DNA from: Croceivirga sp.
GTDB lineage: Bacteria; Bacteroidota; Bacteroidia; Flavobacteriales; Flavobacteriaceae
DNA: 64,000 bases
Assembly (NCBI GenBank): GCA_028281025.1
Contig: JANQKR010000037.1
Span: 62,001-126,000, forward strand
Reading direction: 5' to 3'
The translations under genes were made by a program, and so were the position numbers. The notes under the pieces are model-generated. The model did no database searches and was not told the DNA's origin. It saw nothing but the letters and a program-made list of their open reading frames with translations. Shown here piece after piece: positions 1-64,000 of this stretch (within the stretch, counting starts at the first letter, position 1; each line of letters opens with the position of its first letter).

Positions 1-416
1 CGGGCCATTGGTATATCGCTCTTCTTAAACCAATGATAAGCTTTGGTATAGTGCTGTTGGACATCACCAAAACCTTTAAGGTAGTAGTAACCCACACAGT
101 AGGCGGCTTCTTGATTTCCCAGTTCAAAGGCTTTCTTAAAGGATTTTAGGGATTTTTTAAAGCTTTGGTTGGTACCAATACCATCTTTCTGGAACATGCC
201 AAGATAATATAGTGCTGTGTCATTTTGTGCTTCGGCAAGTTCCTTCAGCGCCACGAGGTATTCTCGAGATTTTTTACGTTCCCGATCAGGACTGTATAGA
301 TATGCCTCAATATCAGCGAACAGATAGTCCCTGTGATTCGTTTCCTTTTGTGCGGATGTCGGGAGAACACTTAAAATTGTCAAGAGGGGAATTGAAAGGG
401 CAATGGTTTTTTTCAT
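1..416 (-). CDS. Sel1/TPR-repeat protein, exported (3' end beyond the left edge)
   Basis: Translating the minus strand from an ATG at 416 gives an open frame running off the left edge. The first ~20 residues form a signal peptide (MKKTIALSIPLLTILSVLPT, then SAQ). Two or more Sel1-like helical repeats follow, recognisable by phrases such as ALYYLGMFQKDGIGTNQSF and AAYCVGYYYLKGFG. Sel1 repeats mediate protein-protein contacts; the enzymatic part, if any, lies outside the window. In Flavobacteria such repeats can form the N-terminus of a sensor kinase. The gene lies 185 bp downstream of the orphan response regulator on the same strand, which makes a kinase possible but unproven. Confidence 0.75.
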   Translation of the reverse strand, partial: MKKTIALSIPLLTILSVLPTSAQKETNHRDYLFADIEAYLYSPDRERKKSREYLVALKELAEAQNDTALYYLGMFQKDGIGTNQSFKKSLKSFKKAFELGNQEAAYCVGYYYLKGFGDVQQHYTKAYHWFKKSDIPMA

Positions 417-601
417 AAGATTCGGTATTAAAAAGCTATAGATTCGTGGGCTTGGGCCAAGCTAAATAATTCCGTAGACAAATCTGGTCTGAATATCCTT
501 AGCACCACTAAGGAATTCGCCTTGGTTTTAAAGAAAAACCCTTTTTTCAATAAACCGCACAATCCTGGCCCAACTAATTTATGGCGTAATTCAACAAAAA
601 G

Positions 602-1273
602 TTATGGAAGACCAAATTCTTCTTTAAATGCACGTAACAAGTCATTGATGCTTGGTGAATCCGCCCCAAGTTTTATAGATAGTTTCCTCTTTCTGTATTC
701 CACTCCCGAGACCGACAAGCCCAACCTGGAAGCGACTTTGTGCAAGCTCAATCTTTCGGATAGCAATTGCACAAGTCTTATATCCAAATTGTCCAGGCCA
801 TATTCCATATATGGATTGTTTTTCATAAAATCATTGACAGTCTTGCTGTAGATCAGTTTGCCTTCAAGAATGGAAATGATATCTTCACCGATAATCTTTT
901 GGTCAATCTCACTTTTTATCAAAAATCCCGAAGGTTTTAGGCGTTCAATTATGGTATGATAGAGATACTTATCGACGATCGAAGTTATCAGCATAATCTT
1001 GCAACCAGGAAAATACTTCCTTACCATAATTCCAAGCTCAAGTCCATTTGCGTCATCTGAATTTGTCGTCTTGAGCCGATAATCCAAAATGCATAGATTA
1101 GGTTTTTCAATAGTGCCGATCATCTTCTTTACGGTCTCAATAGCCTTTTGGTATTCGTTACAGATATAGGTCTTAAACGTATCAATTTTGTTTTTGTTAA
1201 AAAGTTCTTTCAAGATGAAAACATAGGCATCGCTCAATGTAGGTTCATCTTCAATAATAAGAATACGGTTCAT
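602..1273 (-). CDS. Response regulator, receiver + LuxR/NarL-like helix-turn-helix
   Basis: 223 residues. The receiver domain (about 1-125) has the acidic pair E8/D9, the phosphoacceptor D64 in CILDYRL, T97 and the conserved K120 in LIKSE. The C-terminal ~60 residues look like a LuxR/NarL-type helix-turn-helix (LSLHKVASRLGLSVSGVEYR). It is therefore a phosphorylation-controlled DNA-binding protein. No kinase is visible upstream; the downstream Sel1-repeat gene cut by the window edge is the only candidate partner. The start at ATG 1273 puts the receiver directly at the N-terminus, as expected. Targets are unknown. Confidence 0.85.
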   Translation of the reverse strand: MNRILIIEDEPTLSDAYVFILKELFNKNKIDTFKTYICNEYQKAIETVKKMIGTIEKPNLCILDYRLKTTNSDDANGLELGIMVRKYFPGCKIMLITSIVDKYLYHTIIERLKPSGFLIKSEIDQKIIGEDIISILEGKLIYSKTVNDFMKNNPYMEYGLDNLDIRLVQLLSERLSLHKVASRLGLSVSGVEYRKRKLSIKLGADSPSINDLLRAFKEEFGLP

Positions 1274-1614
1274 TCAATTTGGGTTTTTTGAAATGTTATT
1301 GATTAAAATAATAAAGGTTTTCTATGTTAAATTTTTCAATCAACTTTTTCGCAAAGTTAAACCCGCAAAATTTTTACGTTTGAGTTTCTTGTCCAAAAAA
1401 TCGGAACCCAGTGCTTTGCTAAAATCAAATACTAACGGCTTTATAGGAAAACGGACAGGAAAATACTGAAGAACCAAGCCCATCAGGCCTATATCCATGT
1501 CGTTAGCAATAGAAGGGACATGATCAATTCATACAGTTGGTCCCCTGGGACAAAGTACAGGGCATTTGAAAAAACACATTTGGGAGTACAACCCAAGGAA
1601 ATTAGGTATGCGCC
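1274..1614. other. Non-coding stretch, no convincing gene
   Basis: AT-rich sequence between the response regulator start and the decayed transposase. A plus-strand open frame of about 66 codons (roughly 1432-1650) is not recognisable as a protein and I do not call it. The promoter of the response regulator must lie near 1274-1330, but I see no clear -7 element. Confidence 0.4.
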
Positions 1615-1790
1615 TATTGGGGTATTTCTTTCGCTTCATTTCCCATTTCACTGAAATACTTCTTCCAGCCACTTATCTAGGTAGGGTTTATCTGGTATTT
1701 TTGGGCGAGCTCTGCCAAACTATGGCGTTCCTTCAAGGCCTCCGAAACAACCTTGGTCTTGAACTTTGCAGTAAATTTTCTTCGTGTCAT
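1615..1790 (-). pseudogene. Decayed IS3-family transposase orfA fragment
   Basis: The minus strand from ATG 1790 reads MTRRKFTAKFKTKVVSEALK, then ERHSLAELAQKYQINPT, a stop (TAG), then ISGWKKYFSEMGNEAKE. This is the N-terminal helix-turn-helix of IS3-family OrfA proteins, where ...HPTQISxWKK is usual. The in-frame TAG sits exactly where the conserved Gln (CAG) belongs, so a single C-to-T change explains it. After about 58 codons the frame ends, and no orfB or terminal inverted repeats are visible. It is a dead insertion-sequence remnant. Confidence 0.75.
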
Positions 1791-1968
1791 ATTCAGTAAA
1801 TTCAATGATTAAACTTATTGTCCTATTTTTTGGGGTATCTACAGGCACCTAACAGGTTATAATCTACAGCGGTTCCGCATCTAAAACCGTAGCTTGAAGC
1901 TATTATGGGGCATTACATAATGGATTCAGTATAAGTTGTTGGGGATAGGACTATCATTTAAGGATTGG

Positions 1969-2640
1969 TTACGACTTTAATTGATATAAAAAGGGTCCCC
2001 CCTGTACCCCTTGTTTTTTCTCCCCGGTATTGACCAGAACATCCATTTGGGAAATACGTTTCCTAAAATTTCTTTTGTCCAATTTAACATTCAAGATGTC
2101 CTCATATAAATTTTGAAGCTCCTGGAAAGTGAATTTTTTTGGTAATAATTCACCCACAATAAGTTTATCCCTAAGGTTGTTTCGAACAAACGAATAGGCT
2201 ACTTCAACAAGTTTTTTATGATCGTAACCAAATTTTTCTGGAAGGTTATCCATGTCAAACCAATCTATACTTGTTATAGTATCTTTTAATGTCAGCGGGT
2301 GATTTTCGGGTTTTACCAATGCATAAAAACAAACGGTAATCACTCTTTTTATGGGGTGCCTATCCAAGGCAGTGTATGTCTTGACCTGTTCAAAATGAAT
2401 GTTCTTAAACCCAGTAAGGACAAACAATACTTTGGCTGCACAATCTTCGATGGTTTCATTCCTTTCCATTACACCCCCTGGTACATGCCAATGGTTTTTG
2501 TAGTAGCCGAACGATCTTTTGATCAATAATATCTTGAGTTTACCATCAACATATCCAAAGACCGTTATATCTGCTGTAACAGAACATTCAAAAGAGTCTT
2601 TCCTGACTTGAATGTTCTGTAGATTATCTGGTTTAGTCAT
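1969..2640 (-). CDS. Nudix-fold transcriptional regulator (NrtR/AraR type)
   Basis: 223 residues. Residues ~20-150 form a Nudix domain and ~155-223 a winged-helix domain (PKKFTFQELQNLYEDILN and KRNFRKRISQMDVL), the architecture of NrtR and of Bacteroidetes AraR-type regulators. The Nudix box is degenerate: after GGVMERNETIEDCA, the catalytic REUxEE is replaced by KVLFVL, so hydrolase activity is unlikely and the domain probably senses a nucleotide or sugar ligand. It lies upstream of and divergent from the mannonate genes at 3151, making local control of sugar-acid use plausible but not shown. Confidence 0.85.
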   Translation of the reverse strand: MTKPDNLQNIQVRKDSFECSVTADITVFGYVDGKLKILLIKRSFGYYKNHWHVPGGVMERNETIEDCAAKVLFVLTGFKNIHFEQVKTYTALDRHPIKRVITVCFYALVKPENHPLTLKDTITSIDWFDMDNLPEKFGYDHKKLVEVAYSFVRNNLRDKLIVGELLPKKFTFQELQNLYEDILNVKLDKRNFRKRISQMDVLVNTGEKKQGVQGGPFLYQLKS

Positions 2641-2792
2641 CTTCTATGAACTAGTTTTTGAGGGAGGGATGAAAAAAGGAGTACTCCTTCGGTATCTACG
2701 CTAAATATACACAGAACATTAAAAAAGAGTATCCAACTAGTTGTTGGGCAGTCCATCAATGCCGAAAAAGCAATGGGTATTTATGGCCTTGA

Positions 2793-2808
2793 ATGTAATC
2801 GTTTACAT
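2793..2808. promoter_or_regulatory. LacI-type operator-like palindrome
   Basis: ATGTAATCGTTTACAT is a 16-bp near-perfect palindrome (14 of 16 positions) with the central CG typical of LacI-family operators. It lies ~340 bp upstream of the mannonate oxidoreductase gene. A LacI-family regulator is encoded in the same block at 9608. The distance is long, so the assignment is tentative. Confidence 0.4.
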
Positions 2809-3087
2809 GATCTGCGGTAGCCTGTGGAAGAGACGGAAAAAATGTAGTAAGCTTCAACTGTACCGGTTCATTGGCAGGCATGTTTAAGGGTAATCAAGAT
2901 GATGGTTTGTCCGGAGCAAACTTTAAATTTCGGTAACCTACGTCCAAACCCGTAAGCATTTAAATAGTTAATCATTACCAATGATTGTTGTACTAAAAAT
3001 CTTTCTTTTTTGTTATTTTCATACGTAATCTAAAGATATTCTGACTTTTTAACATTGGGATGGTCATAAAATATATATATTTATAAC

Positions 3088-3124
3088 TGTGTAAAAAGTA
3101 CACACAAAATACAGAGTACTTTTT
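3088..3124. promoter_or_regulatory. Nested dyads upstream of the mannonate operon
   Basis: Two overlapping inverted repeats sit 27-63 bp before the ATG at 3151: TGTGTA-N5-TACACA (3088-3104), and AAAAAGTAC (3093-3101) facing GTACTTTTT (3116-3124). The position fits a repressor operator or a leader hairpin. The rest of 2641-3087 holds no gene I can support. Confidence 0.45.
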
Positions 3125-3150
3125 AGCACTAAAAACAATAACCCAGACCA

Positions 3151-4005
3151 ATGAAAAATCCAAGGTACAAAGACTTAAAGGGCAAGGTAGTGGTTGTAAC
3201 CGGAGGTGGAGGTATTTTATGTAGTACCATAGCCCTAAGCCTTGCCGAACAAGGGGCTAAACTGGCCGTATTGGATTTAAAAAAAGAACCGGCAGAGGTG
3301 GTTGCGGAGCAAATCAATAAAGCGGGTGGCGAAGCAATTGCAGTTCAGGCGGACGTCTTGAATCAAGAAAGTCTACAAACGGCCTGTGATGCGGTTACCG
3401 CGCATTTTGGGGCATGTGATATCCTCGTCAATGGGGCCGGTGGAAACCATCCATCAGGTACAACGAGCAATCCTCACCTGCATGAGGACGATTTAAAGGG
3501 TGCCCTTGAGGGAATCAAAACCTTTTTTGATTTGGATATTGGAGCCATCCAATTCGTGTTCAACCTAAATTTTATAGGTACGCTTTTACCAACACAGATT
3601 TTTTCACGGGGCATGGTGGGGCGAACCGGTTGCAGTGTTTTGAACATTTCATCAATGAACGCGTTTATTCCTTTGACCAAAATACCAGCCTATAGTGGGG
3701 CCAAAGCTGCTGTTTCGAATTTTACACAATGGCTGGCCGTGCATTTTTCAAAAGTAGGTATTCGGGTGAATGCTTTGGCACCGGGTTTTTTTCTGACCGA
3801 TCAAAACCGAACACTCCTCACAAAAGAAAATGGGGAATTGACCCAACGGGGAAAGACCATAATCGATCAAACTCCCATGGGTTGTTTTGGTGAACCGGAA
3901 GATTTGGTAGGGACCACTTTATGGCTCTGCAGCGACCAATCAAAGTTTGTGACCGGTATCGTGGTCCCAATTGATGGAGGGTTTAGTGCATTTAGTGGTG
4001 TATAA
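3151..4005 (+). CDS. SDR-family D-mannonate oxidoreductase
   Basis: 284 residues, a classical short-chain dehydrogenase. It has a glycine-rich NAD(P) loop ([10 protein letters not shown], ~14-23), NGAGGNHP, the catalytic Ser in NISSMNAF, and YSGAKAAV (Tyr and Lys of the YxxxK motif). The insertion between NGAGGNHP and the catalytic Ser ([10 protein letters not shown] region) is typical of the SDR enzymes annotated as D-mannonate oxidoreductase (fructuronate to mannonate), which replace the unrelated UxuB of E. coli. The next gene is uxuA, so the pair would take fructuronate to 2-keto-3-deoxygluconate in the cytoplasm. Confidence 0.88.
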
Positions 4006-4042
4006 TGCTATTGAAGTTGAAGGATTTATAAAAAGAAGTAAA

Positions 4043-5227
4043 GTGGGTTTAGAACAAACATGGCGGTGGTACGGTCCCAATGACCCGGTTTCCCTTACCG
4101 ATATCAAACAAGCCGGGGCGACCGGTGTGGTAACGGCCTTACACCATATCCCCAATGGTGGGGTTTGGCCCATAGAAGAGATTCAGAAAAGAAAGGAACA
4201 GCTTGAAAGGTCCGGGCTTACATGGTCGGTAGTGGAAAGTATCCCTGTGCACGAAGACATTAAGAAACGCGAAGGGGAGTATATCAACTATGTGGCAAAT
4301 TATAGGCAAAGTATCAGAAACCTCGGTGAATGTGGTATCGATACGGTTTGCTACAATTTCATGCCCGTTTTGGATTGGACACGAACGGATCTATCCTTCA
4401 GGATGCAAGATGGGTCCCTGGCATTGCGTTTCAATGCTATTGAGTTTGCGGCATTTGAGCTTTTTATCCTAAAACGGCCCGGTGCGGAAGCGCTGTATAG
4501 CAAAGAAGAATGGGCCATGGCCAAATTCGCCTATGAAAGAATGAACGATGAAGACCGTAACAATCTTTCCAAAAATATCATTGCCGGTCTCCCTGGGTCC
4601 GAAGAAGGTTATTCCCTTGAGGAGTTTCAATCCGTACTCAATACTTACAATGGCATAACAGCCCAAGATTTACGTCAAAACCTATTTGAGTTTATAAAAG
4701 CCATCGTTCCAGTAGCAGAAGAGGCTGGTGTTCTAATGGCCATCCATCCAGATGATCCACCGTTCCCCATCCTGGGGTTGCCCAGGGTGGTCAGCACGGA
4801 AAATGATGCCATGGAAATGTTAAGGGCATACGATAGTCCCCATAATGGACTATGTTTCTGTACGGGGTCTTATGGGGTTCGTGCCGACAATGATTTGGTA
4901 GGGATGGCCAAACGGTTGGCCGATAGAATAAACTTTGTCCATCTTAGAAGTACGAAGAGGGACAACGACGGAAACTTTCATGAAGCGGACCATCTTGATG
5001 GTGATGTAGACATGTATGGAGTAATGAGGGAATTAATGCTGGAACAACGGAAAAGAAGAAAGGCAAAATCAAAAAACCAACGAATGCCCATGCGCCCCGA
5101 CCATGGGCATCAAATGTTGGATGATTTACAGAAAAAAACCAATCCGGGCTACTCGGCCATCGGCCGTTTAAGGGGCCTCGCCGAATTACGGGGATTGATG
5201 TACGGAATTGAAAAATCATTGGCCTGA
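4043..5227 (+). CDS. uxuA: Mannonate dehydratase
   Basis: Converts D-mannonate to 2-keto-3-deoxy-D-gluconate. The protein follows E. coli UxuA almost throughout: [95 protein letters not shown] and [10 protein letters not shown]. The metal-binding histidines lie in these motifs. I place the start at GTG 4043, which gives 394 residues (the E. coli length) and avoids overlap. ATGs at 3971/3974 would add 24 residues and overlap the SDR gene. Its stop overlaps the next ATG (TGATG), indicating a translationally coupled operon. Confidence 0.93.
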
Positions 5228-5547
5228 TGGTAATCATAACAGGGAACTTTTTGCCAAAAACCCAACTAGCTGAGGAATTGTACCACAGCCACGCAAAAAA
5301 TATGTCCATCATTGATTGTCCATCAGAACAAATAGCCAGGAAGTACCAGTTCAAAAATTTGACTGAAGCTTGGTTGGCAAGAGACCATTACAAGTGGAGG
5401 ACGAGGTGTTCACCGCCCATGGGCTTAGTGCCATTTGTTGGGGTTAGGTTGGCACAAACCATAATTAAAAAAGTAGTAAGCTCCTTGCTCCCCTTGTTCT
5501 TGGCAATGGTGATGGCCTTTTTTCGATTGCCTATTTTCAACAATTAA
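5227..5547 (+). pseudogene. uxaC: Glucuronate isomerase remnant (truncated, active site deleted)
   Basis: The first ~60 codons match the start of UxaC: FLPKTQLAEELYHSHAKNMS, then PSEQIARKYQFKNL, then AWLARDHYKWR. The family has IFDYHCHLPPEQIA at this place; here it reads IIDC-PSEQIA, so the metal-binding His-x-His is missing, consistent with an in-frame deletion of about 12 nt. After KWR (about 5400) similarity stops and the remaining ~45 codons are unrelated, against a normal length near 470 residues. It is translationally coupled to uxuA, which is where an intact uxaC would be expected. An intact copy must lie elsewhere if glucuronate is used. Confidence 0.8.
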
Positions 5548-5619
5548 GCCTATGACTACCCCACTTTTTGAGTTAGAAAACCAAAACCTTAATAGCAGTG
5601 AGAACTAATTAGTGATAAA

Positions 5620-6996
5620 ATGAAAAAAATAAAGAACAATCTCAAAACAATGACACTTTTAATGGCTCTGGTCATTTTGGGTTGCGCTGAAAATAAAAAA
5701 GATGATGCCCCCTGGGTGGCTTTGTTCGATGGCGAGACCTTGAATGGATGGACACAAAAAGGCGGTGAAGCAAAATACGAGGTTCGTGAAAGAACCATTG
5801 TAGGAACTACCATTTATGATACCCCAAATTCATTTTTGACTTCGGATAAAATGTATGGGGATTTTATTTTGGAGTTGGAATTTAAAGTGGATTCCTCGAT
5901 GAACTCCGGTATTCAAATCAGGAGCAATAGTCTTCCCCATTACAGAAATGGAAGGGTACACGGCTATCAGGTAGAAATAGACCCTTCTGACCGTGCTTGG
6001 AGCGGTGGCATTTATGATGAGGCAAGACGCGGTTGGTTACATACTTTGGAAAATAATCCTGAGGGGCAAAAGGCTTTCAAACAAAACGATTGGAATCATT
6101 ATCGAATTGAAGCCATTGGGGATACCCTTAAAACCTGGGTCAATGGGGTACCAACTTCACATTTGGTGGATGAAAAAACGGCAAGTGGTTTTATTGCCCT
6201 ACAAGTCCACAGTATAAACAAGGATAAAAAGGAAGGAACTGAGGTTCAATGGAGGGATATAAAAATTCTTACGGACAGCCTTTCACAGTACGCTAAAAAA
6301 TCACCTTTATCCCCAATAGTCACCAAAAACCAACTCACCAAGAACGAATCCGAATCCGGTTGGAAATTGTTATGGGATGGAGAGACGACCAATGGTTGGC
6401 GAGGAGCACGATTGGACGATTTTCCCGAAGCGGGATGGGAAATCAAGGATGGAGAGCTTTCGGTACTATCTTCCGGCGGGGCCGAGTCAAGGGCCGGGGG
6501 CGATATCGTAACGACCGATCTGTATGGCGATTTTGAGCTAAAAGTAGATTTCAAACTCACCGAAGGGGCCAATAGTGGCATCAAATATTATGTGGATACG
6601 GATTTGAACAAAGGGCCGGGGTCTTCCATTGGGCTGGAATTCCAGATTTTGGACGATGAACGACATCCAGATGCGAAATTGGGCAATCATGAAGGGAGCC
6701 GAACAGTGGCTTCCCTGTATGATTTGATACAGGCAGATACGAAGAAACCTGTCAATCCTATTGGAGAGTGGAATACCGCTTATATCATCTCAAAGGACAA
6801 TCATGTAGAACACTGGTTGAATGGCGCAAAAGTTTTGGAATATGAACGAAAGGGCGAAGCCTACCGAAAACTGGTCGCTGAAAGCAAATATGTAAAATGG
6901 CCTAATTTTGGTGAAGTCGATAGGGGGCACATCCTATTACAAGATCATGGCGATTATGTGAGCTTCAAGAACATCAAAATTAGACCGATAAACTAA
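5620..6996 (+). CDS. Two-domain DUF1080 (3-keto-disaccharide hydrolase family) lipoprotein
   Basis: 458 residues with a lipoprotein signal (lipobox VILGC, Cys22), so membrane-anchored and facing the periplasm or cell surface. Two DUF1080 domains (concanavalin-like fold) lie in tandem, ~30-215 and ~245-458. Each opens with W...LFDGETLNGW or LLWDGETTNGW and carries the NSGI(Q/K) motif. Members of this family hydrolyse 3-keto-glycosides. The next two genes are Gfo/Idh/MocA oxidoreductases that could make or reduce the 3-keto sugar, and a LacI regulator follows. This arrangement resembles the 3-keto-glycoside pathway of Bacteroides (BT2157-BT2160 region). Confidence 0.87.
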   Translation: MKKIKNNLKTMTLLMALVILGCAENKKDDAPWVALFDGETLNGWTQKGGEAKYEVRERTIVGTTIYDTPNSFLTSDKMYGDFILELEFKVDSSMNSGIQIRSNSLPHYRNGRVHGYQVEIDPSDRAWSGGIYDEARRGWLHTLENNPEGQKAFKQNDWNHYRIEAIGDTLKTWVNGVPTSHLVDEKTASGFIALQVHSINKDKKEGTEVQWRDIKILTDSLSQYAKKSPLSPIVTKNQLTKNESESGWKLLWDGETTNGWRGARLDDFPEAGWEIKDGELSVLSSGGAESRAGGDIVTTDLYGDFELKVDFKLTEGANSGIKYYVDTDLNKGPGSSIGLEFQILDDERHPDAKLGNHEGSRTVASLYDLIQADTKKPVNPIGEWNTAYIISKDNHVEHWLNGAKVLEYERKGEAYRKLVAESKYVKWPNFGEVDRGHILLQDHGDYVSFKNIKIRPIN

Positions 6997-7005
6997 GTAA
7001 GAATT

Positions 7006-8334
7006 ATGGGAACACGAAGGGACTTCATCAAGAAAACTGCTATCGGGGGTACGGGGATATCCTTGGGCGGAGTGCTCATGCCCAGCATGATCAATGCTAA
7101 TATATTGGGTGCAAATGAACAGGTCAACTGTGCCGTAATAGGGGTTAGAAGTAGGGCCAAGGCGCATATATTGGCCATTCATGCCAACCCCAATGCCAGG
7201 CTTATTTATAACTGCGATGTGGACGATTTAATTATTGAAGCCAATAATGCATGGTGTCAAGAGAAGATCGGATATGTGCCCAAAGTGGAAAAGGATTTTC
7301 GCAAAATATTGGAAGATAAGGATGTTGATGCCGTTTTTATCGCAACACCGGAACACTGGCATGCCCCCATGGCCATTATGGCCCTACAAGCGGGAAAACA
7401 TGTATATGTAGAAAAACCATGTAGCCATAATCCCCATGAAAACGATTTGCTGGTGGCCGCCCAAAAGAAGTACAACAAAAAAGTGCAAATGGGCAACCAA
7501 CAGCGATCGGCTGAAACCTCCAAATCGGCCATTAAAGAAATTCGGGAAGGAATTATTGGTGAAGTCTACAAAGGGGAGGCCTACTACTCCAACAATAGAG
7601 GCTCAATAGGCAAAGGTAATTCCATTGATGTCCCTAAAACCTTGGATTGGGACCTATGGCAGGGACCAGCTCCCAGGGAAAATTACCGGGATAATATACA
7701 TCCCTATAACTGGCATTGGTTCCGCAATTGGGGTACGGGAGAAGTACATAACAACGGTACACACGAAATTGATGTCTGTCGCTGGGCATTAGGTGTGGAT
7801 CTCCCAAAAACGGTAACCTCGTTTGGAGGAAAATATACCTATGACGACGATTGGGAGTTCGTGGACAATCAACAGTTGACATTTGCTTTTGACGATAACA
7901 AATTCATTACTTGGAACGGACACAGCCGTGGCATAATGAAACCGGATCGGCCGGGGCGCGGAGCCACTATTTACGGCAGCAAGGGATCTATGGAATTGAG
8001 CCGTAATTTTTACAAGCTGTACGATCTTCAGGGAAATCCCATTAAATTTGAATTTGAAAGATCTCAAAGCGCAACTTTGGACACTCAAGGAATAGGTGCC
8101 TTGGACCTTTCCCATGTGTCGAATTTCATTGATGCCATCAGAATGGATGTGGTAATGAACTCTCCCATTGCCGATGCCAGCATCTCCACGATGCTCTGCC
8201 ATTTGGGGAATATGGCCCAAGATGCCGGGCAAACCCTGGAGATCGACACAAAAACGGGCAAAGTATTGAACAACGATGCCGCTATGGCAAATTGGAAACG
8301 TGAATACGAGAAAGGTTGGGAACCAAAATTGTAA
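7006..8334 (+). CDS. Gfo/Idh/MocA oxidoreductase, Tat-exported
   Basis: 442 residues. The N-terminus has a twin-arginine signal (TRRDFIKKTA followed by a hydrophobic GG-rich stretch), so the folded enzyme with its cofactor should be exported. The Rossmann domain covers ~38-165 (VNCAVIGVRSRAKAH; a slightly unusual glycine motif), with VFIATPEHWHAPM and the family hallmark GKHVYVEKPCSHN (catalytic Lys of EKP). The C-terminal alpha/beta substrate domain follows (GTGEVHNNGTHEIDVCRWAL). It starts 9 bp after the DUF1080 stop, in the same operon. The likely role is sugar oxidation or reduction at C3; the substrate is not readable from sequence. Confidence 0.9.
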   Translation: MGTRRDFIKKTAIGGTGISLGGVLMPSMINANILGANEQVNCAVIGVRSRAKAHILAIHANPNARLIYNCDVDDLIIEANNAWCQEKIGYVPKVEKDFRKILEDKDVDAVFIATPEHWHAPMAIMALQAGKHVYVEKPCSHNPHENDLLVAAQKKYNKKVQMGNQQRSAETSKSAIKEIREGIIGEVYKGEAYYSNNRGSIGKGNSIDVPKTLDWDLWQGPAPRENYRDNIHPYNWHWFRNWGTGEVHNNGTHEIDVCRWALGVDLPKTVTSFGGKYTYDDDWEFVDNQQLTFAFDDNKFITWNGHSRGIMKPDRPGRGATIYGSKGSMELSRNFYKLYDLQGNPIKFEFERSQSATLDTQGIGALDLSHVSNFIDAIRMDVVMNSPIADASISTMLCHLGNMAQDAGQTLEIDTKTGKVLNNDAAMANWKREYEKGWEPKL

Positions 8335-8340
8335 ACTATC

Positions 8341-9534
8341 TTGAAACGAAGGAGTTTTATCACAAAAAGCGCTTTAACGACCACGGCCCTTACCTGTTCA
8401 AGTTCCCTGTGGAGCTCATCATGTATTGGAGCCAATAACTCCATAAACATTGGAATAATAGGGACTGGGGATCGTGGCCAGGGGCTTTTTAAGGTCATTC
8501 AACAACTTGAAGGTCTCAATGTAGTTGCCTGCTGTGATAGTCTTCCATTTCGCCTTCAAGAAGGTTTGGCCATTGCGGAGACCCCAATTACGGGGCATGC
8601 CGATTATCGCCGGTTGTTGGACAATACCGATATCGATGCGGTTTTGATAGCGACGCCATTCAATACACATGCCGAAATTGCTATCGATGCCCTTGATGCT
8701 GCAAAGCACGTTTTCTGCGAAAAGACACTGGTAAAGGGGTATGATGCCATCCAAAAATTGATCGATAAGGAAAAGGGCTCAAAGGGAATATTTCAAACAG
8801 GTCATCAATACCATAGTTCAAGATTGTACTCGCATGTGGTAAACCTTATAAATAATGGGAAAATAGGGAAAATAGCGGCGTTTGAATGTCAATGGAACCG
8901 TAATGGCAATTGGAGACGACCAGTACCGGATGAAAAATGGGAGCGGCAAATTAACTGGCGTATGTATCGTGAATACTCAGGGGGACTCCTGGCGGAACTT
9001 TGCTCCCATCAGATAGATTTTGTCAATTGGGTATTGGGGGAAATGCCCGAACAGGTAATGGGCATTGGCGGTATTGATTACTGGAAAGATGGTCGGGAAA
9101 CCTATGATAATATTCATCTTGTATATAGTTACCCAAATGGGGTCAAAGCCAAATTTACCTGTCTTACCAGTAACGCCATGGGGGATTATAGAATAAAGGT
9201 CATGGGCGACAAAGGATCGATTATTTTAAGTTATGCCAAAGCATGGTTTTATCCTGAAGGTGATTATGAAAAGAAAGTTGGGGAAGTAGATGGGGTTTCA
9301 GGAGCTACCACGAACTGGACGGAAGGAAAAGGAGTTCCAATAGCGATGGAACATACGGAACCAAGTAAACAGGCATTAATGGATTTTAGGGACAGTATTG
9401 TGAACAGTAAACCGCCAATTTCCGATGCAGTAACTGGCGCAAAAACTGCCCTCTGTGTCCAAATGGGATTGGATGCGATGTACGGGAATAAAATTGTTGC
9501 CAAAAACACAAATTTGGTAAAGCAAATATCCTGA
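8341..9534 (+). CDS. Second Gfo/Idh/MocA oxidoreductase, probably Tat-exported
   Basis: 397 residues, starting at a TTG codon 6 bp after the previous stop. No in-frame ATG precedes the signal sequence, so TTG is preferred. The N-terminus KRRSFITKSALTTTALTC has the twin Arg and a hydrophobic core. The Rossmann glycine motif is IGIIGTGDRGQG (~37-48), followed by VLIATPFNTHAEIA and KHVFCEKTLVKGY; the usual EKP is EKT here, keeping the Lys. The C-terminal domain has GGLLAELCSHQIDFVNWVLG. It probably forms a functional pair with the preceding enzyme. Confidence 0.9.
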   Translation: MKRRSFITKSALTTTALTCSSSLWSSSCIGANNSINIGIIGTGDRGQGLFKVIQQLEGLNVVACCDSLPFRLQEGLAIAETPITGHADYRRLLDNTDIDAVLIATPFNTHAEIAIDALDAAKHVFCEKTLVKGYDAIQKLIDKEKGSKGIFQTGHQYHSSRLYSHVVNLINNGKIGKIAAFECQWNRNGNWRRPVPDEKWERQINWRMYREYSGGLLAELCSHQIDFVNWVLGEMPEQVMGIGGIDYWKDGRETYDNIHLVYSYPNGVKAKFTCLTSNAMGDYRIKVMGDKGSIILSYAKAWFYPEGDYEKKVGEVDGVSGATTNWTEGKGVPIAMEHTEPSKQALMDFRDSIVNSKPPISDAVTGAKTALCVQMGLDAMYGNKIVAKNTNLVKQIS

Positions 9535-9607
9535 GCGTTTAAAAGTCTACAACACTGCAAGTAAGTTTTGGGGTAAAATCCTCAAACGTATTCAATGTAA
9601 TGTAAAA

Positions 9608-10654
9608 ATGGGTTACGACATTACCATAAAGGAAATAGCAGAAATGGCAGGTGTGTCCTCATCTACCGTATCCAAAGCACTAAATGGGAGCCCTGAGATA
9701 AGTATTGGTACTCGTCTGCACATCAAGAGAATCGCTATTAAAAAAGGGTATAAAGCCAATAATACGGCCAGGGCATTAAAAAGTAAAAGGTCTGGTTCGA
9801 TAGGGATTATTGTACCGGAGATATCCAGTTCATTTTTCTCAAGAATGGTGCAAGGCGCCGCATCCCGTGCCAAAGAAAGAGGTTTAAAAAGCTATATCTG
9901 TTTTTCAAATGAATCCTTTAAGATAGAAAAGAAACTTATAGCCAGTTTTATTGATCACTCTGTGGATGGACTTATTATTTCACTGTCAAAACAGACACAA
10001 AACTTGGGAAGTTATGACCACATAGCCGAGTTAAGAAAATATATCCCCATAGTAATGGTAGACCGTGTCTGTGACGTAATGGAATGTGACAAAGTGGAAC
10101 TTGACAATATTGAAGCCAGTAAATCGGCACTTAGACATCTGGTATCCACTGGCTGCAGAAATATCGTTTTCCTTACCACGATCAAACCAACCAGTGTAAG
10201 TAAAAATAGGATGTATGGGTTCAAGGAAGAATGCAAAACCCTGAAGGCTGCCGGTGGTAATGGATTAAAGGCAAAAGTAGTTGAAATGAACGGGTCTGAT
10301 GAGCTAGAAAAGAGATTGGGAAACCTTCTACAAAAGGATTTTATTGACGCATTTATCATTGCCGATGAACTCGCCACAATAAAAACACATGGCTATTTGC
10401 AACGAAACGGCTATAAAATTCCACAGGATATTTCAATTATTGGCTTTACCAACAGTGAAATTTCAAAAAACATCTATCCATCGCTAACCATGATAAGTCA
10501 GAATGCGGAACAATTGGGAAAAAGGGCATTGGATGTGCTTGCGTTGAGAATGACCAAAAGTTGGGTTGGCCCGGCTTGCAGACAAATTAAGATTCGTCAC
10601 AAAATGATTATAAGGGAGTCAACCAAACAAGTTAAGGTGAAAACCAACACCTAA
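9608..10654 (+). CDS. LacI-family transcriptional regulator
   Basis: 348 residues. An N-terminal helix-turn-helix (ITIKEIAEMAGVSSSTVSKA, then LNGSPEIS) and hinge region (about 50-60) precede a periplasmic-binding-protein-like sensor domain (GSIGIIVPEISSSFFSRMVQ onward) that ends in the usual ISIIGFTNSEISKNIYPSLT. It probably represses or activates the sugar-acid/3-keto-glycoside block just upstream (3151-9534). The operator-like palindrome at 2793 is the only candidate site I see. The gene is on the same strand, 73 bp after the second oxidoreductase, so it may be cotranscribed. Confidence 0.92.
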   Translation: MGYDITIKEIAEMAGVSSSTVSKALNGSPEISIGTRLHIKRIAIKKGYKANNTARALKSKRSGSIGIIVPEISSSFFSRMVQGAASRAKERGLKSYICFSNESFKIEKKLIASFIDHSVDGLIISLSKQTQNLGSYDHIAELRKYIPIVMVDRVCDVMECDKVELDNIEASKSALRHLVSTGCRNIVFLTTIKPTSVSKNRMYGFKEECKTLKAAGGNGLKAKVVEMNGSDELEKRLGNLLQKDFIDAFIIADELATIKTHGYLQRNGYKIPQDISIIGFTNSEISKNIYPSLTMISQNAEQLGKRALDVLALRMTKSWVGPACRQIKIRHKMIIRESTKQVKVKTNT

Positions 10655-10941
10655 CGGTTTTTGCCTAATTGATAACACAAATGCGGTTTTGCTTTTGAAT
10701 ATTGAAATCAAATTTTAACCAAGAAAAAGGAAATTATGTAAAATTAATGTTATCTTAAATTATATTTCTTTTTGCTGAAAGAAAAGTATTACACAGGTGG
10801 AAGCTGGTATCGGAATCTTTTGCTACGTGAATATTCTTTGAAAGTATGTAATGACCTTAAGACCTCTATTTTAGATTACTCATAAGTAATTTTTTTGGTA
10901 GTAATGAAGTGTAATTTATAGAAAAGAAGACACTGCAGGAT

Positions 10942-11487
10942 ATGAAAAAAATTAATCAAGAAGCATTTGAAAAGCTATATAAAGAGAATTATATTCACTT
11001 GGTTCTCGTTTCATTGACCATTGTAAAGGATAGAAGTGTTTCCGAAGATATTGTCCACACTTTTTTCGAAACACTATGGAAAAAAAAGGAAACTTTGGCA
11101 ATTCACAAAAATTTCAAATCCTACGCAATTTCTGCAGTCAAAAAGCTTAGTTTCAGACAGCTTCAGACAAAAGAAAGAGAAAGGCAATCCCTAAGCAAGC
11201 TAATTCATTACCCCCCTCTTCTGCCCAATGAGAATGGCACCTTGGTCAATGACCAAGTAAATAAGATGCATGAAATCATCCAATCCATTCCAGAATCAAG
11301 GAGAAATATTTTTTTGGATTATGTATTGGGAGGACTTAGTTATAAAGAAATTGCCGAGATGCGGAATATATCGCTAAATACGGTAAAGGCGCAAATGCAA
11401 AGAACATACGAGTTCATAAGAAAATTGGAAATGGACAAAGTATCGGCCATTATACTTCTTACGTTTTTCCTGACGTACTTTTTTTAA
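10942..11487 (+). CDS. ECF RNA polymerase sigma factor (FecI-like)
   Basis: 181 residues. Sigma region 2 covers ~8-70 (FEKLYKENYIHLV, VSEDIVHTFFETLWKKK) and region 4 ~110-160 (FLDYVLGGLSYKEIAEMRNI, then SLNTVKAQMQ). It is the first gene of an ECF-FecR-SusC relay: the sugar-loaded receptor signals through its STN domain to FecR, which releases this factor. The last ~15 residues (VSAIILLTFFLTYFF) are strongly hydrophobic and could hold the protein at the membrane; similar tails occur in other Bacteroidetes FecI-like factors. The 287 bp upstream contain no gene. Confidence 0.92.
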   Translation: MKKINQEAFEKLYKENYIHLVLVSLTIVKDRSVSEDIVHTFFETLWKKKETLAIHKNFKSYAISAVKKLSFRQLQTKERERQSLSKLIHYPPLLPNENGTLVNDQVNKMHEIIQSIPESRRNIFLDYVLGGLSYKEIAEMRNISLNTVKAQMQRTYEFIRKLEMDKVSAIILLTFFLTYFF

Positions 11488-11649
11488 TATCGATTACGCT
11501 TTTTCTTACCGATTTCAAAAATAGACTTGCCAATTTCATAAAAATAGGGCTGTATTTTTTTTATGTTGCCCTGCAATGTTGTGATAAATTAAAAAAAAGA
11601 TAATTTTTTGTAGCTATTTTTTAAACATTCCGGAACATATAAATAACAA

Positions 11650-12855
11650 ATGGACAAAACAAACACTTTCCGCAGTGCTTTACATCAAATTTTTGATGGG
11701 GGCAGCCTTTCAGATTCATTGAAATCTTCTTTACGAAAAGAAGAAATCGAACTTCTTGTTCAGCTTCAAGAACAAGGGTTGATCGAAGAGGCCATCGCAA
11801 TAATGGATTCCACGGATTTGGAAGTCAACTGGGAATTGTTAAAGAACAAACTTGACATAACGGAGGGCGGAACAAATAGAAAGGTTTTGTTTGGCAAGAA
11901 GAACATATTAAAGTATGCGGCCATATTCATTGGTGGAGTTGTAGCATCCATTTCCTTCTATAATTGGCATACATCCCGCAATCAAGATATTGACCCGACC
12001 CTGGATTTGGGCAAAGACCGGATAATCCTGACACAAGCGGATGGCAGTAAAAAAGTACTTTCCGAGGAACAGGGTTCAGAGATGGTTATGTTTGATAACG
12101 ATGGAAATCCCATTGGTGTCCAAAAAGGAAAAGTACTTGATTATTCACAAGATGGTACAAAAAGCACAGAAAAGGAGCTTGTCTACAATGAATTAATGGT
12201 TCCCCTTGGGAAAAGGTTCGATGTGATTTTATCCGACGGAACCAAGGTAAGCCTGAACGCGGGTACCCATATGAAATACCCCATTGCTTTTCCCGCGAAG
12301 GGCGCTAGGGATGTCACCATCACCGGAGAGGCCTATTTTAAGGTAGAAAAAGACGGTAGCAGGCCTTTTACGGTTTCCTTTTCTGATGGGTTCCATATCA
12401 AAGTGCTGGGCACGGAATTCAATGTGTCAACATATGCGGAAGGGGTCGATGTTGAAACCGTTTTGGTAGAAGGTTCAGTGGCCCTTTCCACAAATGATTC
12501 AAAACAGGGGGAGTTGGTTCTAAAACCCGGCCATAAAGCAGAGTGGAGCAGTACCGATCGGAATATTGATATTGCTCCGGCCAACATAAGATTGTACACT
12601 GGTTGGATCAATGGGGAACTCATTTTTAGAAATAACAAGTTTGAAACCATTGTAACGAAATTGGAGCGGGCCTATGATGTGACCATTGATTTCAATGCCC
12701 AAGACTTTAAGGACAAGCGGTACGATGCCACTTTCGATATTAATATAGAAGATGTTAAGGAAGTGATGCACCACCTGGCCAAAGTAGTCCCTATTGATTA
12801 CCAGGTTATGGGAAAAGAAATAGCAATTACAAAACTACAAACTAAGTCAAATTAA
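11650..12855 (+). CDS. FecR-type anti-sigma factor
   Basis: 401 residues. The cytoplasmic N-terminal part (1-~80) would bind the sigma factor, followed by one transmembrane helix (LKYAAIFIGGVVASISFYNW, ~83-102). The periplasmic FecR domain (~175-290) contains VPLGKRFDVILSDGTKVSLN, then GEAYFKVEKDGSRPFTV and VLGTEFNVSTY. A C-terminal DUF4974-like domain (FETIVTKLERAYDVTIDFN) contacts the receptor's STN domain. It lies between the ECF gene and the STN-bearing SusC, the standard order for transcription of the PUL in response to substrate. Confidence 0.93.
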   Translation: MDKTNTFRSALHQIFDGGSLSDSLKSSLRKEEIELLVQLQEQGLIEEAIAIMDSTDLEVNWELLKNKLDITEGGTNRKVLFGKKNILKYAAIFIGGVVASISFYNWHTSRNQDIDPTLDLGKDRIILTQADGSKKVLSEEQGSEMVMFDNDGNPIGVQKGKVLDYSQDGTKSTEKELVYNELMVPLGKRFDVILSDGTKVSLNAGTHMKYPIAFPAKGARDVTITGEAYFKVEKDGSRPFTVSFSDGFHIKVLGTEFNVSTYAEGVDVETVLVEGSVALSTNDSKQGELVLKPGHKAEWSSTDRNIDIAPANIRLYTGWINGELIFRNNKFETIVTKLERAYDVTIDFNAQDFKDKRYDATFDINIEDVKEVMHHLAKVVPIDYQVMGKEIAITKLQTKSN

Positions 12856-12967
12856 TATAACTAAAAAAGAAGCCAATGAATTGAAAGAAACCGGAAAATA
12901 GGATCAGTATTTCCCGGTTAAAATTTGGATTAAACGAAGTATTAACATTTAAAACCAAACCAAAAAT

Positions 12968-15900
12968 ATGGAAAATATTAATGGGAAGCCTTGGTTTAAG
13001 AGGCTTTGCTACTTAAAATATGATTTAAAAATGAAACTTACGTTCACCATCCTCTTAGTTTCGTTTTTACATCTTCAAGCGACTACAACCACGTACGCGC
13101 AGAATACCAAACTGACCTTACAAATGGAAGGGGCCAAAATTGCCCAAATCATTGAAGCCATCGAATCTAAATCTGAATTCAGATTCTTATTCGATAGAGA
13201 CATTATTGACCTTGAACGAACTGTGAATATTGATGTAAGAGCCAAAAAAATTGGTCATATTTTAAGGGTTATGTTCAAGGGTTCGGATTTAGAATACAAT
13301 GTAGAGAACCGTCAGATCGTATTGAATAAATCGAAACTCATAAAAACGATAAAAAACACGAACATTGATGACGAGGCGGCGCAACAAGAATTCCAAGTAA
13401 CGGGAACGGTTACGGACCAAAATGGAGGCCCCTTGCCAGGCGCAAATGTGGTGGTAGCAGGAACTACTACCGGCGTACAAACCGACTTTGATGGAAATTT
13501 TGAAATTACCGTCCCCAATGGTGGGGTTTTGGAAATCTCATATGTTGGTTTTGCACTGCAAAGGTTTACCATTACAGAAGACCAGAATCTCCAAGTTCGA
13601 CTGCAAGAGGATTCTGCAGCCTTGGATGAGGTTGTAGTCGTTGGATACGGTACCCAAAACAAAAGAGCTGTGACCAGTGCCATTTCTTCCATTTCTGGAG
13701 AAGAACTTGGTGAAACTTCGAACGATTCCTTTAATCGGGCATTGACGGGAAAAATTGCTGGGGTACAAATTCAACAGACTACCGGGGCTCCTGGTGGAAA
13801 CATTGTTGTTCGTGTCAGGGGAACAGGTTCGTTGTCCGCGGGCAATGATCCACTTTATGTCATAGATGGTTTCCCTGTGGAACAGTCCAATATTGGCCCG
13901 GATAATAGTTCTTCTTTTAACAATACCAGGGATCAAGGTATCAATCCATTGGCCTCACTAAATCCGGATGATATTGAATCCATTCAGGTATTGAAAGATG
14001 CTTCGGCTGCTGCGATATACGGTTCACGCGGTGCTAATGGGGTCGTCATTATCACCACAAAACGTGGAAGGTCCGGAGAGGCACAATTTAACTTTACGGC
14101 TTCATTGGGCACGCAATCGGCAATCAACAGAATCGATGTGCTGAACGGAGATCAATTTTTGGATTTTTTAATTGAGGCTTATGAGAATGCGGATGCCACC
14201 ACATCACCTGGAATTTTATTTCCACAGTTCTTGGACAACGAAGCCCAGTTTAGGGGCATCAATACGGATTGGCAGGATCAAATATTTAGGGCTGCGGCCG
14301 TCCAGAACTACCAACTGTCAGCCTCGGGGGGAAGTGAAAAATTTCAATACTTCATTTCCGGAAGTTACATGAACGAAGAAGGTGTCATTCTTTCTTCAGG
14401 ATTTGAACGATTCTCGCTACGCACCAATTTTGATGCCCAGCTTACGGATAGGCTTAAACTGGGTGTGAGCTTTACCCCTAGTTTCACCATAAATGATGAA
14501 GTCAATGCCGAGGGTCACTGGGCAAATAATGCCGTAGTTAACCAAGCTTTGGTGACCTTTCCATTCCTGCGTCCTGACCAAAACTCAGAAGATTTCATAA
14601 ACAGCGATCCGAACAACACCTGCTGTGGTGTTCCAAACCCAAGAACGACCGCAGAACTGTTCGACGCGGAAAGTACGCAGTTGCGATTGTTGTCCAATAC
14701 CTATTTAGAATACGACATCTTAACGGGTCTTAAGGCCAAGACCAGCTTTGGTTTTGACTTCTTGGATTTTGAACGCAACGAGTTCAACCCGGCAGAGATT
14801 CAACGTAACGACAACAACAATAGGGCGAATACATCAAAGTTCTCTCAGCGAAGCTGGTTGACTGAAAACACATTGAACTACACCAAAGCATTTGGGAAAC
14901 ATAACTTCAACGTTTTAGGGGGATTTACCTTTCAAAAGTTCCGGCAACAGGAAAATTTCATAGGGGCAGTAGGGCTGGCCAACACAATTGTTAGGACCAT
15001 TACGGATTTCAATGCTGTTACTGAAGCTCGATCCGTTGTCGAGGAATGGAGTCTTGTTTCCCTATTGGGAAGGGTCAATTATAATTTCGATAACAAGTAT
15101 TTTTTGTCCGCTGCGGTAAGGAGGGATGGTTCCTCAAGGTTTGGCACCAACAATCAGTTCGCTACTTTTCCTTCAATATCAGCAGGATGGGCAATATCGG
15201 AAGAGGGCTTTTTGAAGGATAATGAGAAATTAAGCTTCCTAAAGCTCAGGGCCAGTTATGGAACGACGGGTAACAACACTATAGGGAATTATTCTTCCAT
15301 AGCGTTATTGGATGATTCCAATTACGTTTTGGGTCCCGGTAATGGGGAGGGGGTAACCGGGTTACAACCCAATACTATCGGCAATGAGGATTTAACCTGG
15401 GAAACTACCACCCAATATGATATTGGATTGGAAGTCGGGCTTTTTTCGAATAGACTTTCTTTGGTTGCCGATTATTACAGTAGTGATACGGAAGACTTGC
15501 TTTTAAATGTGCCCATACCCAACAGTACGGGGTTTAGCTCAGCACTCCAGAATCTAGGAAGGGTTAGGAATACAGGATGGGAGTTTCAGTTAAGCTCAAG
15601 AAATTTTTCAGGTGATTTTACATGGGATACGGATTTTAACATTACGTTCGCTGAGAATGAGATACTTGAATTAGGACCAGAAGGGGACCCCATCTTAGCA
15701 GGAAGTGGAGCTGGTAACATCTTCCTCAATGAAATCGGAGGAGAACTGGGTGCCTTTTTTGTGTATGAGCAAATTGGGATATTCCAGACCCAGGAGGAAA
15801 TTGATAACAGTGCCACATGGGATACCAGTAGGGGAACGTTCCCTGGGGACGTAAAATACAGGGACCAAAATGGTGATGGCGTGATAGATGGTGATGATAG

Positions 15901-16432
15901 GGTCGTAATCGGTAGTAACAATCCCGATTTTATTTGGGGTATTACCAATACTTTTTCCTATAAAAACTTCGACCTAAGTATTGTTGTCAATGGCGTTGAA
16001 GGGAACTTAATCCATAATATTTCAAGAAGGTTTTACAACAATTTGGAAGGAAACCAGAACCAATACAGCAATGTACTGAATAGATGGAGATCCCCTGAAC
16101 AACCTGGCGATGGAATGACACCTCGGGCCAACAGACTTACCAGCGGGAACAATAACATTTCGGAAACCTCAAGATGGGTTGAGGATGGATCTTTTGTAAG
16201 GATTCAGAATGTTGCCTTGGGCTACAACTTTCCAAGGGATGTGGCAGAGAGATTGAAATTGAATTCCCTAAGACTTTTCGCTAGTGTTAACAATCTCGCA
16301 TATTTTACGGATTATGCAGGTTACAATCCAGAAGCTAGTCTTAGTGGAGGTGGAGCACTCAATAGGGGGGCGGACTATGGTTCATATCCCCTAGCAAGGA
16401 GATTGACAATGGGCCTAAAAGTTGGTTTCTAA
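12968..16432 (+). CDS. SusC/RagA TonB-dependent receptor with N-terminal STN signalling domain
   Basis: 1154 residues, longer than an ordinary SusC because of the N-terminal secretin/TonB (STN) domain (~45-118: LTLQMEGAKIAQIIEAIESK onward) that talks to FecR. Then come a carboxypeptidase-like regulatory domain (~140-225, VTDQNGGPLPGANVVVAGTT), the plug starting at VVVVGYGTQNKRAVTSAISS, and a ~22-strand barrel ending in LTMGLKVGF. It imports an oligosaccharide across the outer membrane with the SusD partner 27 bp downstream. ATG 12968 is the longest start; ATG 13031 (MKLTFTILLVSFLHLQAT) starts directly at the signal peptide and is an alternative. Confidence 0.95.
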   Translation: MENINGKPWFKRLCYLKYDLKMKLTFTILLVSFLHLQATTTTYAQNTKLTLQMEGAKIAQIIEAIESKSEFRFLFDRDIIDLERTVNIDVRAKKIGHILRVMFKGSDLEYNVENRQIVLNKSKLIKTIKNTNIDDEAAQQEFQVTGTVTDQNGGPLPGANVVVAGTTTGVQTDFDGNFEITVPNGGVLEISYVGFALQRFTITEDQNLQVRLQEDSAALDEVVVVGYGTQNKRAVTSAISSISGEELGETSNDSFNRALTGKIAGVQIQQTTGAPGGNIVVRVRGTGSLSAGNDPLYVIDGFPVEQSNIGPDNSSSFNNTRDQGINPLASLNPDDIESIQVLKDASAAAIYGSRGANGVVIITTKRGRSGEAQFNFTASLGTQSAINRIDVLNGDQFLDFLIEAYENADATTSPGILFPQFLDNEAQFRGINTDWQDQIFRAAAVQNYQLSASGGSEKFQYFISGSYMNEEGVILSSGFERFSLRTNFDAQLTDRLKLGVSFTPSFTINDEVNAEGHWANNAVVNQALVTFPFLRPDQNSEDFINSDPNNTCCGVPNPRTTAELFDAESTQLRLLSNTYLEYDILTGLKAKTSFGFDFLDFERNEFNPAEIQRNDNNNRANTSKFSQRSWLTENTLNYTKAFGKHNFNVLGGFTFQKFRQQENFIGAVGLANTIVRTITDFNAVTEARSVVEEWSLVSLLGRVNYNFDNKYFLSAAVRRDGSSRFGTNNQFATFPSISAGWAISEEGFLKDNEKLSFLKLRASYGTTGNNTIGNYSSIALLDDSNYVLGPGNGEGVTGLQPNTIGNEDLTWETTTQYDIGLEVGLFSNRLSLVADYYSSDTEDLLLNVPIPNSTGFSSALQNLGRVRNTGWEFQLSSRNFSGDFTWDTDFNITFAENEILELGPEGDPILAGSGAGNIFLNEIGGELGAFFVYEQIGIFQTQEEIDNSATWDTSRGTFPGDVKYRDQNGDGVIDGDDRVVIGSNNPDFIWGITNTFSYKNFDLSIVVNGVEGNLIHNISRRFYNNLEGNQNQYSNVLNRWRSPEQPGDGMTPRANRLTSGNNNISETSRWVEDGSFVRIQNVALGYNFPRDVAERLKLNSLRLFASVNNLAYFTDYAGYNPEASLSGGGALNRGADYGSYPLARRLTMGLKVGF

Positions 16433-16459
16433 TTCTATTAAACTTTATTGAAATACATC

Positions 16460-17836
16460 ATGAAAAATATTAAATATTACATTGGGTTCATCTGTGTTTT
16501 GTTTATAGTGGCTTGCGAAGATGAATTGGATTTAACGCCACAGTCGCAATTAAGTACCGATGGTTTTTATCAAACAGATACCGATTTTGAACAGGCTATT
16601 CTGGGAGTATACAGTAGCTTTAGATCACAATTTGGTGATATTTGGGTGTATGGGGATATCCGTTCGGACAATACCATTCCTGTAATATCAGGCTCCATTA
16701 CCACACTGCCCGATTTTGACAACTTCTCCATCTTGCCGGACAACTCATCCATTGCCAGTAAATGGGACGATAGTTACAATTCCGTGGCAAGAATCAATGC
16801 TATTTTAGATAGGATTGATGAGGCGGATATCTCCGAATCTGTCAGAACAAGAATACGTGGTGAGGCGCTATTTGCACGTGGCCTCATCTATTTTAACCTT
16901 GTGAGAATTTTTGGGAATGTACCTTTGGTACTCACAGAGATATCAGGTACAGAAGCGTTGGAATTTGCACAAAGCCCACCTTCAGAAGTTTATCCACAAA
17001 TAGTGGCCGACCTTACTGAGGCAGCTGGTCTATTACCGGCCTCTTTTAGTGGTGCGGATGTGGGCAGGGCAACCAGTATTGCTGCCAATTCCCTTTTGGG
17101 AAGGGTACAATTGACCAATGGTAATTATGCTGCCGCAGAAACTGTTTTAAGATCGGTAACGGCACAAGAAGGAACCAATGTGGGCTTGCTTGATTCCTAT
17201 ACAGATGTCTTTGATATCAACAATGAATACAATGAGGAAATCATCTTTGCGATAAGATGGGCGAACGATGGGGTGAACGGCAATGGGTTCAACTTTGGCT
17301 TTACCGACATAAACGAGCCAAACAATAGGGGTACTACGGATTTATACAATGAATACGAAACAGGTGATGTTAGAAGGGACCAAACCCTTAATGCTGTTGT
17401 TTCCGCAACGGATACCCTGGTATATAAATACGGGGTCGGTGAAGCTGGGTTAGGTGAAAGTGATTGGCCCGTACTACGCTATTCCGACGTTCTGCTGATG
17501 CTTTCAGAAGCTATCAACGAGCAGGGATATGTGGCAGATGGGGAAGCATTTGATTTGCTTAACAGGGTAAGGACCAGGGCTGGTCTTGCAGCACTGACAT
17601 CAGCTACAGTGCCGGACCAAGCGGCGTTTAGGTTGGCGATGGAACACGAGCGCAGGGTTGAACTGGCGTCCGAAGGTCATCGATGGTTTGATTTGGTCAG
17701 GACTGGAAGATATCTTGATGTCATGGGATCGAAAGGATTTAATGTCGAAGCATTCAATGATTTGTTTCCAATACCTGAGGATGAAATCTTTAAAATAAAC
17801 GATCCCAACATATTGGGGCAAAACCCAGGGTATTGA
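16460..17836 (+). CDS. SusD/RagB family glycan-binding lipoprotein
   Basis: 458 residues from ATG 16460; a TTG at 16448 is in frame but less likely. The lipoprotein signal ends at FIVAC (Cys19), followed by DELDLTPQSQLSTDGFYQTD, a typical SusD N-terminus. TPR-like helices follow (ARGLIYFNLVRIFGNVPLV) and the C-terminal RagB hallmark is present (EHERRVELASEGHRWFDLVR, then FPIPEDEI). It forms the lid on the SusC barrel and binds the glycan at the cell surface. The order SusC-SusD with a 27-bp gap is canonical. Confidence 0.95.
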   Translation: MKNIKYYIGFICVLFIVACEDELDLTPQSQLSTDGFYQTDTDFEQAILGVYSSFRSQFGDIWVYGDIRSDNTIPVISGSITTLPDFDNFSILPDNSSIASKWDDSYNSVARINAILDRIDEADISESVRTRIRGEALFARGLIYFNLVRIFGNVPLVLTEISGTEALEFAQSPPSEVYPQIVADLTEAAGLLPASFSGADVGRATSIAANSLLGRVQLTNGNYAAAETVLRSVTAQEGTNVGLLDSYTDVFDINNEYNEEIIFAIRWANDGVNGNGFNFGFTDINEPNNRGTTDLYNEYETGDVRRDQTLNAVVSATDTLVYKYGVGEAGLGESDWPVLRYSDVLLMLSEAINEQGYVADGEAFDLLNRVRTRAGLAALTSATVPDQAAFRLAMEHERRVELASEGHRWFDLVRTGRYLDVMGSKGFNVEAFNDLFPIPEDEIFKINDPNILGQNPGY

Positions 17837-18139
17837 TAACAAAAAGATAGTGCTAACCCATTTAGCTCACAATCATTTTGACCTTACTTTGGCTAAAATC
17901 CAGCAGCCGGAAGATGAAAGAGGCGTAATCTTGGCAATGGACAATACTACCCCTTGGATACCGGATAGGGGTACGGAAATGTTTTGGTTGAAGTGAACAA
18001 TGAGTGCATTGTTGATTATGATTATGAAATCATCGATAAGGCGCAGAATACAAACAAAGTGGTTATCAATTGATTGTTGGTGCAAGCAATAGTGGTTTTT
18101 TTACCAAGCCCATAGTGGTTGCTGTTTTGAATCAATAGT
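17837..18139 (+). other. Gap after susD; possibly decayed coding sequence
   Basis: No intact gene. Short stretches in different plus frames read like protein (for example TTPWIPDRGTEMFWL, then NECIVDYDYEIIDKAQNTN, then LIVGASNSGFFTKPIVVAVL), as if one gene had suffered two frameshifts. I cannot assign a family. Confidence 0.3.
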
Positions 18140-18171
18140 GTCCCAAACTTTTATCAACAAAAGTTTGGGAC
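18140..18171. terminator. Perfect 13-bp inverted repeat, terminator-like
   Basis: GTCCCAAACTTTT (18140-18152), a 6-nt loop, then AAAAGTTTGGGAC (18159-18171). It lies between susD and the next gene and would end or attenuate susCD transcription. There is no strong T-tract after it, so it could instead be a processing hairpin. Confidence 0.5.
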
Positions 18172-18294
18172 AGGGTTGATTTTCGCTATGTCATTGTATT
18201 TCGACTGCTACTACTTTATTTATGTTTTTTGAAACCGAGGTTATGTCCCTCGAAGGATATTCAAAAGAAACCGGACGTCTAAAATTTTATTGTA

Positions 18295-19266
18295 ATGAAA
18301 ATTTCAATTAGCGAAATAATAGCGTTAACTATTAAAAATAGATTAGGTACTGTTTTCAATGGGCCAGCAGTTCCAAGCAGGGGAATAATTTTTGTTCTTC
18401 TGTCGTTGTCCTTAATATCATGTGGTTCCAGAGTATCGGATTCTAAAAATAATAAAGTAGATAAAGTTGACTCCAACGAAGTCTCCGCATCATTGTTCAA
18501 TGGAAAAAATCTGGATGGTTGGTATACCTATCTCAGGGCCCCCGAGCCAACTTCCGAAGTAAAGGGCTTAAAAAAAGAAGGAAATAAATACGTTGAACCC
18601 CTTGGGCTGAACAAAGATCCGCTCAATGTCTTCAGCGTGGTACGGGAGGAAGGCGAACCTGCAATCCGAATTAGTGGAGAAGTTCTTGGTGTTCTGATTA
18701 CCGAAAAAGAATTCGAAAATTTTCACTTGAGTCTGGAATTTAAATGGGGAGAAGAAAAATACCCTCCCAGGAAGGACAAAAAAAGGGATAGTGGTGTCAT
18801 GTACTACTCTACTGGTAAAGAAGGGGCAAAGGCTGGTGCCTGGATGCGTTCCATGGAGATGCAGGTACAAGAAGGGGACACAGGTGATATGTGGTGTATT
18901 GATTCCACATCCACTCGGGTCAGGACCGTTAAGGTAGCAATCGATGGAGCGGAACACTTTCGGTATGATCCCCAAGCCACATTTAACATCGTAAACATGC
19001 GAGGCGAACGATATTGCCAAAAATCCAGGAATTTTGAAAAAGAATATGGCGAATGGAACCGACTGGATATCTACGCCTATGAAAGGGAAAGCATACACCT
19101 AGTGAATGGGCAAAAGAACATGCACCTTACTGACATTGGCCAAATTATCAATGGAGAAATCGAACCGTTGACCAAAGGAAAGATTCAACTACAGTCTGAA
19201 GGAGCAGAAATTTTCTATCGCGATATTACAATTCAACCCATACAATCATTACCACATATAGAATGA
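18295..19266 (+). CDS. DUF1080-family lipoprotein (3-keto-glycoside hydrolase-like)
   Basis: 323 residues. A long N-terminal extension leads into a hydrophobic helix and lipobox (LSLISC, Cys43), so the true start may lie further in, though no other ATG is available. One DUF1080 domain covers ~65-315: SLFNGKNLDGWYTYL, the core motif KKRDSGVMYYSTG, MEMQVQEGDTGDMW, and the terminal IQLQSEGAEIFYRDITI. Its stop overlaps the start of the GH92 gene (ATGA), indicating coupling. It is more compact than the two-domain DUF1080 protein at 5620 and belongs to a different subgroup. Confidence 0.85.
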   Translation: MKISISEIIALTIKNRLGTVFNGPAVPSRGIIFVLLSLSLISCGSRVSDSKNNKVDKVDSNEVSASLFNGKNLDGWYTYLRAPEPTSEVKGLKKEGNKYVEPLGLNKDPLNVFSVVREEGEPAIRISGEVLGVLITEKEFENFHLSLEFKWGEEKYPPRKDKKRDSGVMYYSTGKEGAKAGAWMRSMEMQVQEGDTGDMWCIDSTSTRVRTVKVAIDGAEHFRYDPQATFNIVNMRGERYCQKSRNFEKEYGEWNRLDIYAYERESIHLVNGQKNMHLTDIGQIINGEIEPLTKGKIQLQSEGAEIFYRDITIQPIQSLPHIE

Positions 19267-21629
19267 AAATAAAGGCACCCACTATTTTTCGAACGTACAT
19301 AAAAACAACGCTACTGGTTTGTACCATAATACTGCAAGCCAGTTGCCAACATGAGAAGCATAAGACTACAGAAAAGACGGACTATACACAAATGGTCTAT
19401 CCATTATTGGATACGGAGAACTCAAGATGGTTTTTCTTTTCCTCGGCGTGCAGGCCCTTTGGGATGGTGAACCTTAGCCCCGATACGGAGGTGGATGGTG
19501 CCTGGGGAAGCGGTTACCGTTACAAGGTGGATACCATTAGGGGGTTTAGTCATATCCACGCCTGGCAACTTTCTGGACTGTCCGTGATGCCCCTGGCCTT
19601 GGATAAACTTTCCGAGAAGGATGTTTTCGACAACTATTATTCCCCTTTTGATCATGATAGGGAAAGTGTATCTCCCGGTCATCACCAATTGCACTTGGAT
19701 CGATATGATATTGGTGTAGAACTGACCAGTACCAAAAGGGTAGGTTTCCACAAGTACACGTTTGAGACAAAAGAACCTGCCATTCTATTCAATTTAAATG
19801 GTCAACTAGGGCCATCAGAGATTATAGATGGTACCATAAGGCAGGTGTCACCCCGTGTGCTTGAAGGGGAGCTGGTCAATGCGCCTACCTTTAGGCGGCC
19901 CAAGCCCACATCTGTTTTTTTTAGGATTGAGTTGGATACGGATATTAAGGATTTTTCATTTTCCGATAACCATGGAAAATGCCTTTTGAAGTTACCGTCC
20001 GGCTCACGTGATGTGAAGATGAAAGTTGCTATTTCCTACACTTCAACTGAAAATGCCAAATTCAATCTGAATCATGAACTTACCCATTGGAATTTTGAAA
20101 AGGTGGTTCAAGAATCAAAAGAGGAGTGGAATTCCTACCTAAGCAGGATAAAAGTGGAAGGTGGCACCCATGGGCAACAGCGAAGGTTCTACACCGATCT
20201 TTGGCATGCATTGCAGGGGAGAAGGATCATCAATGATGCCAATGGCTATTACCCGGACAACACAGGGAAACACTTCCAAATAAAGCGACTTCCCATTTCC
20301 GAAGAAGGCTTGCCATTGTTCAACCATTACAATTCGGATTCGTTCTGGGGTGCCCAATGGACCATCAGTACCCTATGGCAGTTGGTTTATCCAGAAGTTG
20401 CTGAGGAGTTTGTGAATTCCCTGTTGCAATACTATCGTGATGGTGGATTGGTTCCCAGAGGGCCTTCGGGTGGAAATTATACCTATGTGATGACCGGTGC
20501 AAGCAGTACGCCTTTCATCGTCGGAGCCTATCAAAAAGGGATTCGGGGGTTTAATGCTGAGGAAGCCTATGGGGCCCTCAAAAAGAACCATATGCCCGGA
20601 GGTATCATGACGCGGGCCGGATACGAGCATCAATCGGAGATCGGTGGAGGTTTGGAGGACTACATTGCGCAAGGATTCGTACCCTATCCGACCCCTGGGG
20701 GAAGTCGAAGAAATGGACTTCATCAAAATGGGGCGAGCCTTACCTTGGAATATGCCTATCAGGATTGGTGCTTGGCGCAATTCGCAAAAGCCTTGGGAAA
20801 AACGGAGGACGAAGCATATTTTATGGAGAGGTCTGAAAACTACCGAAACGTGTTTGATACTGAAACCAACTGGATACGACCTAAAGACAAGAATGGAAAG
20901 TGGCGTGAACCCTATGATCATTATGAACTGAATGCGGGTTTTATTGAAGCGAATGGTGCACAGGGCACCTGGTTTGTACCTCATGACCTATCGGGCCTGG
21001 CCAACTTAATGGGAGGAAAAGGGGCAGCTGTGGCAAAATTGAACCAACAGTTTGAAGAAGCTTCGAAGTTGGGGTTTACCTCGGGGACCTCACATTCGCA
21101 GGAATTACACCCTGAGTATTCGAGAATACCTATTAATTACGGCAACCAACCTTCCATTCAAACGGCCTTTGTTTTCCATCATCTGGGTAGACCCGATCTA
21201 ACCCAATATTGGGCACGTGAAGTCGTAGAAAACGTTTATGAAGGATTGTCCACCAGCAGGGGATACAATGGTGATGAAGATCAGGGCCTAATGGGTGCAT
21301 TGGCTGTGCTTATGAAAATGGGGTTGTTCCAAATGACCGGAGGCAATGAGGCAAATGCCGTTTATCAGGTCTCCAGTCCCACTTTTGACCGTATTGAAAT
21401 TGAATTGAACGAGGATTACTATGAAGGGCAAAAGTTCGTCATAGAAACAAAAAACAATAGCGAAGAAAACAGGTACATCAGGGCAGCAACCTTGAATGGC
21501 CAAGAATTACCCATCCTAAATTTAACCCATACGCAGGTAGTGAGCGGTGGTCAACTAAATCTGGAAATGTACAGTGGTACAGCTTCTGACACTCCAGAAA
21601 AGACCCGCTCCGGACAAGGGAAAAAATAA
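19263..21629 (+). CDS. GH92 alpha-mannosidase, lipoprotein
   Basis: 788 residues. The lipoprotein signal has lipobox LQASC (Cys28). The sequence follows GH92 exo-alpha-mannosidases: YPLLDTENSRWFFFSSACRP, FGMVNLSPDTEVDGAWGSGY and GFSHIHAWQLSG at the N-terminal beta domain. The (alpha/alpha)6 catalytic region then has FYTDLWHALQGRRI, NSDSFWGAQWTISTLW, GGNYTYVMTGA and YNGDEDQGLMGALAVLMKMG. GH92 enzymes are calcium-dependent inverting enzymes, mostly alpha-1,2- or 1,3-mannosidases. It completes PUL 1 and indicates a mannose-containing substrate. Confidence 0.9.
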   Translation: MKIKAPTIFRTYIKTTLLVCTIILQASCQHEKHKTTEKTDYTQMVYPLLDTENSRWFFFSSACRPFGMVNLSPDTEVDGAWGSGYRYKVDTIRGFSHIHAWQLSGLSVMPLALDKLSEKDVFDNYYSPFDHDRESVSPGHHQLHLDRYDIGVELTSTKRVGFHKYTFETKEPAILFNLNGQLGPSEIIDGTIRQVSPRVLEGELVNAPTFRRPKPTSVFFRIELDTDIKDFSFSDNHGKCLLKLPSGSRDVKMKVAISYTSTENAKFNLNHELTHWNFEKVVQESKEEWNSYLSRIKVEGGTHGQQRRFYTDLWHALQGRRIINDANGYYPDNTGKHFQIKRLPISEEGLPLFNHYNSDSFWGAQWTISTLWQLVYPEVAEEFVNSLLQYYRDGGLVPRGPSGGNYTYVMTGASSTPFIVGAYQKGIRGFNAEEAYGALKKNHMPGGIMTRAGYEHQSEIGGGLEDYIAQGFVPYPTPGGSRRNGLHQNGASLTLEYAYQDWCLAQFAKALGKTEDEAYFMERSENYRNVFDTETNWIRPKDKNGKWREPYDHYELNAGFIEANGAQGTWFVPHDLSGLANLMGGKGAAVAKLNQQFEEASKLGFTSGTSHSQELHPEYSRIPINYGNQPSIQTAFVFHHLGRPDLTQYWAREVVENVYEGLSTSRGYNGDEDQGLMGALAVLMKMGLFQMTGGNEANAVYQVSSPTFDRIEIELNEDYYEGQKFVIETKNNSEENRYIRAATLNGQELPILNLTHTQVVSGGQLNLEMYSGTASDTPEKTRSGQGKK

Positions 21630-21800
21630 AGTGGAAATTATTGTTTGATGGCTCCTCAACCAAAGGGATGGATATCCATAGAAGATATTTAGAAGAAATT
21701 GGGCATATGGGAGATAAAATACGTACGGGATTTTTCAATTATGAAATTTCCCAAAGATGATATTCTTGAAATGATACTGGTGAAAAATCAATGTGCCATT
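21630..21800 (+). pseudogene. Remnant of a DUF1080 gene
   Basis: Immediately after the GH92 stop the plus strand reads KWKLLFDGSSTKG and, after a frameshift, WISIEDI-stop-KKLGIWEIKYV. This matches the opening of a DUF1080 domain (W+LFDG+s..GW). Stops and frameshifts follow and nothing is recognisable beyond ~21800. It looks like a third DUF1080 gene of the locus that has decayed. The rest of the gap to 21989 is empty. Confidence 0.5.
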
Positions 21801-21989
21801 GGGTTTTGTAAGCCATGCTAAATAGAAACTGGGGAAGTTGGGATTCATCGAATCATTGTGATCTATCCTTATAGAAAAGACTATAGGTTTACATTACTTT
21901 TAGGAGTCAAAACGCGTATTCCATAAAGGACAATCATATTATACTTTGATACAAACAATGGTGCTAAAACCACACAATAAACACCTAAA

Positions 21990-22511
21990 ATGAATGAATT
22001 TACCTTGACCACGGAACGTTTACGGCTAAGACCTACTATTGTACATGATGCCGAATTCATCCATGCATTAATGAACATGCCAAAATGGTTGCAATATATT
22101 GGTGACAGGAACATAAAAACCCTTAAGGATGCTGAAAAATATATCTTGAACACCATCATCCCACAACGGGAAAGGCTGGGTTATTCAGCATATACCGTCA
22201 TTAAAAAAGCGGACAATAGCAAAATGGGGACATGTGGTCTATATGATAGGGAAGGATTGGAGGGTATCGACATAGGCTTTGCCTTTCTTCCGGAGTATGA
22301 AAGAAGGGGATATGCCTTTGAAGCCGGGACGGCACTAATCGAGACTGCGGCCAAGAAATTTAAGCTGAATGCTTTGAGTGGAATAACCGCAAAGGATAAT
22401 GTAGCATCTCAAAAACTATTAAAAAAACTGGGGTTTGGTTTTTCCAAGACCATTTGGTTCCAAGAAACAGAATTATTCTTATTTAACATCGTCTTGAATG
22501 AAAGATGCTAA
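21990..22511 (+). CDS. GNAT-family N-acetyltransferase (RimJ/RimL type)
   Basis: 173 residues. It starts with the RimJ/RimL-like LTTERLRLRPTIVHDAEFIH. The acetyl-CoA loop lies in FAFLPEYERRGYAFEAGTAL, and the C-terminal motif is ASQKLLKKLGFGFSKTI. It probably acetylates a protein N-terminus or a small amine; the substrate cannot be told. It stands alone, with a terminator-like hairpin right after it. Confidence 0.88.
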   Translation: MNEFTLTTERLRLRPTIVHDAEFIHALMNMPKWLQYIGDRNIKTLKDAEKYILNTIIPQRERLGYSAYTVIKKADNSKMGTCGLYDREGLEGIDIGFAFLPEYERRGYAFEAGTALIETAAKKFKLNALSGITAKDNVASQKLLKKLGFGFSKTIWFQETELFLFNIVLNERC

Positions 22512-22528
22512 GATGTATAGCATTGGTT

Positions 22529-22562
22529 CAGGGGCATAGGTAAAGCCCTGGCTGTTTTTTTT
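22529..22562 (+). terminator. Rho-independent terminator after the GNAT gene
   Basis: CAGGGGC (22529-22535) pairs with GCCCTG (22545-22550) with one bulged G, followed by GCTG and a run of eight T. Confidence 0.6.
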
Positions 22563-22747
22563 AAACTGGAAGAATAGGAAGTTGTTCTGGTAAAGGGGTT
22601 GGAAAACCTGAAGGGACATGACAGTCCTGTTTCCGTAAGGAACAGCAGTGACCAAATGTTGAACAACGTACAACCACCACTGCTTTTGGTAATTTAGACC
22701 ATAACTAGCTCAATGTTGTTGTAGATTTATGGAAAACGAAATTCCAA

Positions 22748-23239
22748 ATGAAGGTAATTGTAATTGTCGGAAGTTCTAGAAATGATGGGGATACTGCGGC
22801 TTTAACGGACGAGTTGATCGAACAATCCGGCTGGGATATGATCAACTTGAACGACTATGACTTTAGTTATTATGACTATGAACACAAAAATAGAAATGAT
22901 GACTATTTAGGTTTAATGGGGGAAATTATAGAAAAATATGATACCTTGATTTTTGCAACACCGGTGTATTGGTATGCCATGAGCGGCATACTAAAAGTGT
23001 TTTTTGACAGAATAACGGATGTATTGACCATCGAAAAAGAGCTTGGGCGAAAATTACGGGGAAAAAGAATGGCCGTGATCAGCTGTTCCATTGGAAACAA
23101 CCTGGGGGACTATTTTTGGCTTCCATTTTCGGAGACGGCAAAATATCTGGGAATGGAGTATCTTGGAAACGTGCACACCAAAATAGGGGAACCAAACGAA
23201 TTGAAAATAGCCGAGTTTATCGAACTTGTTGAAAAATAG
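22748..23239 (+). CDS. NAD(P)H-dependent FMN reductase / flavodoxin-fold oxidoreductase
   Basis: 163 residues. The flavin phosphate-binding loop is IVGSSRNDGDT (~5-15), with the flavin-contacting ATPVYWYAMSGILKVFFDRI at ~75-95 and VISCSIGNN later. These are marks of the FMN_red/NADPH-dependent reductase group. It is cytoplasmic and transfers electrons from NAD(P)H to FMN or small acceptors. It precedes the DinB-like gene by 70 bp on the same strand. Confidence 0.85.
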   Translation: MKVIVIVGSSRNDGDTAALTDELIEQSGWDMINLNDYDFSYYDYEHKNRNDDYLGLMGEIIEKYDTLIFATPVYWYAMSGILKVFFDRITDVLTIEKELGRKLRGKRMAVISCSIGNNLGDYFWLPFSETAKYLGMEYLGNVHTKIGEPNELKIAEFIELVEK

Positions 23240-23309
23240 CAAATGTCGTACAACAGTTCCTGTCACAACCCTATACACTTCCTCTGGAGGAAATAAGAAC
23301 GACTCAAAA

Positions 23310-23786
23310 ATGGAAAGAAGTATAAATCTCTCAAATAGGCTGGAAGAAGTCCTGCTCAATGGACATTGGATTGCCAATACGAATTACAAAACCCTAATAG
23401 AAAGTGTGACATGGGAACAGGCCACCCAAAAAATGGGAACCTTGAACACCATAGTCGCCCTAACCTACCACGTCCACTATTATCTGGCCGGACTTTTGAA
23501 TGTTTACCAAGGGGGTGAACTTGAGATTCGGGATAAGTATAGTTTTGATTTTTCACCCATAACCTCTGAAATTGAATGGAAAAATATGATCCAGGAATTT
23601 GTGGCCACTTCCAAAGCCTTTATTGAAGCAGTTGCCCAAATGCCGGACGCAAAATTGGACGAACCATTTGTAGAGGAAAAATATGGGAATTATTTACGAA
23701 ATATTGAGGGTACCATTGAGCATTGCTACTATCATCTTGGACAAGTTTCATTGATTAGGAAAATGGTATTGGAAAATAATCCCTGA
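23310..23786 (+). CDS. DinB-like four-helix protein
   Basis: 158 residues from ATG 23310. An upstream in-frame ATG at 23226 would overlap the previous gene and add a non-conserved tail, while a GGAGG-like sequence (23286-23292) sits before 23310. The protein has the DinB/YfiT-like layout: LEEVLLNGHWIANTNYKTLI, a metal-ligand candidate His in ALTYHVHYYLAGLL, and HCYYHLGQVSLIRKM near the C-terminus. Such proteins bind a divalent metal with three histidines and often act as thiol-dependent transferases; the reaction here is unknown. Confidence 0.8.
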   Translation: MERSINLSNRLEEVLLNGHWIANTNYKTLIESVTWEQATQKMGTLNTIVALTYHVHYYLAGLLNVYQGGELEIRDKYSFDFSPITSEIEWKNMIQEFVATSKAFIEAVAQMPDAKLDEPFVEEKYGNYLRNIEGTIEHCYYHLGQVSLIRKMVLENNP

Positions 23787-23873
23787 GAAGACAGAATCCC
23801 TAGTGGCGAGTGCCACGCTTATCAATTTATTGCCCTTGATACTGGTTTCCCTTCATTAGTTTTAAAAAGGGTG

Positions 23874-24581
23874 TTACTTCGCCATGGCGATGGTCCTTAA
23901 ATCCTTTGGCATTTTCTCTATGGCATATCTTAGAGCGGTACGGGGCATTACCGACTTGTTTTTGATTACAAAATCGAATACTTCCTTTTGGTGCGATTGG
24001 CTGGCGACTTTTAGCATCCAACCATATCCCTTTTGGACCAAATCGTCCGTATCCAAGAGAAGAATGGTGGCAATTTCCAGAACATCCCCCAGAAACTTAC
24101 CCTTTCTGGCAGGTACGATCAAACTCACGGCAGCGGCACGGCGCATCCACCTGTTCCGGGATTTCGCAAAGTCCTTGAGCTTTTCTACATGATCGGGGAA
24201 CCTTTCCAGGAACCCTCCCATGGTATGGTTGCAAAACGTATCACAAGAGGCCCAGTTAGTGATGTATTCGTTGATCCAGCGTTGGAATATTGAAAAGTCT
24301 TCGGGTTCATATGCATCGCAGAGGTATTGGGACCAATTGCAGGCAATAATCGATTCTTCAAGGTATCCGGACCGCCACAAACCCTCACATAAATCATATA
24401 TTTCAGATTTCGACCTGGAATCGATCGTTTTGAAAAAGGTCTTGCCTATTTTCCTTACGATGGCAGTCCGAACCCCATAGTATTTTAGCTTTTCCTTTGA
24501 AAATTTCTGACCGGTGGCCAGCGCATGTTCATCAATATTGCTTTTCAGCGCATTTCGAACTTTTTCCAAAACATCTTCCAT
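23874..24581 (-). CDS. DNA alkylation repair protein (AlkD-like HEAT repeat)
   Basis: 235 residues, all-helical HEAT-repeat protein of the AlkD/AlkC superfamily. The characteristic motifs are YYGVRTAIVRKIGK, ITNWASCDTFCNH (with the conserved Trp and Asp used in glycosylase activity), RNRWMRRAAAVSLI and VQKGYGWMLKVAS. It should remove alkylated (3-methyl or 7-methyl) purines from DNA. It is monocistronic and convergent with the DinB-like gene. Confidence 0.87.
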   Translation of the reverse strand: MEDVLEKVRNALKSNIDEHALATGQKFSKEKLKYYGVRTAIVRKIGKTFFKTIDSRSKSEIYDLCEGLWRSGYLEESIIACNWSQYLCDAYEPEDFSIFQRWINEYITNWASCDTFCNHTMGGFLERFPDHVEKLKDFAKSRNRWMRRAAAVSLIVPARKGKFLGDVLEIATILLLDTDDLVQKGYGWMLKVASQSHQKEVFDFVIKNKSVMPRTALRYAIEKMPKDLRTIAMAK

Positions 24582-24803
24582 GTGAATCCCATTTCGTTAG
24601 CTAGTGTCAAACGGCCAAATACGGGGTGCGTGCTTAAAATCCGTGGAATGCAGAATTAGGGTTAACACCCCAATGATGGTCAATAATCACATCCAAATTG
24701 GCATTTACATTAAAAGTAAACAATTAAAATGTTGATCAAGGAAAAGAAAAATCCCAAAAAAATGGTGTTGATGACCCCTGTACCTCGGCACTGGACGTAT
24801 TCC

Positions 24804-25490
24804 TCAAAACAGATGATTTATAAAAATGCCATAATTCTGTTCCGATTGTCTTTCGGGACCATAAATATCAATATTGAGCCCTACACCAAAACTTGTCCTT
24901 TTTAATGAAATTCCCGCCCTTAAATAAAGCAGGCTCCTTTCATGGGCCCCATCATCCAAATTCTGATTGTATATGCCCTGGAACCTGGAATATAGCCTTA
25001 AACCTTTTGATAGCTTGGGCTTATATTCCACAATACCGACCGTCTCAAAATTAATGGTGGGTGCCAATTGCAGATTGGGACTGAACAAGAACAGCCATTT
25101 AGGGTTGGCAGAAAAGAACTGAAAACCGGTAAATGGGACTGCTCCTTTGGAATAATGAAATTGTAATCCTGCCGTGGCGTACCATTTTTGGGAAAGACTA
25201 TAGGTAAGGGAGTTGGAAATTACGATCTCATTATTGGACCTTGCGTTTTCATAGGGGACCAATGCCGAGGCGACCCCGAAGTATCCTAATTTGGTACCTT
25301 TCTCAAAGGGGAGGTTCAAAATGCCCAGGAAGTATATTTCTTCATTACCGAACATTACCTCAATGGGTATTGGAGGCCTGTTCGTTTTGGGGGCTTCCTG
25401 TCCTTCAGCTTGCATTATAAAGAGAAAAAATAGGGGAACAGTAAATCGCAACGTCCGTAAATATTGTGTTTTTATACGCGTAATAACCAT
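24804..25490 (-). CDS. Exported beta-strand-rich protein, probable outer-membrane barrel
   Basis: 228 residues with an N-terminal signal peptide (FTVPLFFLFIMQAEGQ). The rest alternates short amphipathic strands with aromatic ends (YFLGILNLPFEKG, YATAGLQFHYSKG, LYSRFQGIYNQ, SFGVGLNIDIYG) and ends in the aromatic residue Phe (GIFINHLF), as many outer-membrane barrels do. I do not recognise a named family. It lies downstream of the sulfatase gene on the same strand with a 53-bp gap and may belong to that unit. Confidence 0.6.
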   Translation of the reverse strand: MVITRIKTQYLRTLRFTVPLFFLFIMQAEGQEAPKTNRPPIPIEVMFGNEEIYFLGILNLPFEKGTKLGYFGVASALVPYENARSNNEIVISNSLTYSLSQKWYATAGLQFHYSKGAVPFTGFQFFSANPKWLFLFSPNLQLAPTINFETVGIVEYKPKLSKGLRLYSRFQGIYNQNLDDGAHERSLLYLRAGISLKRTSFGVGLNIDIYGPERQSEQNYGIFINHLF

Positions 25491-25543
25491 AACATCCTTG
25501 TTTTTTGGGGTAGTGGCCCCAAATAAAACTAAAAGCGGTCGCT

Positions 25544-27274
25544 TTACTTAGTGTCAAATTCTACCAAATCGCTGGGTTTGTATCCAATGCGATGGGCGCG
25601 GGCCACAAGTATCTTGTTATCCTTACTTTCAAGGGGCGAAGTGTATACATGCCAGGAATCCTTTGGTTCCTCATTTGGGGAGAGCCATTGATAACCAATG
25701 GCCGCACCGGGTGTTGGGGATTCAAGCTGGAACAAGTTGCCCTTTTTGATAAAATCCGGTGCAGCGGTTTGGGGTTGGTCCCAGTAATCCCCTATTTTTT
25801 TAAGATAGTCCGTTTCAGGAACAAGACCTTGATCTTTGGTGTCCTGTATCCATCCGTCAAGTGCGCCCCGAAGTTCTTGGAGTTTATCGGCATGGGAAGC
25901 GTCATTGATTAAATTTTGAAGTTCATCGGGGTCGCTCCACGTATCAAACAGCTCTTCGCGGTCCTTTTCCGGTCTAAACCATTGCCGTTGCTGTGCATTC
26001 AGACTATCCTTTTGGTGCAATCGCAATAGTTCCTGCATGATGTCCATGTTTTCCCTGAATTTTATGGGGAGGTAATAGGGTCGATCGGGCAGCAGGTTTC
26101 GGACGTACTTGTACCGGGCGTCCCTAACCACCCTTATTCGATCATGTTGGCGGTCAAAACGGTCCGCCGCAGCATAAATGTACGTTCTGGGTTCGGTATT
26201 CCGATGTGATCCCATCCAAGCCATACCATCGGTGTATTCCGGCTTGGGAAGACCGGCCAATGACAGTAGTGTGGGCTTAAAATCCACGAAACTTATGAGT
26301 TGATGGTCACTCTGGCCTGCGAATTGCCCGTTTGGAAATCGAATTAACATAGGGACCTTTATTCCAGAATCGTAAATAGTACGTTTGGACCTGGGAAGGG
26401 GCCCGCCGTGATCGGTATACCAGAACACAATGGTTTTTTCCAAAAGACCTTCATCCTCCAGTTCTTTTAAGAGTACACCTACTTGATGGTCCATTTCCTT
26501 GATATTGGAATACATTCTGCGAACGTCTTTTTTGGCAAGAGGCGTTTTTGGCCAATACGGTTCCATAGGAACATCCAGGCTATTGTCCACCCAAAGGGAG
26601 TCCTTGGCTTTGGTCCATATTTTGGACTCATGGGTGACCATTAGGTTGAAGATGGCGAAGAAGGGTTGGTCTTTGGGACGGTTTTTCCAATGGGCTTTGT
26701 CACTGCTTTCATCCCATGCGGTCAACTCACACCTAAATTGATAGTCCTCTTTGCGATTGTTGGTACAATAATAACCTGCGCGCCTAAGGTAATCGCTATG
26801 CATGTGTACGCCTGCCGGTGGTTTGGCCTCATACACCGGACTGTACTTTTGTTGGTGGTTCCGCAAAGCCTCATCTTTGACCTTGAAACTGAACCATGGT
26901 CCAGTACGCATATGCATGGCCCCTATACGTGTAGGGTACATGCCCGTGGCAATGGCGGCACGACTGGGCGCACAGACCCCTGCCGGGCTATATACGTTGG
27001 TATATTTGACCCCTTCTTTTGCCAACCTACTAAGGTTTGGAGTCGCCACGGTAGCGTCTCCATACATGGGCAGATAGGGACTCAAATCTTCTGCTACGAT
27101 CCAAACAATGTTGGGCCGTTCCGGAAGCTTCAAACTTGAATAATCGATCGGTGCGGTGGAATTTTGCTGTGCTTCCCCATAAAAGGACAACAAACAACAC
27201 AACAAGGCCATCCCTAATTTGGAGATGTTATTCGGTAGAACGGATTTTACTTCGTTTTGATATCCCATTTTCAT
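25544..27274 (-). CDS. Type I sulfatase (arylsulfatase family), exported
   Basis: About 576 residues from ATG 27274. An ATG at 27331 would overlap the upstream gene by 104 bp, while ATG 27211 would remove the positive n-region of the signal peptide. The hydrophobic segment MALLCCLLSFYGEAQ is a signal peptide. The formylglycine motif is VCAPSRAAIATGMYPT (Cys101, C-x-P-S-R). Metal ligands are visible in IVWIVAEDLSP and WYTDHGGPLPRSKR. It removes sulfate from glycans in the periplasm and needs an anaerobic or FGE maturase not seen here. It follows the GH43 gene, pointing to a sulfated algal glycan. Confidence 0.9.
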   Translation of the reverse strand: MKMGYQNEVKSVLPNNISKLGMALLCCLLSFYGEAQQNSTAPIDYSSLKLPERPNIVWIVAEDLSPYLPMYGDATVATPNLSRLAKEGVKYTNVYSPAGVCAPSRAAIATGMYPTRIGAMHMRTGPWFSFKVKDEALRNHQQKYSPVYEAKPPAGVHMHSDYLRRAGYYCTNNRKEDYQFRCELTAWDESSDKAHWKNRPKDQPFFAIFNLMVTHESKIWTKAKDSLWVDNSLDVPMEPYWPKTPLAKKDVRRMYSNIKEMDHQVGVLLKELEDEGLLEKTIVFWYTDHGGPLPRSKRTIYDSGIKVPMLIRFPNGQFAGQSDHQLISFVDFKPTLLSLAGLPKPEYTDGMAWMGSHRNTEPRTYIYAAADRFDRQHDRIRVVRDARYKYVRNLLPDRPYYLPIKFRENMDIMQELLRLHQKDSLNAQQRQWFRPEKDREELFDTWSDPDELQNLINDASHADKLQELRGALDGWIQDTKDQGLVPETDYLKKIGDYWDQPQTAAPDFIKKGNLFQLESPTPGAAIGYQWLSPNEEPKDSWHVYTSPLESKDNKILVARAHRIGYKPSDLVEFDTK

Positions 27275-29090
27275 TAAAAGCTTCAATTTGAAAGTAATAT
27301 CCCTGTTCTGTAGTAAGTGCACGTAACTCATAATTGGGCTGCTTATATATTTGGGCCGAAAGATTTAATTTTTCAGGGTGGATTCCCCAGTAAATGACAT
27401 AGCCGGTAGCGTTTTTCACGGCGTCCCAAGTGACATTGGCGTTTCTTCGATCTTCTTGCCGGGTAACCTCAAAATTTTTAGGACTTCGCGGTACTTTGCC
27501 ACCTCCCTTGCCAAAAACCCTTAATTCCGATATAGCAAGATACTCATTCGTACAATAAATATGTTCATACCGAATGTATCTTGCGGTTTCCGGGCGTTTC
27601 AATTCAATGTAGGCGTGGGGCATATCCCGTTCGTTTTTGGAATGGTCCGCAATAACCTTCCAATTTTTTCCATCCAGGGAAGCTTTGATTCGGAACTGCT
27701 GTTTTAAGGTATCGGGCCGACCAAAAACAGTACTCTTATAGTCTTGGAAATTGATTTGGATGGCCCTGACCTCACTTGTTTTTTCCAAATCGATTTCCAC
27801 ATAAATGGAATCGTTGTTTGCCTGGGAAACCCAGTACGAACGGATTTCCTCGTCATTGATCCGGTTGATTCCAAAATCCGTAATCTGTTCTTGCATATAG
27901 CCTTGGTTACTTTCGTCGACCACGTTTGGGGAACCTTCCACCAAGGGGGAATTGGTCCTTACGGGTTTTTCATAGGAAAGTAACATCCATCCCGTAAAAC
28001 GGTTTTTATGGTTCTCCACCGTTGTTTCGGGTAAGTAATGCGGATAATCACCGTAGGCCGTGTTTACATACATTTGACCGTTATCGGGTTCAAAACCTGC
28101 TGGGTACATTCCCAGTCTGCGTTCGAACTTATAATTTACCGAAATGGCCATAGTGGCAAAATGCCAATAATTCCCATTATTATCTTTTACCGTACTCCCA
28201 TGGCCAGAGCCTTTCAGGAACCCCCCCGGTTTATAGGAAATGGGATTGTAAGGAGCATATTCAAAGGGACCCAGTGGATTTTTACTGGTGTAAACACCAT
28301 CTGCATATACGTTCCATTGGGTGCCCGGGGCCCCGTATTCCAAATAATAGGTATTGTTGTGCTTCATCATCCATGGACCTTCTATAAAAGGTTTTAAATC
28401 TGAACGATGGTCCTGTCCAAAACGCTCCCATCCATGCTTTTCCGGTTGAAGGTTAAAAAGATCGGTTTGCCCACCTTTGGGGATGTAAAAGTTATCGGAA
28501 TCCAATTCCACACCCCTTATGGGCCATGTATTGGAAGATTCTTCGTACAGGTAAACCTTGCCATCATCATCAACAAAAAGATTGGGGTCCTGCACACCGC
28601 CAGGCACATTGATTACCGCAAAATTGGTCTTCCAATCCCCCAATTCGGGGTTGTTGGTCTCAATTACTGCACCCCGTCCCGAAGGATCTCCCAGAAGTAT
28701 AATTTTATCATCCTTTACCGCAGCGGCCGGGGCGTTACAGCCATTGAAATACCAGCTCTGTGGTCTTATAAAGGTCCAATTGCCCATATCCTCCGAGCTC
28801 CAATACCCATGGGATCGCGTAACGAACATATAGAATTTGCCCTTAAAATTTACTACTGCCGGATCGGCACCGGAGCGATAGGATACATTGTTCCTGGCAC
28901 GATAATGTGACATGTACGAGTAATCAATATCCAAGGGATTGCAATACGTACGATACTTTTTTGTGGAATCCCCATTTTGGGAAAACACGCCAAAAGTTGT
29001 TAAGAACACCATGAAAAACACCTGGGAAACGGCAAAATGATTTTTTGTCAAAGCAAGGATATTTAGGTTAAGGCCAGTTTTAAGATACAC
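27228..29090 (-). CDS. GH43-family glycoside hydrolase with discoidin and FN3 domains
   Basis: 620 residues with a signal peptide (VFFMVFLTTFGVFS). A five-bladed GH43-like propeller (~60-390) carries the three acids in their usual places: SGADPAVVNFKGKFYMF (Asp base), VQDPNLFVDDDGKVYLY (Asp), and FIEGPWMMKHNNTYYLEYG (Glu acid). An F5/8 type C (discoidin) carbohydrate-binding module follows (~420-535, IYVEIDLEKTSEVRAIQINF and ARYIRYEHIYCTNEYLAISE), then an FN3 domain (~540-620). GH43 enzymes mostly act on arabinosides, xylosides or galactosides. The gene is divergent from the regulator at 29342. Confidence 0.85.
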   Translation of the reverse strand: MYLKTGLNLNILALTKNHFAVSQVFFMVFLTTFGVFSQNGDSTKKYRTYCNPLDIDYSYMSHYRARNNVSYRSGADPAVVNFKGKFYMFVTRSHGYWSSEDMGNWTFIRPQSWYFNGCNAPAAAVKDDKIILLGDPSGRGAVIETNNPELGDWKTNFAVINVPGGVQDPNLFVDDDGKVYLYEESSNTWPIRGVELDSDNFYIPKGGQTDLFNLQPEKHGWERFGQDHRSDLKPFIEGPWMMKHNNTYYLEYGAPGTQWNVYADGVYTSKNPLGPFEYAPYNPISYKPGGFLKGSGHGSTVKDNNGNYWHFATMAISVNYKFERRLGMYPAGFEPDNGQMYVNTAYGDYPHYLPETTVENHKNRFTGWMLLSYEKPVRTNSPLVEGSPNVVDESNQGYMQEQITDFGINRINDEEIRSYWVSQANNDSIYVEIDLEKTSEVRAIQINFQDYKSTVFGRPDTLKQQFRIKASLDGKNWKVIADHSKNERDMPHAYIELKRPETARYIRYEHIYCTNEYLAISELRVFGKGGGKVPRSPKNFEVTRQEDRRNANVTWDAVKNATGYVIYWGIHPEKLNLSAQIYKQPNYELRALTTEQGYYFQIEAFNENGISKRSKIRSTE

Positions 29091-29278
29091 AATATGAATT
29101 ACTTAAAAAGCAGTTCCACTACATTTCAACTACTTCATGCCAAAAGGGTTGAAAAGAAAAGGGCTGAACCTGGATTTTTACGGGAGGTTTGTCATTGCAT
29201 ACAAATCTGATGTAGTAATGATGTATAAATTGCATTGGTCTAGGTAGATATGGGTTATCTTTTCAGTTTTTCAATCCC

Positions 29279-29286
29279 TAGCTTTG
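29279..29286 (+). promoter_or_regulatory. Bacteroidetes -7 element of the sensor-regulator gene
   Basis: TAGCTTTG fits the TAnnTTTG consensus and would start transcription ~50 nt upstream of the ATG at 29342. No clear -33 element is seen. Confidence 0.5.
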
Positions 29287-29341
29287 TATATTGAATTAAG
29301 GTTAACATAAGGTGTTCAAAACTTAAAGGCCCTTAGTAAGG

Positions 29342-32098
29342 ATGACCCTGCCCAAAAAAATAACGTTCCTATTTGTTCTGTTCCAGGTAATGGTTTCGGC
29401 ACAAAACCTTCTGCCTCCGGTCTACAACTATTCATTGTTGGATTATAAAGGGGCAGGAGAGAATTGGGATTTGACTACAAATGAACAGGGAGAATTGTTT
29501 GTGGCCAACAATAAAGGGATGCTTCACTTTGATGGTGAGGAATGGAATTTGTACAAGTTGCCCAATAACACGATCATTCGTTCCATTCTTTCACACGGTG
29601 ACCGTATATATACCGGTTCCTATGAAGAGTTTGGGTATTGGAAAAAAAATGGGGATGGTGTTTTTGTGTATCATTCCCTCACTCATTTAATACAAGATCA
29701 CACCTTTACCAGTGAAGAGTTTTGGGAGATACTCCCTATAAAGGGAATGATTGTTTTTCGTTCTTTTTCTTCCATATATATCTATGAAAAGAACCAAATA
29801 AGGGTTATTGACCCTCCCCAGGTCATCTCAGATTTTATTGAATATGAAGGAAAACTTCTTGTGGCAGCAGGGAGGGCTGGTCTTTATGAATTGGCAAATG
29901 AAGTTTTGAAACCCCTTGACCATCAAAAACCATTAAAAGGTAAAACGTTAACGGACATGGTGGTCGTTAACGGGAAACTGTTGATAGGATCCAAATTGGA
30001 TGGTTGTTTTGTTTTTGATGGCAATACCATTGAATCTTGGCAAAATACCCTAAATACTGAACTTAAATCCCATCAACTAAACAAAATTTTAAGCTTGACA
30101 AATGGAAAGCTCGCCTTTGGAACCATTAAGAATGGTGTTTACCTGAATGATCCCCAAACCGGAACTTCACAGATTGTAAATAGAAAAACGGGATTGCAAA
30201 ACAATACCGTGCTCTCCATGCTGCAATATGAAGATCAGCTTTGGTTAGGTCTTGATAACGGTGTTGCACGACTAAGGCTTGATAATTCAATCACCTACTA
30301 CACGGATTACTCGGGTGCATTGGGCATGGTGTATGATATGGCCCTATACGAGGGGAAAGTCTATTTGGGAAGTAACACCGGGGTCTTCTATTTTGAATCG
30401 GATCGCCTAAAATTCGTAAATGGTTCACAAGGTCACGTTTGGGACTTGGAAATTATTGATAATGATCTGGTATGTGGTCACAATACCGGGACGTTCAAGG
30501 TTAAGGAAAACACTTTTAAGCGGATGTCCAATTTTGCCGGGGGCTATGAAATTATAAGGATCCCGGAGCAAAAGGATAGGTATATGCAAGGAATTTATAC
30601 AGGACTTTTAACCTATCAAAAAGGATTTGATGGACAATGGGAGGTAACCGAGGTCGCTGGAATTGGTTTTCCTGTAAAACAATTGTGTTTTGAAAGCCCT
30701 CACATACTTTGGGTGGCCCATCCCTACAAGGGCTTTTATCGGATTCATCTGAATGAGGATTATTCCAGCGTCTCCAAAATTGATGAATTTAACAGCAATA
30801 GCGTTCCAAACAATTACAATGTAAAAATTTACAAAATCAAAAACCAAATTGTGTTTTGTAGTCAAGGAAGTTGGTACAAATACGATACAATTCTTGAGGA
30901 AATTGTTCCTTTTGTGGAGTTTGGGCGATTTAAGGATCAGGAGTTATTGAGCTTTGAAGGGGATTATTTTTGGTTTGTGGATGGAGATGGGAACAAGGAT
31001 TTGGTCAGAACGGATTTAAAGGCCGATAGTTTGGTCATTGGCGACCTGGCCCTACGAAGACGATTGGTACCCGAAGCCCAAAGGATGGTAAAAATAAATG
31101 ATAGCATTTCCTTTATTACACTTAGTGATGGCTTTGCAAAGGTCAATGTGGCACAATTAAAACAGCGATTGAACAACTATCAATTGCCCGTCCCAGAACT
31201 GACTTTTATCAAGGATAAAGAACGCTCGTATGTTCCAGATTTGGAACCCCTGCCTTTTTCATTTAAGAAATCGAGAATTTTAACCGTTGGGTTTGCAACA
31301 CCAAAGTCCATTCAACCCCGTTACCATTACACATTGTCCGGCCCCGAGAACCACAACGGATATGTTGAGGAAGGTGTGGTGTCATTTCAAAACCTTGCCT
31401 ATGGCGATTACGTATTTGAAGTGTCAACAGTTGGCATTGACAACAGGGCATCCGAGGTAAATTCTTTTGAGTTTAAGATTGCCCCTCCATGGTTTTTGTC
31501 CAACTTGAGCGTTACCCTGTATTTGGTATTGGTGTTGATTTGCGTCATTTTGGTGAGAAGATACAACCAGGCAAAGCTCAAAAGGAAGCAAAAGGAACTT
31601 GAAGAGCAGATGCAGAAGGAACAGGACAGAAGAATCGCTCAATTGGAAAGGGAAGAGTTGGCGAAAAAAGTGAAACTCAAACAAAATGAACTGGCCAGTA
31701 CGGCATTGAACATTGCCAGGAAGAATGAAATGATTTTGGAATTGAAGAACATGTTGGTGCTCAACAAGGACAATTTCCCCAATTCCCAACGTTTCCGTTC
31801 TTTTATCAGAAAACTGAACAACTCGGTAAAGGACACTGAGGATTGGAAAAGGTTCGAAGTCAGTTTTAAGGAATTGCACGAAGATTTTTTTGAACGTCTT
31901 TTGATGGAATATCCGGAGCTTACCCCTAAGGATCTTAAACTCTGTGCCTATCTTAAAATGAATCTGTCCACCAAAGAAATAGCTCCCTTAATGGGAATAA
32001 CCATAAGGGGCGTTGAAATCCACAGGTACAGATTGCGAAAAAAACTGGAATTGGAAAGCACCAAAAACCTATCAAATTTCCTAATCACCTTCTCGTAG
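29342..32098 (+). CDS. Beta-propeller / Y_Y_Y sensor with cytoplasmic LuxR-type DNA-binding domain
   Basis: 918 residues. Signal peptide or first membrane segment at ~5-21. A periplasmic two-propeller sensor region (~25-630) has repeats such as LTTNEQGELFVANNKGMLHF and LWLGLDNGVARLRLDN. A Y_Y_Y domain (~650-715) precedes a transmembrane helix (SNLSVTLYLVLVLICVILV), a coiled coil rich in K/E/Q and a C-terminal helix-turn-helix (YPELTPKDLKLCAYLKMNLS, TKEIAPLMGITIRGVEIHRY). There is no kinase or receiver, so it couples glycan binding directly to transcription, unlike classical hybrid two-component systems. It most likely controls the SusC/D operon 230 bp downstream. Confidence 0.9.
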   Translation: MTLPKKITFLFVLFQVMVSAQNLLPPVYNYSLLDYKGAGENWDLTTNEQGELFVANNKGMLHFDGEEWNLYKLPNNTIIRSILSHGDRIYTGSYEEFGYWKKNGDGVFVYHSLTHLIQDHTFTSEEFWEILPIKGMIVFRSFSSIYIYEKNQIRVIDPPQVISDFIEYEGKLLVAAGRAGLYELANEVLKPLDHQKPLKGKTLTDMVVVNGKLLIGSKLDGCFVFDGNTIESWQNTLNTELKSHQLNKILSLTNGKLAFGTIKNGVYLNDPQTGTSQIVNRKTGLQNNTVLSMLQYEDQLWLGLDNGVARLRLDNSITYYTDYSGALGMVYDMALYEGKVYLGSNTGVFYFESDRLKFVNGSQGHVWDLEIIDNDLVCGHNTGTFKVKENTFKRMSNFAGGYEIIRIPEQKDRYMQGIYTGLLTYQKGFDGQWEVTEVAGIGFPVKQLCFESPHILWVAHPYKGFYRIHLNEDYSSVSKIDEFNSNSVPNNYNVKIYKIKNQIVFCSQGSWYKYDTILEEIVPFVEFGRFKDQELLSFEGDYFWFVDGDGNKDLVRTDLKADSLVIGDLALRRRLVPEAQRMVKINDSISFITLSDGFAKVNVAQLKQRLNNYQLPVPELTFIKDKERSYVPDLEPLPFSFKKSRILTVGFATPKSIQPRYHYTLSGPENHNGYVEEGVVSFQNLAYGDYVFEVSTVGIDNRASEVNSFEFKIAPPWFLSNLSVTLYLVLVLICVILVRRYNQAKLKRKQKELEEQMQKEQDRRIAQLEREELAKKVKLKQNELASTALNIARKNEMILELKNMLVLNKDNFPNSQRFRSFIRKLNNSVKDTEDWKRFEVSFKELHEDFFERLLMEYPELTPKDLKLCAYLKMNLSTKEIAPLMGITIRGVEIHRYRLRKKLELESTKNLSNFLITFS

Positions 32099-32324
32099 CC
32101 GAAATCCAATACATTCAACTTCAATAATTGCCATTTCAAAGTACATCAACAGTACATCATTAAGTTAATTTTTTATAAATCCATTTTTTGTTCAACTACT
32201 GCATAGCCCTTACTAACTAGGATTGGTGATTGGAAAACAGGATGATGTATTTTTTATGTAGGTCACTACAACGTTTTCGGAGTAGCGCCTTATTAAATTA
32301 GCAATCAACTAACTACTTTGTTAA

Positions 32325-35300
32325 ATGATTATGAAAAAAAAGAATGTATTTTTAGTAATCTTCCTTTTAGCGGCTCATGTAGTCGTTTTTGCCCAGAATG
32401 CAATTACAGTTTCTGGAGTGGTGTCGGAAGCTAATGGACAGCCTTTGCCTGGGGCAACAGTGCTGGTGAAAGGTACTTCAATCGGTACACAAACAGATTT
32501 TGATGGTAACTATGTACTGGACAACGTTCCCAGTGATGGTACATTGGTATTTAGTTACATTGGTTTTACTACCGTTGAAAGTGAGGTCAACAATCAAAAT
32601 ACCATCAATGTATCCCTTCAAGAAGACACACAACGATTGGATGAGGTGGTAATCGTAGGTTATGGTGAGCAGAAACGATCGGATATTACGGGTGCCGTGG
32701 TATCCGTTAAGGCTGAGGAAATTGTCAAAATTCCGGCACTGACGGCTACACAATCCATACAGGGTAAGGTAGCTGGGGTAAATATTATCGCCAATGATGC
32801 GCCCGGTGCCACACCTACTGTGGTGGTAAGGGGCTTAGGTACTGCATTGGGTGGAAGGGAACCTTTCTTTGTGGTGGACGGCCAGCCTTTGCAGGACATT
32901 AGAAGCATAAATCCAGCAGATATTGAATCCATAGAATTTCTAAAGGGCGCCTCTTATGCCAACATCTATGGTATACGTGCCGCAAATGGGGTCATTCTTG
33001 TGACTACCAAGAAAGGAAAGGAAGGCAAAATCCAGTTTAATTTCGATTCCTTCTTTGGACTACGGTCCGTTTTGAATCGAGTGGAGATGGCCAATGGCGC
33101 CCAATACACACAATTCTTCAACGAGGAGAATGCAGCCATTGGCGGACCACAATTGCAATTAAACCAACGCTACGATACGGATTGGTATGATGAATTATTG
33201 CAGACGGGAGCCATACAGAGTCATAATTTCTCCGTTTCGGGAGCTTCGGACAAAGTCAATTATTTCTTAAGCTATAATTTTTATGATGAGGAAGGGATTC
33301 TTGAAGGCAATAAATTTTCCAGGGGAAACATACGGAGTAACAATACCTTCCACTTGTTTGATGACAAGTTTAGAATTATCCAAAACTTGAACATCACCTA
33401 TACCAATGAAACGCCCAAACCCTTTGGAGCCTTTAATAATGCATATAGGCAGTCTCCATTGGTACCCGTTTTTTATGACAATGGACGTTTTGGACAATCC
33501 TTTTACAATCAAACCACGGGAGTCGTAGGTTTTGAAGCCGCCGATGGGGAATCTGTTGGACGTTTGAATACGGCCGGTAATCCAGTGTCACAGGTATTTT
33601 TTGATGATGAAAATAGAAATACCACGACCTTGCAGGGGCAAATAACCGCTGAAGCGGACATAACGGAGTATTTAAAGGCAACCGCAAGATTCGGGGCTAC
33701 CCAAGGTTTTGTCAAAAGAAATCTGTTTGAGCCCAGGCGACAGATTTGGCTAAATGCGGATCCAGTACGGACCGAAGCACAATTTGAAGAAGGTCGGGCA
33801 GATTTGGATGGAGATGGTGTAATATCACCTGAATTTGCCAACAATAGATTTAATGTCAGGGATGAAGAGTTTTTCCGTTGGAATTTGGAGGGCTTCCTAA
33901 CCTTTGACAAATCCTTTGGCAATCATAATGTTAACGCAACCGTGGGTATTAGCCGCGAGAACTTTGGCGGAAGGGAAATTGTGGAAGCAGAAGGCTTTGA
34001 TGTGTTTGATCAGCCAAGATTGCGAAGTTTGAACAGACGAACCTCGGCTTTCTTTGATAATACGGTAACCCAGGAATTTAACCAATCCACCAACCTGCAG
34101 TCTTATTTTGCCAGGGCGGAATACGACTATGCTGAAAAATATTTTGTACGTGCGGTAATCCGAAGGGATGGAACAAGCAATTTTATAGATGGAGAGAATT
34201 TCTTTGATAACTTTCCTGCATTTAGTGTAGGTTGGACTTTGACGGAAGAGGACTTTTTGAAGAATAATGAGTTTGTTGACTTTTTTAAGATTTTTGGTGG
34301 CTGGGGCCAGTTGGGGAATGCCAATGTGCCCATTAATGTCCAACAAATCCGCACCGATCCCGATTCTGGAAACCAGAATTACGTATTTGGACCAACACAG
34401 GATCTAATTTTTGGAGCATCATTTGGAAGTCCCGTTTTCCCTTTACAGTGGGAGGTAACCGAAGAGTGGGAAGCAGGATTTGATTTTGCCGTACTTGACC
34501 GTAAATTATCTGGTACGTTCACGTACTATGACCGAAACAATACCAATGCCATTATCAATGTCCAGAATCTGCTCAACTCTGCTGCAGAAGGTAATTTCCT
34601 TGCCCAGGCAGCTGAGGTTTCCAATACCGGTGTGGAAGTGCTTGTGAATTGGAGGGATCAAATAGGTCCGGACTTCAGTTACAATGTAGGGGTCAATTTC
34701 TCAACGAATAGGAATAGAGTGGAAAATGTGGTGCCCGGATTTGATGGGCAAGTTGGTGGAAGCTTAAATAATGGGCAGATTACCAAGAGATTGCAGGAAG
34801 GACAACCCATATTTGCCTGGTGGTTATTGGAAGCCGATGGCGTTTGGCAAAACCAGGAAGAGATAGATAACAATCCTTCCGTAGGTAATGCACGGCCGGG
34901 ACACCTAAAATATGTGGACCAAAATGATGATGGGGTGATTGATGATAGGGACAAACGTTTTTTCGACAATTACCTACCCACCTTCAACTACGGTATCACC
35001 ATAGGGGCCCAATACAAAAATCTTGATTTTAGTTTGGACGGTTTTGGACTTGGGGGTAATAAGGTTTACAATGGACTGGCCAACACCCGACTACAAAGTG
35101 TAAACATTTCAGAAGAAATCTTTAACAGTCGTTGGACCGGGGAAGGATCTACCAACGCCGCACCTGGGGCGGACAGGGATGCCTTGGCCTCTTCTTTTTG
35201 GTTGGAAGATGGGGATTTCTTTAGGATCAACAATATCACCATTGGTTATACTTTTAACCAATTCCAAGGTTTCTTGAATAGGGCAAGACTTTACTTTACC

Positions 35301-35447
35301 GCTCAAAATCCATTTATGTTTACCGATTATTCCGGGTTTACGCCTGAACTTCTCGGTACAGGGGTGCCTAATGAAAATGCTGGAATAGAGCTAAATGCAT
35401 ACCCTACTACCCGAACCTTTATTCTTGGACTTAACGTACAGATTTAA
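32325..35447 (+). CDS. SusC/RagA TonB-dependent receptor (PUL 2)
   Basis: 1040 residues. ATG 32325 (MIMKKKN) or 32331. Signal peptide (VFLVIFLLAAHVVVFAQ), carboxypeptidase-like regulatory domain (~25-110, VSEANGQPLPGATVLVKGTS), then the plug beginning at VVIVGYGEQKRSDITGAVVS and the barrel, ending FILGLNVQI. It lacks the STN domain found in the PUL 1 receptor, so it is not part of an ECF/FecR relay, in line with the one-component sensor upstream. Its stop overlaps the susD start (TAATG). Confidence 0.95.
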   Translation: MIMKKKNVFLVIFLLAAHVVVFAQNAITVSGVVSEANGQPLPGATVLVKGTSIGTQTDFDGNYVLDNVPSDGTLVFSYIGFTTVESEVNNQNTINVSLQEDTQRLDEVVIVGYGEQKRSDITGAVVSVKAEEIVKIPALTATQSIQGKVAGVNIIANDAPGATPTVVVRGLGTALGGREPFFVVDGQPLQDIRSINPADIESIEFLKGASYANIYGIRAANGVILVTTKKGKEGKIQFNFDSFFGLRSVLNRVEMANGAQYTQFFNEENAAIGGPQLQLNQRYDTDWYDELLQTGAIQSHNFSVSGASDKVNYFLSYNFYDEEGILEGNKFSRGNIRSNNTFHLFDDKFRIIQNLNITYTNETPKPFGAFNNAYRQSPLVPVFYDNGRFGQSFYNQTTGVVGFEAADGESVGRLNTAGNPVSQVFFDDENRNTTTLQGQITAEADITEYLKATARFGATQGFVKRNLFEPRRQIWLNADPVRTEAQFEEGRADLDGDGVISPEFANNRFNVRDEEFFRWNLEGFLTFDKSFGNHNVNATVGISRENFGGREIVEAEGFDVFDQPRLRSLNRRTSAFFDNTVTQEFNQSTNLQSYFARAEYDYAEKYFVRAVIRRDGTSNFIDGENFFDNFPAFSVGWTLTEEDFLKNNEFVDFFKIFGGWGQLGNANVPINVQQIRTDPDSGNQNYVFGPTQDLIFGASFGSPVFPLQWEVTEEWEAGFDFAVLDRKLSGTFTYYDRNNTNAIINVQNLLNSAAEGNFLAQAAEVSNTGVEVLVNWRDQIGPDFSYNVGVNFSTNRNRVENVVPGFDGQVGGSLNNGQITKRLQEGQPIFAWWLLEADGVWQNQEEIDNNPSVGNARPGHLKYVDQNDDGVIDDRDKRFFDNYLPTFNYGITIGAQYKNLDFSLDGFGLGGNKVYNGLANTRLQSVNISEEIFNSRWTGEGSTNAAPGADRDALASSFWLEDGDFFRINNITIGYTFNQFQGFLNRARLYFTAQNPFMFTDYSGFTPELLGTGVPNENAGIELNAYPTTRTFILGLNVQI

Positions 35448-36901
35448 TGAAAGCACGGATTAAAAATACAAACATCATGATTACGGAAATAAGAACAATG
35501 TTATTGGGCCTTGTTATCTTCACCTGCCTTTTTGGTTGCGATGATTTTGTAGAGGAGGTCGAAATAGTGGATCCAACCGCAGAAGAAAGCGGGGAGGATT
35601 TTCAACCTATTCAGTTTGTTACGGGAGTCTATGGAAGACATACGGATTTTGCCTATGCCTTTTCATTTTTGGGCATTACCGAAATTATATCGGACAACGC
35701 GGACAAGGGGAGTGCCCCAACGGATACCGGAGCGGATAAGGACCAATTGGATGGGCTTACCCATACGCCATCCAGTGTCTCCATTAGGGCCATGTGGACC
35801 CAATGGTACAAAGCTATTGGTAGGGCCTCATTGGCCATAGAATTTACCGAGAATTTTGAGCCCATTGATGAAGGTTTGCGGACCCGTTTGATCGGGGAAT
35901 GTAAATTCCTAAGGGCCTTAAACTATTTTTGGCTGGTTCGCACTTTTGGTGATGTGCCCTTGCAGGATGTCGATCTTTTGGAACGTGCGCCCATTTCCGA
36001 AGTTTACGCGTTTATCGAGCAGGATTTGATGGAGGCCATTGCCGCGCTTCCAGAAAAGAGTGAATATCCCCCACAGGATTTAGGTAGGGCTACCAGAGGG
36101 GCAGCACAGGCACTTTTGGCAAAAGTATATTTGTACCAGGAAAGATGGCAGGATGCTGCGGATATGGCAAATACCGTCATGAATTCCGGTGAATACGATC
36201 TGGAACCGGATTATGCCACCGTATGGAGGGCGACTACTGAAAATGGTATCGAATCCATTTTTGAATTGCAAGGACGTGGAGAAATCATAGCCCATGGCAT
36301 ACAACAGTATTCCTCTACGCAAGGGGCTCGTGGACCGGATGGATTTGGCTGGGGCTTCAACACACCATCAGAGGATTTGCTGAATGCCTTTGAATCTGAA
36401 AGTGATGCCATTCGAAGGGATGCTACCATTATTTTTAGGGGAGAGACCTTGTTTGATGGAAGGGTGATCAACCCGGGAGTGGAAAATCCACGGTATAACG
36501 AGAAGGCCTACTCCAGTTTAAATGCCGGTCAAGGGGATGGGGACAAAAATATCCGTATACTTCGATTTGCCGAGATTCTGTTGATACGGGCCGAAGCATT
36601 AAATGAACTGGGGCAATCCAGTGAAGCCCTGGTTCCATTGAATCGAGTACGTAGTAGGGTCAGCCTGCCGGATGTAACCGCAACCAACCAGAATGAACTT
36701 AGGCTGGCCATTTGGAAAGAACGTAGATTGGAATTGGCTATGGAGCATGATAGGTGGTATGATCTGTTGCGTCAAGGTAGGGCGGCAGAGGTAATGACTG
36801 CCCTTGGCTTCCCTTTTGAAGTGGGCAAACATGAATTATATCCCATCCCAAATGATCAGTTGATACAAACACCGGAAATGCGACAAAATCCCGGATGGTA
36901 G
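35447..36901 (+). CDS. SusD/RagB family lipoprotein (PUL 2)
   Basis: 484 residues. The lipobox is TCLFGC (Cys31); ATG 35477 or 35498 would shorten the leader. After the lipobox comes an acidic stretch (DDFVEEVEIVDPTAEESGED), as expected for surface export of Bacteroidetes lipoproteins. TPR-like helices and the RagB C-terminal signature follow (WKERRLELAMEHDRWYDLLR, then LYPIPNDQLIQTPEMRQNPG). It partners the preceding SusC with a 1-nt overlap. Confidence 0.95.
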   Translation: MKARIKNTNIMITEIRTMLLGLVIFTCLFGCDDFVEEVEIVDPTAEESGEDFQPIQFVTGVYGRHTDFAYAFSFLGITEIISDNADKGSAPTDTGADKDQLDGLTHTPSSVSIRAMWTQWYKAIGRASLAIEFTENFEPIDEGLRTRLIGECKFLRALNYFWLVRTFGDVPLQDVDLLERAPISEVYAFIEQDLMEAIAALPEKSEYPPQDLGRATRGAAQALLAKVYLYQERWQDAADMANTVMNSGEYDLEPDYATVWRATTENGIESIFELQGRGEIIAHGIQQYSSTQGARGPDGFGWGFNTPSEDLLNAFESESDAIRRDATIIFRGETLFDGRVINPGVENPRYNEKAYSSLNAGQGDGDKNIRILRFAEILLIRAEALNELGQSSEALVPLNRVRSRVSLPDVTATNQNELRLAIWKERRLELAMEHDRWYDLLRQGRAAEVMTALGFPFEVGKHELYPIPNDQLIQTPEMRQNPGW

Positions 36902-36919
36902 GTAGCAACTGAATGAAAC

Positions 36920-38302
36920 ATGAGAGTATTATTTGAGTTTAGTTTAAGTTTAGTTTTTGTAGTGGTCATTGCATCTTTGGTAGCAGGGTGCAATGGCCCT
37001 AAAACTTTGGAAAAAGAAGAGGTAATTTCATTGGATGATACCACAGTGACTTCCCTATCCGATGAAGAACTCATGGATTTAGTCCAAAAAGAGACCTTTA
37101 ATTATTTCTGGGAAGGGGCGGAACCCATTTCCGGGATGGCTCGGGAAAGGATCCATATGGATGGTATATATCCTTCCAATGACCGGGATGTGGTAACCAC
37201 CGGAGGCTCAGGTTTTGGTCTAATGGCCATTCTGGTGGGTATTGAACGTGGGTTCATTTCCCGTGAAGAGGCCCTTGAACGTTATGAAAGGGTAGTGGAC
37301 TATCTCGCCAAAGCGGATCGTTTTCACGGTGCCTGGCCCCATTGGCTTCATGGTCCCACAGGAAAAACACAACCCTTTAGTCCCAAAGATGATGGAGGTG
37401 ATTTGGTGGAGACGGCTTTCCTTGTACAAGGCTTGTTAACCGTAAAGGAATATTTTGAAGCGGGTTCTGAGCGTGAAAAACAACTTGCACGCAATATCCA
37501 ACAGCTATGGGAAGAAGTGGAATGGGATTGGTATACGCAAAATGGAAAGGATGGTCTCTATTGGCATTGGTCTCCAAACTTTGATTGGGAGATGGACTTC
37601 TTTGTAAGGGGTTACAATGAAACCCTGATTATGTATGTATTGGCCGCTTCTTCGCCTACACATCCAATTTCAAAAAAGGCGTATGATGTGGGTTGGGCAA
37701 GGAATGGGGATATTTCCAATGGCGTTATCTATTATGATCTGGATACGGAACTGGACCATTATCCAGGCAACACATCACCGGTTGGACCGCTTTTTTGGGC
37801 ACATTATTCCCATATGGGATTACCCCCCAAAGGACTTAAGGATCAATATGGGGACTATTGGAAGCTCAATACCCATCATGCACAGATTCATTATAGACAC
37901 TGTGTTGCGAATCCAAATAATTACGAAGGCTATTCGGGAAAGTGTTGGGGCTTGACCTCAAGTTATTCCATGAAAGGCTATGCAGGGCATAGACCTGATC
38001 AAGACTTAGGGGTTATTTCACCTACCGCGGCATTGGCATCAATGCCGTATACCCCTAAAGAGAGTCTTGCCTTTTTACGATTTATGTATGAAGAACAAGA
38101 TAGTCTTATTGGAAAATATGGTCCTTACGATGCCTTTAGTTTTGAGCACGATTGGTATTTGCCCAGATATTTGGCAATTGATCAAGGCCCTATTCCCGTT
38201 ATGGTTGAAAACTATAGGACAGGGCTGCTCTGGAAATGGTTTATGAAAAATGGGGATGTCCAGCGCGGACTCACCAAATTAGGATTTTCCTATGAACCAT
38301 AA
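36920..38302 (+). CDS. Glucoamylase-like (GH144-type) lipoprotein
   Basis: 460 residues with lipobox SLVAGC (Cys24). The rest is an (alpha/alpha)6 enzyme of the glucoamylase-like family (PF10091), which includes the GH144 endo-beta-1,2-glucanases of Chitinophaga and Bacteroides. Motifs include LVQKETFNYFWEGAEPISGM, TTGGSGFGLMAILVGIERGF, HGPTGKTQPFSPKDDGGDLV, CWGLTSSYSMKGYAGH and DLGVISPTAALASMPYTPKE. It starts 19 bp after susD. With the adjoining GH3 enzyme it suggests cyclic or linear beta-1,2-glucan as the PUL 2 substrate, though the GH144 label and specificity cannot be fixed by eye. Confidence 0.85.
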   Translation: MRVLFEFSLSLVFVVVIASLVAGCNGPKTLEKEEVISLDDTTVTSLSDEELMDLVQKETFNYFWEGAEPISGMARERIHMDGIYPSNDRDVVTTGGSGFGLMAILVGIERGFISREEALERYERVVDYLAKADRFHGAWPHWLHGPTGKTQPFSPKDDGGDLVETAFLVQGLLTVKEYFEAGSEREKQLARNIQQLWEEVEWDWYTQNGKDGLYWHWSPNFDWEMDFFVRGYNETLIMYVLAASSPTHPISKKAYDVGWARNGDISNGVIYYDLDTELDHYPGNTSPVGPLFWAHYSHMGLPPKGLKDQYGDYWKLNTHHAQIHYRHCVANPNNYEGYSGKCWGLTSSYSMKGYAGHRPDQDLGVISPTAALASMPYTPKESLAFLRFMYEEQDSLIGKYGPYDAFSFEHDWYLPRYLAIDQGPIPVMVENYRTGLLWKWFMKNGDVQRGLTKLGFSYEP

Positions 38303-38409
38303 GATCAACTGGATCAAGTAGTCGGCAATTCTTTTTTATGAACGGGAAAACAATGCTCCAACCAAAAGCGGAATACCCTGAAAAGGCTTTTATCACAAAA
38401 TATTTGAAA

Positions 38410-40683
38410 ATGACTTTACATAAACAATGTCTAATTGTTTTTTTGTTTTACACCTTCATTCAACTTTGTGCACAGGAAAGGAGTTCCATTCCCGAGGTCC
38501 AAGAACTTTTGGACAAAATGACTTTGGATGAAAAAATAGGGCAATTGAACCTGCTCACCCCTGGTGGAGGGGTAGCAACAGGTGCGGTTGTTAGCAAAGA
38601 CGTGGAGAATAAGATAAAATCGGGTCAGGTTGGAGGTCTTTTTGGGGTGTCCGGCCCGGACAAAGTGAGAATGGCCCAAAAAATTGCCGTCAAAGATACC
38701 CGGTTAAAAATCCCATTGTTAATTGGTTCCGATGTTATTCATGGATACAAGACCACATTTCCAATTCCCTTGGGACTTTCTTCTAGTTGGGATATGGAGT
38801 TGATAGAAAAAACGGCTCGACTTGCAGCAATTGAGGCAACCGCCGACGGTATCAATTGGAATTTTTCCCCCATGGTGGATATTGCCAGGGACCCGAGGTG
38901 GGGTCGTATTGCCGAAGGGGCGGGGGAGGACCCTTACCTGGGTTCCGCCATCGCAAGGGCCATGGTTCAAGGATATCAAGGAACCGACCTATCCCACCCA
39001 AATACAATGCTTTCCTGTGTTAAACATTTTGCCTTGTATGGCGCTTCACAGGCAGGACGTGATTATCATACGGTGGATATGGGCAAAATCAAAATGTTCA
39101 ACCAATACTTGCCTCCGTATAAGGCAGCGGTGGACGCCGGTGTGGCATCCGTAATGACTTCCTTTAATGATGTTGATGGAATACCGGCGACCGGGAACCG
39201 ATGGCTATTGACCGATTTGTTGCGTAATCGATGGGGATTTAACGGATTTGTGGTTTCCGATTATACTTCTTTAAATGAAATGATGTTCCACGGCCTTGGA
39301 AATCTTCAGGACGTATCGGCACTATCCTTAAAGGCCGGCCTGGATATGGATATGGTAGGCGAGGGTTTTTTGACCACACTCAAAAAATCCATAGCGGAAG
39401 GTAAGGTGACGGAAGAGGAAATAAACCGCGCCTGTACAAGGATTCTGGAGGCAAAATATACGCTGGGACTTTTTGATGACCCTTACCGTTATTTGGATAG
39501 TAGTAGACCAAAAAAAGATATTCTCACTCCAAAAAATCGACAATTTGCCAGGGAAGTCGCAGCGCGCTCCTTCGTATTGCTTAAAAATCACAACGCTATT
39601 CTTCCCCTGAGGAAAAATGCCAAAATTGCGTTGGTGGGACCTTTGGCGGACAGCCGTAATAATATGTTGGGAACCTGGGCACCCACTGGAAATCCAGATT
39701 TGGCAGTAACGGTTATTGAAGGATTTAAAAAGGTGGCCCCAACGGCAACCATTGCCTATGTAAAGGGTGCCAATATCACCGATGATAAAGCGTTGGCAAA
39801 AAAAGTTAACGTCTTTGGGCCCAGGGTAGTAATTGATAAACGTTCACCGGAGGCCATGATCAAGGAAGCGGTGGATGTGGCAAATTCCGCAGATGTAGTT
39901 GTCGCCGTTGTGGGTGAAGCTACCGAGATGAGCGGTGAATCGGCCAGTCGTACGGATATTTCCATTCCAAAAAGTCAAAAGAAGTTGATTCGGGCCTTGG
40001 TGGCCACGGGTAAGCCCGTTGCTTTGGTGTTGATGAGCGGTCGGCCACTTACCATTCCTGAAGAGTACAACATGCCAGTTGCCATATTGCAGGTTTGGCA
40101 TCCCGGGGTTGAAGCTGGAAATGCCATTGGGGATGTGGTTTTCGGCAATTACAATCCATCTGGAAAATTATCGGCCACCTGGCCAAGAAATGTGGGTCAA
40201 ATACCTATCTATCATAGCGTTAAAAATACAGGAAGACCAAACCCGGAAGGGAAGTACGAGAAATTCAAAACAAATTATCTTGATGTTCCCAATACGCCGC
40301 TACTGCCCTTTGGCTATGGATTAAGCTATACCACTTTTGCATACTCCAATTTAAGATTGGACAAAACTGAAATTAGTGGCAATCAAAGTATCAAGGCAAC
40401 TGTGACCGTTGAGAATACGGGGGATTACGATGGCGAGGAAGTCGTACAGCTCTATTTGAGTGATGTAATAAGAAGCATAACCCCACCGAAACGCCAACTC
40501 AAAGGATTCAAGAAAGTGATGTTAAAAAAAGGGGAACGCAAAGAGGTAACGTTAACAGTATCCTCGGACGATTTAAAGTTTTACAATGGTAACTTGGAAT
40601 TCATATCGGAACCAGGGGAATTTATTATCTATGTAGGTACGGATTCAAATGCGGAACTCTCCAGTTCCTTTGTACTAAAATAA
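38410..40683 (+). CDS. bglX: GH3 beta-glucosidase (BglX-like), exported
   Basis: 757 residues from ATG 38410, which places the signal peptide (CLIVFLFYTFIQLCAQ) at the N-terminus; ATG 38338 adds 24 residues with no role. GH3 N-terminal TIM barrel: MTLDEKIGQLNLL, NWNFSPMVDIARDPRWGRIA, EGAGEDPYLGSAIARAMVQG, CVKHFALYG, and the nucleophile Asp in GFNGFVVSDYTSLNEM. Then the alpha/beta sandwich (SFVLLKNHNAILPL) and the FN3-like domain (EVVQLYLSDVIRSITPPKRQ). It would release glucose from oligosaccharides produced by the GH144-type enzyme in the periplasm. Confidence 0.93.
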   Translation: MTLHKQCLIVFLFYTFIQLCAQERSSIPEVQELLDKMTLDEKIGQLNLLTPGGGVATGAVVSKDVENKIKSGQVGGLFGVSGPDKVRMAQKIAVKDTRLKIPLLIGSDVIHGYKTTFPIPLGLSSSWDMELIEKTARLAAIEATADGINWNFSPMVDIARDPRWGRIAEGAGEDPYLGSAIARAMVQGYQGTDLSHPNTMLSCVKHFALYGASQAGRDYHTVDMGKIKMFNQYLPPYKAAVDAGVASVMTSFNDVDGIPATGNRWLLTDLLRNRWGFNGFVVSDYTSLNEMMFHGLGNLQDVSALSLKAGLDMDMVGEGFLTTLKKSIAEGKVTEEEINRACTRILEAKYTLGLFDDPYRYLDSSRPKKDILTPKNRQFAREVAARSFVLLKNHNAILPLRKNAKIALVGPLADSRNNMLGTWAPTGNPDLAVTVIEGFKKVAPTATIAYVKGANITDDKALAKKVNVFGPRVVIDKRSPEAMIKEAVDVANSADVVVAVVGEATEMSGESASRTDISIPKSQKKLIRALVATGKPVALVLMSGRPLTIPEEYNMPVAILQVWHPGVEAGNAIGDVVFGNYNPSGKLSATWPRNVGQIPIYHSVKNTGRPNPEGKYEKFKTNYLDVPNTPLLPFGYGLSYTTFAYSNLRLDKTEISGNQSIKATVTVENTGDYDGEEVVQLYLSDVIRSITPPKRQLKGFKKVMLKKGERKEVTLTVSSDDLKFYNGNLEFISEPGEFIIYVGTDSNAELSSSFVLK

Positions 40684-40689
40684 GCGGGT

Positions 40690-41595
40690 ATGGTGGAAAA
40701 GTATTTTGTTAGGGCAGTTTTTTTGATGATTTTGTTGTTCCATACGCTGTTGCAGGGTCAAGAGCGTTACAAAGATTCGTTGTTTTCCACTATTGGGATA
40801 AAAACGTTGACCTATGCCGATACCTTGCAATTGGATTTCTATTCCCCAAAGAACGATACCGTTCAAAAAAGGCCTTTGCTGTTGCTGGTCCATGGAGGTG
40901 GTTTTGCATCTGGCAAAAGGGACAATCCCTTGGAGCGTAAATTTTGTAAGGAAATGGCGCATAAAGGGTATGTAGTGGCCTCAATAAGTTATCGATTGGT
41001 TCGAAAGGGAAAGGGCTTTGGGTGTGATTGCCCTTCGGTTGAAAAGGTGGAGACCTTTAAACAGGCTACCCAGGATGTGGCCCGGGCCATCAACTTTTTG
41101 GATGAAAGAGGGGATGAACTGGGCATAGATTCGGAAAAAATGGTCCTTGTTGGGAGTAGTGCGGGCGCCGAGGCGGTTTTGAATACTGTTTTTATGCAAT
41201 ATCACCACGATTTTAAGGGGATATCCTTCCCCAAAAAAAGATTTGCAGGGGTTGTTTCTTTTGCAGGAGCGGTGTTACATATCGATTACATTACCCAAGA
41301 GACCGCAGTCCCTACCTTGTTGTACCACGGGGAAATGGATGGATTGGTGCCCTATGGGGCTGCACCCCACCATTATTGTGACCCAAGATCGGAGGGGTAT
41401 TTGATTTTGGGGGGATCCCAGGCCATAGCCGAAAGACTAAGGCAACTGGATATGTCCTATGCCTTGATGTATGACCCAAAGGGAAATCATGATTGGGCCA
41501 ATCTGGCTTATGCACGAACAGATGAGGTATCGGAATTTATTAAGGAAGTAATCCTTGACGGGGTTTTTACGCAATCAAAAATTCGTTTGGAATGA
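40690..41595 (+). CDS. Exported alpha/beta-hydrolase esterase
   Basis: 301 residues, starting 6 bp after the GH3 stop. Signal peptide (FLMILLFHTLLQGQ). Alpha/beta hydrolase of the carboxylesterase/BD-FAE type: oxyanion motif LLLVHGGGFASGKRDN, nucleophile Ser in VLVGSSAGAEAVLN, Asp in YHGEMDGLVPYGAA, and His in PKGNHDWANLAY. A role in removing acetyl or other ester groups from the PUL 2 glycan is inferred from the context. Its end overlaps the sulfatase start by 4 nt (ATGA). Confidence 0.87.
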   Translation: MVEKYFVRAVFLMILLFHTLLQGQERYKDSLFSTIGIKTLTYADTLQLDFYSPKNDTVQKRPLLLLVHGGGFASGKRDNPLERKFCKEMAHKGYVVASISYRLVRKGKGFGCDCPSVEKVETFKQATQDVARAINFLDERGDELGIDSEKMVLVGSSAGAEAVLNTVFMQYHHDFKGISFPKKRFAGVVSFAGAVLHIDYITQETAVPTLLYHGEMDGLVPYGAAPHHYCDPRSEGYLILGGSQAIAERLRQLDMSYALMYDPKGNHDWANLAYARTDEVSEFIKEVILDGVFTQSKIRLE

Positions 41596-43238
41596 AAGGG
41601 CCTGGAATAAAAATCAAACTGTTGCCATTTTTGGTTTTGTTGGGTTTTTTGGCCTGCAAAGAGAAAGAAACTGTTAAGCGGCCGAAAGGGAAAAGCCCGA
41701 ACATTGTTTTTATTATGTCCGATGACCATGCCTATCAAGCCATCAGTGCCTATGGACACGAAATTGGGAAAATTGCACCTACACCGAATATTGACCGTAT
41801 TGCGCAGAACGGGGCAAAGTTCAATAGGGCCTACGTTACAAATTCCATTTGTGGCCCTAGCAGGGCGGTAATACTTACTGGTAAGCACAGTCACATCAAT
41901 GGGTTTCGGCAAAATGGCGAACGGTTCGATGGTTCCCAGCCCACCTTGCCAAAGTACCTTAAAATGATGGGATACCAAACCGCCATTGTGGGTAAGTGGC
42001 ACCTGCATGACTGGCCTCAAGGGTTTGACTATTGGAACATTTTACAAGATCAGGGGAATTACTACAATCCTGATTTTATTGACAATGGCGATTCCATTAG
42101 GGTAGCGGGCTACGCGAACGATCTAATTACGGATAAGGCGCTTTCCTGGCTAAAGGAAAAAAGGGACAGTACTCCCTTTCTTTTGATGGTACAACATAAA
42201 GCCCCCCATAGAAATTGGATGCCGGCACTCCGCCATGCCAATAAATATGATAGCATTGACATTCCCATTCCAGATACCTATTTTGCGGAGCACGACCATC
42301 AGCAAGCGGCTGGGGAACAACAGCAAACCATATATAAGGACATGTACGAAGGGCATGATTTGAAATTGACCAGGGCTGCCGGTAGTTGGGAATTGGCCAA
42401 TGATCCCTGGCCGTCCGATTTTGGACGAATGACGGAACAACAGCGCGCACAATGGAATGCGGCCTATCGGCCCAAAAATGAGGCCTTTCATAAAGCAAAA
42501 CTTAGCGGAAAGGAATTGGCGCTCTGGAAAGGCCAACGCTATCTTCAGGATTATTTGGCTACCGTAGCCTCCGTGGATGAAGGTGTTGGAAAGATTTTGG
42601 ATTATTTGGAAGCATCCGGTTTGGATGAAAACACCATTGTTGTTTACACGTCCGATCAAGGTTTTTATCTGGGGGAAAAAGGTTGGTTTGACAAGCGCTT
42701 TATGTATGAAGAATCGTTCAGGACACCCCTTTTAATACAATATCCCGGTGTCATAGAAAAAGGGAAACAAGTGGATGCCATGGTTCAAAATCTGGATTTT
42801 GCCCAGACCCTATTGGATTTTGTGGGGGGTAGGGAATACAGCTCGGAGATGCAGGGAGCGTCTTTGGTACCTTTGTTGACCAATACCATGGAAGAGGAAG
42901 ATTTTAGGGACATCATTTATTATCACTATTACGATTATCCTGCATTCCATATGGTAAAAAAGCATTATGGGGTGCGAACAAAACGATATAAATTGATGCA
43001 TTTCTATGACGATATCGATAGTTGGGAGTTCTACGACCTTAGGGAAGACCCCAAGGAATTGGACAATAAAATGGACGATGCCGCATATCAGGATATCATT
43101 AAGACCATGAAGACTAGACTGGATTCTGCACAAAGGCTGTATAAGGTCACCGAAAAGGAATTTGAACAGGCTCCAAAAGAAAAGGTGGAGAAGGCCTTCG
43201 AAACTTTTAAAAAATTGAGGGGGACACCGATGCAATGA
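41592..43238 (+). CDS. Type I sulfatase, lipoprotein
   Basis: 548 residues with lipobox LGFLAC (Cys22). The formylglycine site is NSICGPSRAVILTGKHSHIN (Cys87, C-x-P-S-R). Metal ligands are found in IVFIMSDDHAYQAI and VVYTSDQGFYLGEKGW, and the substrate-site segment is MGYQTAIVGKWHLHDWPQGF. Together with the sulfatase at 25544 it shows that the glycan handled by this locus, or part of it, is sulfated. It is coupled by 4-nt overlaps to both the esterase and the EEP gene. Confidence 0.92.
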   Translation: MKGPGIKIKLLPFLVLLGFLACKEKETVKRPKGKSPNIVFIMSDDHAYQAISAYGHEIGKIAPTPNIDRIAQNGAKFNRAYVTNSICGPSRAVILTGKHSHINGFRQNGERFDGSQPTLPKYLKMMGYQTAIVGKWHLHDWPQGFDYWNILQDQGNYYNPDFIDNGDSIRVAGYANDLITDKALSWLKEKRDSTPFLLMVQHKAPHRNWMPALRHANKYDSIDIPIPDTYFAEHDHQQAAGEQQQTIYKDMYEGHDLKLTRAAGSWELANDPWPSDFGRMTEQQRAQWNAAYRPKNEAFHKAKLSGKELALWKGQRYLQDYLATVASVDEGVGKILDYLEASGLDENTIVVYTSDQGFYLGEKGWFDKRFMYEESFRTPLLIQYPGVIEKGKQVDAMVQNLDFAQTLLDFVGGREYSSEMQGASLVPLLTNTMEEEDFRDIIYYHYYDYPAFHMVKKHYGVRTKRYKLMHFYDDIDSWEFYDLREDPKELDNKMDDAAYQDIIKTMKTRLDSAQRLYKVTEKEFEQAPKEKVEKAFETFKKLRGTPMQ

Positions 43239-44074
43239 AAAAAATAGAAATCATAGTTGTACTGACCATGGCCTTGACCTCCCTTTCTTTTGGCCAACAA
43301 CTTAACGTCCTGACCTATAACATTAGATATGATAATCCTTCGGATGGGGTAAATGGTTGGGATAAGAGAAAAGATTTTATGGTATCGCAGTTGAATACCT
43401 ATCGTCCGGATGTTTTCGGCATTCAAGAGGGTTTAAAACATCAAGTGGATTATTTGAAAAATAATCTGGAAGGATACACCCACTTTGGTGTAGGTCGGGA
43501 TGACGGTAAGGAAGCCGGAGAATACACCGCTATATTTTTTAATGGGGGAAAACTAAAATTATTGGATAACGGTACTTTTTGGTTATCGGAAACCCCGAAT
43601 AGACCTTCCAAAGGGTGGGACGCTGCTATTAAAAGAATCTGTACGTATGGCCTTTTTGAAAATAGGGATGGTGGGAATCAATTTTTTGTGTTCAATACCC
43701 ATTTTGACCATGTTGGCGAAGTGGCGCGATTGGAAAGTTCCAGATTACTACTGTCCATGATAAAGGACCTAAACCGTTCCCGATTACCAGTAATCCTGAT
43801 GGGTGATTTTAATCTGGAACCGAATAGCCCTGGGATTCAATTAATATCAGGAAAACTGGAAGATTCGCACCAGGCAGCTGGTGCAAATTCCCATGGACCA
43901 CGAGGTACGTTTAATGGATTTGAAATGCAAAAAGACGTTACCAGAAGAATTGATTACATCTTTTTTGATTCCTCAGGATTTAAAATTCTCAAAAGTAGCA
44001 TTGTGAACGAATCAAAGGAGGGGCTTTATCCTTCGGACCATTTTCCGGTTTATGTTGAATTAACCTTCAAATAG
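43235..44074 (+). CDS. Exported endonuclease/exonuclease/phosphatase (EEP) family hydrolase
   Basis: 279 residues. Signal peptide (IIVVLTMALTSLSFGQ). EEP fold: LNVLTYNIRYDNPSDGVNGW (metal-binding Asn), DVFGIQEGLKHQ (Glu), FNTHFDHVGEVAR (His, Asp), PVILMGDFNLEPNSPG (Asp/Asn) and YPSDHFPVYVEL (Asp-His). Members of this exported group are usually phosphodiesterases of unknown substrate; in PULs they accompany sulfatases and glycosidases. It is the last gene of the PUL 2 operon. Confidence 0.88.
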   Translation: MKKIEIIVVLTMALTSLSFGQQLNVLTYNIRYDNPSDGVNGWDKRKDFMVSQLNTYRPDVFGIQEGLKHQVDYLKNNLEGYTHFGVGRDDGKEAGEYTAIFFNGGKLKLLDNGTFWLSETPNRPSKGWDAAIKRICTYGLFENRDGGNQFFVFNTHFDHVGEVARLESSRLLLSMIKDLNRSRLPVILMGDFNLEPNSPGIQLISGKLEDSHQAAGANSHGPRGTFNGFEMQKDVTRRIDYIFFDSSGFKILKSSIVNESKEGLYPSDHFPVYVELTFK

Positions 44075-44186
44075 ATGATACGGACCAATGCAATTGTACG
44101 TAAAACCAATGAATGGAATATCATGGAATGCAACTTCGATATCCATATAGTCCCAGCAATCTTTATTGGAGTACGAATAAATTGAC

Positions 44187-46082
44187 ATGAACAGGAACAA
44201 AAATAGGGCCACAGTAATGGAGAAGCGAAAAACGTATATGTTTAAAGCTGCCACTTTGTTGTTGGTCTTCGTCTTTTTTGTTTTGATGGAAATGATACTT
44301 CGAATATCTGGTTATGGAAGCGATTATCCTCTTTTCATTCCTGTGGAAAACGATACCTCATGGGTACAAATGAACCCTAAAATTGCAAAGAAATATTTTG
44401 GGGACAGTGAAAATGCGACAGTGGGATTTCAGGAGTGGTTACAAAAAAACAAGGACTCGGATAGGTTTCGTGTTTTTGTATTGGGAGCTTCTACGGCAGT
44501 TGGGTATCCTTATAAAAAGAACGGTTCTTTCCACAGATGGCTGCAATATGCCCTGAACACTACTTTCCCGGATAAAAAAATTGAAATAATCAATCTCTCA
44601 TTAACGGCGGTCAATTCCTATACCCTTCTGGACTTTACCAAACAGTTGGTGGATTACCAGCCCGATGCCATCTTAATTTATGCAGGCCATAACGAATATT
44701 ATGGCGCATTGGGTGTAGGAGCTTCCAATTCGATGATAAGAAATCCTCGATGGGTCAATATGGCATTGCAAATGAAAAGTTTGCGTCTGGTTCAATTGGT
44801 CGAGTCAGGTATAGCTGCGGTAGTACACATTTCGGATCCGGATAGGGAAAAAAGAACTACCCTGATGGAAAAAATGGTGGCAGACCGTAAAATTCCCTAT
44901 GGTTCCAAAAAATACCAACAGGGCATACAACAATTTAACTACAACTTTGAAAAAATCGCCGAACATACCCAAAATTGGGGTATTCCAGTTTTTGTGTCCA
45001 CCTTGGTAAGCAATGAAAAAGGGTTAAAACCCTTTGTGGGCATTGGCGAAAATCCTAAAACTTCAGCGGGCCATTATTTTGATCTCGCGAATCAAGCACT
45101 TGGAAAGAGAGACCTCGTAGAGGCGAAGAACAATTTTGTTTTGGCCAAAGAATACGATCAACTCCGTTTTAGGGCCCCAGAAGCAATAAATGATGGAATA
45201 AAAGAACTTTCCAGGACATATTCCCATATTTTTTTGGTGGACACCAAGTCCAGATTTGAATCCTTATCGGATGACGGAATCATTGGAAACTCTTTTTTAT
45301 GGGAACATGTACATCCCAATTTGGAAGGGTATTCCCTTTTGGCCCATTCTTTTTATGAGGTGATCCTGGATTCAGGCTTGTTGGGTACGGCACACGGGCC
45401 TGTGCTGTCGTGGTCAGCTTTGAAACGACAAATGCCCATAACCAGGGTTGATGAAGCTGCTGGGATGTACGAGATTTTACAGTTGAAGGAAGGATGGCCT
45501 TTTTACGAACCTATGCCCGAAATACGCAAGGATTCCTTAAGTGTTGCCGAAAGATTGGGAGGTAAATGGGCCGTGAACTTGATTGGTTGGGATGAAGCCA
45601 TGCAAACACTTTATGGGCATTATCAAAGGGAAGGAAAAGTTGAAATGGGCCTCAAGGTTGCTGAGGGACTTACATTGGAATATCCCCATGAAGCGCGATT
45701 TCGAATTGAAAGCGCCCTTTTAGCCCTTAGGCTTAAGAAAATGGAAAAAGCAGCCCATCATTTTAAGAAGGCCCTTGAGCTGGACCCATCTAGGGAAAAC
45801 AGTAAAAAAATTGCTGTAACTTTAGTTGAGGCAGAGGCCTATAAAGCTTCTTTACCTTATTTGGAATACGCTATGCAAAAATCAAATGGGGATAACCAAT
45901 TGCGCGGAATTTATGGAGCGGTCAAACGTATTGTTAAGGATGGCACCGCGGATAGTGTTGCCTTGGCTGAAAGTTATATTTTGCTTCGAAAGCGAACAAA
46001 AGCAGTTGAGGTACTAAAGAATATATTGGATAAAGATCCAGACAACGGCAAAGCTTTGCTGTTGTTGGAAAACATTAATTGA
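44187..46082 (+). CDS. Membrane-anchored SGNH/GDSL hydrolase with C-terminal TPRs
   Basis: 631 residues. An N-terminal transmembrane anchor (ATLLLVFVFFVLMEMILRIS). The SGNH domain (~85-400) has block I FRVFVLGASTAVGYPY (Ser nucleophile), DAILIYAGHNEYYGAL (block III Gly-His-Asn) and SFLWEHVHPNLEGYSLLA (Asp/Glu-His block V). The C-terminal ~150 residues are TPR-like (AHHFKKALELDPSRENSKKI and AVEVLKNILDKDPDNGKALL). It is followed directly by DUF5989, SxtJ and carbamoyltransferase genes, a recurring gene set. A role in modifying a surface polymer is inferred. Confidence 0.85.
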   Translation: MNRNKNRATVMEKRKTYMFKAATLLLVFVFFVLMEMILRISGYGSDYPLFIPVENDTSWVQMNPKIAKKYFGDSENATVGFQEWLQKNKDSDRFRVFVLGASTAVGYPYKKNGSFHRWLQYALNTTFPDKKIEIINLSLTAVNSYTLLDFTKQLVDYQPDAILIYAGHNEYYGALGVGASNSMIRNPRWVNMALQMKSLRLVQLVESGIAAVVHISDPDREKRTTLMEKMVADRKIPYGSKKYQQGIQQFNYNFEKIAEHTQNWGIPVFVSTLVSNEKGLKPFVGIGENPKTSAGHYFDLANQALGKRDLVEAKNNFVLAKEYDQLRFRAPEAINDGIKELSRTYSHIFLVDTKSRFESLSDDGIIGNSFLWEHVHPNLEGYSLLAHSFYEVILDSGLLGTAHGPVLSWSALKRQMPITRVDEAAGMYEILQLKEGWPFYEPMPEIRKDSLSVAERLGGKWAVNLIGWDEAMQTLYGHYQREGKVEMGLKVAEGLTLEYPHEARFRIESALLALRLKKMEKAAHHFKKALELDPSRENSKKIAVTLVEAEAYKASLPYLEYAMQKSNGDNQLRGIYGAVKRIVKDGTADSVALAESYILLRKRTKAVEVLKNILDKDPDNGKALLLLENIN

Positions 46083-46083
46083 T

Positions 46084-46233
46084 ATGGAAACCTTAAAAGA
46101 GTTTGGATTGTTCCTAAGAACCAGAAAAAGGTATTGGTTGATTCCGGTACTGTTGGTGTTACTTTTCATAAGTATTATTGTGGTCGTAACGGCCAGTTCT
46201 GCTCTAGCGCCCTTTATATACTCTTTGTTCTAA
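46084..46233 (+). CDS. DUF5989 small membrane protein (49 aa)
   Basis: A short gene starting one base after the previous stop. It reads METLKEFGLFLRTRKRYWLI, then PVLLVLLFISIIVVVTAS, and ends SALAPFIYSLF. A basic N-terminal helix, one transmembrane segment and the conserved SALAPFIY(T/S)LF end match the DUF5989 family. Such proteins almost always precede SxtJ and a NodU/CmcH carbamoyltransferase. The function is unknown; it may tether the cytoplasmic enzyme to the membrane. Confidence 0.85.
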   Translation: METLKEFGLFLRTRKRYWLIPVLLVLLFISIIVVVTASSALAPFIYSLF

Positions 46234-46374
46234 AACCCATTGGGCCTATTTGGAATGAAGTAAAAATTGAAAGCGTTTTTGAATTGGGTAGCCGAGGTAC
46301 GCAGACAAAAAACACAAAATAGGTGTAAAAAGACCTTTTTTCAGCTATTTCGAAAAGAATTAAAAGTGTTATAG

Positions 46375-46752
46375 GTGAAGATTTCTGTAAAGCAATGCTT
46401 AGAGGTGGGTATATTGACCACATTGGCCTGTTTGGTAATCTTCCTTTTCTTTCCCCAAAGGTGGTATTGGGTATGGATTTCAATATCCGCTCTGGTGTTG
46501 GCCCTTATTCTCCCGAGGGCCTTTCAACCTCTGGCTTTTTTATGGTTTGGCCTCGCTAAGGTATTGGGTTTGGTTTCAACCAAGATATTGCTTACGGTCA
46601 CTTTCTTTTTGTTGATTGTTCCCATGGGTTTTCTTCGTAAGCTATTGGGTAGGGATGAGCTAAAACTTAAGCAGTTCAAAAAGTCCAATGCGTCCGTTCT
46701 TTCCATCCGGGAACACCGCTATGGGCCCAATGATTTAAAAAACACATTTTAA
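46375..46752 (+). CDS. SxtJ-family membrane protein
   Basis: 125 residues from GTG 46375. Two to three transmembrane helices (LTTLACLVIFLFFPQRWYWV and ISALVLALILPRAFQPLAF; ILLTVTFFLLIVPMGFLRKL) end in a short basic cytoplasmic tail. The length and the neighbourhood match SxtJ, first named in saxitoxin clusters but widespread next to carbamoyltransferases. Its stop overlaps the next start (TAATG), so translation is coupled. Its biochemical role is unknown. 141 bp separate it from the DUF5989 gene. Confidence 0.8.
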   Translation: MKISVKQCLEVGILTTLACLVIFLFFPQRWYWVWISISALVLALILPRAFQPLAFLWFGLAKVLGLVSTKILLTVTFFLLIVPMGFLRKLLGRDELKLKQFKKSNASVLSIREHRYGPNDLKNTF

Positions 46753-48563
46753 TGGCAAAGGTAATACTGGGGTTCTCCGCTTTTTTTCATGACAGCGCAG
46801 CGGCTTTGCTGGTCGATGGAAAAATTGTGGCCGCTGTTCAAGAAGAGCGTTTCACACGGGTGAAAGGAGATGCTTCCTTTCCTGAAAATGCCATAAAATA
46901 TGTGCTTCAAGAAGCCAACGTTTTGCCTGGAGAGTTGAATGCCATTGCCTTTTATGAAAAACCCTTATTAAAATTTGAGCGGCTGCTGGAAACCTATCAC
47001 GCCTTTCCGCCGAAAGGCCTTGGGAGTTTTTTAAAAGCCATGCCCTTATGGTTAAAGGATAAGCTGTTTGTTCGGAAAAAAATTAAGGAGTACTGCAAAA
47101 AAATGGGTTTTCAAAACATTCCCATCCATTTTCCGGAACATCATCTTTCGCATGCTGCCAGTGCCTTTTATCCCAGCCCTTTCGAAAAAGCGACCATATT
47201 GACCGTAGATGGCGTAGGTGAATGGGATACGATGACCATTGGTCTGGGTCAAGGGAATGGCATCAAAATATTGCGGGAACAACACTTTCCACATTCTTTG
47301 GGGCTACTGTATTCTGCCTTCACTTATTTTTTGGGTTTTAGGGTCAATAGCGGGGAATACAAAATGATGGGACTCGCTGCCTACGGCAATCCTGAAGCAA
47401 ATGAGACCATGGAATATGTTCAAAAGATAGTGGATCATGTTGTGGATATTCGACCAGATGGTTCAGTGCTGCTCAATATGGACTATTTTGATTTTGCAGT
47501 AAATCTGACGATGACAAATGATAAAAATTGGGAGGGTCTTTTTAATCTTCCCCGCAGGAAAGCTGAGGGAAAACTTACACAAAAACATGCAAATCTGGCT
47601 TTGGCTGCCCAACGGGTATTGGAGGATTGCATGTGTAAATTGGCAAATACGGCCGTTGGTTTGACCGGCTGCCGTAATTTGGTAATGGCCGGCGGGGTTG
47701 CGCTAAATTCCGTGAACAACGGAAAAATGTTGCGAAACGCAAATATTGAAAACTTGTGGATTCAACCTGCGGCAGGAGATGCCGGAGGTGCCCTTGGAGC
47801 TGCCTTGGCCGTTTGGCACATTGCCATGGATAAGGAACGAAAGGTTTTGTATCCGGACATGATGAGTGGTGCATATCTTGGTCCGTTGTACCCAGAACAA
47901 CATATCTTACATATGGCCAGGAAGAACATTGATTTGAATCCACAACAAATTGATAACGAAGATGCGCTTTTGGAGCTGACTGCCAAGGCTATTTCAGCGG
48001 GTAAAATTGTTGGCTGGTTTCAAGGAAGGATGGAATTTGGTCCAAGGGCATTGGGAAATCGAAGTATCTTGGCCGATCCACGAAATCCTGAAATGCAGGA
48101 AAAAATCAATAGAAAGATCAAGTTTCGAGAGAGTTTTAGGCCTTTTGCCCCTAGTGTTCTGGAAGAGAATGCCCAGGAGTACTTCGAGCTTAGTGAAAGT
48201 TCACCATATATGCTTTTTGTCCAAAAAGTGAAATCACACCGATTGACATCAATTGAAAAAATAGGGACTGGCTTAAAAGAACGGCTTTCCCAGATACGCT
48301 CGGATATTCCATCGGTCACCCATGTTGATTTTTCAGCAAGAATACAAACGGTAAATAAGAACTCCAACCCCAAGTACTGGAAGCTGTTGAAAGCCTTTAA
48401 GGATAAAACGGGATATGGATTATTGATCAATACCAGTTTCAATGTAAAGGATGAACCTATTGTATGCAGCCCAACGGATGCCATACAATGCTTTAGACAA
48501 ACAGATATGGATATACTGGTATTAGGGAATGTGGTTTTTAGAAAAAGCCAACAAGGGTTTTGA
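46752..48563 (+). CDS. Carbamoyltransferase (NodU/CmcH/TobZ family)
   Basis: 603 residues. N-terminal Kae1-like ASKHA domain: ILGFSAFFHDSAAALLVDGK, IVAAVQEERFTRVKGDASFP, HLSHAASAFYPSPF and LTVDGVGEWDT. C-terminal carbamoyl-transfer domain: GWFQGRMEFGPRALGNRSIL, RESFRPFAPSVLEE and NTSFNVKDEPIV. These enzymes use carbamoyl phosphate and ATP, via carbamoyl-adenylate, to carbamoylate a hydroxyl on a sugar or natural product in the cytoplasm. No antibiotic-type cluster surrounds it. With the SGNH hydrolase and two membrane proteins, the acceptor is more likely a surface glycan or lipid-linked sugar (inference). Confidence 0.92.
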   Translation: MAKVILGFSAFFHDSAAALLVDGKIVAAVQEERFTRVKGDASFPENAIKYVLQEANVLPGELNAIAFYEKPLLKFERLLETYHAFPPKGLGSFLKAMPLWLKDKLFVRKKIKEYCKKMGFQNIPIHFPEHHLSHAASAFYPSPFEKATILTVDGVGEWDTMTIGLGQGNGIKILREQHFPHSLGLLYSAFTYFLGFRVNSGEYKMMGLAAYGNPEANETMEYVQKIVDHVVDIRPDGSVLLNMDYFDFAVNLTMTNDKNWEGLFNLPRRKAEGKLTQKHANLALAAQRVLEDCMCKLANTAVGLTGCRNLVMAGGVALNSVNNGKMLRNANIENLWIQPAAGDAGGALGAALAVWHIAMDKERKVLYPDMMSGAYLGPLYPEQHILHMARKNIDLNPQQIDNEDALLELTAKAISAGKIVGWFQGRMEFGPRALGNRSILADPRNPEMQEKINRKIKFRESFRPFAPSVLEENAQEYFELSESSPYMLFVQKVKSHRLTSIEKIGTGLKERLSQIRSDIPSVTHVDFSARIQTVNKNSNPKYWKLLKAFKDKTGYGLLINTSFNVKDEPIVCSPTDAIQCFRQTDMDILVLGNVVFRKSQQGF

Positions 48564-49371
48564 TCAATAGTATGACCATAACCAGACCAAAAATCAATCG
48601 CAGCCATTTTGAAGACATGCGCTGTCCCAGTTTAACACCCCAAGGGGCGGAAATAAATATGCCCAAAAGAATAGGGCCCACTAGGCCTAGGGAAATATAT
48701 CCAAATTGCATGGGGAGTCGCTTGGGTACGATTTGTTCCGAAGTAATGTTGAGGTAGCTTAAACTCACGGACAAAGCCAATAGCATGACTACCCCAATTG
48801 AAATGGAAACGGTTTTTTTAAAGGGTATGCCAAAAATGTCGATCAATGCTGGAATCAAAACAATTCCACCTCCAAAACCTGAAAGTGCAGAGATTGTTCC
48901 GGTAAAACTCCCAAGGATGGGGTAGGACCATTTGTTATCCTGTATTTTCCGTTGGAGGATTGTAGTTTCGGTTTTTGGCCTAAAAAAAAGAAATTGAACA
49001 CAGACCGTTAGCACCAAGATAAGAAAGAGGATATCAAAATAGGTTTTTGCATACCAAGTGGAGGTCTTGATCCATTCCGAAACAAAAAATGCCGTTACGG
49101 CAGCAGGAACCCCCACATAAAGAATCCTCTTTGGGTATAGGTTCCGTATCCTATAATGTTTCAAGACAACGGCAAAGCCATTGAAGACCGTAATGAACAG
49201 GGAATGGGCAATAATGTATTTTACCAATTCCTGTCCCTCAAAACCAAAGGGAACAAGAACCAAATCCAAGGCCGGAATTAAAATGATGTTCCCACCCGTC
49301 CCCATGAGTCCTGAGTAAAAACCATTAAGTAGGCCCACTGCGCACAATAGGATAATTAGGGTTAGGGTCAT
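48538..49371 (-). CDS. TauE/SafE-family sulfite or sulfonate exporter
   Basis: About 277 residues from ATG 49371; ATG 49413 would add 14 polar residues. It has eight or so transmembrane helices in two repeats, each with the family's glycine-rich motif (GFYSGLMGTGGNIILIPALD and SALSGFGGGIVLIPALIDIF). It probably moves a small anion such as sulfite or sulfate. Near two sulfatases it could help dispose of released sulfur, but it is on the opposite strand and this is only context. Its 3' end overlaps the carbamoyltransferase end by 26 bp (tail to tail). Confidence 0.88.
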   Translation of the reverse strand: MTLTLIILLCAVGLLNGFYSGLMGTGGNIILIPALDLVLVPFGFEGQELVKYIIAHSLFITVFNGFAVVLKHYRIRNLYPKRILYVGVPAAVTAFFVSEWIKTSTWYAKTYFDILFLILVLTVCVQFLFFRPKTETTILQRKIQDNKWSYPILGSFTGTISALSGFGGGIVLIPALIDIFGIPFKKTVSISIGVVMLLALSVSLSYLNITSEQIVPKRLPMQFGYISLGLVGPILLGIFISAPWGVKLGQRMSSKWLRLIFGLVMVILLIKTLVGFF

Positions 49372-49469
49372 GCTTCTCTGCGTTACCTTAAAGGTATTCC
49401 AAAAGTGCCGCAAATCCCATCTTTATGGGCATTAAGTTGACCCAGGTCCAAAAACAGGGAATGGTCCGT

Positions 49470-50384
49470 TTACAATTGATAGGCATTCAGTTGATTCCAG
49501 AAAGCACTATCAAACAATTGGGCACTTCCCAATACTGCGGCTTCCTCACCAATTTCCGAAACCTTAATGTCCACTTCCAAACCGAGCTGTTCAAATAACT
49601 TTGAACATTGGGGGAGAAAAAAGTCACCTGCTTTGGAAATGTTTCCCCCCATAACAATAACCTCAGGTCGAAATTTGGTGATATAGGGTTTTAAAAAATC
49701 GGCTAGGTTTTGGGAAAACTCCGTAAAGATCAGCTCCATGGCATCGCCATTTTTCTGAACTATCTCTTTTACACCATTTACTTTTTCATTGGTCAGTTCT
49801 TCATACCTGTTGACAAACCATCGTGTGGAAAAATACGCATCTCCAATACCGGATCTAAAAGACTTGTCCCAAAGACATCCATCCTTGGGAATGGTATCCC
49901 CTTTTAAACAGGGAACGCCCCTTTTTAAAAAACTTGCCCCTAGACCGGTGCCGAACGTCAATATCAATGAGCGATCGAAAGCGTCAATTCCGGCAAGCGT
50001 GGCCAAACCTGCACCAAATGCAGCAGCGTCATTTAGAAAACGGAACCCACATTTTTTGGTCGTGATATAAAAAGGCAATTCGTTGGTTATGCATACGTTA
50101 TAGAGGTTTTGGAATTTTTCGTTGTTTCCTGTGAATTTTGCGGTTCCCGTTTGGTAATCAAAGGGTCCCGGCATTGCAAATCCTATGGAAACCTCGTCAA
50201 CTGGATCCTTTTGGGTGGCTATGGTTGCATTCAAGGCCTCTGCCCACTTGCCAAGGATAATCTCCTTAGGGGCTTTACTGTCCACTTTTATGGTGGTAAG
50301 GGATCCAGAAACAATTTTTTTGGATTCCAAATCAACCGTAGCACAGGTAATGTGGCTTCCACCAATATCAGCTCCAATGATCAT
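49470..50384 (-). CDS. ROK-family protein, probable sugar kinase
   Basis: 304 residues. Phosphate-1 loop IIGADIGGSHITCATVDLES (~2-21), catalytic Asp in FRFLNDAAAFGAGL, and the second ATP motif LILTFGTGLGASFLKRG. There is no helix-turn-helix, so it is an enzyme rather than a ROK repressor. The zinc-binding CxCGxxGC motif of most bacterial ROK glucokinases is absent; the equivalent region reads WDKSFRSGIGDAYF. The substrate is likely a hexose but uncertain. It lies 57-98 bp upstream of the TauE gene on the same strand. Confidence 0.85.
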   Translation of the reverse strand: MIIGADIGGSHITCATVDLESKKIVSGSLTTIKVDSKAPKEIILGKWAEALNATIATQKDPVDEVSIGFAMPGPFDYQTGTAKFTGNNEKFQNLYNVCITNELPFYITTKKCGFRFLNDAAAFGAGLATLAGIDAFDRSLILTFGTGLGASFLKRGVPCLKGDTIPKDGCLWDKSFRSGIGDAYFSTRWFVNRYEELTNEKVNGVKEIVQKNGDAMELIFTEFSQNLADFLKPYITKFRPEVIVMGGNISKAGDFFLPQCSKLFEQLGLEVDIKVSEIGEEAAVLGSAQLFDSAFWNQLNAYQL

Positions 50385-50452
50385 AGCTTTTCTTTTAAGG
50401 TTCCAGTGTTACGAATGAAAGAACGATGGGCGGATAAAGATACTGCCTTCCG

Positions 50453-50656
50453 TTAAATTATCCTTTTTGTATGCGCTTTGATTCCATTTTTCCATAGTTC
50501 CACATCTTTTGCAATGGCAACACCGTTGTTCTGGGCGAAAAAGTCAAGTCCGGCCAAATGCTCAACTTTCTCGAAAAGTTGTCCAAAAGTTGTATGATGA
50601 ACAATAAGTAAACTAAATAGCAATAGTCTCTTTATCCACATGGTTTTCATTTTCAA
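50453..50656 (-). pseudogene. Remnant of an FG-GAP (ASPIC/UnbV-like) exported protein
   Basis: 67 codons: a signal peptide (WIKRLLLFSLLIVHHTTFGQ) followed by LFEKVEHLAGLDFFAQNNGV, then AIAKDVELWKNGIKAH. The first part is the start of FG-GAP/ASPIC-UnbV proteins, where NNGVA(V/I)AD is followed by the calcium-binding DYDxDGDLD blades. Here the reading jumps straight from NNGVAIA to an unrelated tail, so the propeller has been deleted. A complete member would be several hundred residues long. Confidence 0.55.
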
Positions 50657-50964
50657 AGCATGGTTTGACCTGTGGGGCTTACAACGAATGAAACCAGCAC
50701 AGGTGAAAGCTATCTTTCAAGATAGGAATTTATGGCGTTTCTGCTTTATTTGTTCGACGGACGGTTGACCAACGTAGCTTAATGCGTCCTGTACGAATGT
50801 ATTCGCCGTATCTATCATTTGCCTGAAATACAAAAACGAATGAAACAAAAGGCGATTAATACTATTCAAAAGAACCACAATGCGACGAAAAGCGGTCTTG
50901 ATTGTAAAAAAATGATTACATGGAATTCTATTTAATGGAGTGTACCCATTTGACTTTCTTTTTC

Positions 50965-50972
50965 TATTTTTG
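50965..50972 (+). promoter_or_regulatory. -7 element of the tRNA-Arg gene
   Basis: TATTTTTG matches TAnnTTTG 42 bp before the tRNA. The remaining sequence between 50657 and 50964 holds no gene I can support; a 33-codon minus-strand frame at 50717-50818 is unrecognised. Confidence 0.5.
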
Positions 50973-51013
50973 TCCGGCGAAAACCGAACAGGTAGTTTCG
51001 CAGTACAACATAA

Positions 51014-51087
51014 GGTCGCGTAGCTCAGCTGGATAGAGCATCTGCCTTCTAAGCAGACGGTCGAAGGTTCGAATCCTTCCGCGATCA
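51014..51087 (+). tRNA. tRNA-Arg (TCT anticodon)
   Basis: A 74-nt cloverleaf without encoded CCA. Acceptor stem GGTCGCG/CGCGATC with one G-U pair, D arm GCTC...GAGC, anticodon arm TCTGC-CTTCTAA-GCAGA with anticodon TCT, variable loop, and T arm GAAGG-TTCGAAT-CCTTC. The discriminator base is A (51087). Its 3' part is duplicated at 51243 and 55392, marking it as an integration site. Confidence 0.95.
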
Positions 51088-51169
51088 CGACACTCAAAAA
51101 ACCACACAAGAATTGTGTGGTTTTGTGTTTTGCGCAGCGTTGAAGGCCACTGCTTTCATAAGCGAAGGA
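51072..51169 (+). repeat. Direct repeat copy 1: tRNA 3' end plus downstream terminator
   Basis: 98 bp beginning AATCCTTCCGCGATCACGA inside the tRNA and ending at AGCGAAGGA. It is repeated 171 bp downstream with about three mismatches (51243-51340). It spans the tRNA terminator. Confidence 0.9.
51098..51124 (+). terminator. tRNA-Arg terminator
   Basis: Stem AAAACCACACAA / TTGTGTGGTTTT with a GAA loop, ending in T-rich sequence just after the tRNA. An identical hairpin occurs in the second repeat copy at 51269-51295. Confidence 0.85.
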
Positions 51170-51242
51170 AAACGCAAAAACCCGGAGCGGGGCTTTGTGG
51201 TTTTTTATTTGCTACATTGAGCGCACAAGGAAGGACGTAGTC

Positions 51243-51340
51243 AATCCTTCCGCGATCACGACATTCAAAAAACCACACAAGAATTGTGTGGTTTTGTGTT
51301 TTGCGCAACGTTGAAGGCCACTGCTTTCATGAGCGAAGGA
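51243..51340 (+). repeat. Direct repeat copy 2: displaced tRNA 3' end and terminator
   Basis: Near-identical 98-bp copy of 51072-51169, starting with the last 16 nt of tRNA-Arg plus CGA. The segment between the copies (51170-51242) holds only a small hairpin-like AAACCC...GGGG sequence. It is the mark of an earlier insertion at the tRNA, or a tandem duplication. Confidence 0.9.
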
Positions 51341-51351
51341 AGACACAAAAG

Positions 51352-51461
51352 ACCTCTCCGCAGTATCCGCCGAAGGCTGACAGGGTCGTACTGCAACTGC
51401 ATAACCGTTTCAAAAGCTTTGAAAATGATAGGGCGAAGCAGCTAAGCTACTTCGCAGCGGG
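51352..51461 (+). repeat. Structured ~110-bp repeat, copy A
   Basis: Starts ACCTCTCCGCAGTATCCGCC and ends TTCGCAGCGGG. Two nested hairpins: GCAGTA...TACTGC enclosing a CCGCC/GGC stem, and GCGAAG...CTTCGC. About 97 of 110 bases match copy B (55421). It borders the left side of the MBL-patatin island. An apparent 107-codon frame through it (51286-51609) is a by-product of the repeat. Confidence 0.85.
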
Positions 51462-51465
51462 CGGA

Positions 51466-51609
51466 ATGGAGCAATATGGCATGGAGTTGATAAAGAAAAA
51501 AGAGCGGCAAATCATTCCGTCTTTAGATTTGGATTCAATCGATTTTAAAAACATTGATTTGAATGAAAAAAGGAAAACCAGGGATAAAGATTTGGACCTT
51601 GAGCTTTAA
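51466..51609 (+). CDS. Short open frame, possible gene remnant (47 codons)
   Basis: From ATG 51466 the frame reads MEQYGMELIKKKERQIIPSL, then DLDSIDFKNIDLNEKRKTRD and KDLDLEL. It is rich in K, D and E and not recognisable. It begins right after repeat copy A and could be the tail of a lost gene or chance. Confidence 0.25.
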   Translation: MEQYGMELIKKKERQIIPSLDLDSIDFKNIDLNEKRKTRDKDLDLEL

Positions 51610-51765
51610 CTACCTTTTAGAGTTTTTTCTACTTTGTAATGAGTGATTTAAAATTGATTTAATTCATCAATTAGTAAAAATCATTAACTTTAAAAAGTTC
51701 CCTTTTATCTATCCCCCTTAAGTTTCAATCAAGTCTCGTCTTTGAGGCTCAAATAAATCTTCATT

Positions 51766-53397
51766 ATGGAATTGATTAGAGGAAATGATTATTACGTTAA
51801 GTACAAAAGTGTTGTACTTCGCGCTGAACCCGATGGGCGTTCAGAACCTAAAAACCATTTAATATATGGTGATTGGACACGGTTTAGAGGGAATACCGAT
51901 GGGGATTGGGCTCAAATATTTTCCAGAGGAAATACGGGTTGGGTTCCAAAAAAATCATTGCAAGAAGAACGTGTATTAGAAATCAATTTTGTTGACATAG
52001 GAATTGGTGATGGTTGTCATATCGTGACTCCAGATGACCAAATTATTCTCATTGATGCCGGTAAAACCGATAATATGTCACGCTTTCTTAATTGGCGTTA
52101 CAATTTACGATCTAGAAATGTTGTTGGTGTCGAAGGTGTTGAAGATGGCGATAATAATGTCAAACCTCCGATGGAAATAGATTATGTCGTTTTATCACAT
52201 CCCGATCAAGATCATTACTATGGTTTTAAGCCGCTTTTTGAAAATAAAAAACTAAGCTACAAAAAAGTCTATCATAATGGGATTGTTGAAGTTCCAAAAG
52301 ATACCGCCAATGAAGAGCCTGATTTAGATTATCCATGGGATTTAGGAGGCTTCATTACCAAAAAGGGTGTAGAATACTTGTGGGATACTATTGAATCAGA
52401 TTCTGAGATGAAATCAATTATTAGAAGATTTCCACGCACAACAAAGAAGTATTTGTCCACATTACGACCTCTTTTGGAAAACAATCCTAATGTTGAGTTT
52501 AAGGGTTTGAACCACACGCACGAATTTCTTGATGATTTTGATTTGTCCAATGATATATCAATTCAAATACTTGGACCGGTTACTGACAAAATAGAAAGAA
52601 ACGGAGTGTTGAAAAATTGTTTGAAGATGATAGGGGATGAGGGTGAGACAAAAAACGGACATTCGGTCGTCTTGAAACTCAAATACAATTTGCTCAATGT
52701 TTTTCTTGGAGGTGATTTGAATACGGAGTCCGAAGATCATTTATTACATTTCTATGCCAAGACAGAATTGGAAGTTTCCAAATTGGAAAAGGAAATTACG
52801 AAGCTTAACAAACTTGGAAATACAATAACGAATGACGAAAAACAGGAGTTGTCTGAATTGAAAAGTGATCTTAATGCCATCATAGCAAAGGCACGTCGAT
52901 TTTTCCAAGTGGATATAGCTAAAGCCTGTCATCATGGAAGTCATCATTTTTCAGAGACTTTCCTTAAATGTCTAAACACGATTGTAACAGTCGTATCCAG
53001 TGGTGACGGGGATAGTTATGCACATCCTCGTCCCGATGCACTTGGGGCTTTTGGAAAGTACGGAAGAGGGGAAAGGCCTTTAATCTTTAGTACAGAAATC
53101 GGGCGAAGTACAAATGAGTTCACATATATCAAAGAGTATTTTGATGAAATCCTAGACTTTCAAAAAAGGATTGCTGAGGCGAGTCCTTCGGATAAGAGTA
53201 AGATTGAGCAAGAGCTAGAAGAACGAAGAGACAGTAACGTAGCCACCTATGGCATGATTACATTGCGAACAAATGGAAAAAAGGTATATATCGCCCAAAA
53301 ATTGGAAGCTCCGCGTTCTAAAGCCAGTAAATGGGATATCCATGAGTTGGAATTTAACCCGAAAAGAAATGAATTCGAATATATCGAAAAGACTTAA
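51766..53397 (+). CDS. SH3-like + ComEC-type metallo-beta-lactamase-fold hydrolase
   Basis: 543 residues. Residues ~1-68 resemble a bacterial SH3 domain (VLRAEPDGRSEPKNHLI to GNTGWVPKKSL). From ~70 it is a metallo-beta-lactamase fold like the C-terminal domain of ComEC/Rec2: EINFVDIGIGDGCHIVTPDD, the metal motif SHPDQDH (H145, D147, D149, H150), Asp317 in FLGGDLN, and H389/H390 in KACHHGSHHF. Between these lie a ~130-residue insertion and a charged coiled-coil stretch (~330-375). There is no signal peptide, so it is cytoplasmic; it may cut nucleic acid or a nucleotide. The next gene, 17 bp away, is the patatin-like lipase. AT-richer by eye than the surrounding genes. Confidence 0.8.
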   Translation: MELIRGNDYYVKYKSVVLRAEPDGRSEPKNHLIYGDWTRFRGNTDGDWAQIFSRGNTGWVPKKSLQEERVLEINFVDIGIGDGCHIVTPDDQIILIDAGKTDNMSRFLNWRYNLRSRNVVGVEGVEDGDNNVKPPMEIDYVVLSHPDQDHYYGFKPLFENKKLSYKKVYHNGIVEVPKDTANEEPDLDYPWDLGGFITKKGVEYLWDTIESDSEMKSIIRRFPRTTKKYLSTLRPLLENNPNVEFKGLNHTHEFLDDFDLSNDISIQILGPVTDKIERNGVLKNCLKMIGDEGETKNGHSVVLKLKYNLLNVFLGGDLNTESEDHLLHFYAKTELEVSKLEKEITKLNKLGNTITNDEKQELSELKSDLNAIIAKARRFFQVDIAKACHHGSHHFSETFLKCLNTIVTVVSSGDGDSYAHPRPDALGAFGKYGRGERPLIFSTEIGRSTNEFTYIKEYFDEILDFQKRIAEASPSDKSKIEQELEERRDSNVATYGMITLRTNGKKVYIAQKLEAPRSKASKWDIHELEFNPKRNEFEYIEKT

Positions 53398-53414
53398 AAA
53401 CTGGTTTACCACAT

Positions 53415-55148
53415 ATGAAGAAAGAAGAAATTACTGTCGCAATTCCTAAAAACCCTTTAGGCCGTATTGCGATTTGTATGTCAGGAGGAGGATATAGAGC
53501 TGCTGTTTTTCAATTAGGTTTGTTGTCCTATCTTCATCGTCTAAAGCTAGGTGAAAAAAATTTACTTGAAAATGTAAAAGCAATTTCAACGGTATCTGGT
53601 GGAACATTTACTGGGGTGACTTACGCAAGTCAATTACGACAAGGCAAATCTTTCAAAGAGATTTATGTTGGTCTGATTGATTGGTTGTTAAAAACAGACT
53701 TGGTGAAGTTAGGTCTTACAAAGGTCAGCAATGATGGTGAGTGGAAATATCAGTATAAAAATCGCAATCTTATTAATGCTTTTGCCGAATTGTATGATTC
53801 AACACTAACTAAAGGTGCACAGTTAGGCTTGTTCGAAAACCTTGAGGAAGCAACTCACCTAGAATTTGTCTGTTTTAATTCCACTGAGTTCAATACAGGT
53901 CGTCGATTTCGTTTTCAAATGGCAAAGGGGCAAAACTATGTTGGTAGTGGTGGTACCAACATTAAATATGACATATATAGTTTAACCAGATTAAGTGATG
54001 TCATTGCAGCGTCTTCTGCTTTCTCTGGGGGCTTTGAGCCGATTTCAATGCCCAATGACTTCTTTGATTTAACAGAGGAACAAATAAAATATTTTAAAGA
54101 ACATTCGGGCTACGAAGGTTTGCCTATTGGGTTGATGGATGGCGGAATCTATGACAATCAAGGAATCTCTGCCATTCTTGATTATCAGGACAATAAAGGA
54201 ATTGAGGATTTTGATTTGGTTTTAATCAGTGATGTATCATCGCCTTATATGGACGCTTTTAGGTTTTCAAAGGAAAATCAAGGGGATGGTAGGGAAAAGA
54301 CCATCAATGATTGGAAAGATTCTCTGATTATATGGTGTGAATATATTTTTGCCGGAATCTTGACAATGACGTTATTCGGTTTTGTACTGGTAATTGCGAG
54401 CGGCCTTCAAGGTTCTACTGCTCTGGGAATTGGAATAAGTATAAGTGTCTTTGGATTGCTTTTGTTCGCGCTTTTTGATTTAGTAAGGAGGAGGTATGAT
54501 AAACTTAAGAATAAAATAGAGACGACTTTGAAAAAGGTTATCGAACCCTTTTATTTCAAGCGGTTAAAATCATTAAATATAGGTGATATAAAATTAAAGC
54601 GCTTAGAGACTTTAATCCTTGACCGCTTGAACTCTCTAAAACTATTGCTGCCAACCATATTTTTAAAACAGATAAGAAGACTTCATTATGACAGAATTTA
54701 TGAAGAAGATGCCTATGTATATCGGCGGTTGAGTTGTCTTGTAAAAGAACTCACACCAATAGATTTTGATAAGAAAAAGGAAGATGACTATGATATAGTA
54801 AAAGAGCGGTTGGTTGAGTTTTCTGGAGAGACCTACGAGGATATTATTGGTGAAAATCTTAAGGAGTATGTAGAAGCAGCGGCTCGTTTTGGTACCACAC
54901 TTTGGTTTACTGAAAGCAACAAGCTCGAAGAAGTATTAGAATCACTGCTTGTAAGTGGTCAGAGTACATGTTGTCAAAATTTACTGATATATCTTGATAA
55001 GCTTATTTATACTGAGGGCAATGGTTTTTCCGAACTGGACGCCGATTTGCAAACAATGTATAGACGGGCACATGAATTGGCTCGTGATGATTGGGCACTA
55101 TTCAAGAATAATCCTAAATTCCTCCATGAAGAGTTATTATCTTCATAA
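53415..55148 (+). CDS. Patatin-like phospholipase with two membrane segments
   Basis: 577 residues. The patatin domain (~15-290) has oxyanion loop MSGGGYRAAVFQLG (G24-R28), the catalytic Ser61 in AISTVSGGTFTG (T-x-S-x-G, as in many bacterial members) and the catalytic Asp242 in LMDGGIYDNQG. Then two hydrophobic helices (~310-330, IFAGILTMTLFGFVLVIASG; ~335-357, LGIGISISVFGLLLFALFDL) and a helical, charged C-terminal region of ~215 residues with no recognised domain. It would attack membrane phospholipids from the inner face. Patatins serve as membrane-destroying effectors in several anti-phage systems (for example CapV in CBASS); here the partner is an MBL protein instead of a nucleotide cyclase. 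Confidence 0.85.
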   Translation: MKKEEITVAIPKNPLGRIAICMSGGGYRAAVFQLGLLSYLHRLKLGEKNLLENVKAISTVSGGTFTGVTYASQLRQGKSFKEIYVGLIDWLLKTDLVKLGLTKVSNDGEWKYQYKNRNLINAFAELYDSTLTKGAQLGLFENLEEATHLEFVCFNSTEFNTGRRFRFQMAKGQNYVGSGGTNIKYDIYSLTRLSDVIAASSAFSGGFEPISMPNDFFDLTEEQIKYFKEHSGYEGLPIGLMDGGIYDNQGISAILDYQDNKGIEDFDLVLISDVSSPYMDAFRFSKENQGDGREKTINDWKDSLIIWCEYIFAGILTMTLFGFVLVIASGLQGSTALGIGISISVFGLLLFALFDLVRRRYDKLKNKIETTLKKVIEPFYFKRLKSLNIGDIKLKRLETLILDRLNSLKLLLPTIFLKQIRRLHYDRIYEEDAYVYRRLSCLVKELTPIDFDKKKEDDYDIVKERLVEFSGETYEDIIGENLKEYVEAAARFGTTLWFTESNKLEEVLESLLVSGQSTCCQNLLIYLDKLIYTEGNGFSELDADLQTMYRRAHELARDDWALFKNNPKFLHEELLSS

Positions 55149-55189
55149 GTGCGTGTACTTCTAAAATTGTTCCTTGCCATAGTGTTGGC

Positions 55190-55377
55190 ATGAAACCAAC
55201 AAGTTTAGACTATTCAATTTCTGAAATTAAACTGACCTACTCGCGAAAGGTCAAAGCGGCGGATATACCAGAGGTTACCAATTCAGATTTGGCCTATCGT
55301 CTCTTTCGGGCCAATTGGAATGATATGACCATCAATCTTTTTGAAGAGTTTAAAATCTTGCTTCTAAGCAGACGTTC
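55190..55377 (+). pseudogene. Truncated RadC-like JAB-domain gene
   Basis: From ATG 55190: LDYSISEIKLTYSRKVKAAD, then IPEVTNSDLAYRLFRANWND, then INLFEEFKILLLSR. This is the N-terminal part of the RadC-like JAB proteins common on Bacteroidetes mobile elements, which continue ILLLNRANKVLG and carry the HxHPSG metalloprotease motif. Here the frame runs after LLLSR into tRNA-like and repeat sequence, so the catalytic part is lost. The break falls exactly on the tRNA-Arg-like CTTCTAAGCAGACG. Confidence 0.65.
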
Positions 55378-55423
55378 GAGTTCCCGCAGAAAATCCTTCC
55401 GCGATCACGATACTCAAAAAACC
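55361..55423 (+). repeat. tRNA-Arg 3'-end copy (attR-like)
   Basis: CTTCTAAGCAGACG (55361-55374) equals the tRNA anticodon arm (51046-51059). AATCCTTCCGCGATCACGA (55392-55410) equals 51072-51090, and the match extends through ACTCAAAAAACC. The middle is rearranged. It forms the right boundary of a ~4.3-kb island whose left boundary is the tRNA itself. Confidence 0.8.
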
Positions 55424-55530
55424 TCTCCGCAGTATCCGCCAAAGGCGGACAGTGTTCTACTACTGCGGCATAACCGTTTCAAAAGTTTTGAGCATGATAG
55501 GGCGAAGCAGCCAAGCTACTTCGCAGCGGG
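55421..55530 (+). repeat. Structured ~110-bp repeat, copy B
   Basis: Same length and layout as copy A. The first hairpin is better preserved here (TCCGCC-AAA-GGCGGA inside GCAGTA...TACTGC), and the second is GCGAAG...CTTCGC. It directly abuts the attR-like tRNA copy on the right side of the island. Confidence 0.85.
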
Positions 55531-55653
55531 TTTTTCAAATGCCTCCGACTCGGGTACAATTTCAGTGGTCAATGTTGTGATTACCGTTGTTTTGGGCGTT
55601 ATCATCGAATTATTTTTCAATTATATTTAGCGTAGGAATAGAAACTTACTTCA

Positions 55654-56643
55654 GTGAAATACTTTTCTACAAATCTCTATCTAAAGATGCTTAATTGTGC
55701 CATAGCTGAAGGTATGTCCAGAAGTGATTTTGCGAATTGGCCCACTTCTATGCAGGAGGCGGAAAAATTGGAGGTTATTTCTGCAGAGGAGTTTTTGACT
55801 GCACACGAAGTACTTGACGATAAACTCGGCCCGGGGTTTGGAGTTCGGGTGGGCCAACAAATGATTATCGAGGATTATGGGGTTCTGGGGCTTTCTTGGC
55901 GCACGTGTTCCAGGGTTGGTGAGATTTTTGAACGTAGTGAACGTTACTTCAAATTATTGTCCAACACCTTTGTATGGCAAATCCAAAATGAGGGGAATGT
56001 TTCGCGGGTCCTCCTCAACAGGGAAGCCCATAGAAGGGGAATGGAATTGTCCACGGAAGCCAGTTTGTCCGCAACCGTAGTCGTGCTGCAAGCCATGTCC
56101 GAAAAAGATATTGTACCACTGGAAGTTAGCTTCAAGCACAAGCCACCTCAGGACTTGACCAGCTTTAGGGCCGCCTTTAAATGTCCCATATTGTTTAACC
56201 AACCGCACTATGCCATTAGTTATAAAACGGAAGACTTGGATTTAAGGACAGCTAAGGCCGACGCCAGTATCAACAGCTACTTATTGCAGCAGGTCGATGA
56301 AAAGACAAAGGGCATTAAAATCCCTGGTAGTAAATTTGTTCGCGATGTTGAAGCACTGATAACAGATGCGCTACCTACTGGTATTCCAAGTATTCACCAT
56401 ATTGGTGAGCTTACCGCTATGAGCAACCGAACACTGACGAGAAGGCTTTCCGAGGCTGGAGTGACCTACAGGGACCTCATCAAAAAAACCCAGGAGCAGA
56501 TGGCCAAAAACATGCTAAAGGATGAATCCAAAAGTATAGGGGATATTGCATTCCTTACGGGTTTTTCGGAACAAAGCGCATTTAACCGGGCTTTTAAAAA
56601 ATGGTCCGGTCTTACCCCTTCGGAATATAGAAAAAACGGTTAG
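55654..56643 (+). CDS. AraC-family transcriptional regulator with N-terminal ligand-binding domain
   Basis: 329 residues from GTG 55654. Residues ~15-200 match the ligand-binding domain of the OruR/ArgR-like AraC group (LGPGFGVRVGQQMIIEDYGV, GLSWRTCSRVGEIFERSERY). The C-terminal ~95 residues hold two AraC helix-turn-helix motifs (IGELTAMSNRTLTRRLSEAG, and DIAFLTGFSEQSAFNRAFKK ending WSGLTPSEYR). Repeated operator-like sequences lie just downstream of its own gene (56666) and upstream of the gene at 57909, so it probably controls both units. Confidence 0.92.
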   Translation: MKYFSTNLYLKMLNCAIAEGMSRSDFANWPTSMQEAEKLEVISAEEFLTAHEVLDDKLGPGFGVRVGQQMIIEDYGVLGLSWRTCSRVGEIFERSERYFKLLSNTFVWQIQNEGNVSRVLLNREAHRRGMELSTEASLSATVVVLQAMSEKDIVPLEVSFKHKPPQDLTSFRAAFKCPILFNQPHYAISYKTEDLDLRTAKADASINSYLLQQVDEKTKGIKIPGSKFVRDVEALITDALPTGIPSIHHIGELTAMSNRTLTRRLSEAGVTYRDLIKKTQEQMAKNMLKDESKSIGDIAFLTGFSEQSAFNRAFKKWSGLTPSEYRKNG

Positions 56644-56660
56644 TAGTTTTGTTTTGGCAT

Positions 56661-56735
56661 AAAATGTCAAAAGGTTGTCCTTAAGGGTCAAAAAACTCCT
56701 TTGACCACTTCCCACCTTTGTATCATCAAAAAAAA
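56661..56735 (+). promoter_or_regulatory. Presumed AraC operator and promoter, copy 1
   Basis: TGTCAAAAGGTTG (56665-56677) and GGTCAAAAAACTCC (from 56686): the core GTCAAAA occurs at 56666 and 56687, exactly 21 bp apart, i.e. two helical turns on the same face. It is followed by CACCTTTGTATCATCAA, also shared with copy 2 at 57797. It sits 55-80 bp before the cytochrome-like gene. Confidence 0.7.
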
Positions 56736-56744
56736 CCTCTTACG

Positions 56745-57113
56745 ATGATTGCATTGGTAAAACTCATAGTTACTATTTCATTTTCGTATCTCGCGAGCTC
56801 CAGTAGTATCGCTGCACCGCTTGCTGAAAACAAGGTTCGAAATTCTGAATATGTTTCAATTGCCGTAGCCGAGAGTTCCAAGGAAAGGGCTTTTCAAATC
56901 CTTGAAAATAAGTGTAATGTCTGCCACGAAAGGCGCAATAAACGCCGTGTTTTTACCATGGGGAATATGGATTCATGGGCGGAAGATGTGTACAGGCAGG
57001 TCTTTGTTAAAAAGCGTATGCCAAAAGGCAAGAATATCAAACTGACCTCAAACGAGTATCAAAATCTATTAACCTGGATATCATCCTCTAAAACCAACAA
57101 TTATGGAAATTAA
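56745..57113 (+). CDS. Exported c-type cytochrome-like protein
   Basis: 122 residues from ATG 56745; an in-frame TTG at 56718 lies in the promoter and is unlikely. An N-terminal signal peptide (LVKLIVTISFSYLASSSSIA). A single haem-binding motif CNVCH is preceded by AFQILENKCN and followed by KKRMPKGKNIKL (a Met that could be the sixth ligand) and EYQNLLTWISS. It is small for a mono-haem cytochrome but has the usual helix order. The last codons overlap the next gene by 11 bp, so the two are cotranslated. Confidence 0.8.
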   Translation: MIALVKLIVTISFSYLASSSSIAAPLAENKVRNSEYVSIAVAESSKERAFQILENKCNVCHERRNKRRVFTMGNMDSWAEDVYRQVFVKKRMPKGKNIKLTSNEYQNLLTWISSSKTNNYGN

Positions 57114-57594
57114 AATTAAATTGATTGTCTTACTGATCGGAATCCTATTTACCGGACTAACCGCTGGCCTATGTTTTACATGGTTTAATGCGGTAACCCC
57201 AGGAATAGGTCGTTTGGATGATTTGAGCTTCTTAAAAGCTTTTCAAGCAATGAACAGGGCCATTATCAATAGAACCTTCTTGATCGTGTTCTTTGGTCCA
57301 GCGGTATTACTCTTTATAAACGCTTATTTATTCAAGAATGATGGTATTGGTTTTTGGCTTTTTCTAGTAGCTGCTTTGCTCTTCTTTATTGGGTTGGGAC
57401 TGGTAACCATCTTTGGAAACGTGCCCTTAAACGAAATACTTGACACATCCAATCTGGAAGCATTGAGTACCATCGAATTGAAAGCACTCCGTACCCGGTT
57501 TGAAGACCCATGGAATCAATGGCATACGATACGGACCATCAGTACATTCGTATCCTTTATTCTATTATTAGTGGGATTTATATACACAAAATAA
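57103..57594 (+). CDS. DUF1772 integral membrane protein
   Basis: 163 residues with four transmembrane helices: LIVLLIGILFTGLTAGLCFT, FLIVFFGPAVLLFINAYLF, FWLFLVAALLFFIGLGLVTI and ISTFVSFILLLVGFIYTK. It contains the family motifs FTWFNAVTPGIGRL, FLKAFQAMNRAIINRTF, GNVPLNEILD and FEDPWNQWHTIRT. DUF1772 includes fungal anthrone oxygenases, but bacterial members have no established reaction. It is in an operon with the cytochrome-like gene under the presumed AraC promoter. Confidence 0.85.
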   Translation: MEIKIKLIVLLIGILFTGLTAGLCFTWFNAVTPGIGRLDDLSFLKAFQAMNRAIINRTFLIVFFGPAVLLFINAYLFKNDGIGFWLFLVAALLFFIGLGLVTIFGNVPLNEILDTSNLEALSTIELKALRTRFEDPWNQWHTIRTISTFVSFILLLVGFIYTK

Positions 57595-57741
57595 ATACGA
57601 GGATGATCACAACCTCAAATTTTTAAAGAACAGGAAAACATGGAACAATTCTTCTCCTTGCGTACCAATTTTACTTAGTTGGAACCCTTTTGTTACCTGG
57701 AGAGGTAATGGGTCAATAAAAGAAGGAAGTGACCAATTGAT

Positions 57742-57766
57742 AAAAGATGACCCGAGGTCATCTTTT
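57742..57766. terminator. Bidirectional terminator-like hairpin
   Basis: AAAAGATGACC - CGA - GGTCATCTTTT, an 11-bp perfect stem with flanking A and T runs, between the DUF1772 gene and the next promoter. Nothing else is seen in 57595-57741. Confidence 0.8.
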
Positions 57767-57796
57767 GTATTTGGGATAAGGGATACAACATGGCCT

Positions 57797-57874
57797 AAAG
57801 TGTCAAAAGGTTGGCTTTAAGTGTCAAAAATCTCCCTTGGGCACTTTGCACCTTTGTATCATCAAGAATAAAAA
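57797..57874 (+). promoter_or_regulatory. Presumed AraC operator and promoter, copy 2
   Basis: AAAGTGTCAAAAGGTTG and GTGTCAAAAATCTCCC: the GTCAAAA cores at 57802 and 57823 are again 21 bp apart, followed by CACCTTTGTATCATCAA as in copy 1. About 70 matching bases in two otherwise unrelated upstream regions argue for a common regulator and -7 region. It lies 80-110 bp before the NmrA-like gene. Confidence 0.7.
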
Positions 57875-57908
57875 ATAGAATACGTACAAAACTTTAAAAT
57901 TTAAAAAC

Positions 57909-58754
57909 ATGAAAACGGAAAACATTTTAATCATCGGAGGAACTGGTAAAACGGGTCGCCTGGTAGCAGAAAATTTAGGGCAAATGGGACACAACGTAAG
58001 GGTTGTGGGTAGAAAAACAAATCCGTCCTTTGATTGGGACAACCCAGAAACCTATGACGCCGCGTTGGAGCATATGGATAGGGCTTATGTGGTGTACTAT
58101 CCCGACTTGGCGGTTCCTGGAGCCAGGGATGCTATTGGAACCCTTACCGAAAAAGCGTTAAGAGCCGGATTGGATAAAATGGTATTACTCTCGGGAAAGG
58201 GAGAAACCGAAGCTGAAGCCTGCGAGGAAATCGTAGCCAATTCCGGATTGAATTACACCACGGTAAGGGCATCTTGGTTCAATCAGAACTTTAATGAGGG
58301 GGCATTTAAGGATTATGTATTGGCGGGTCATATGGCCTTGCCCATGCCAGAGGCGAGAATTCCTTATACGGACACCAGAGACATCGCTGATGTGGTCACA
58401 AAAGTTCTTCTGGACGATGGATTCAATGGTGAAATTGTTACCGTGACGGGCCCTAGAAAATTGACTTTCGATGAGGTTGCTGCTATCATTAGTGAAAAGT
58501 TGGGTCGAAAAATTCAGTATCAACCCATTTCAATGGAAGAGTTCAAGGCCGGACTTAGGGAAGCGGGACTTCCGGAACCGGTTATTTGGTTATTGAGCTA
58601 CCTGTTCACCGAAGTACTGGGACATTCTGAAAATCAGACGATATCAAACGATGTCGAAAGAATACTTGGTCGTAAGCCGATTACATTTGAGGAATATGTG
58701 GAGGCTACCGTAGCCTCAGGAGTTTGGAACCAAGAGATATCCCAAACTTTTTAA
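57909..58754 (+). CDS. NmrA-like NAD(P)-binding oxidoreductase
   Basis: 281 residues. Rossmann start ILIIGGTGKTGRLVAENLGQ with the GxxGxxG motif, followed by the typical NmrA/atypical SDR elements AYVVYYPDLAVPG, MVLLSGKGETEAEACEE, TVRASWFNQNFNEGAF, IPYTDTRDIADVV and VTGPRKLTFDEVAAIISEKL. There is no YxxxK catalytic pair in the usual place, so it could be a redox sensor or a quinone reductase-like enzyme. It shares its upstream control region with the cytochrome/DUF1772 operon. Confidence 0.88.
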   Translation: MKTENILIIGGTGKTGRLVAENLGQMGHNVRVVGRKTNPSFDWDNPETYDAALEHMDRAYVVYYPDLAVPGARDAIGTLTEKALRAGLDKMVLLSGKGETEAEACEEIVANSGLNYTTVRASWFNQNFNEGAFKDYVLAGHMALPMPEARIPYTDTRDIADVVTKVLLDDGFNGEIVTVTGPRKLTFDEVAAIISEKLGRKIQYQPISMEEFKAGLREAGLPEPVIWLLSYLFTEVLGHSENQTISNDVERILGRKPITFEEYVEATVASGVWNQEISQTF

Positions 58755-58765
58755 TGAATTGCATA

Positions 58766-58800
58766 GGGTTCCGAGAACCTGGGACAGGTTTTCGGAATCC
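58766..58800. terminator. Shared terminator between convergent genes
   Basis: GGGTTCCGAGAACCT - GGGAC - AGGTTTTCGGAATCC: a 15-bp stem with two G-U pairs, followed by TTCATCTTTTT. It sits between the convergent NmrA-like and permease genes. Confidence 0.75.
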
Positions 58801-58860
58801 TTCATCTTTTTGCTTTGTCCCCCTTCATTTATCCAAAAACAGCTGTCCGGATTGGGATGG

Positions 58861-60960
<2,100 letters not shown>

Positions 60961-61210
60961 GGTTTTTGCTTTATCGTATTGGATTCAGTGGAATTGGTAA
61001 GCCCTTAAAAGGTACTGTGATCCTTTTGTCATTACCCTTTCCCATCGGGATGGAAAATAGGATTTGGAGCATGGATATGCCATGATATCGGTCAGTAGGG
61101 GGCATGGAAAGGGAGTCTGTGGATTGTCTTCTTTTTTAACATACAAGGTAAGATTTTTCGAGGATTTGGCCTTGCTGGACAAAGACCGATAGCATAAAAA
61201 AAGTTTTGAT
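60961..61210. other. Intergenic, no gene seen
   Basis: Sequence upstream of the permease. No open frame with recognisable coding character on either strand; it probably contains the permease promoter. Confidence 0.4.
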
Positions 61211-61272
61211 CCATAACTGTTTCAAAAGTTTTACTGTTGATAGGGCGAAGCAGCCAAGCTAGTTCGCAGCGG
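61211..61272 (+). repeat. Structured repeat, copy C (3' half only)
   Basis: CATAACTGTTTCAAAAGTTT, then AGGGCGAAGCAGCCAAGCTA and GTTCGCAGCGG. It matches the second half of copies A and B; the first hairpin is missing. The stem reads GCGAA...TTCGC with one changed base. It lies left of the C10 peptidase pair. Confidence 0.75.
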
Positions 61273-61301
61273 TTTTTTTGATGTATGAAATTTAACTGGG
61301 T

Positions 61302-61353
61302 TGCCACACGAAAGGATTCGTGCGGCAGCGATGCGATATTTTATTTAAAATAT
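61302..61353. promoter_or_regulatory. Two inverted repeats upstream of the C10 peptidase gene
   Basis: TGCCACACGAA - AGGA - TTCGTGCGGCA (61302-61327, one mismatch), and the palindrome ATATTTTATTTAAAATAT (61336-61353). The first could be a terminator or processing hairpin, the second an operator. Confidence 0.4.
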
Positions 61354-61435
61354 TGGTATTCAATAGGAAGCAAATTAGATGCAATTTTACTGCGTATTAT
61401 CTTATTTAAATGCATTATTAATACGTTTTTCTTGG

Positions 61436-61443
61436 TAAATTTG
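61436..61443 (+). promoter_or_regulatory. -7 element of the C10 peptidase gene
   Basis: TAAATTTG matches TAnnTTTG, 19 bp before ATG 61463, giving a very short leader. Confidence 0.5.
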
Positions 61444-61462
61444 TGGGAAAAATCAATTTAGA

Positions 61463-62710
61463 ATGACAAAAAAAACAATCTACTTAATTGCGAACTTTAT
61501 GTGCCTTTTCATTTCATGTACCCAACAGGATAATGAAAGTGACATATCCGTTTTTGGCGAGAACAATTTACCTGAAGAACAGGACACCAATTTTATTGGT
61601 TCATCAGAAATCGAGAATATTGCGAATGACATATTCGTTACCGAAAAAACCATTTTTTCCAAAGATGGAATGAAAAAAAATATTGTTGATATAGAACCTA
61701 TTGGTACTAATGAAGAAAAGCCATCTTATTACATTATAAATTATGAGGATGGAGGTTTTTTAATAATGTCCGGAGATAAGAGGGCACTTCCTGTTTTGGC
61801 ATTTTCAGATGAAAACAATTTTGATCTCGATGCCGAAAATTTTCCCGGATTATTGATTGATTGGCTAGAATCACAGGATAGCTATATCAAAAAAATTCGG
61901 GAAGAAACTACAAACGATAGCATAATTTCTGTTCCAGAAGAGGAGTGGAATATCGAGAACATCGAGAACTTCATTGCTTCCAAAGCAAATAATAAGAACA
62001 CATCTGTTTTAGGTAAGACTAATTGCAGCACCACCACTCTCGATTTTCAATACGGCCCACTGCTTTCTACAAATTGGGGACAAGGTGTTGGATATAATAA
62101 CTCGGCCCCAGATTATGGTTGCACTGATTATATAAATGGAAGAACACCTACTGGTTGTGTTGCTACTGCTATGTCACAGATTATGAGATACTATGAACAC
62201 CCGTCGAGCTACAACTGGTCTATAATGCCAAATAATATCGGGTCTAATGAAACATCACGGCTTATGAAAGATGCAGGTGATTCTGTTGGTATGAATTGGG
62301 GTTGTAGTGGTTCTGGTGCACAGACCAGTAACGTACCAAATGCCTTAAAGTCAACATTTGGTTATAGTTCTGCAAACTATACGGACTTCAGTATCCCATA
62401 TACAAAAACCGAGTTGAGTCTAGGATATCCGGTAATTTTGCGAGGTGGTGAAAGAGTAACCAAATGGCTCATTTTTAACGTATATGACAATGGACATGCC
62501 TGGATATGTGACGGAATCAGGGAATATACAGTTCCTGTTCGTATTCAAGCAGGTCGCTGGGGCTATATAACGACTTGCCAGAATGCTTGGACGTACCATA
62601 TGAACTGGGGTTGGAGCGGTTCGCACAACGGCTGGTACTCTAGTGGATGGCAAGTTGGTAATGATTCGTTCAGTTATGAGGCCGGAATGGTGTACAATAT
62701 TAGAAGTTAA
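61463..62710 (+). CDS. C10-family cysteine peptidase (streptopain-like), lipoprotein
   Basis: 415 residues. The lipoprotein signal ends at CLFISC (Cys19). A propeptide of ~160 residues (DIFVTEKTIFSKDGMKKNIV and the C10-type PSYYIINYEDGGFLIMSGDK, then RALPVLAFSDENNFD) is followed by the papain-fold catalytic domain: YGPLLSTNWGQGVGYN, PTGCVATAMSQIMRYY with the nucleophile Cys232, and NGHAWICDG with His345; HMNWGWSGSHNGWY closes the fold. C10 enzymes are secreted as zymogens. The following lipoprotein gene, 13 bp away, may encode a partner. AT-rich compared with the core genes. Confidence 0.88.
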   Translation: MTKKTIYLIANFMCLFISCTQQDNESDISVFGENNLPEEQDTNFIGSSEIENIANDIFVTEKTIFSKDGMKKNIVDIEPIGTNEEKPSYYIINYEDGGFLIMSGDKRALPVLAFSDENNFDLDAENFPGLLIDWLESQDSYIKKIREETTNDSIISVPEEEWNIENIENFIASKANNKNTSVLGKTNCSTTTLDFQYGPLLSTNWGQGVGYNNSAPDYGCTDYINGRTPTGCVATAMSQIMRYYEHPSSYNWSIMPNNIGSNETSRLMKDAGDSVGMNWGCSGSGAQTSNVPNALKSTFGYSSANYTDFSIPYTKTELSLGYPVILRGGERVTKWLIFNVYDNGHAWICDGIREYTVPVRIQAGRWGYITTCQNAWTYHMNWGWSGSHNGWYSSGWQVGNDSFSYEAGMVYNIRS

Positions 62711-62723
62711 AAAAGTAAATAAT

Positions 62724-63212
62724 ATGGTTAAGAAAATTTTTTATGCCTTAGTAGCTATGCCCTTAATCTTTGGATGTGACAACGATGAGGGAGATTGTTG
62801 CAAGACCATCGAAGCAGTTATGTTTTTCGATGTAACGAACTCCGAAGATTTGGATTTGTTAGATCCAAATTCTGGAGGGATTGATACAAACCTAATAGAA
62901 ATACTATATACTAATCAGGATGAAGAAATGGTTTTAGTAAACAATTCTCAACTTGATGGGTCAAAAGGATACGTAATAATTGAACCTGATGCTGCTGGTA
63001 ATCCATATAGAATCAAAGTCTTTCTTAATATAGACTATATTGAGAGCAATGTCTCATATACACATATAAAATGGTCGTCTGATAACATGGATGAAATAAA
63101 AACTGAATTCGACCTATCGAATAATAATATTATTGCAAAAAAGATATGGGTAAACGGCGAACTTAAATGGGAGAGCAGTAGTAGTGAGCTATTGATTAGC
63201 CTTGTGAAGTAG
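62724..63212 (+). CDS. Small lipoprotein, unknown function, paired with the C10 peptidase
   Basis: 162 residues from ATG 62724; an ATG at 62643 lies inside the peptidase gene. The lipobox is PLIFGC (Cys18) followed by the acidic DNDEGD export-type stretch. The remainder is rich in beta-strand-like segments (AVMFFDVTNSEDLDLLDP, GYVIIEPDAAGNPYRIKVFL) and has no recognised domain. Position and operon with a C10 peptidase suggest a substrate-binding or inhibitory partner, as C10 enzymes often sit beside small beta-barrel inhibitors; this is inference. Confidence 0.6.
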   Translation: MVKKIFYALVAMPLIFGCDNDEGDCCKTIEAVMFFDVTNSEDLDLLDPNSGGIDTNLIEILYTNQDEEMVLVNNSQLDGSKGYVIIEPDAAGNPYRIKVFLNIDYIESNVSYTHIKWSSDNMDEIKTEFDLSNNNIIAKKIWVNGELKWESSSSELLISLVK

Positions 63213-63398
63213 CAAAATTGTCTATACCAAAGAGGGTGTCAAAATCATTTTTAGAAGTCAAATAAAAATTTGGCGGTCTTTGTAAATAAGGACAAACCTT
63301 GCGGGTTAGGACTTACTAGCGATGTTTTACTACATCATTTTAGTGCTGCTTTTATAAGTATGTATTATTGGTAAAGAAGAATTCCTGGGTTTTTCCCG
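63213..63398. other. Intergenic, no gene seen
   Basis: AT-rich spacer after the lipoprotein gene with no recognisable gene; it leads into repeat copy D. Confidence 0.4.
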
Positions 63399-63501
63399 CT
63401 CCGCAGTACCCGCAAAAGGCGGACTGGGTACTGGGAAGGTATAACCGTTTTAAAAGTTTTGATAATGATGGGACAAAGCTGCTAAGCTACTTTGCAGTGG
63501 G
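63399..63501 (+). repeat. Structured repeat, copy D
   Basis: CTCCGCAGTACCCGCAAAAG at the start and CTTTGCAGTGGG at the end. The hairpins are preserved with changed bases: CAGTAC...GTACTG enclosing CCGC/GCGG, and CAAAG...CTTTG where copies A and B have CGAAG...CTTCG. It is the most diverged copy and lies right of the C10 pair. Confidence 0.75.
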
Positions 63502-63609
63502 TAGTAACTTTTTGCAAATTTCAAGGGCGAACTTCATTTTTTACTTTTCAGGAGTTTTATCTAAAGTGGCTTTAAACCGCTGGTTATAATCAATCCAATT
63601 TATGCTCAT

Positions 63610-64000
63610 TTATTGCAATAATTTTAATTCCGTTCCAGTCAAGAATTCTATTGCATTTATTGCCGCCTCTTTAGTTAGAATTCCTCCTAAGGCTAAGTCC
63701 ACAAATTTACCTTTGATTACTTCGCCCCAGTTTTTCTTATTTAGCTTCTTCGTAAGATTTTTTAAATCTTCAATTTCTTTGAAAATTATTTCTTGCCCAA
63801 AACCTTGTTTCATAAGCATCTCCTCGAGCTTATCTAGTTTCTCAAATACCTTTTCTTGGCCTTTATGAGAAAAGTAGTCTGTCTCTTTTTCGATTTGACT
63901 TTCCGACAAATACCAGTCAAAAAGTTCTTTGAATGGTTTTAAAAAATAAGAATTAAAACCATCTTGTTGCTCATTGTAATTATGACCTCGACTATACCAT
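63610..64000 (-). CDS. Unidentified protein, 5' end beyond the right edge
   Basis: The minus strand is open from the right edge to the stop at 63610. It reads WYSRGHNYNEQQDGFNSYFL, KPFKELFDWYLSESQIEKET and so on for ~129 residues, including a heptad-like charged stretch (VFEKLDKLEEMLMKQGFGQE and EIEDLKNLTKKLNKKNWGEV, probable coiled coil) and a hydrophobic LALGGILTKEAAINAIEFL end. A shorter start at 63909 (TTG) is possible but upstream codons stay open, so the gene is truncated by the window. No family recognised. Confidence 0.55.
   Translation of the reverse strand, partial: WYSRGHNYNEQQDGFNSYFLKPFKELFDWYLSESQIEKETDYFSHKGQEKVFEKLDKLEEMLMKQGFGQEIIFKEIEDLKNLTKKLNKKNWGEVIKGKFVDLALGGILTKEAAINAIEFLTGTELKLLQ

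Follow-up and report, generated by a model that had tools for sequence, protein, structure and literature searches.

ComEC contains a metallo-beta-lactamase (MBL) domain that acts as a Mn2+-dependent nuclease (PMC8579336). In the portions of Tuck et al. (2025; PMC12799240) drawn on here, modular, horizontally moving ComEC-type MBLs form pro-nuclease/protease pairs in Avs, Lamassu, Hachiman, DRT and canu systems, and the gated MBL nucleases carry two active-site insertions and have a partner protease. A specialised MBL likewise stands beside a partner gene in the 6a operons, which join an E2-E1-JAB protein to an MBL and among which a Gluconobacter locus is listed (Iyer et al., 2006; PMC1779556, in the sections used). 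In CBASS, a cyclic nucleotide activates CapV, an effector of the patatin type (excerpts of PMC10097602).

The locus described here lies in the window, the whole 64,000-nucleotide stretch of a Croceivirga sp. contig that was analysed, and consists of a ComEC-type MBL gene followed on the same strand by a patatin-like lipase gene, with 17 bases between the MBL stop and the patatin start (Table 1). The two open reading frames and their spacing are as the sequence-only reading had given them, and its judgement by eye that they are AT-rich agrees with GC contents of 0.374 (MBL) and 0.366 (patatin) against 0.42 for the window. At third codon positions (GC3) the pair is closely matched, at 0.318 and 0.315, compared with 0.42–0.53 in four flanking genes. 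Since the genes are so closely spaced and share their GC3, they probably entered a tRNA-Arg hotspot jointly, as a single accessory cassette. Between the tRNA-Arg gene and an araC-type gene they are the sole ORFs of more than 150 aa; two further ORFs of more than 100 aa (107 and 146 aa) have no Pfam family above cut-off. No integrase and no CD-NTase or other cyclase were seen among the ORFs of this interval, nor does it contain a sensor gene, a protease gene or an E2/E1/JAB gene.

Table 1. Features of the MBL-patatin island and its borders (window positions).
Feature	Position	Strand	Remarks
tRNA-Arg, anticodon TCT, insertion hotspot	51014..51088	+	ARAGORN
Second copy of tRNA 3′ end and downstream sequence, att-like remnant	51236..51274	.	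repeat family D4
Dispersed repeat of ~110 bp, left copy	51343..51461	+	two hairpin-like stretches (by eye)
ComEC-type MBL gene	51766..53397	+	543 aa, predicted metal-dependent phosphodiesterase/DNase
MBL motif II SHPDQDH, residues 144–150	52195..52215	+	
MBL motif CHHGSHH, residues 388–394	52927..52947	+	
Patatin-like lipase gene	53415..55148	+	577 aa, S61/D242 dyad, hydrophobic region
Patatin hydrophobic region, residues ~303–359	54321..54491	+	Kyte-Doolittle windows >1.6
Right partial copy: tRNA-Arg 3′ half and downstream sequence, att-like remnant	55355..55423	.	repeat families D4, D5
Dispersed repeat of ~110 bp, right copy	55412..55530	+	left copy 87% to right

The 3′ end of the tRNA, with the sequence downstream of it, is present in three copies (about 51065–51103, 51236–51274 and 55385–55423); the right partial copy of the tRNA-Arg 3′ half (55355–55423) matches at 80% across query bases 1–64. 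Two sister genomes (G004 and G002) carry different genes between the same tRNA and the araC-type gene. Like the att-like copies on both sides, this speaks for joint acquisition, and the earlier description of the pair as standing alone on a tRNA-borne island is borne out. The flanking repeats of ~110 bp were considered as att sites of the element and set aside, as other copies lie elsewhere in the Croceivirga genome and its sister genomes; the tRNA 3′-end copies are the better candidates.

The sequence-only reading pointed to no described system made of these two genes, and no named system was matched. The MBL protein scores far below every NCBIfam cut-off, including those for full-length ComEC/Rec2 (36.9 bits vs. 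190.05), Avs1a (29.7 vs. 420) and 6A-MBL (27.1 vs. 220), and no PADLOC or NCBIfam model matches the patatin at E values up to 1. Compared with the pairs of Avs, Lamassu, Hachiman, DRT and canu, as described in the parts of PMC12799240 used here, the window has a patatin in the protease's place and no sensor; the neighbouring protease that accompanies the gated pro-nucleases Avs1a, HamM and CanC has no counterpart in its interval. Although a patatin serine lipase is shared with CapV-type CBASS, the window lacks a visible cyclase, and its patatin carries a hydrophobic region together with an extended C-terminal part shared with its own family. The MBL protein shares the HxDxDH, GD, HHGS and HP motifs with the C-terminal nuclease domain of ComEC/Rec2, but it is stand-alone, with a weak SH3b-like N-terminus and without a channel domain.

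These shared motifs, together with similarity to ComEC, place the protein among the ComEC-type MBL hydrolases. Its motifs SHPDQDH (residue 144), KNGHS (296), GGDLN (315), CHHGSHH (388) and HPRPD (420) are intact, and H145, D147, D149, H150, N297, D317, H389, H390 and H420 are invariant across 40 aligned MBLs (window included), in agreement with the complete metal motif set reported earlier. The MBL half of the earlier label "SH3-like/MBL" thus holds, whereas the SH3-like half is a weak call because SH3_3 reaches 18.8 bits at the N-terminus against a cut-off of 27. Pfam Lactamase_B itself is slightly below its cut-off (21.9 vs. 22.7 bits), there is weak similarity to the LmuA, RTasMBL and Avs1a profiles, and the PDB sequence matches are ComEC MBL domains only. 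Judged by its family, the protein is most likely a soluble enzyme acting as a Mn2+-dependent phosphodiesterase/DNase. Relative to a ComEC chain it has two long insertions, from motif II to KNGHS (a profile gap of 119 positions vs. 60 residues) and from GGD to HHGS (44 positions vs. 8 residues).

The downstream protein belongs to the patatin family (PF01734, 50.5 bits vs. a gathering cut-off of 27.7). Its Ser61 and Asp242, pointed out in the sequence-only reading, are invariant among 12 aligned patatins (window included), as is GGGYR. In its Kyte-Doolittle profile, windows above 1.6 begin at residues 303–315 and 333–341, with two isolated ones between, a pattern that fits the two membrane segments proposed before. 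From family and hydrophobicity, the protein is inferred to be a membrane-anchored lipase with an intact Ser-Asp dyad. No export signal was noticed by eye in either protein, and neither has a nucleotide-binding family above cut-off in Pfam or NCBIfam.

Conserved adjacency of exactly these two families was not found. Among 103 loci with an MBL of the window's family, only two (L128 and L129) show a patatin no more than two genes away under a first patatin profile, the L128 patatin being split over two ORFs and counted as within that distance; a second profile adds L192 (Pfam, 87.8 bits), giving three of 103 and leaving 100 without. L147 has a further, weak patatin match four genes from the MBL. 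This count follows removal of five duplicates (L044–L047 and L050), with further duplicates possible; L178 has no recognised MBL ORF, contig ends truncate some loci, and from the genome scan, which gave 334 related places, the best 80 were used. No recurrent partner family was seen beside window-type MBLs across the 103 loci, and a Runella locus (MBL 35.5% identical), weighed as another instance of the pair, was rejected since the neighbour was not recognised, by eye, as a patatin. The patatin is present in 2 of 49 MBL-bearing genomes, drawn from 50 of the best 80 loci, and in 14 of 394 Bacteroidia other than the Croceivirga genome itself, a similar rate, although this background is not matched to the MBL-bearing set because the latter spans several phyla. 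Among 397 genomes of the family, the MBL occurs in 28, the patatin in 23 and both in three (the window's included), where ~1.6 would be expected; the two counts come from separate searches of apparently the same sample. As MBLs of the window's family mostly stand alone and their co-occurrence with the patatin is like background, the idea that precisely these families make up a conserved two-gene system is rejected.

Seen from the patatin, the picture involves MBLs of other subfamilies. ComEC-type MBLs lie within three genes at 4 of 71 patatin loci and are absent at 67 (G975:C1138 was left out, and L334 was included since its genome has the MBL). Counted by ORF, MBLs make up 6 of 390 patatin neighbours and 1 of 1549 controls (Fisher p=3.7e-4), a value that is optimistic because ORFs of one operon were counted separately and that depends on a loose MBL expression ([HS] in place of H) widened after L245 had been seen. 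With a stricter motif the excess has p=0.007, likewise optimistic, and among direct neighbours alone the strict motif gives 1 of 135 (p=0.15, not significant). L245 and L292, from two families, have patatins that are 48% identical and MBLs of ~300 aa that are 37% identical, with the gene order swapped. Shared descent of the adjacency was considered and rejected: on a 38-row patatin tree, which does not include L292 or L290, the three MBL-adjacent patatins do not cluster, and the label needs three changes, as in shuffles. A wider recurrent MBL-patatin association, with gene orders shuffled and the patatin family near MBLs above the control rate, is partly supported by these sequence comparisons. 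In one family, the patatin genes seem, judging from neighbour sizes, to be conserved on the chromosome.

Plasmid relatives place both kinds of enzyme beside E2/E1/JAB, Hachiman, CBASS-cyclase or protease genes. The Gluconobacter locus listed as 6a has a patatin beside its MBL, which is of the L245/L292 type (40.5% identity) and accompanied by the E2-E1-JAB protein; on a Mesorhizobium plasmid, the MBL beside the patatin is more distant (22.9%), and E2 and E1 genes accompany it. Of 11 records examined among 30 that matched the L290 MBL (a second plasmid search had 3 of 19 examined, and some records are near relatives of each other), five have a patatin within three genes, and in ten the gene immediately upstream of the MBL encodes an HExxH protein or S8 peptidase. 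Two of the five, both rhizobial, show the run patatin, HExxH protein, MBL, HamA, HamB, and HamA and HamB genes were confirmed in L342 and L344. On one plasmid, a gene annotated as a CBASS cyclase lies near a patatin-HExxH-MBL run. The MBLs of L337, L342 and L344 are missed by the regular expression and were identified by tblastn together with Pfam, NCBIfam or the record annotation. Patatins located near E1-type, cyclase or HExxH-MBL genes match the window's patatin at 26–30% in their catalytic part. For both genes, the neighbours of many relatives look ordinary by eye. A phage- or virus-borne module was also considered and rejected, as viral-contig and phage collections gave no confirmed match.

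The reading tentatively preferred here, at somewhat less than even probability, is that the two genes form a co-acquired nuclease and lipase effector pair that has no visible sensor and represents a variant form of modular MBL immunity. The MBL would damage nucleic acid and the patatin membrane lipid, in a two-hit attack during anti-phage conflict; as no sensor gene is present, the trigger would probably come from another locus or from the damage itself. The pair would then be a sporadic recombination of two mobile modules from the wider recurrent association. That two solitary accessory genes came independently to lie side by side in a tRNA hotspot, with no joint function, is nearly as likely. 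The varied neighbours of the MBL, its lack of a nearby patatin in 100 or 101 of 103 loci, the lack of a nearby MBL at most patatin loci, the background-like rate in MBL-bearing genomes, the three family genomes with both genes and the hotspot's other cargo in sister genomes all fit such a coincidence, but the short spacing and matched GC3 point to one acquisition, and the excess of MBLs near this patatin family also speaks against it. The suggestion that the pair is a defence module stands in part: the same kinds of enzyme are sometimes found in or near defence-type loci, while the exact pair is rarely adjacent. Because these enzymes recur together elsewhere, sometimes beside antiviral genes, the pair may be a minimal defence unit.

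Other accounts of the pair are much less probable. An accessory metabolic role outside defence, such as the scavenging of extracellular DNA and lipids, is improbable: it would suit the ordinary-looking neighbourhoods, but not the lack of a noticeable export signal or the defence-type neighbours at L113, L097, L245 and several plasmids. Slightly less credence is given to the MBL being a gated pro-nuclease, as in Avs1a, HamM and CanC, with the patatin or its membrane products replacing the activating protease. Its two long insertions may correspond to those of the known gated nucleases with their partner proteases (PMC12799240, sections used), and peptidase-type genes and patatins do gather around relatives of the L290 MBL. 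Yet the second insertion is short or missing in the relatives L049, L050 and L051, so gating does not hold for the family as a whole, and the window's interval has no protease. Patatins are not known as proteases, which also weighs against this account. The proposal of the sequence-only reading, in which the lipase is licensed by an MBL that senses or processes a nucleotide, is the least probable of those weighed. The activation of CapV by a cyclic nucleotide (PMC10097602, in part) offers a precedent, and the annotated cyclase near one plasmid run would accord with it; against it, no cyclase was seen among the interval ORFs, neither protein contains a recognised nucleotide-binding family, and the closest solved relatives of the MBL by sequence are ComEC MBL domains rather than nucleotide sensors.

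On a broader and rather doubtful reading, ComEC-type MBL nucleases and membrane patatins may form a recurrent, rearrangeable partnership that parallels the nuclease-protease pairs of Avs, Hachiman and canu and attaches to E2/E1/JAB, Hachiman, CBASS, dynamin and Septu-type loci, with the window as a stripped-down, sensor-less version mounting a two-hit suicide response. If this is false, the locus is a caution that two genes of matched composition, 17 bp apart on a tRNA island, may nonetheless be unrelated cargo. If it is true, a lipase would join the known partners of ComEC-type MBL nucleases, which are proteases in the parts of PMC12799240 used here. Candidates beyond the window would be L245, L292, L290 and the rhizobial loci with HamA and HamB, and bacterial immune effectors would be traded as enzyme pairs and not just as single domains.

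The two ORFs described in the sequence-only reading are borne out, lying on the same strand with 17 bases between them (Table), and both genes have intact catalytic motifs. The metallo-beta-lactamase (MBL) carries the complete metal motif set, with key residues invariant across 40 aligned sequences, that of the window included. Its Lactamase_B match is just short of the Pfam cut-off, and the PDB sequences matched by its family profile are ComEC MBL domains only (E <=0.1). The ComEC MBL domain is described as a Mn2+-dependent phosphodiesterase and nuclease requiring the motif II aspartates (PMC8579336). The Ser-Asp dyad proposed for the patatin likewise shows no variation across 12 aligned sequences. 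Its residues 303-359 make up a hydrophobic region compatible with the two membrane segments suggested for it, and the patatin family profile gave zero matches to PDB sequences.

Table. Features of the tRNA-Arg island and its gene pair
Feature	Position	Strand	Description or basis
tRNA-Arg(TCT)	51014-51088		insertion hotspot
tRNA-Arg 3'-end copies with downstream sequence	~51236-51274, ~55385-55423		repeat comparison
Additional piece of tRNA-Arg 3' half	55355-55379		repeat comparison
ComEC-type MBL ORF	51766-53397	+	543 aa; weak SH3b-like N-terminus and MBL domain
Patatin-domain ORF	53415-55148	+	577 aa; patatin 50.5 bits against a cut-off of 27.7 (Pfam)

Two sister genomes share the tRNA-Arg and the araC-type gene (96% protein identity), with different genes between them. 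GC3 is 0.318 in the MBL gene and 0.315 in the patatin gene, against 0.42-0.53 in four flanking genes. The tRNA 3'-end copies, the other genes in the sister genomes and the matched low GC3 are taken as the signature of a single acquisition event for the two genes. No integrase was seen among the ORFs of the tRNA-Arg to araC interval, whose two remaining ORFs above 100 aa match nothing above cut-off in Pfam. The interval (window 51014-55650; loci L218 and L220) is an insertion hotspot, its genes differing among the window's genome and the two sister genomes. A repeat of ~110 bp, in which two hairpin-like stretches were recognised by eye, is clustered in these three genomes (window 51343-51461, 55412-55530, 61212-61272 and 63396-63501; L217-L224), and one cluster (L223) has in its vicinity an ORF matching Y1_Tnp (IS200-like).

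In 71 patatin neighbourhoods, all from patatin searches, a ComEC-type MBL ORF is found within three genes at four loci (L113, L245, L290, L292). Counted per ORF within three genes, such MBLs make up 6/390 neighbours versus 1/1549 controls (p=3.7e-4), or 4/390 neighbours under a stricter motif (p=0.007); direct neighbours only give 3/135 (p=0.002) and 1/135 (p=0.15), respectively. The association of the two classes is recurrent yet uncommon. At L245 (3391-9894), a 129-aa ORF, a patatin, MBLs of 302 and 368 aa and a dynamin-type GTPase with DUF4365 occupy a single strand with short gaps. The order at L292 is a 378-aa MBL, a 296-aa MBL and a patatin; the patatins of L245 and L292 are 48% identical and their ~300-aa MBLs 37%. 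Among 131 genomes of L292's family, its ~300-aa MBL (E <=1e-12) occurs in its own genome only, adjoining the patatin. L290 comprises an HExxH protein, an MBL and, after 437 bp, a patatin with 41% identity to that of the window; at L291 a related MBL and the patatin are on one strand, seven ORFs apart. Upstream of the L113 patatin lie an S8 peptidase and an MBL that matches the LmuA profile at 157 bits; PtuA/PtuB-type genes are found downstream of it. Elsewhere, the genes after a patatin are of ThsB-type TIR and caspase type (L097:7572-10660), near relatives of the window's patatin directly follow an Amidohydro_2-type gene (L243, L244; Pfam on L243 only), and a 765-aa pentapeptide-repeat protein comes after a distant MBL relative in a genome of the same genus (L041:5857-9801).

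Relatives of both MBL types are found on plasmids. For the ~300-aa type, 3 of 19 matched records were examined, and in two of them patatin is the next gene, with E2/E1/JAB genes alongside: a Gluconobacter plasmid (MBL 40.5% identical; one E2-E1-JAB protein) and a Mesorhizobium plasmid (22.9%; separate genes, JAB below its cut-off). The third, from Arsenophonus, has no patatin next to the MBL. The 2006 description of 6a operons reports an MBL nearly always adjoining an E2-E1-JAB protein and lists Gluconobacter oxydans (PMC1779556). For L290-type MBLs, 11 of 30 matched records were examined, 5 of them with a patatin within three genes. The gene just upstream encodes an HExxH protein in 7/7 loci checked for the motif (an arrangement seen at L338-L344 and L290) and an S8 serine peptidase in 3 of the 11 (L346, L347, L348), with a protein of unassigned type in the remaining record. 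In two of the five patatin-bearing loci (L342, L344) the order is patatin, HExxH protein, MBL, HamA, HamB, with HamA and HamB forming a Hachiman core, and this may be a nuclease-metalloprotease pair joined to Hachiman; upstream of one of the two, a CBASS cyclase is also annotated. In another of the five, the downstream genes are an AAA ATPase and HNH pair.

The pair had been put forward as a candidate undescribed module, and a check against PADLOC agrees, with no model for the patatin and weak matches only for the MBL; in NCBIfam, the patatin has no model and the MBL is far under every cut-off. No paper combining patatin with MBL in an anti-phage or defence context was found in a search outside supplements and most subscription papers, nor, outside most subscription papers, one using the name '6A-MBL'. 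The words 'patatin' and 'phospholipase' are absent from the main text, supplements aside, of the pro-nuclease paper (PMC12799240).

Conserved adjacency of the exact pair is not borne out. The MBL scan covered one genome per species (84,980 species), and the best 80 of 334 related places (Bacteroidota, Pseudomonadota and further phyla), with loci from other searches and minus five duplicates, gave 103 MBL loci. A first patatin profile places a patatin within two genes at only two of these, convergent with overlapping 3' ends in Psychroserpens (L129) and upstream, split over two ORFs, in Parvularcula (L128). A third locus, L192, is added by a second profile, its patatin standing two genes from the MBL and scoring 87.8 bits against Pfam Patatin; this profile also gives a weak match four genes from the MBL at L147. 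No recurring partner family was seen in the 103 loci, which include the best 80 of 334. Among 397 family genomes, apparently an identical sample for both searches, MBL relatives (E <=1e-8) occur in 28 and those of the patatin in 23, both counts including the window's own genome; three genomes (G000, G083, G397) have both, with ~1.6 expected. Patatin is present in 2/49 MBL-bearing genomes versus 14/394 non-own Bacteroidia.

The MBL would act as a nuclease and the patatin as a lipase; the two genes may be co-transcribed and may form a two-hit effector pair. In Avs and Hachiman, it is a partner protease that opens the MBL pro-nuclease; the canu nuclease CanC is activated by a caspase (PMC12799240). 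The window's MBL has long insertions at two comparable places, but the second is not conserved within its own family, and the tRNA-Arg to araC interval holds no protease. The earlier interpretation of a two-gene defence or toxin module is partly supported: the enzyme classes are recurrently associated, but the exact pair is not conserved. A cooperating effector pair is a tentative reading, somewhat short of an even chance, and accidental co-location of the two genes is only slightly less likely. The window's MBL family (L115-L194, the best 80 of 334) is widespread across several phyla and mostly solitary, with conserved metal motifs, and the window-type MBL is a candidate, as an uncharacterised single gene, in its own right.
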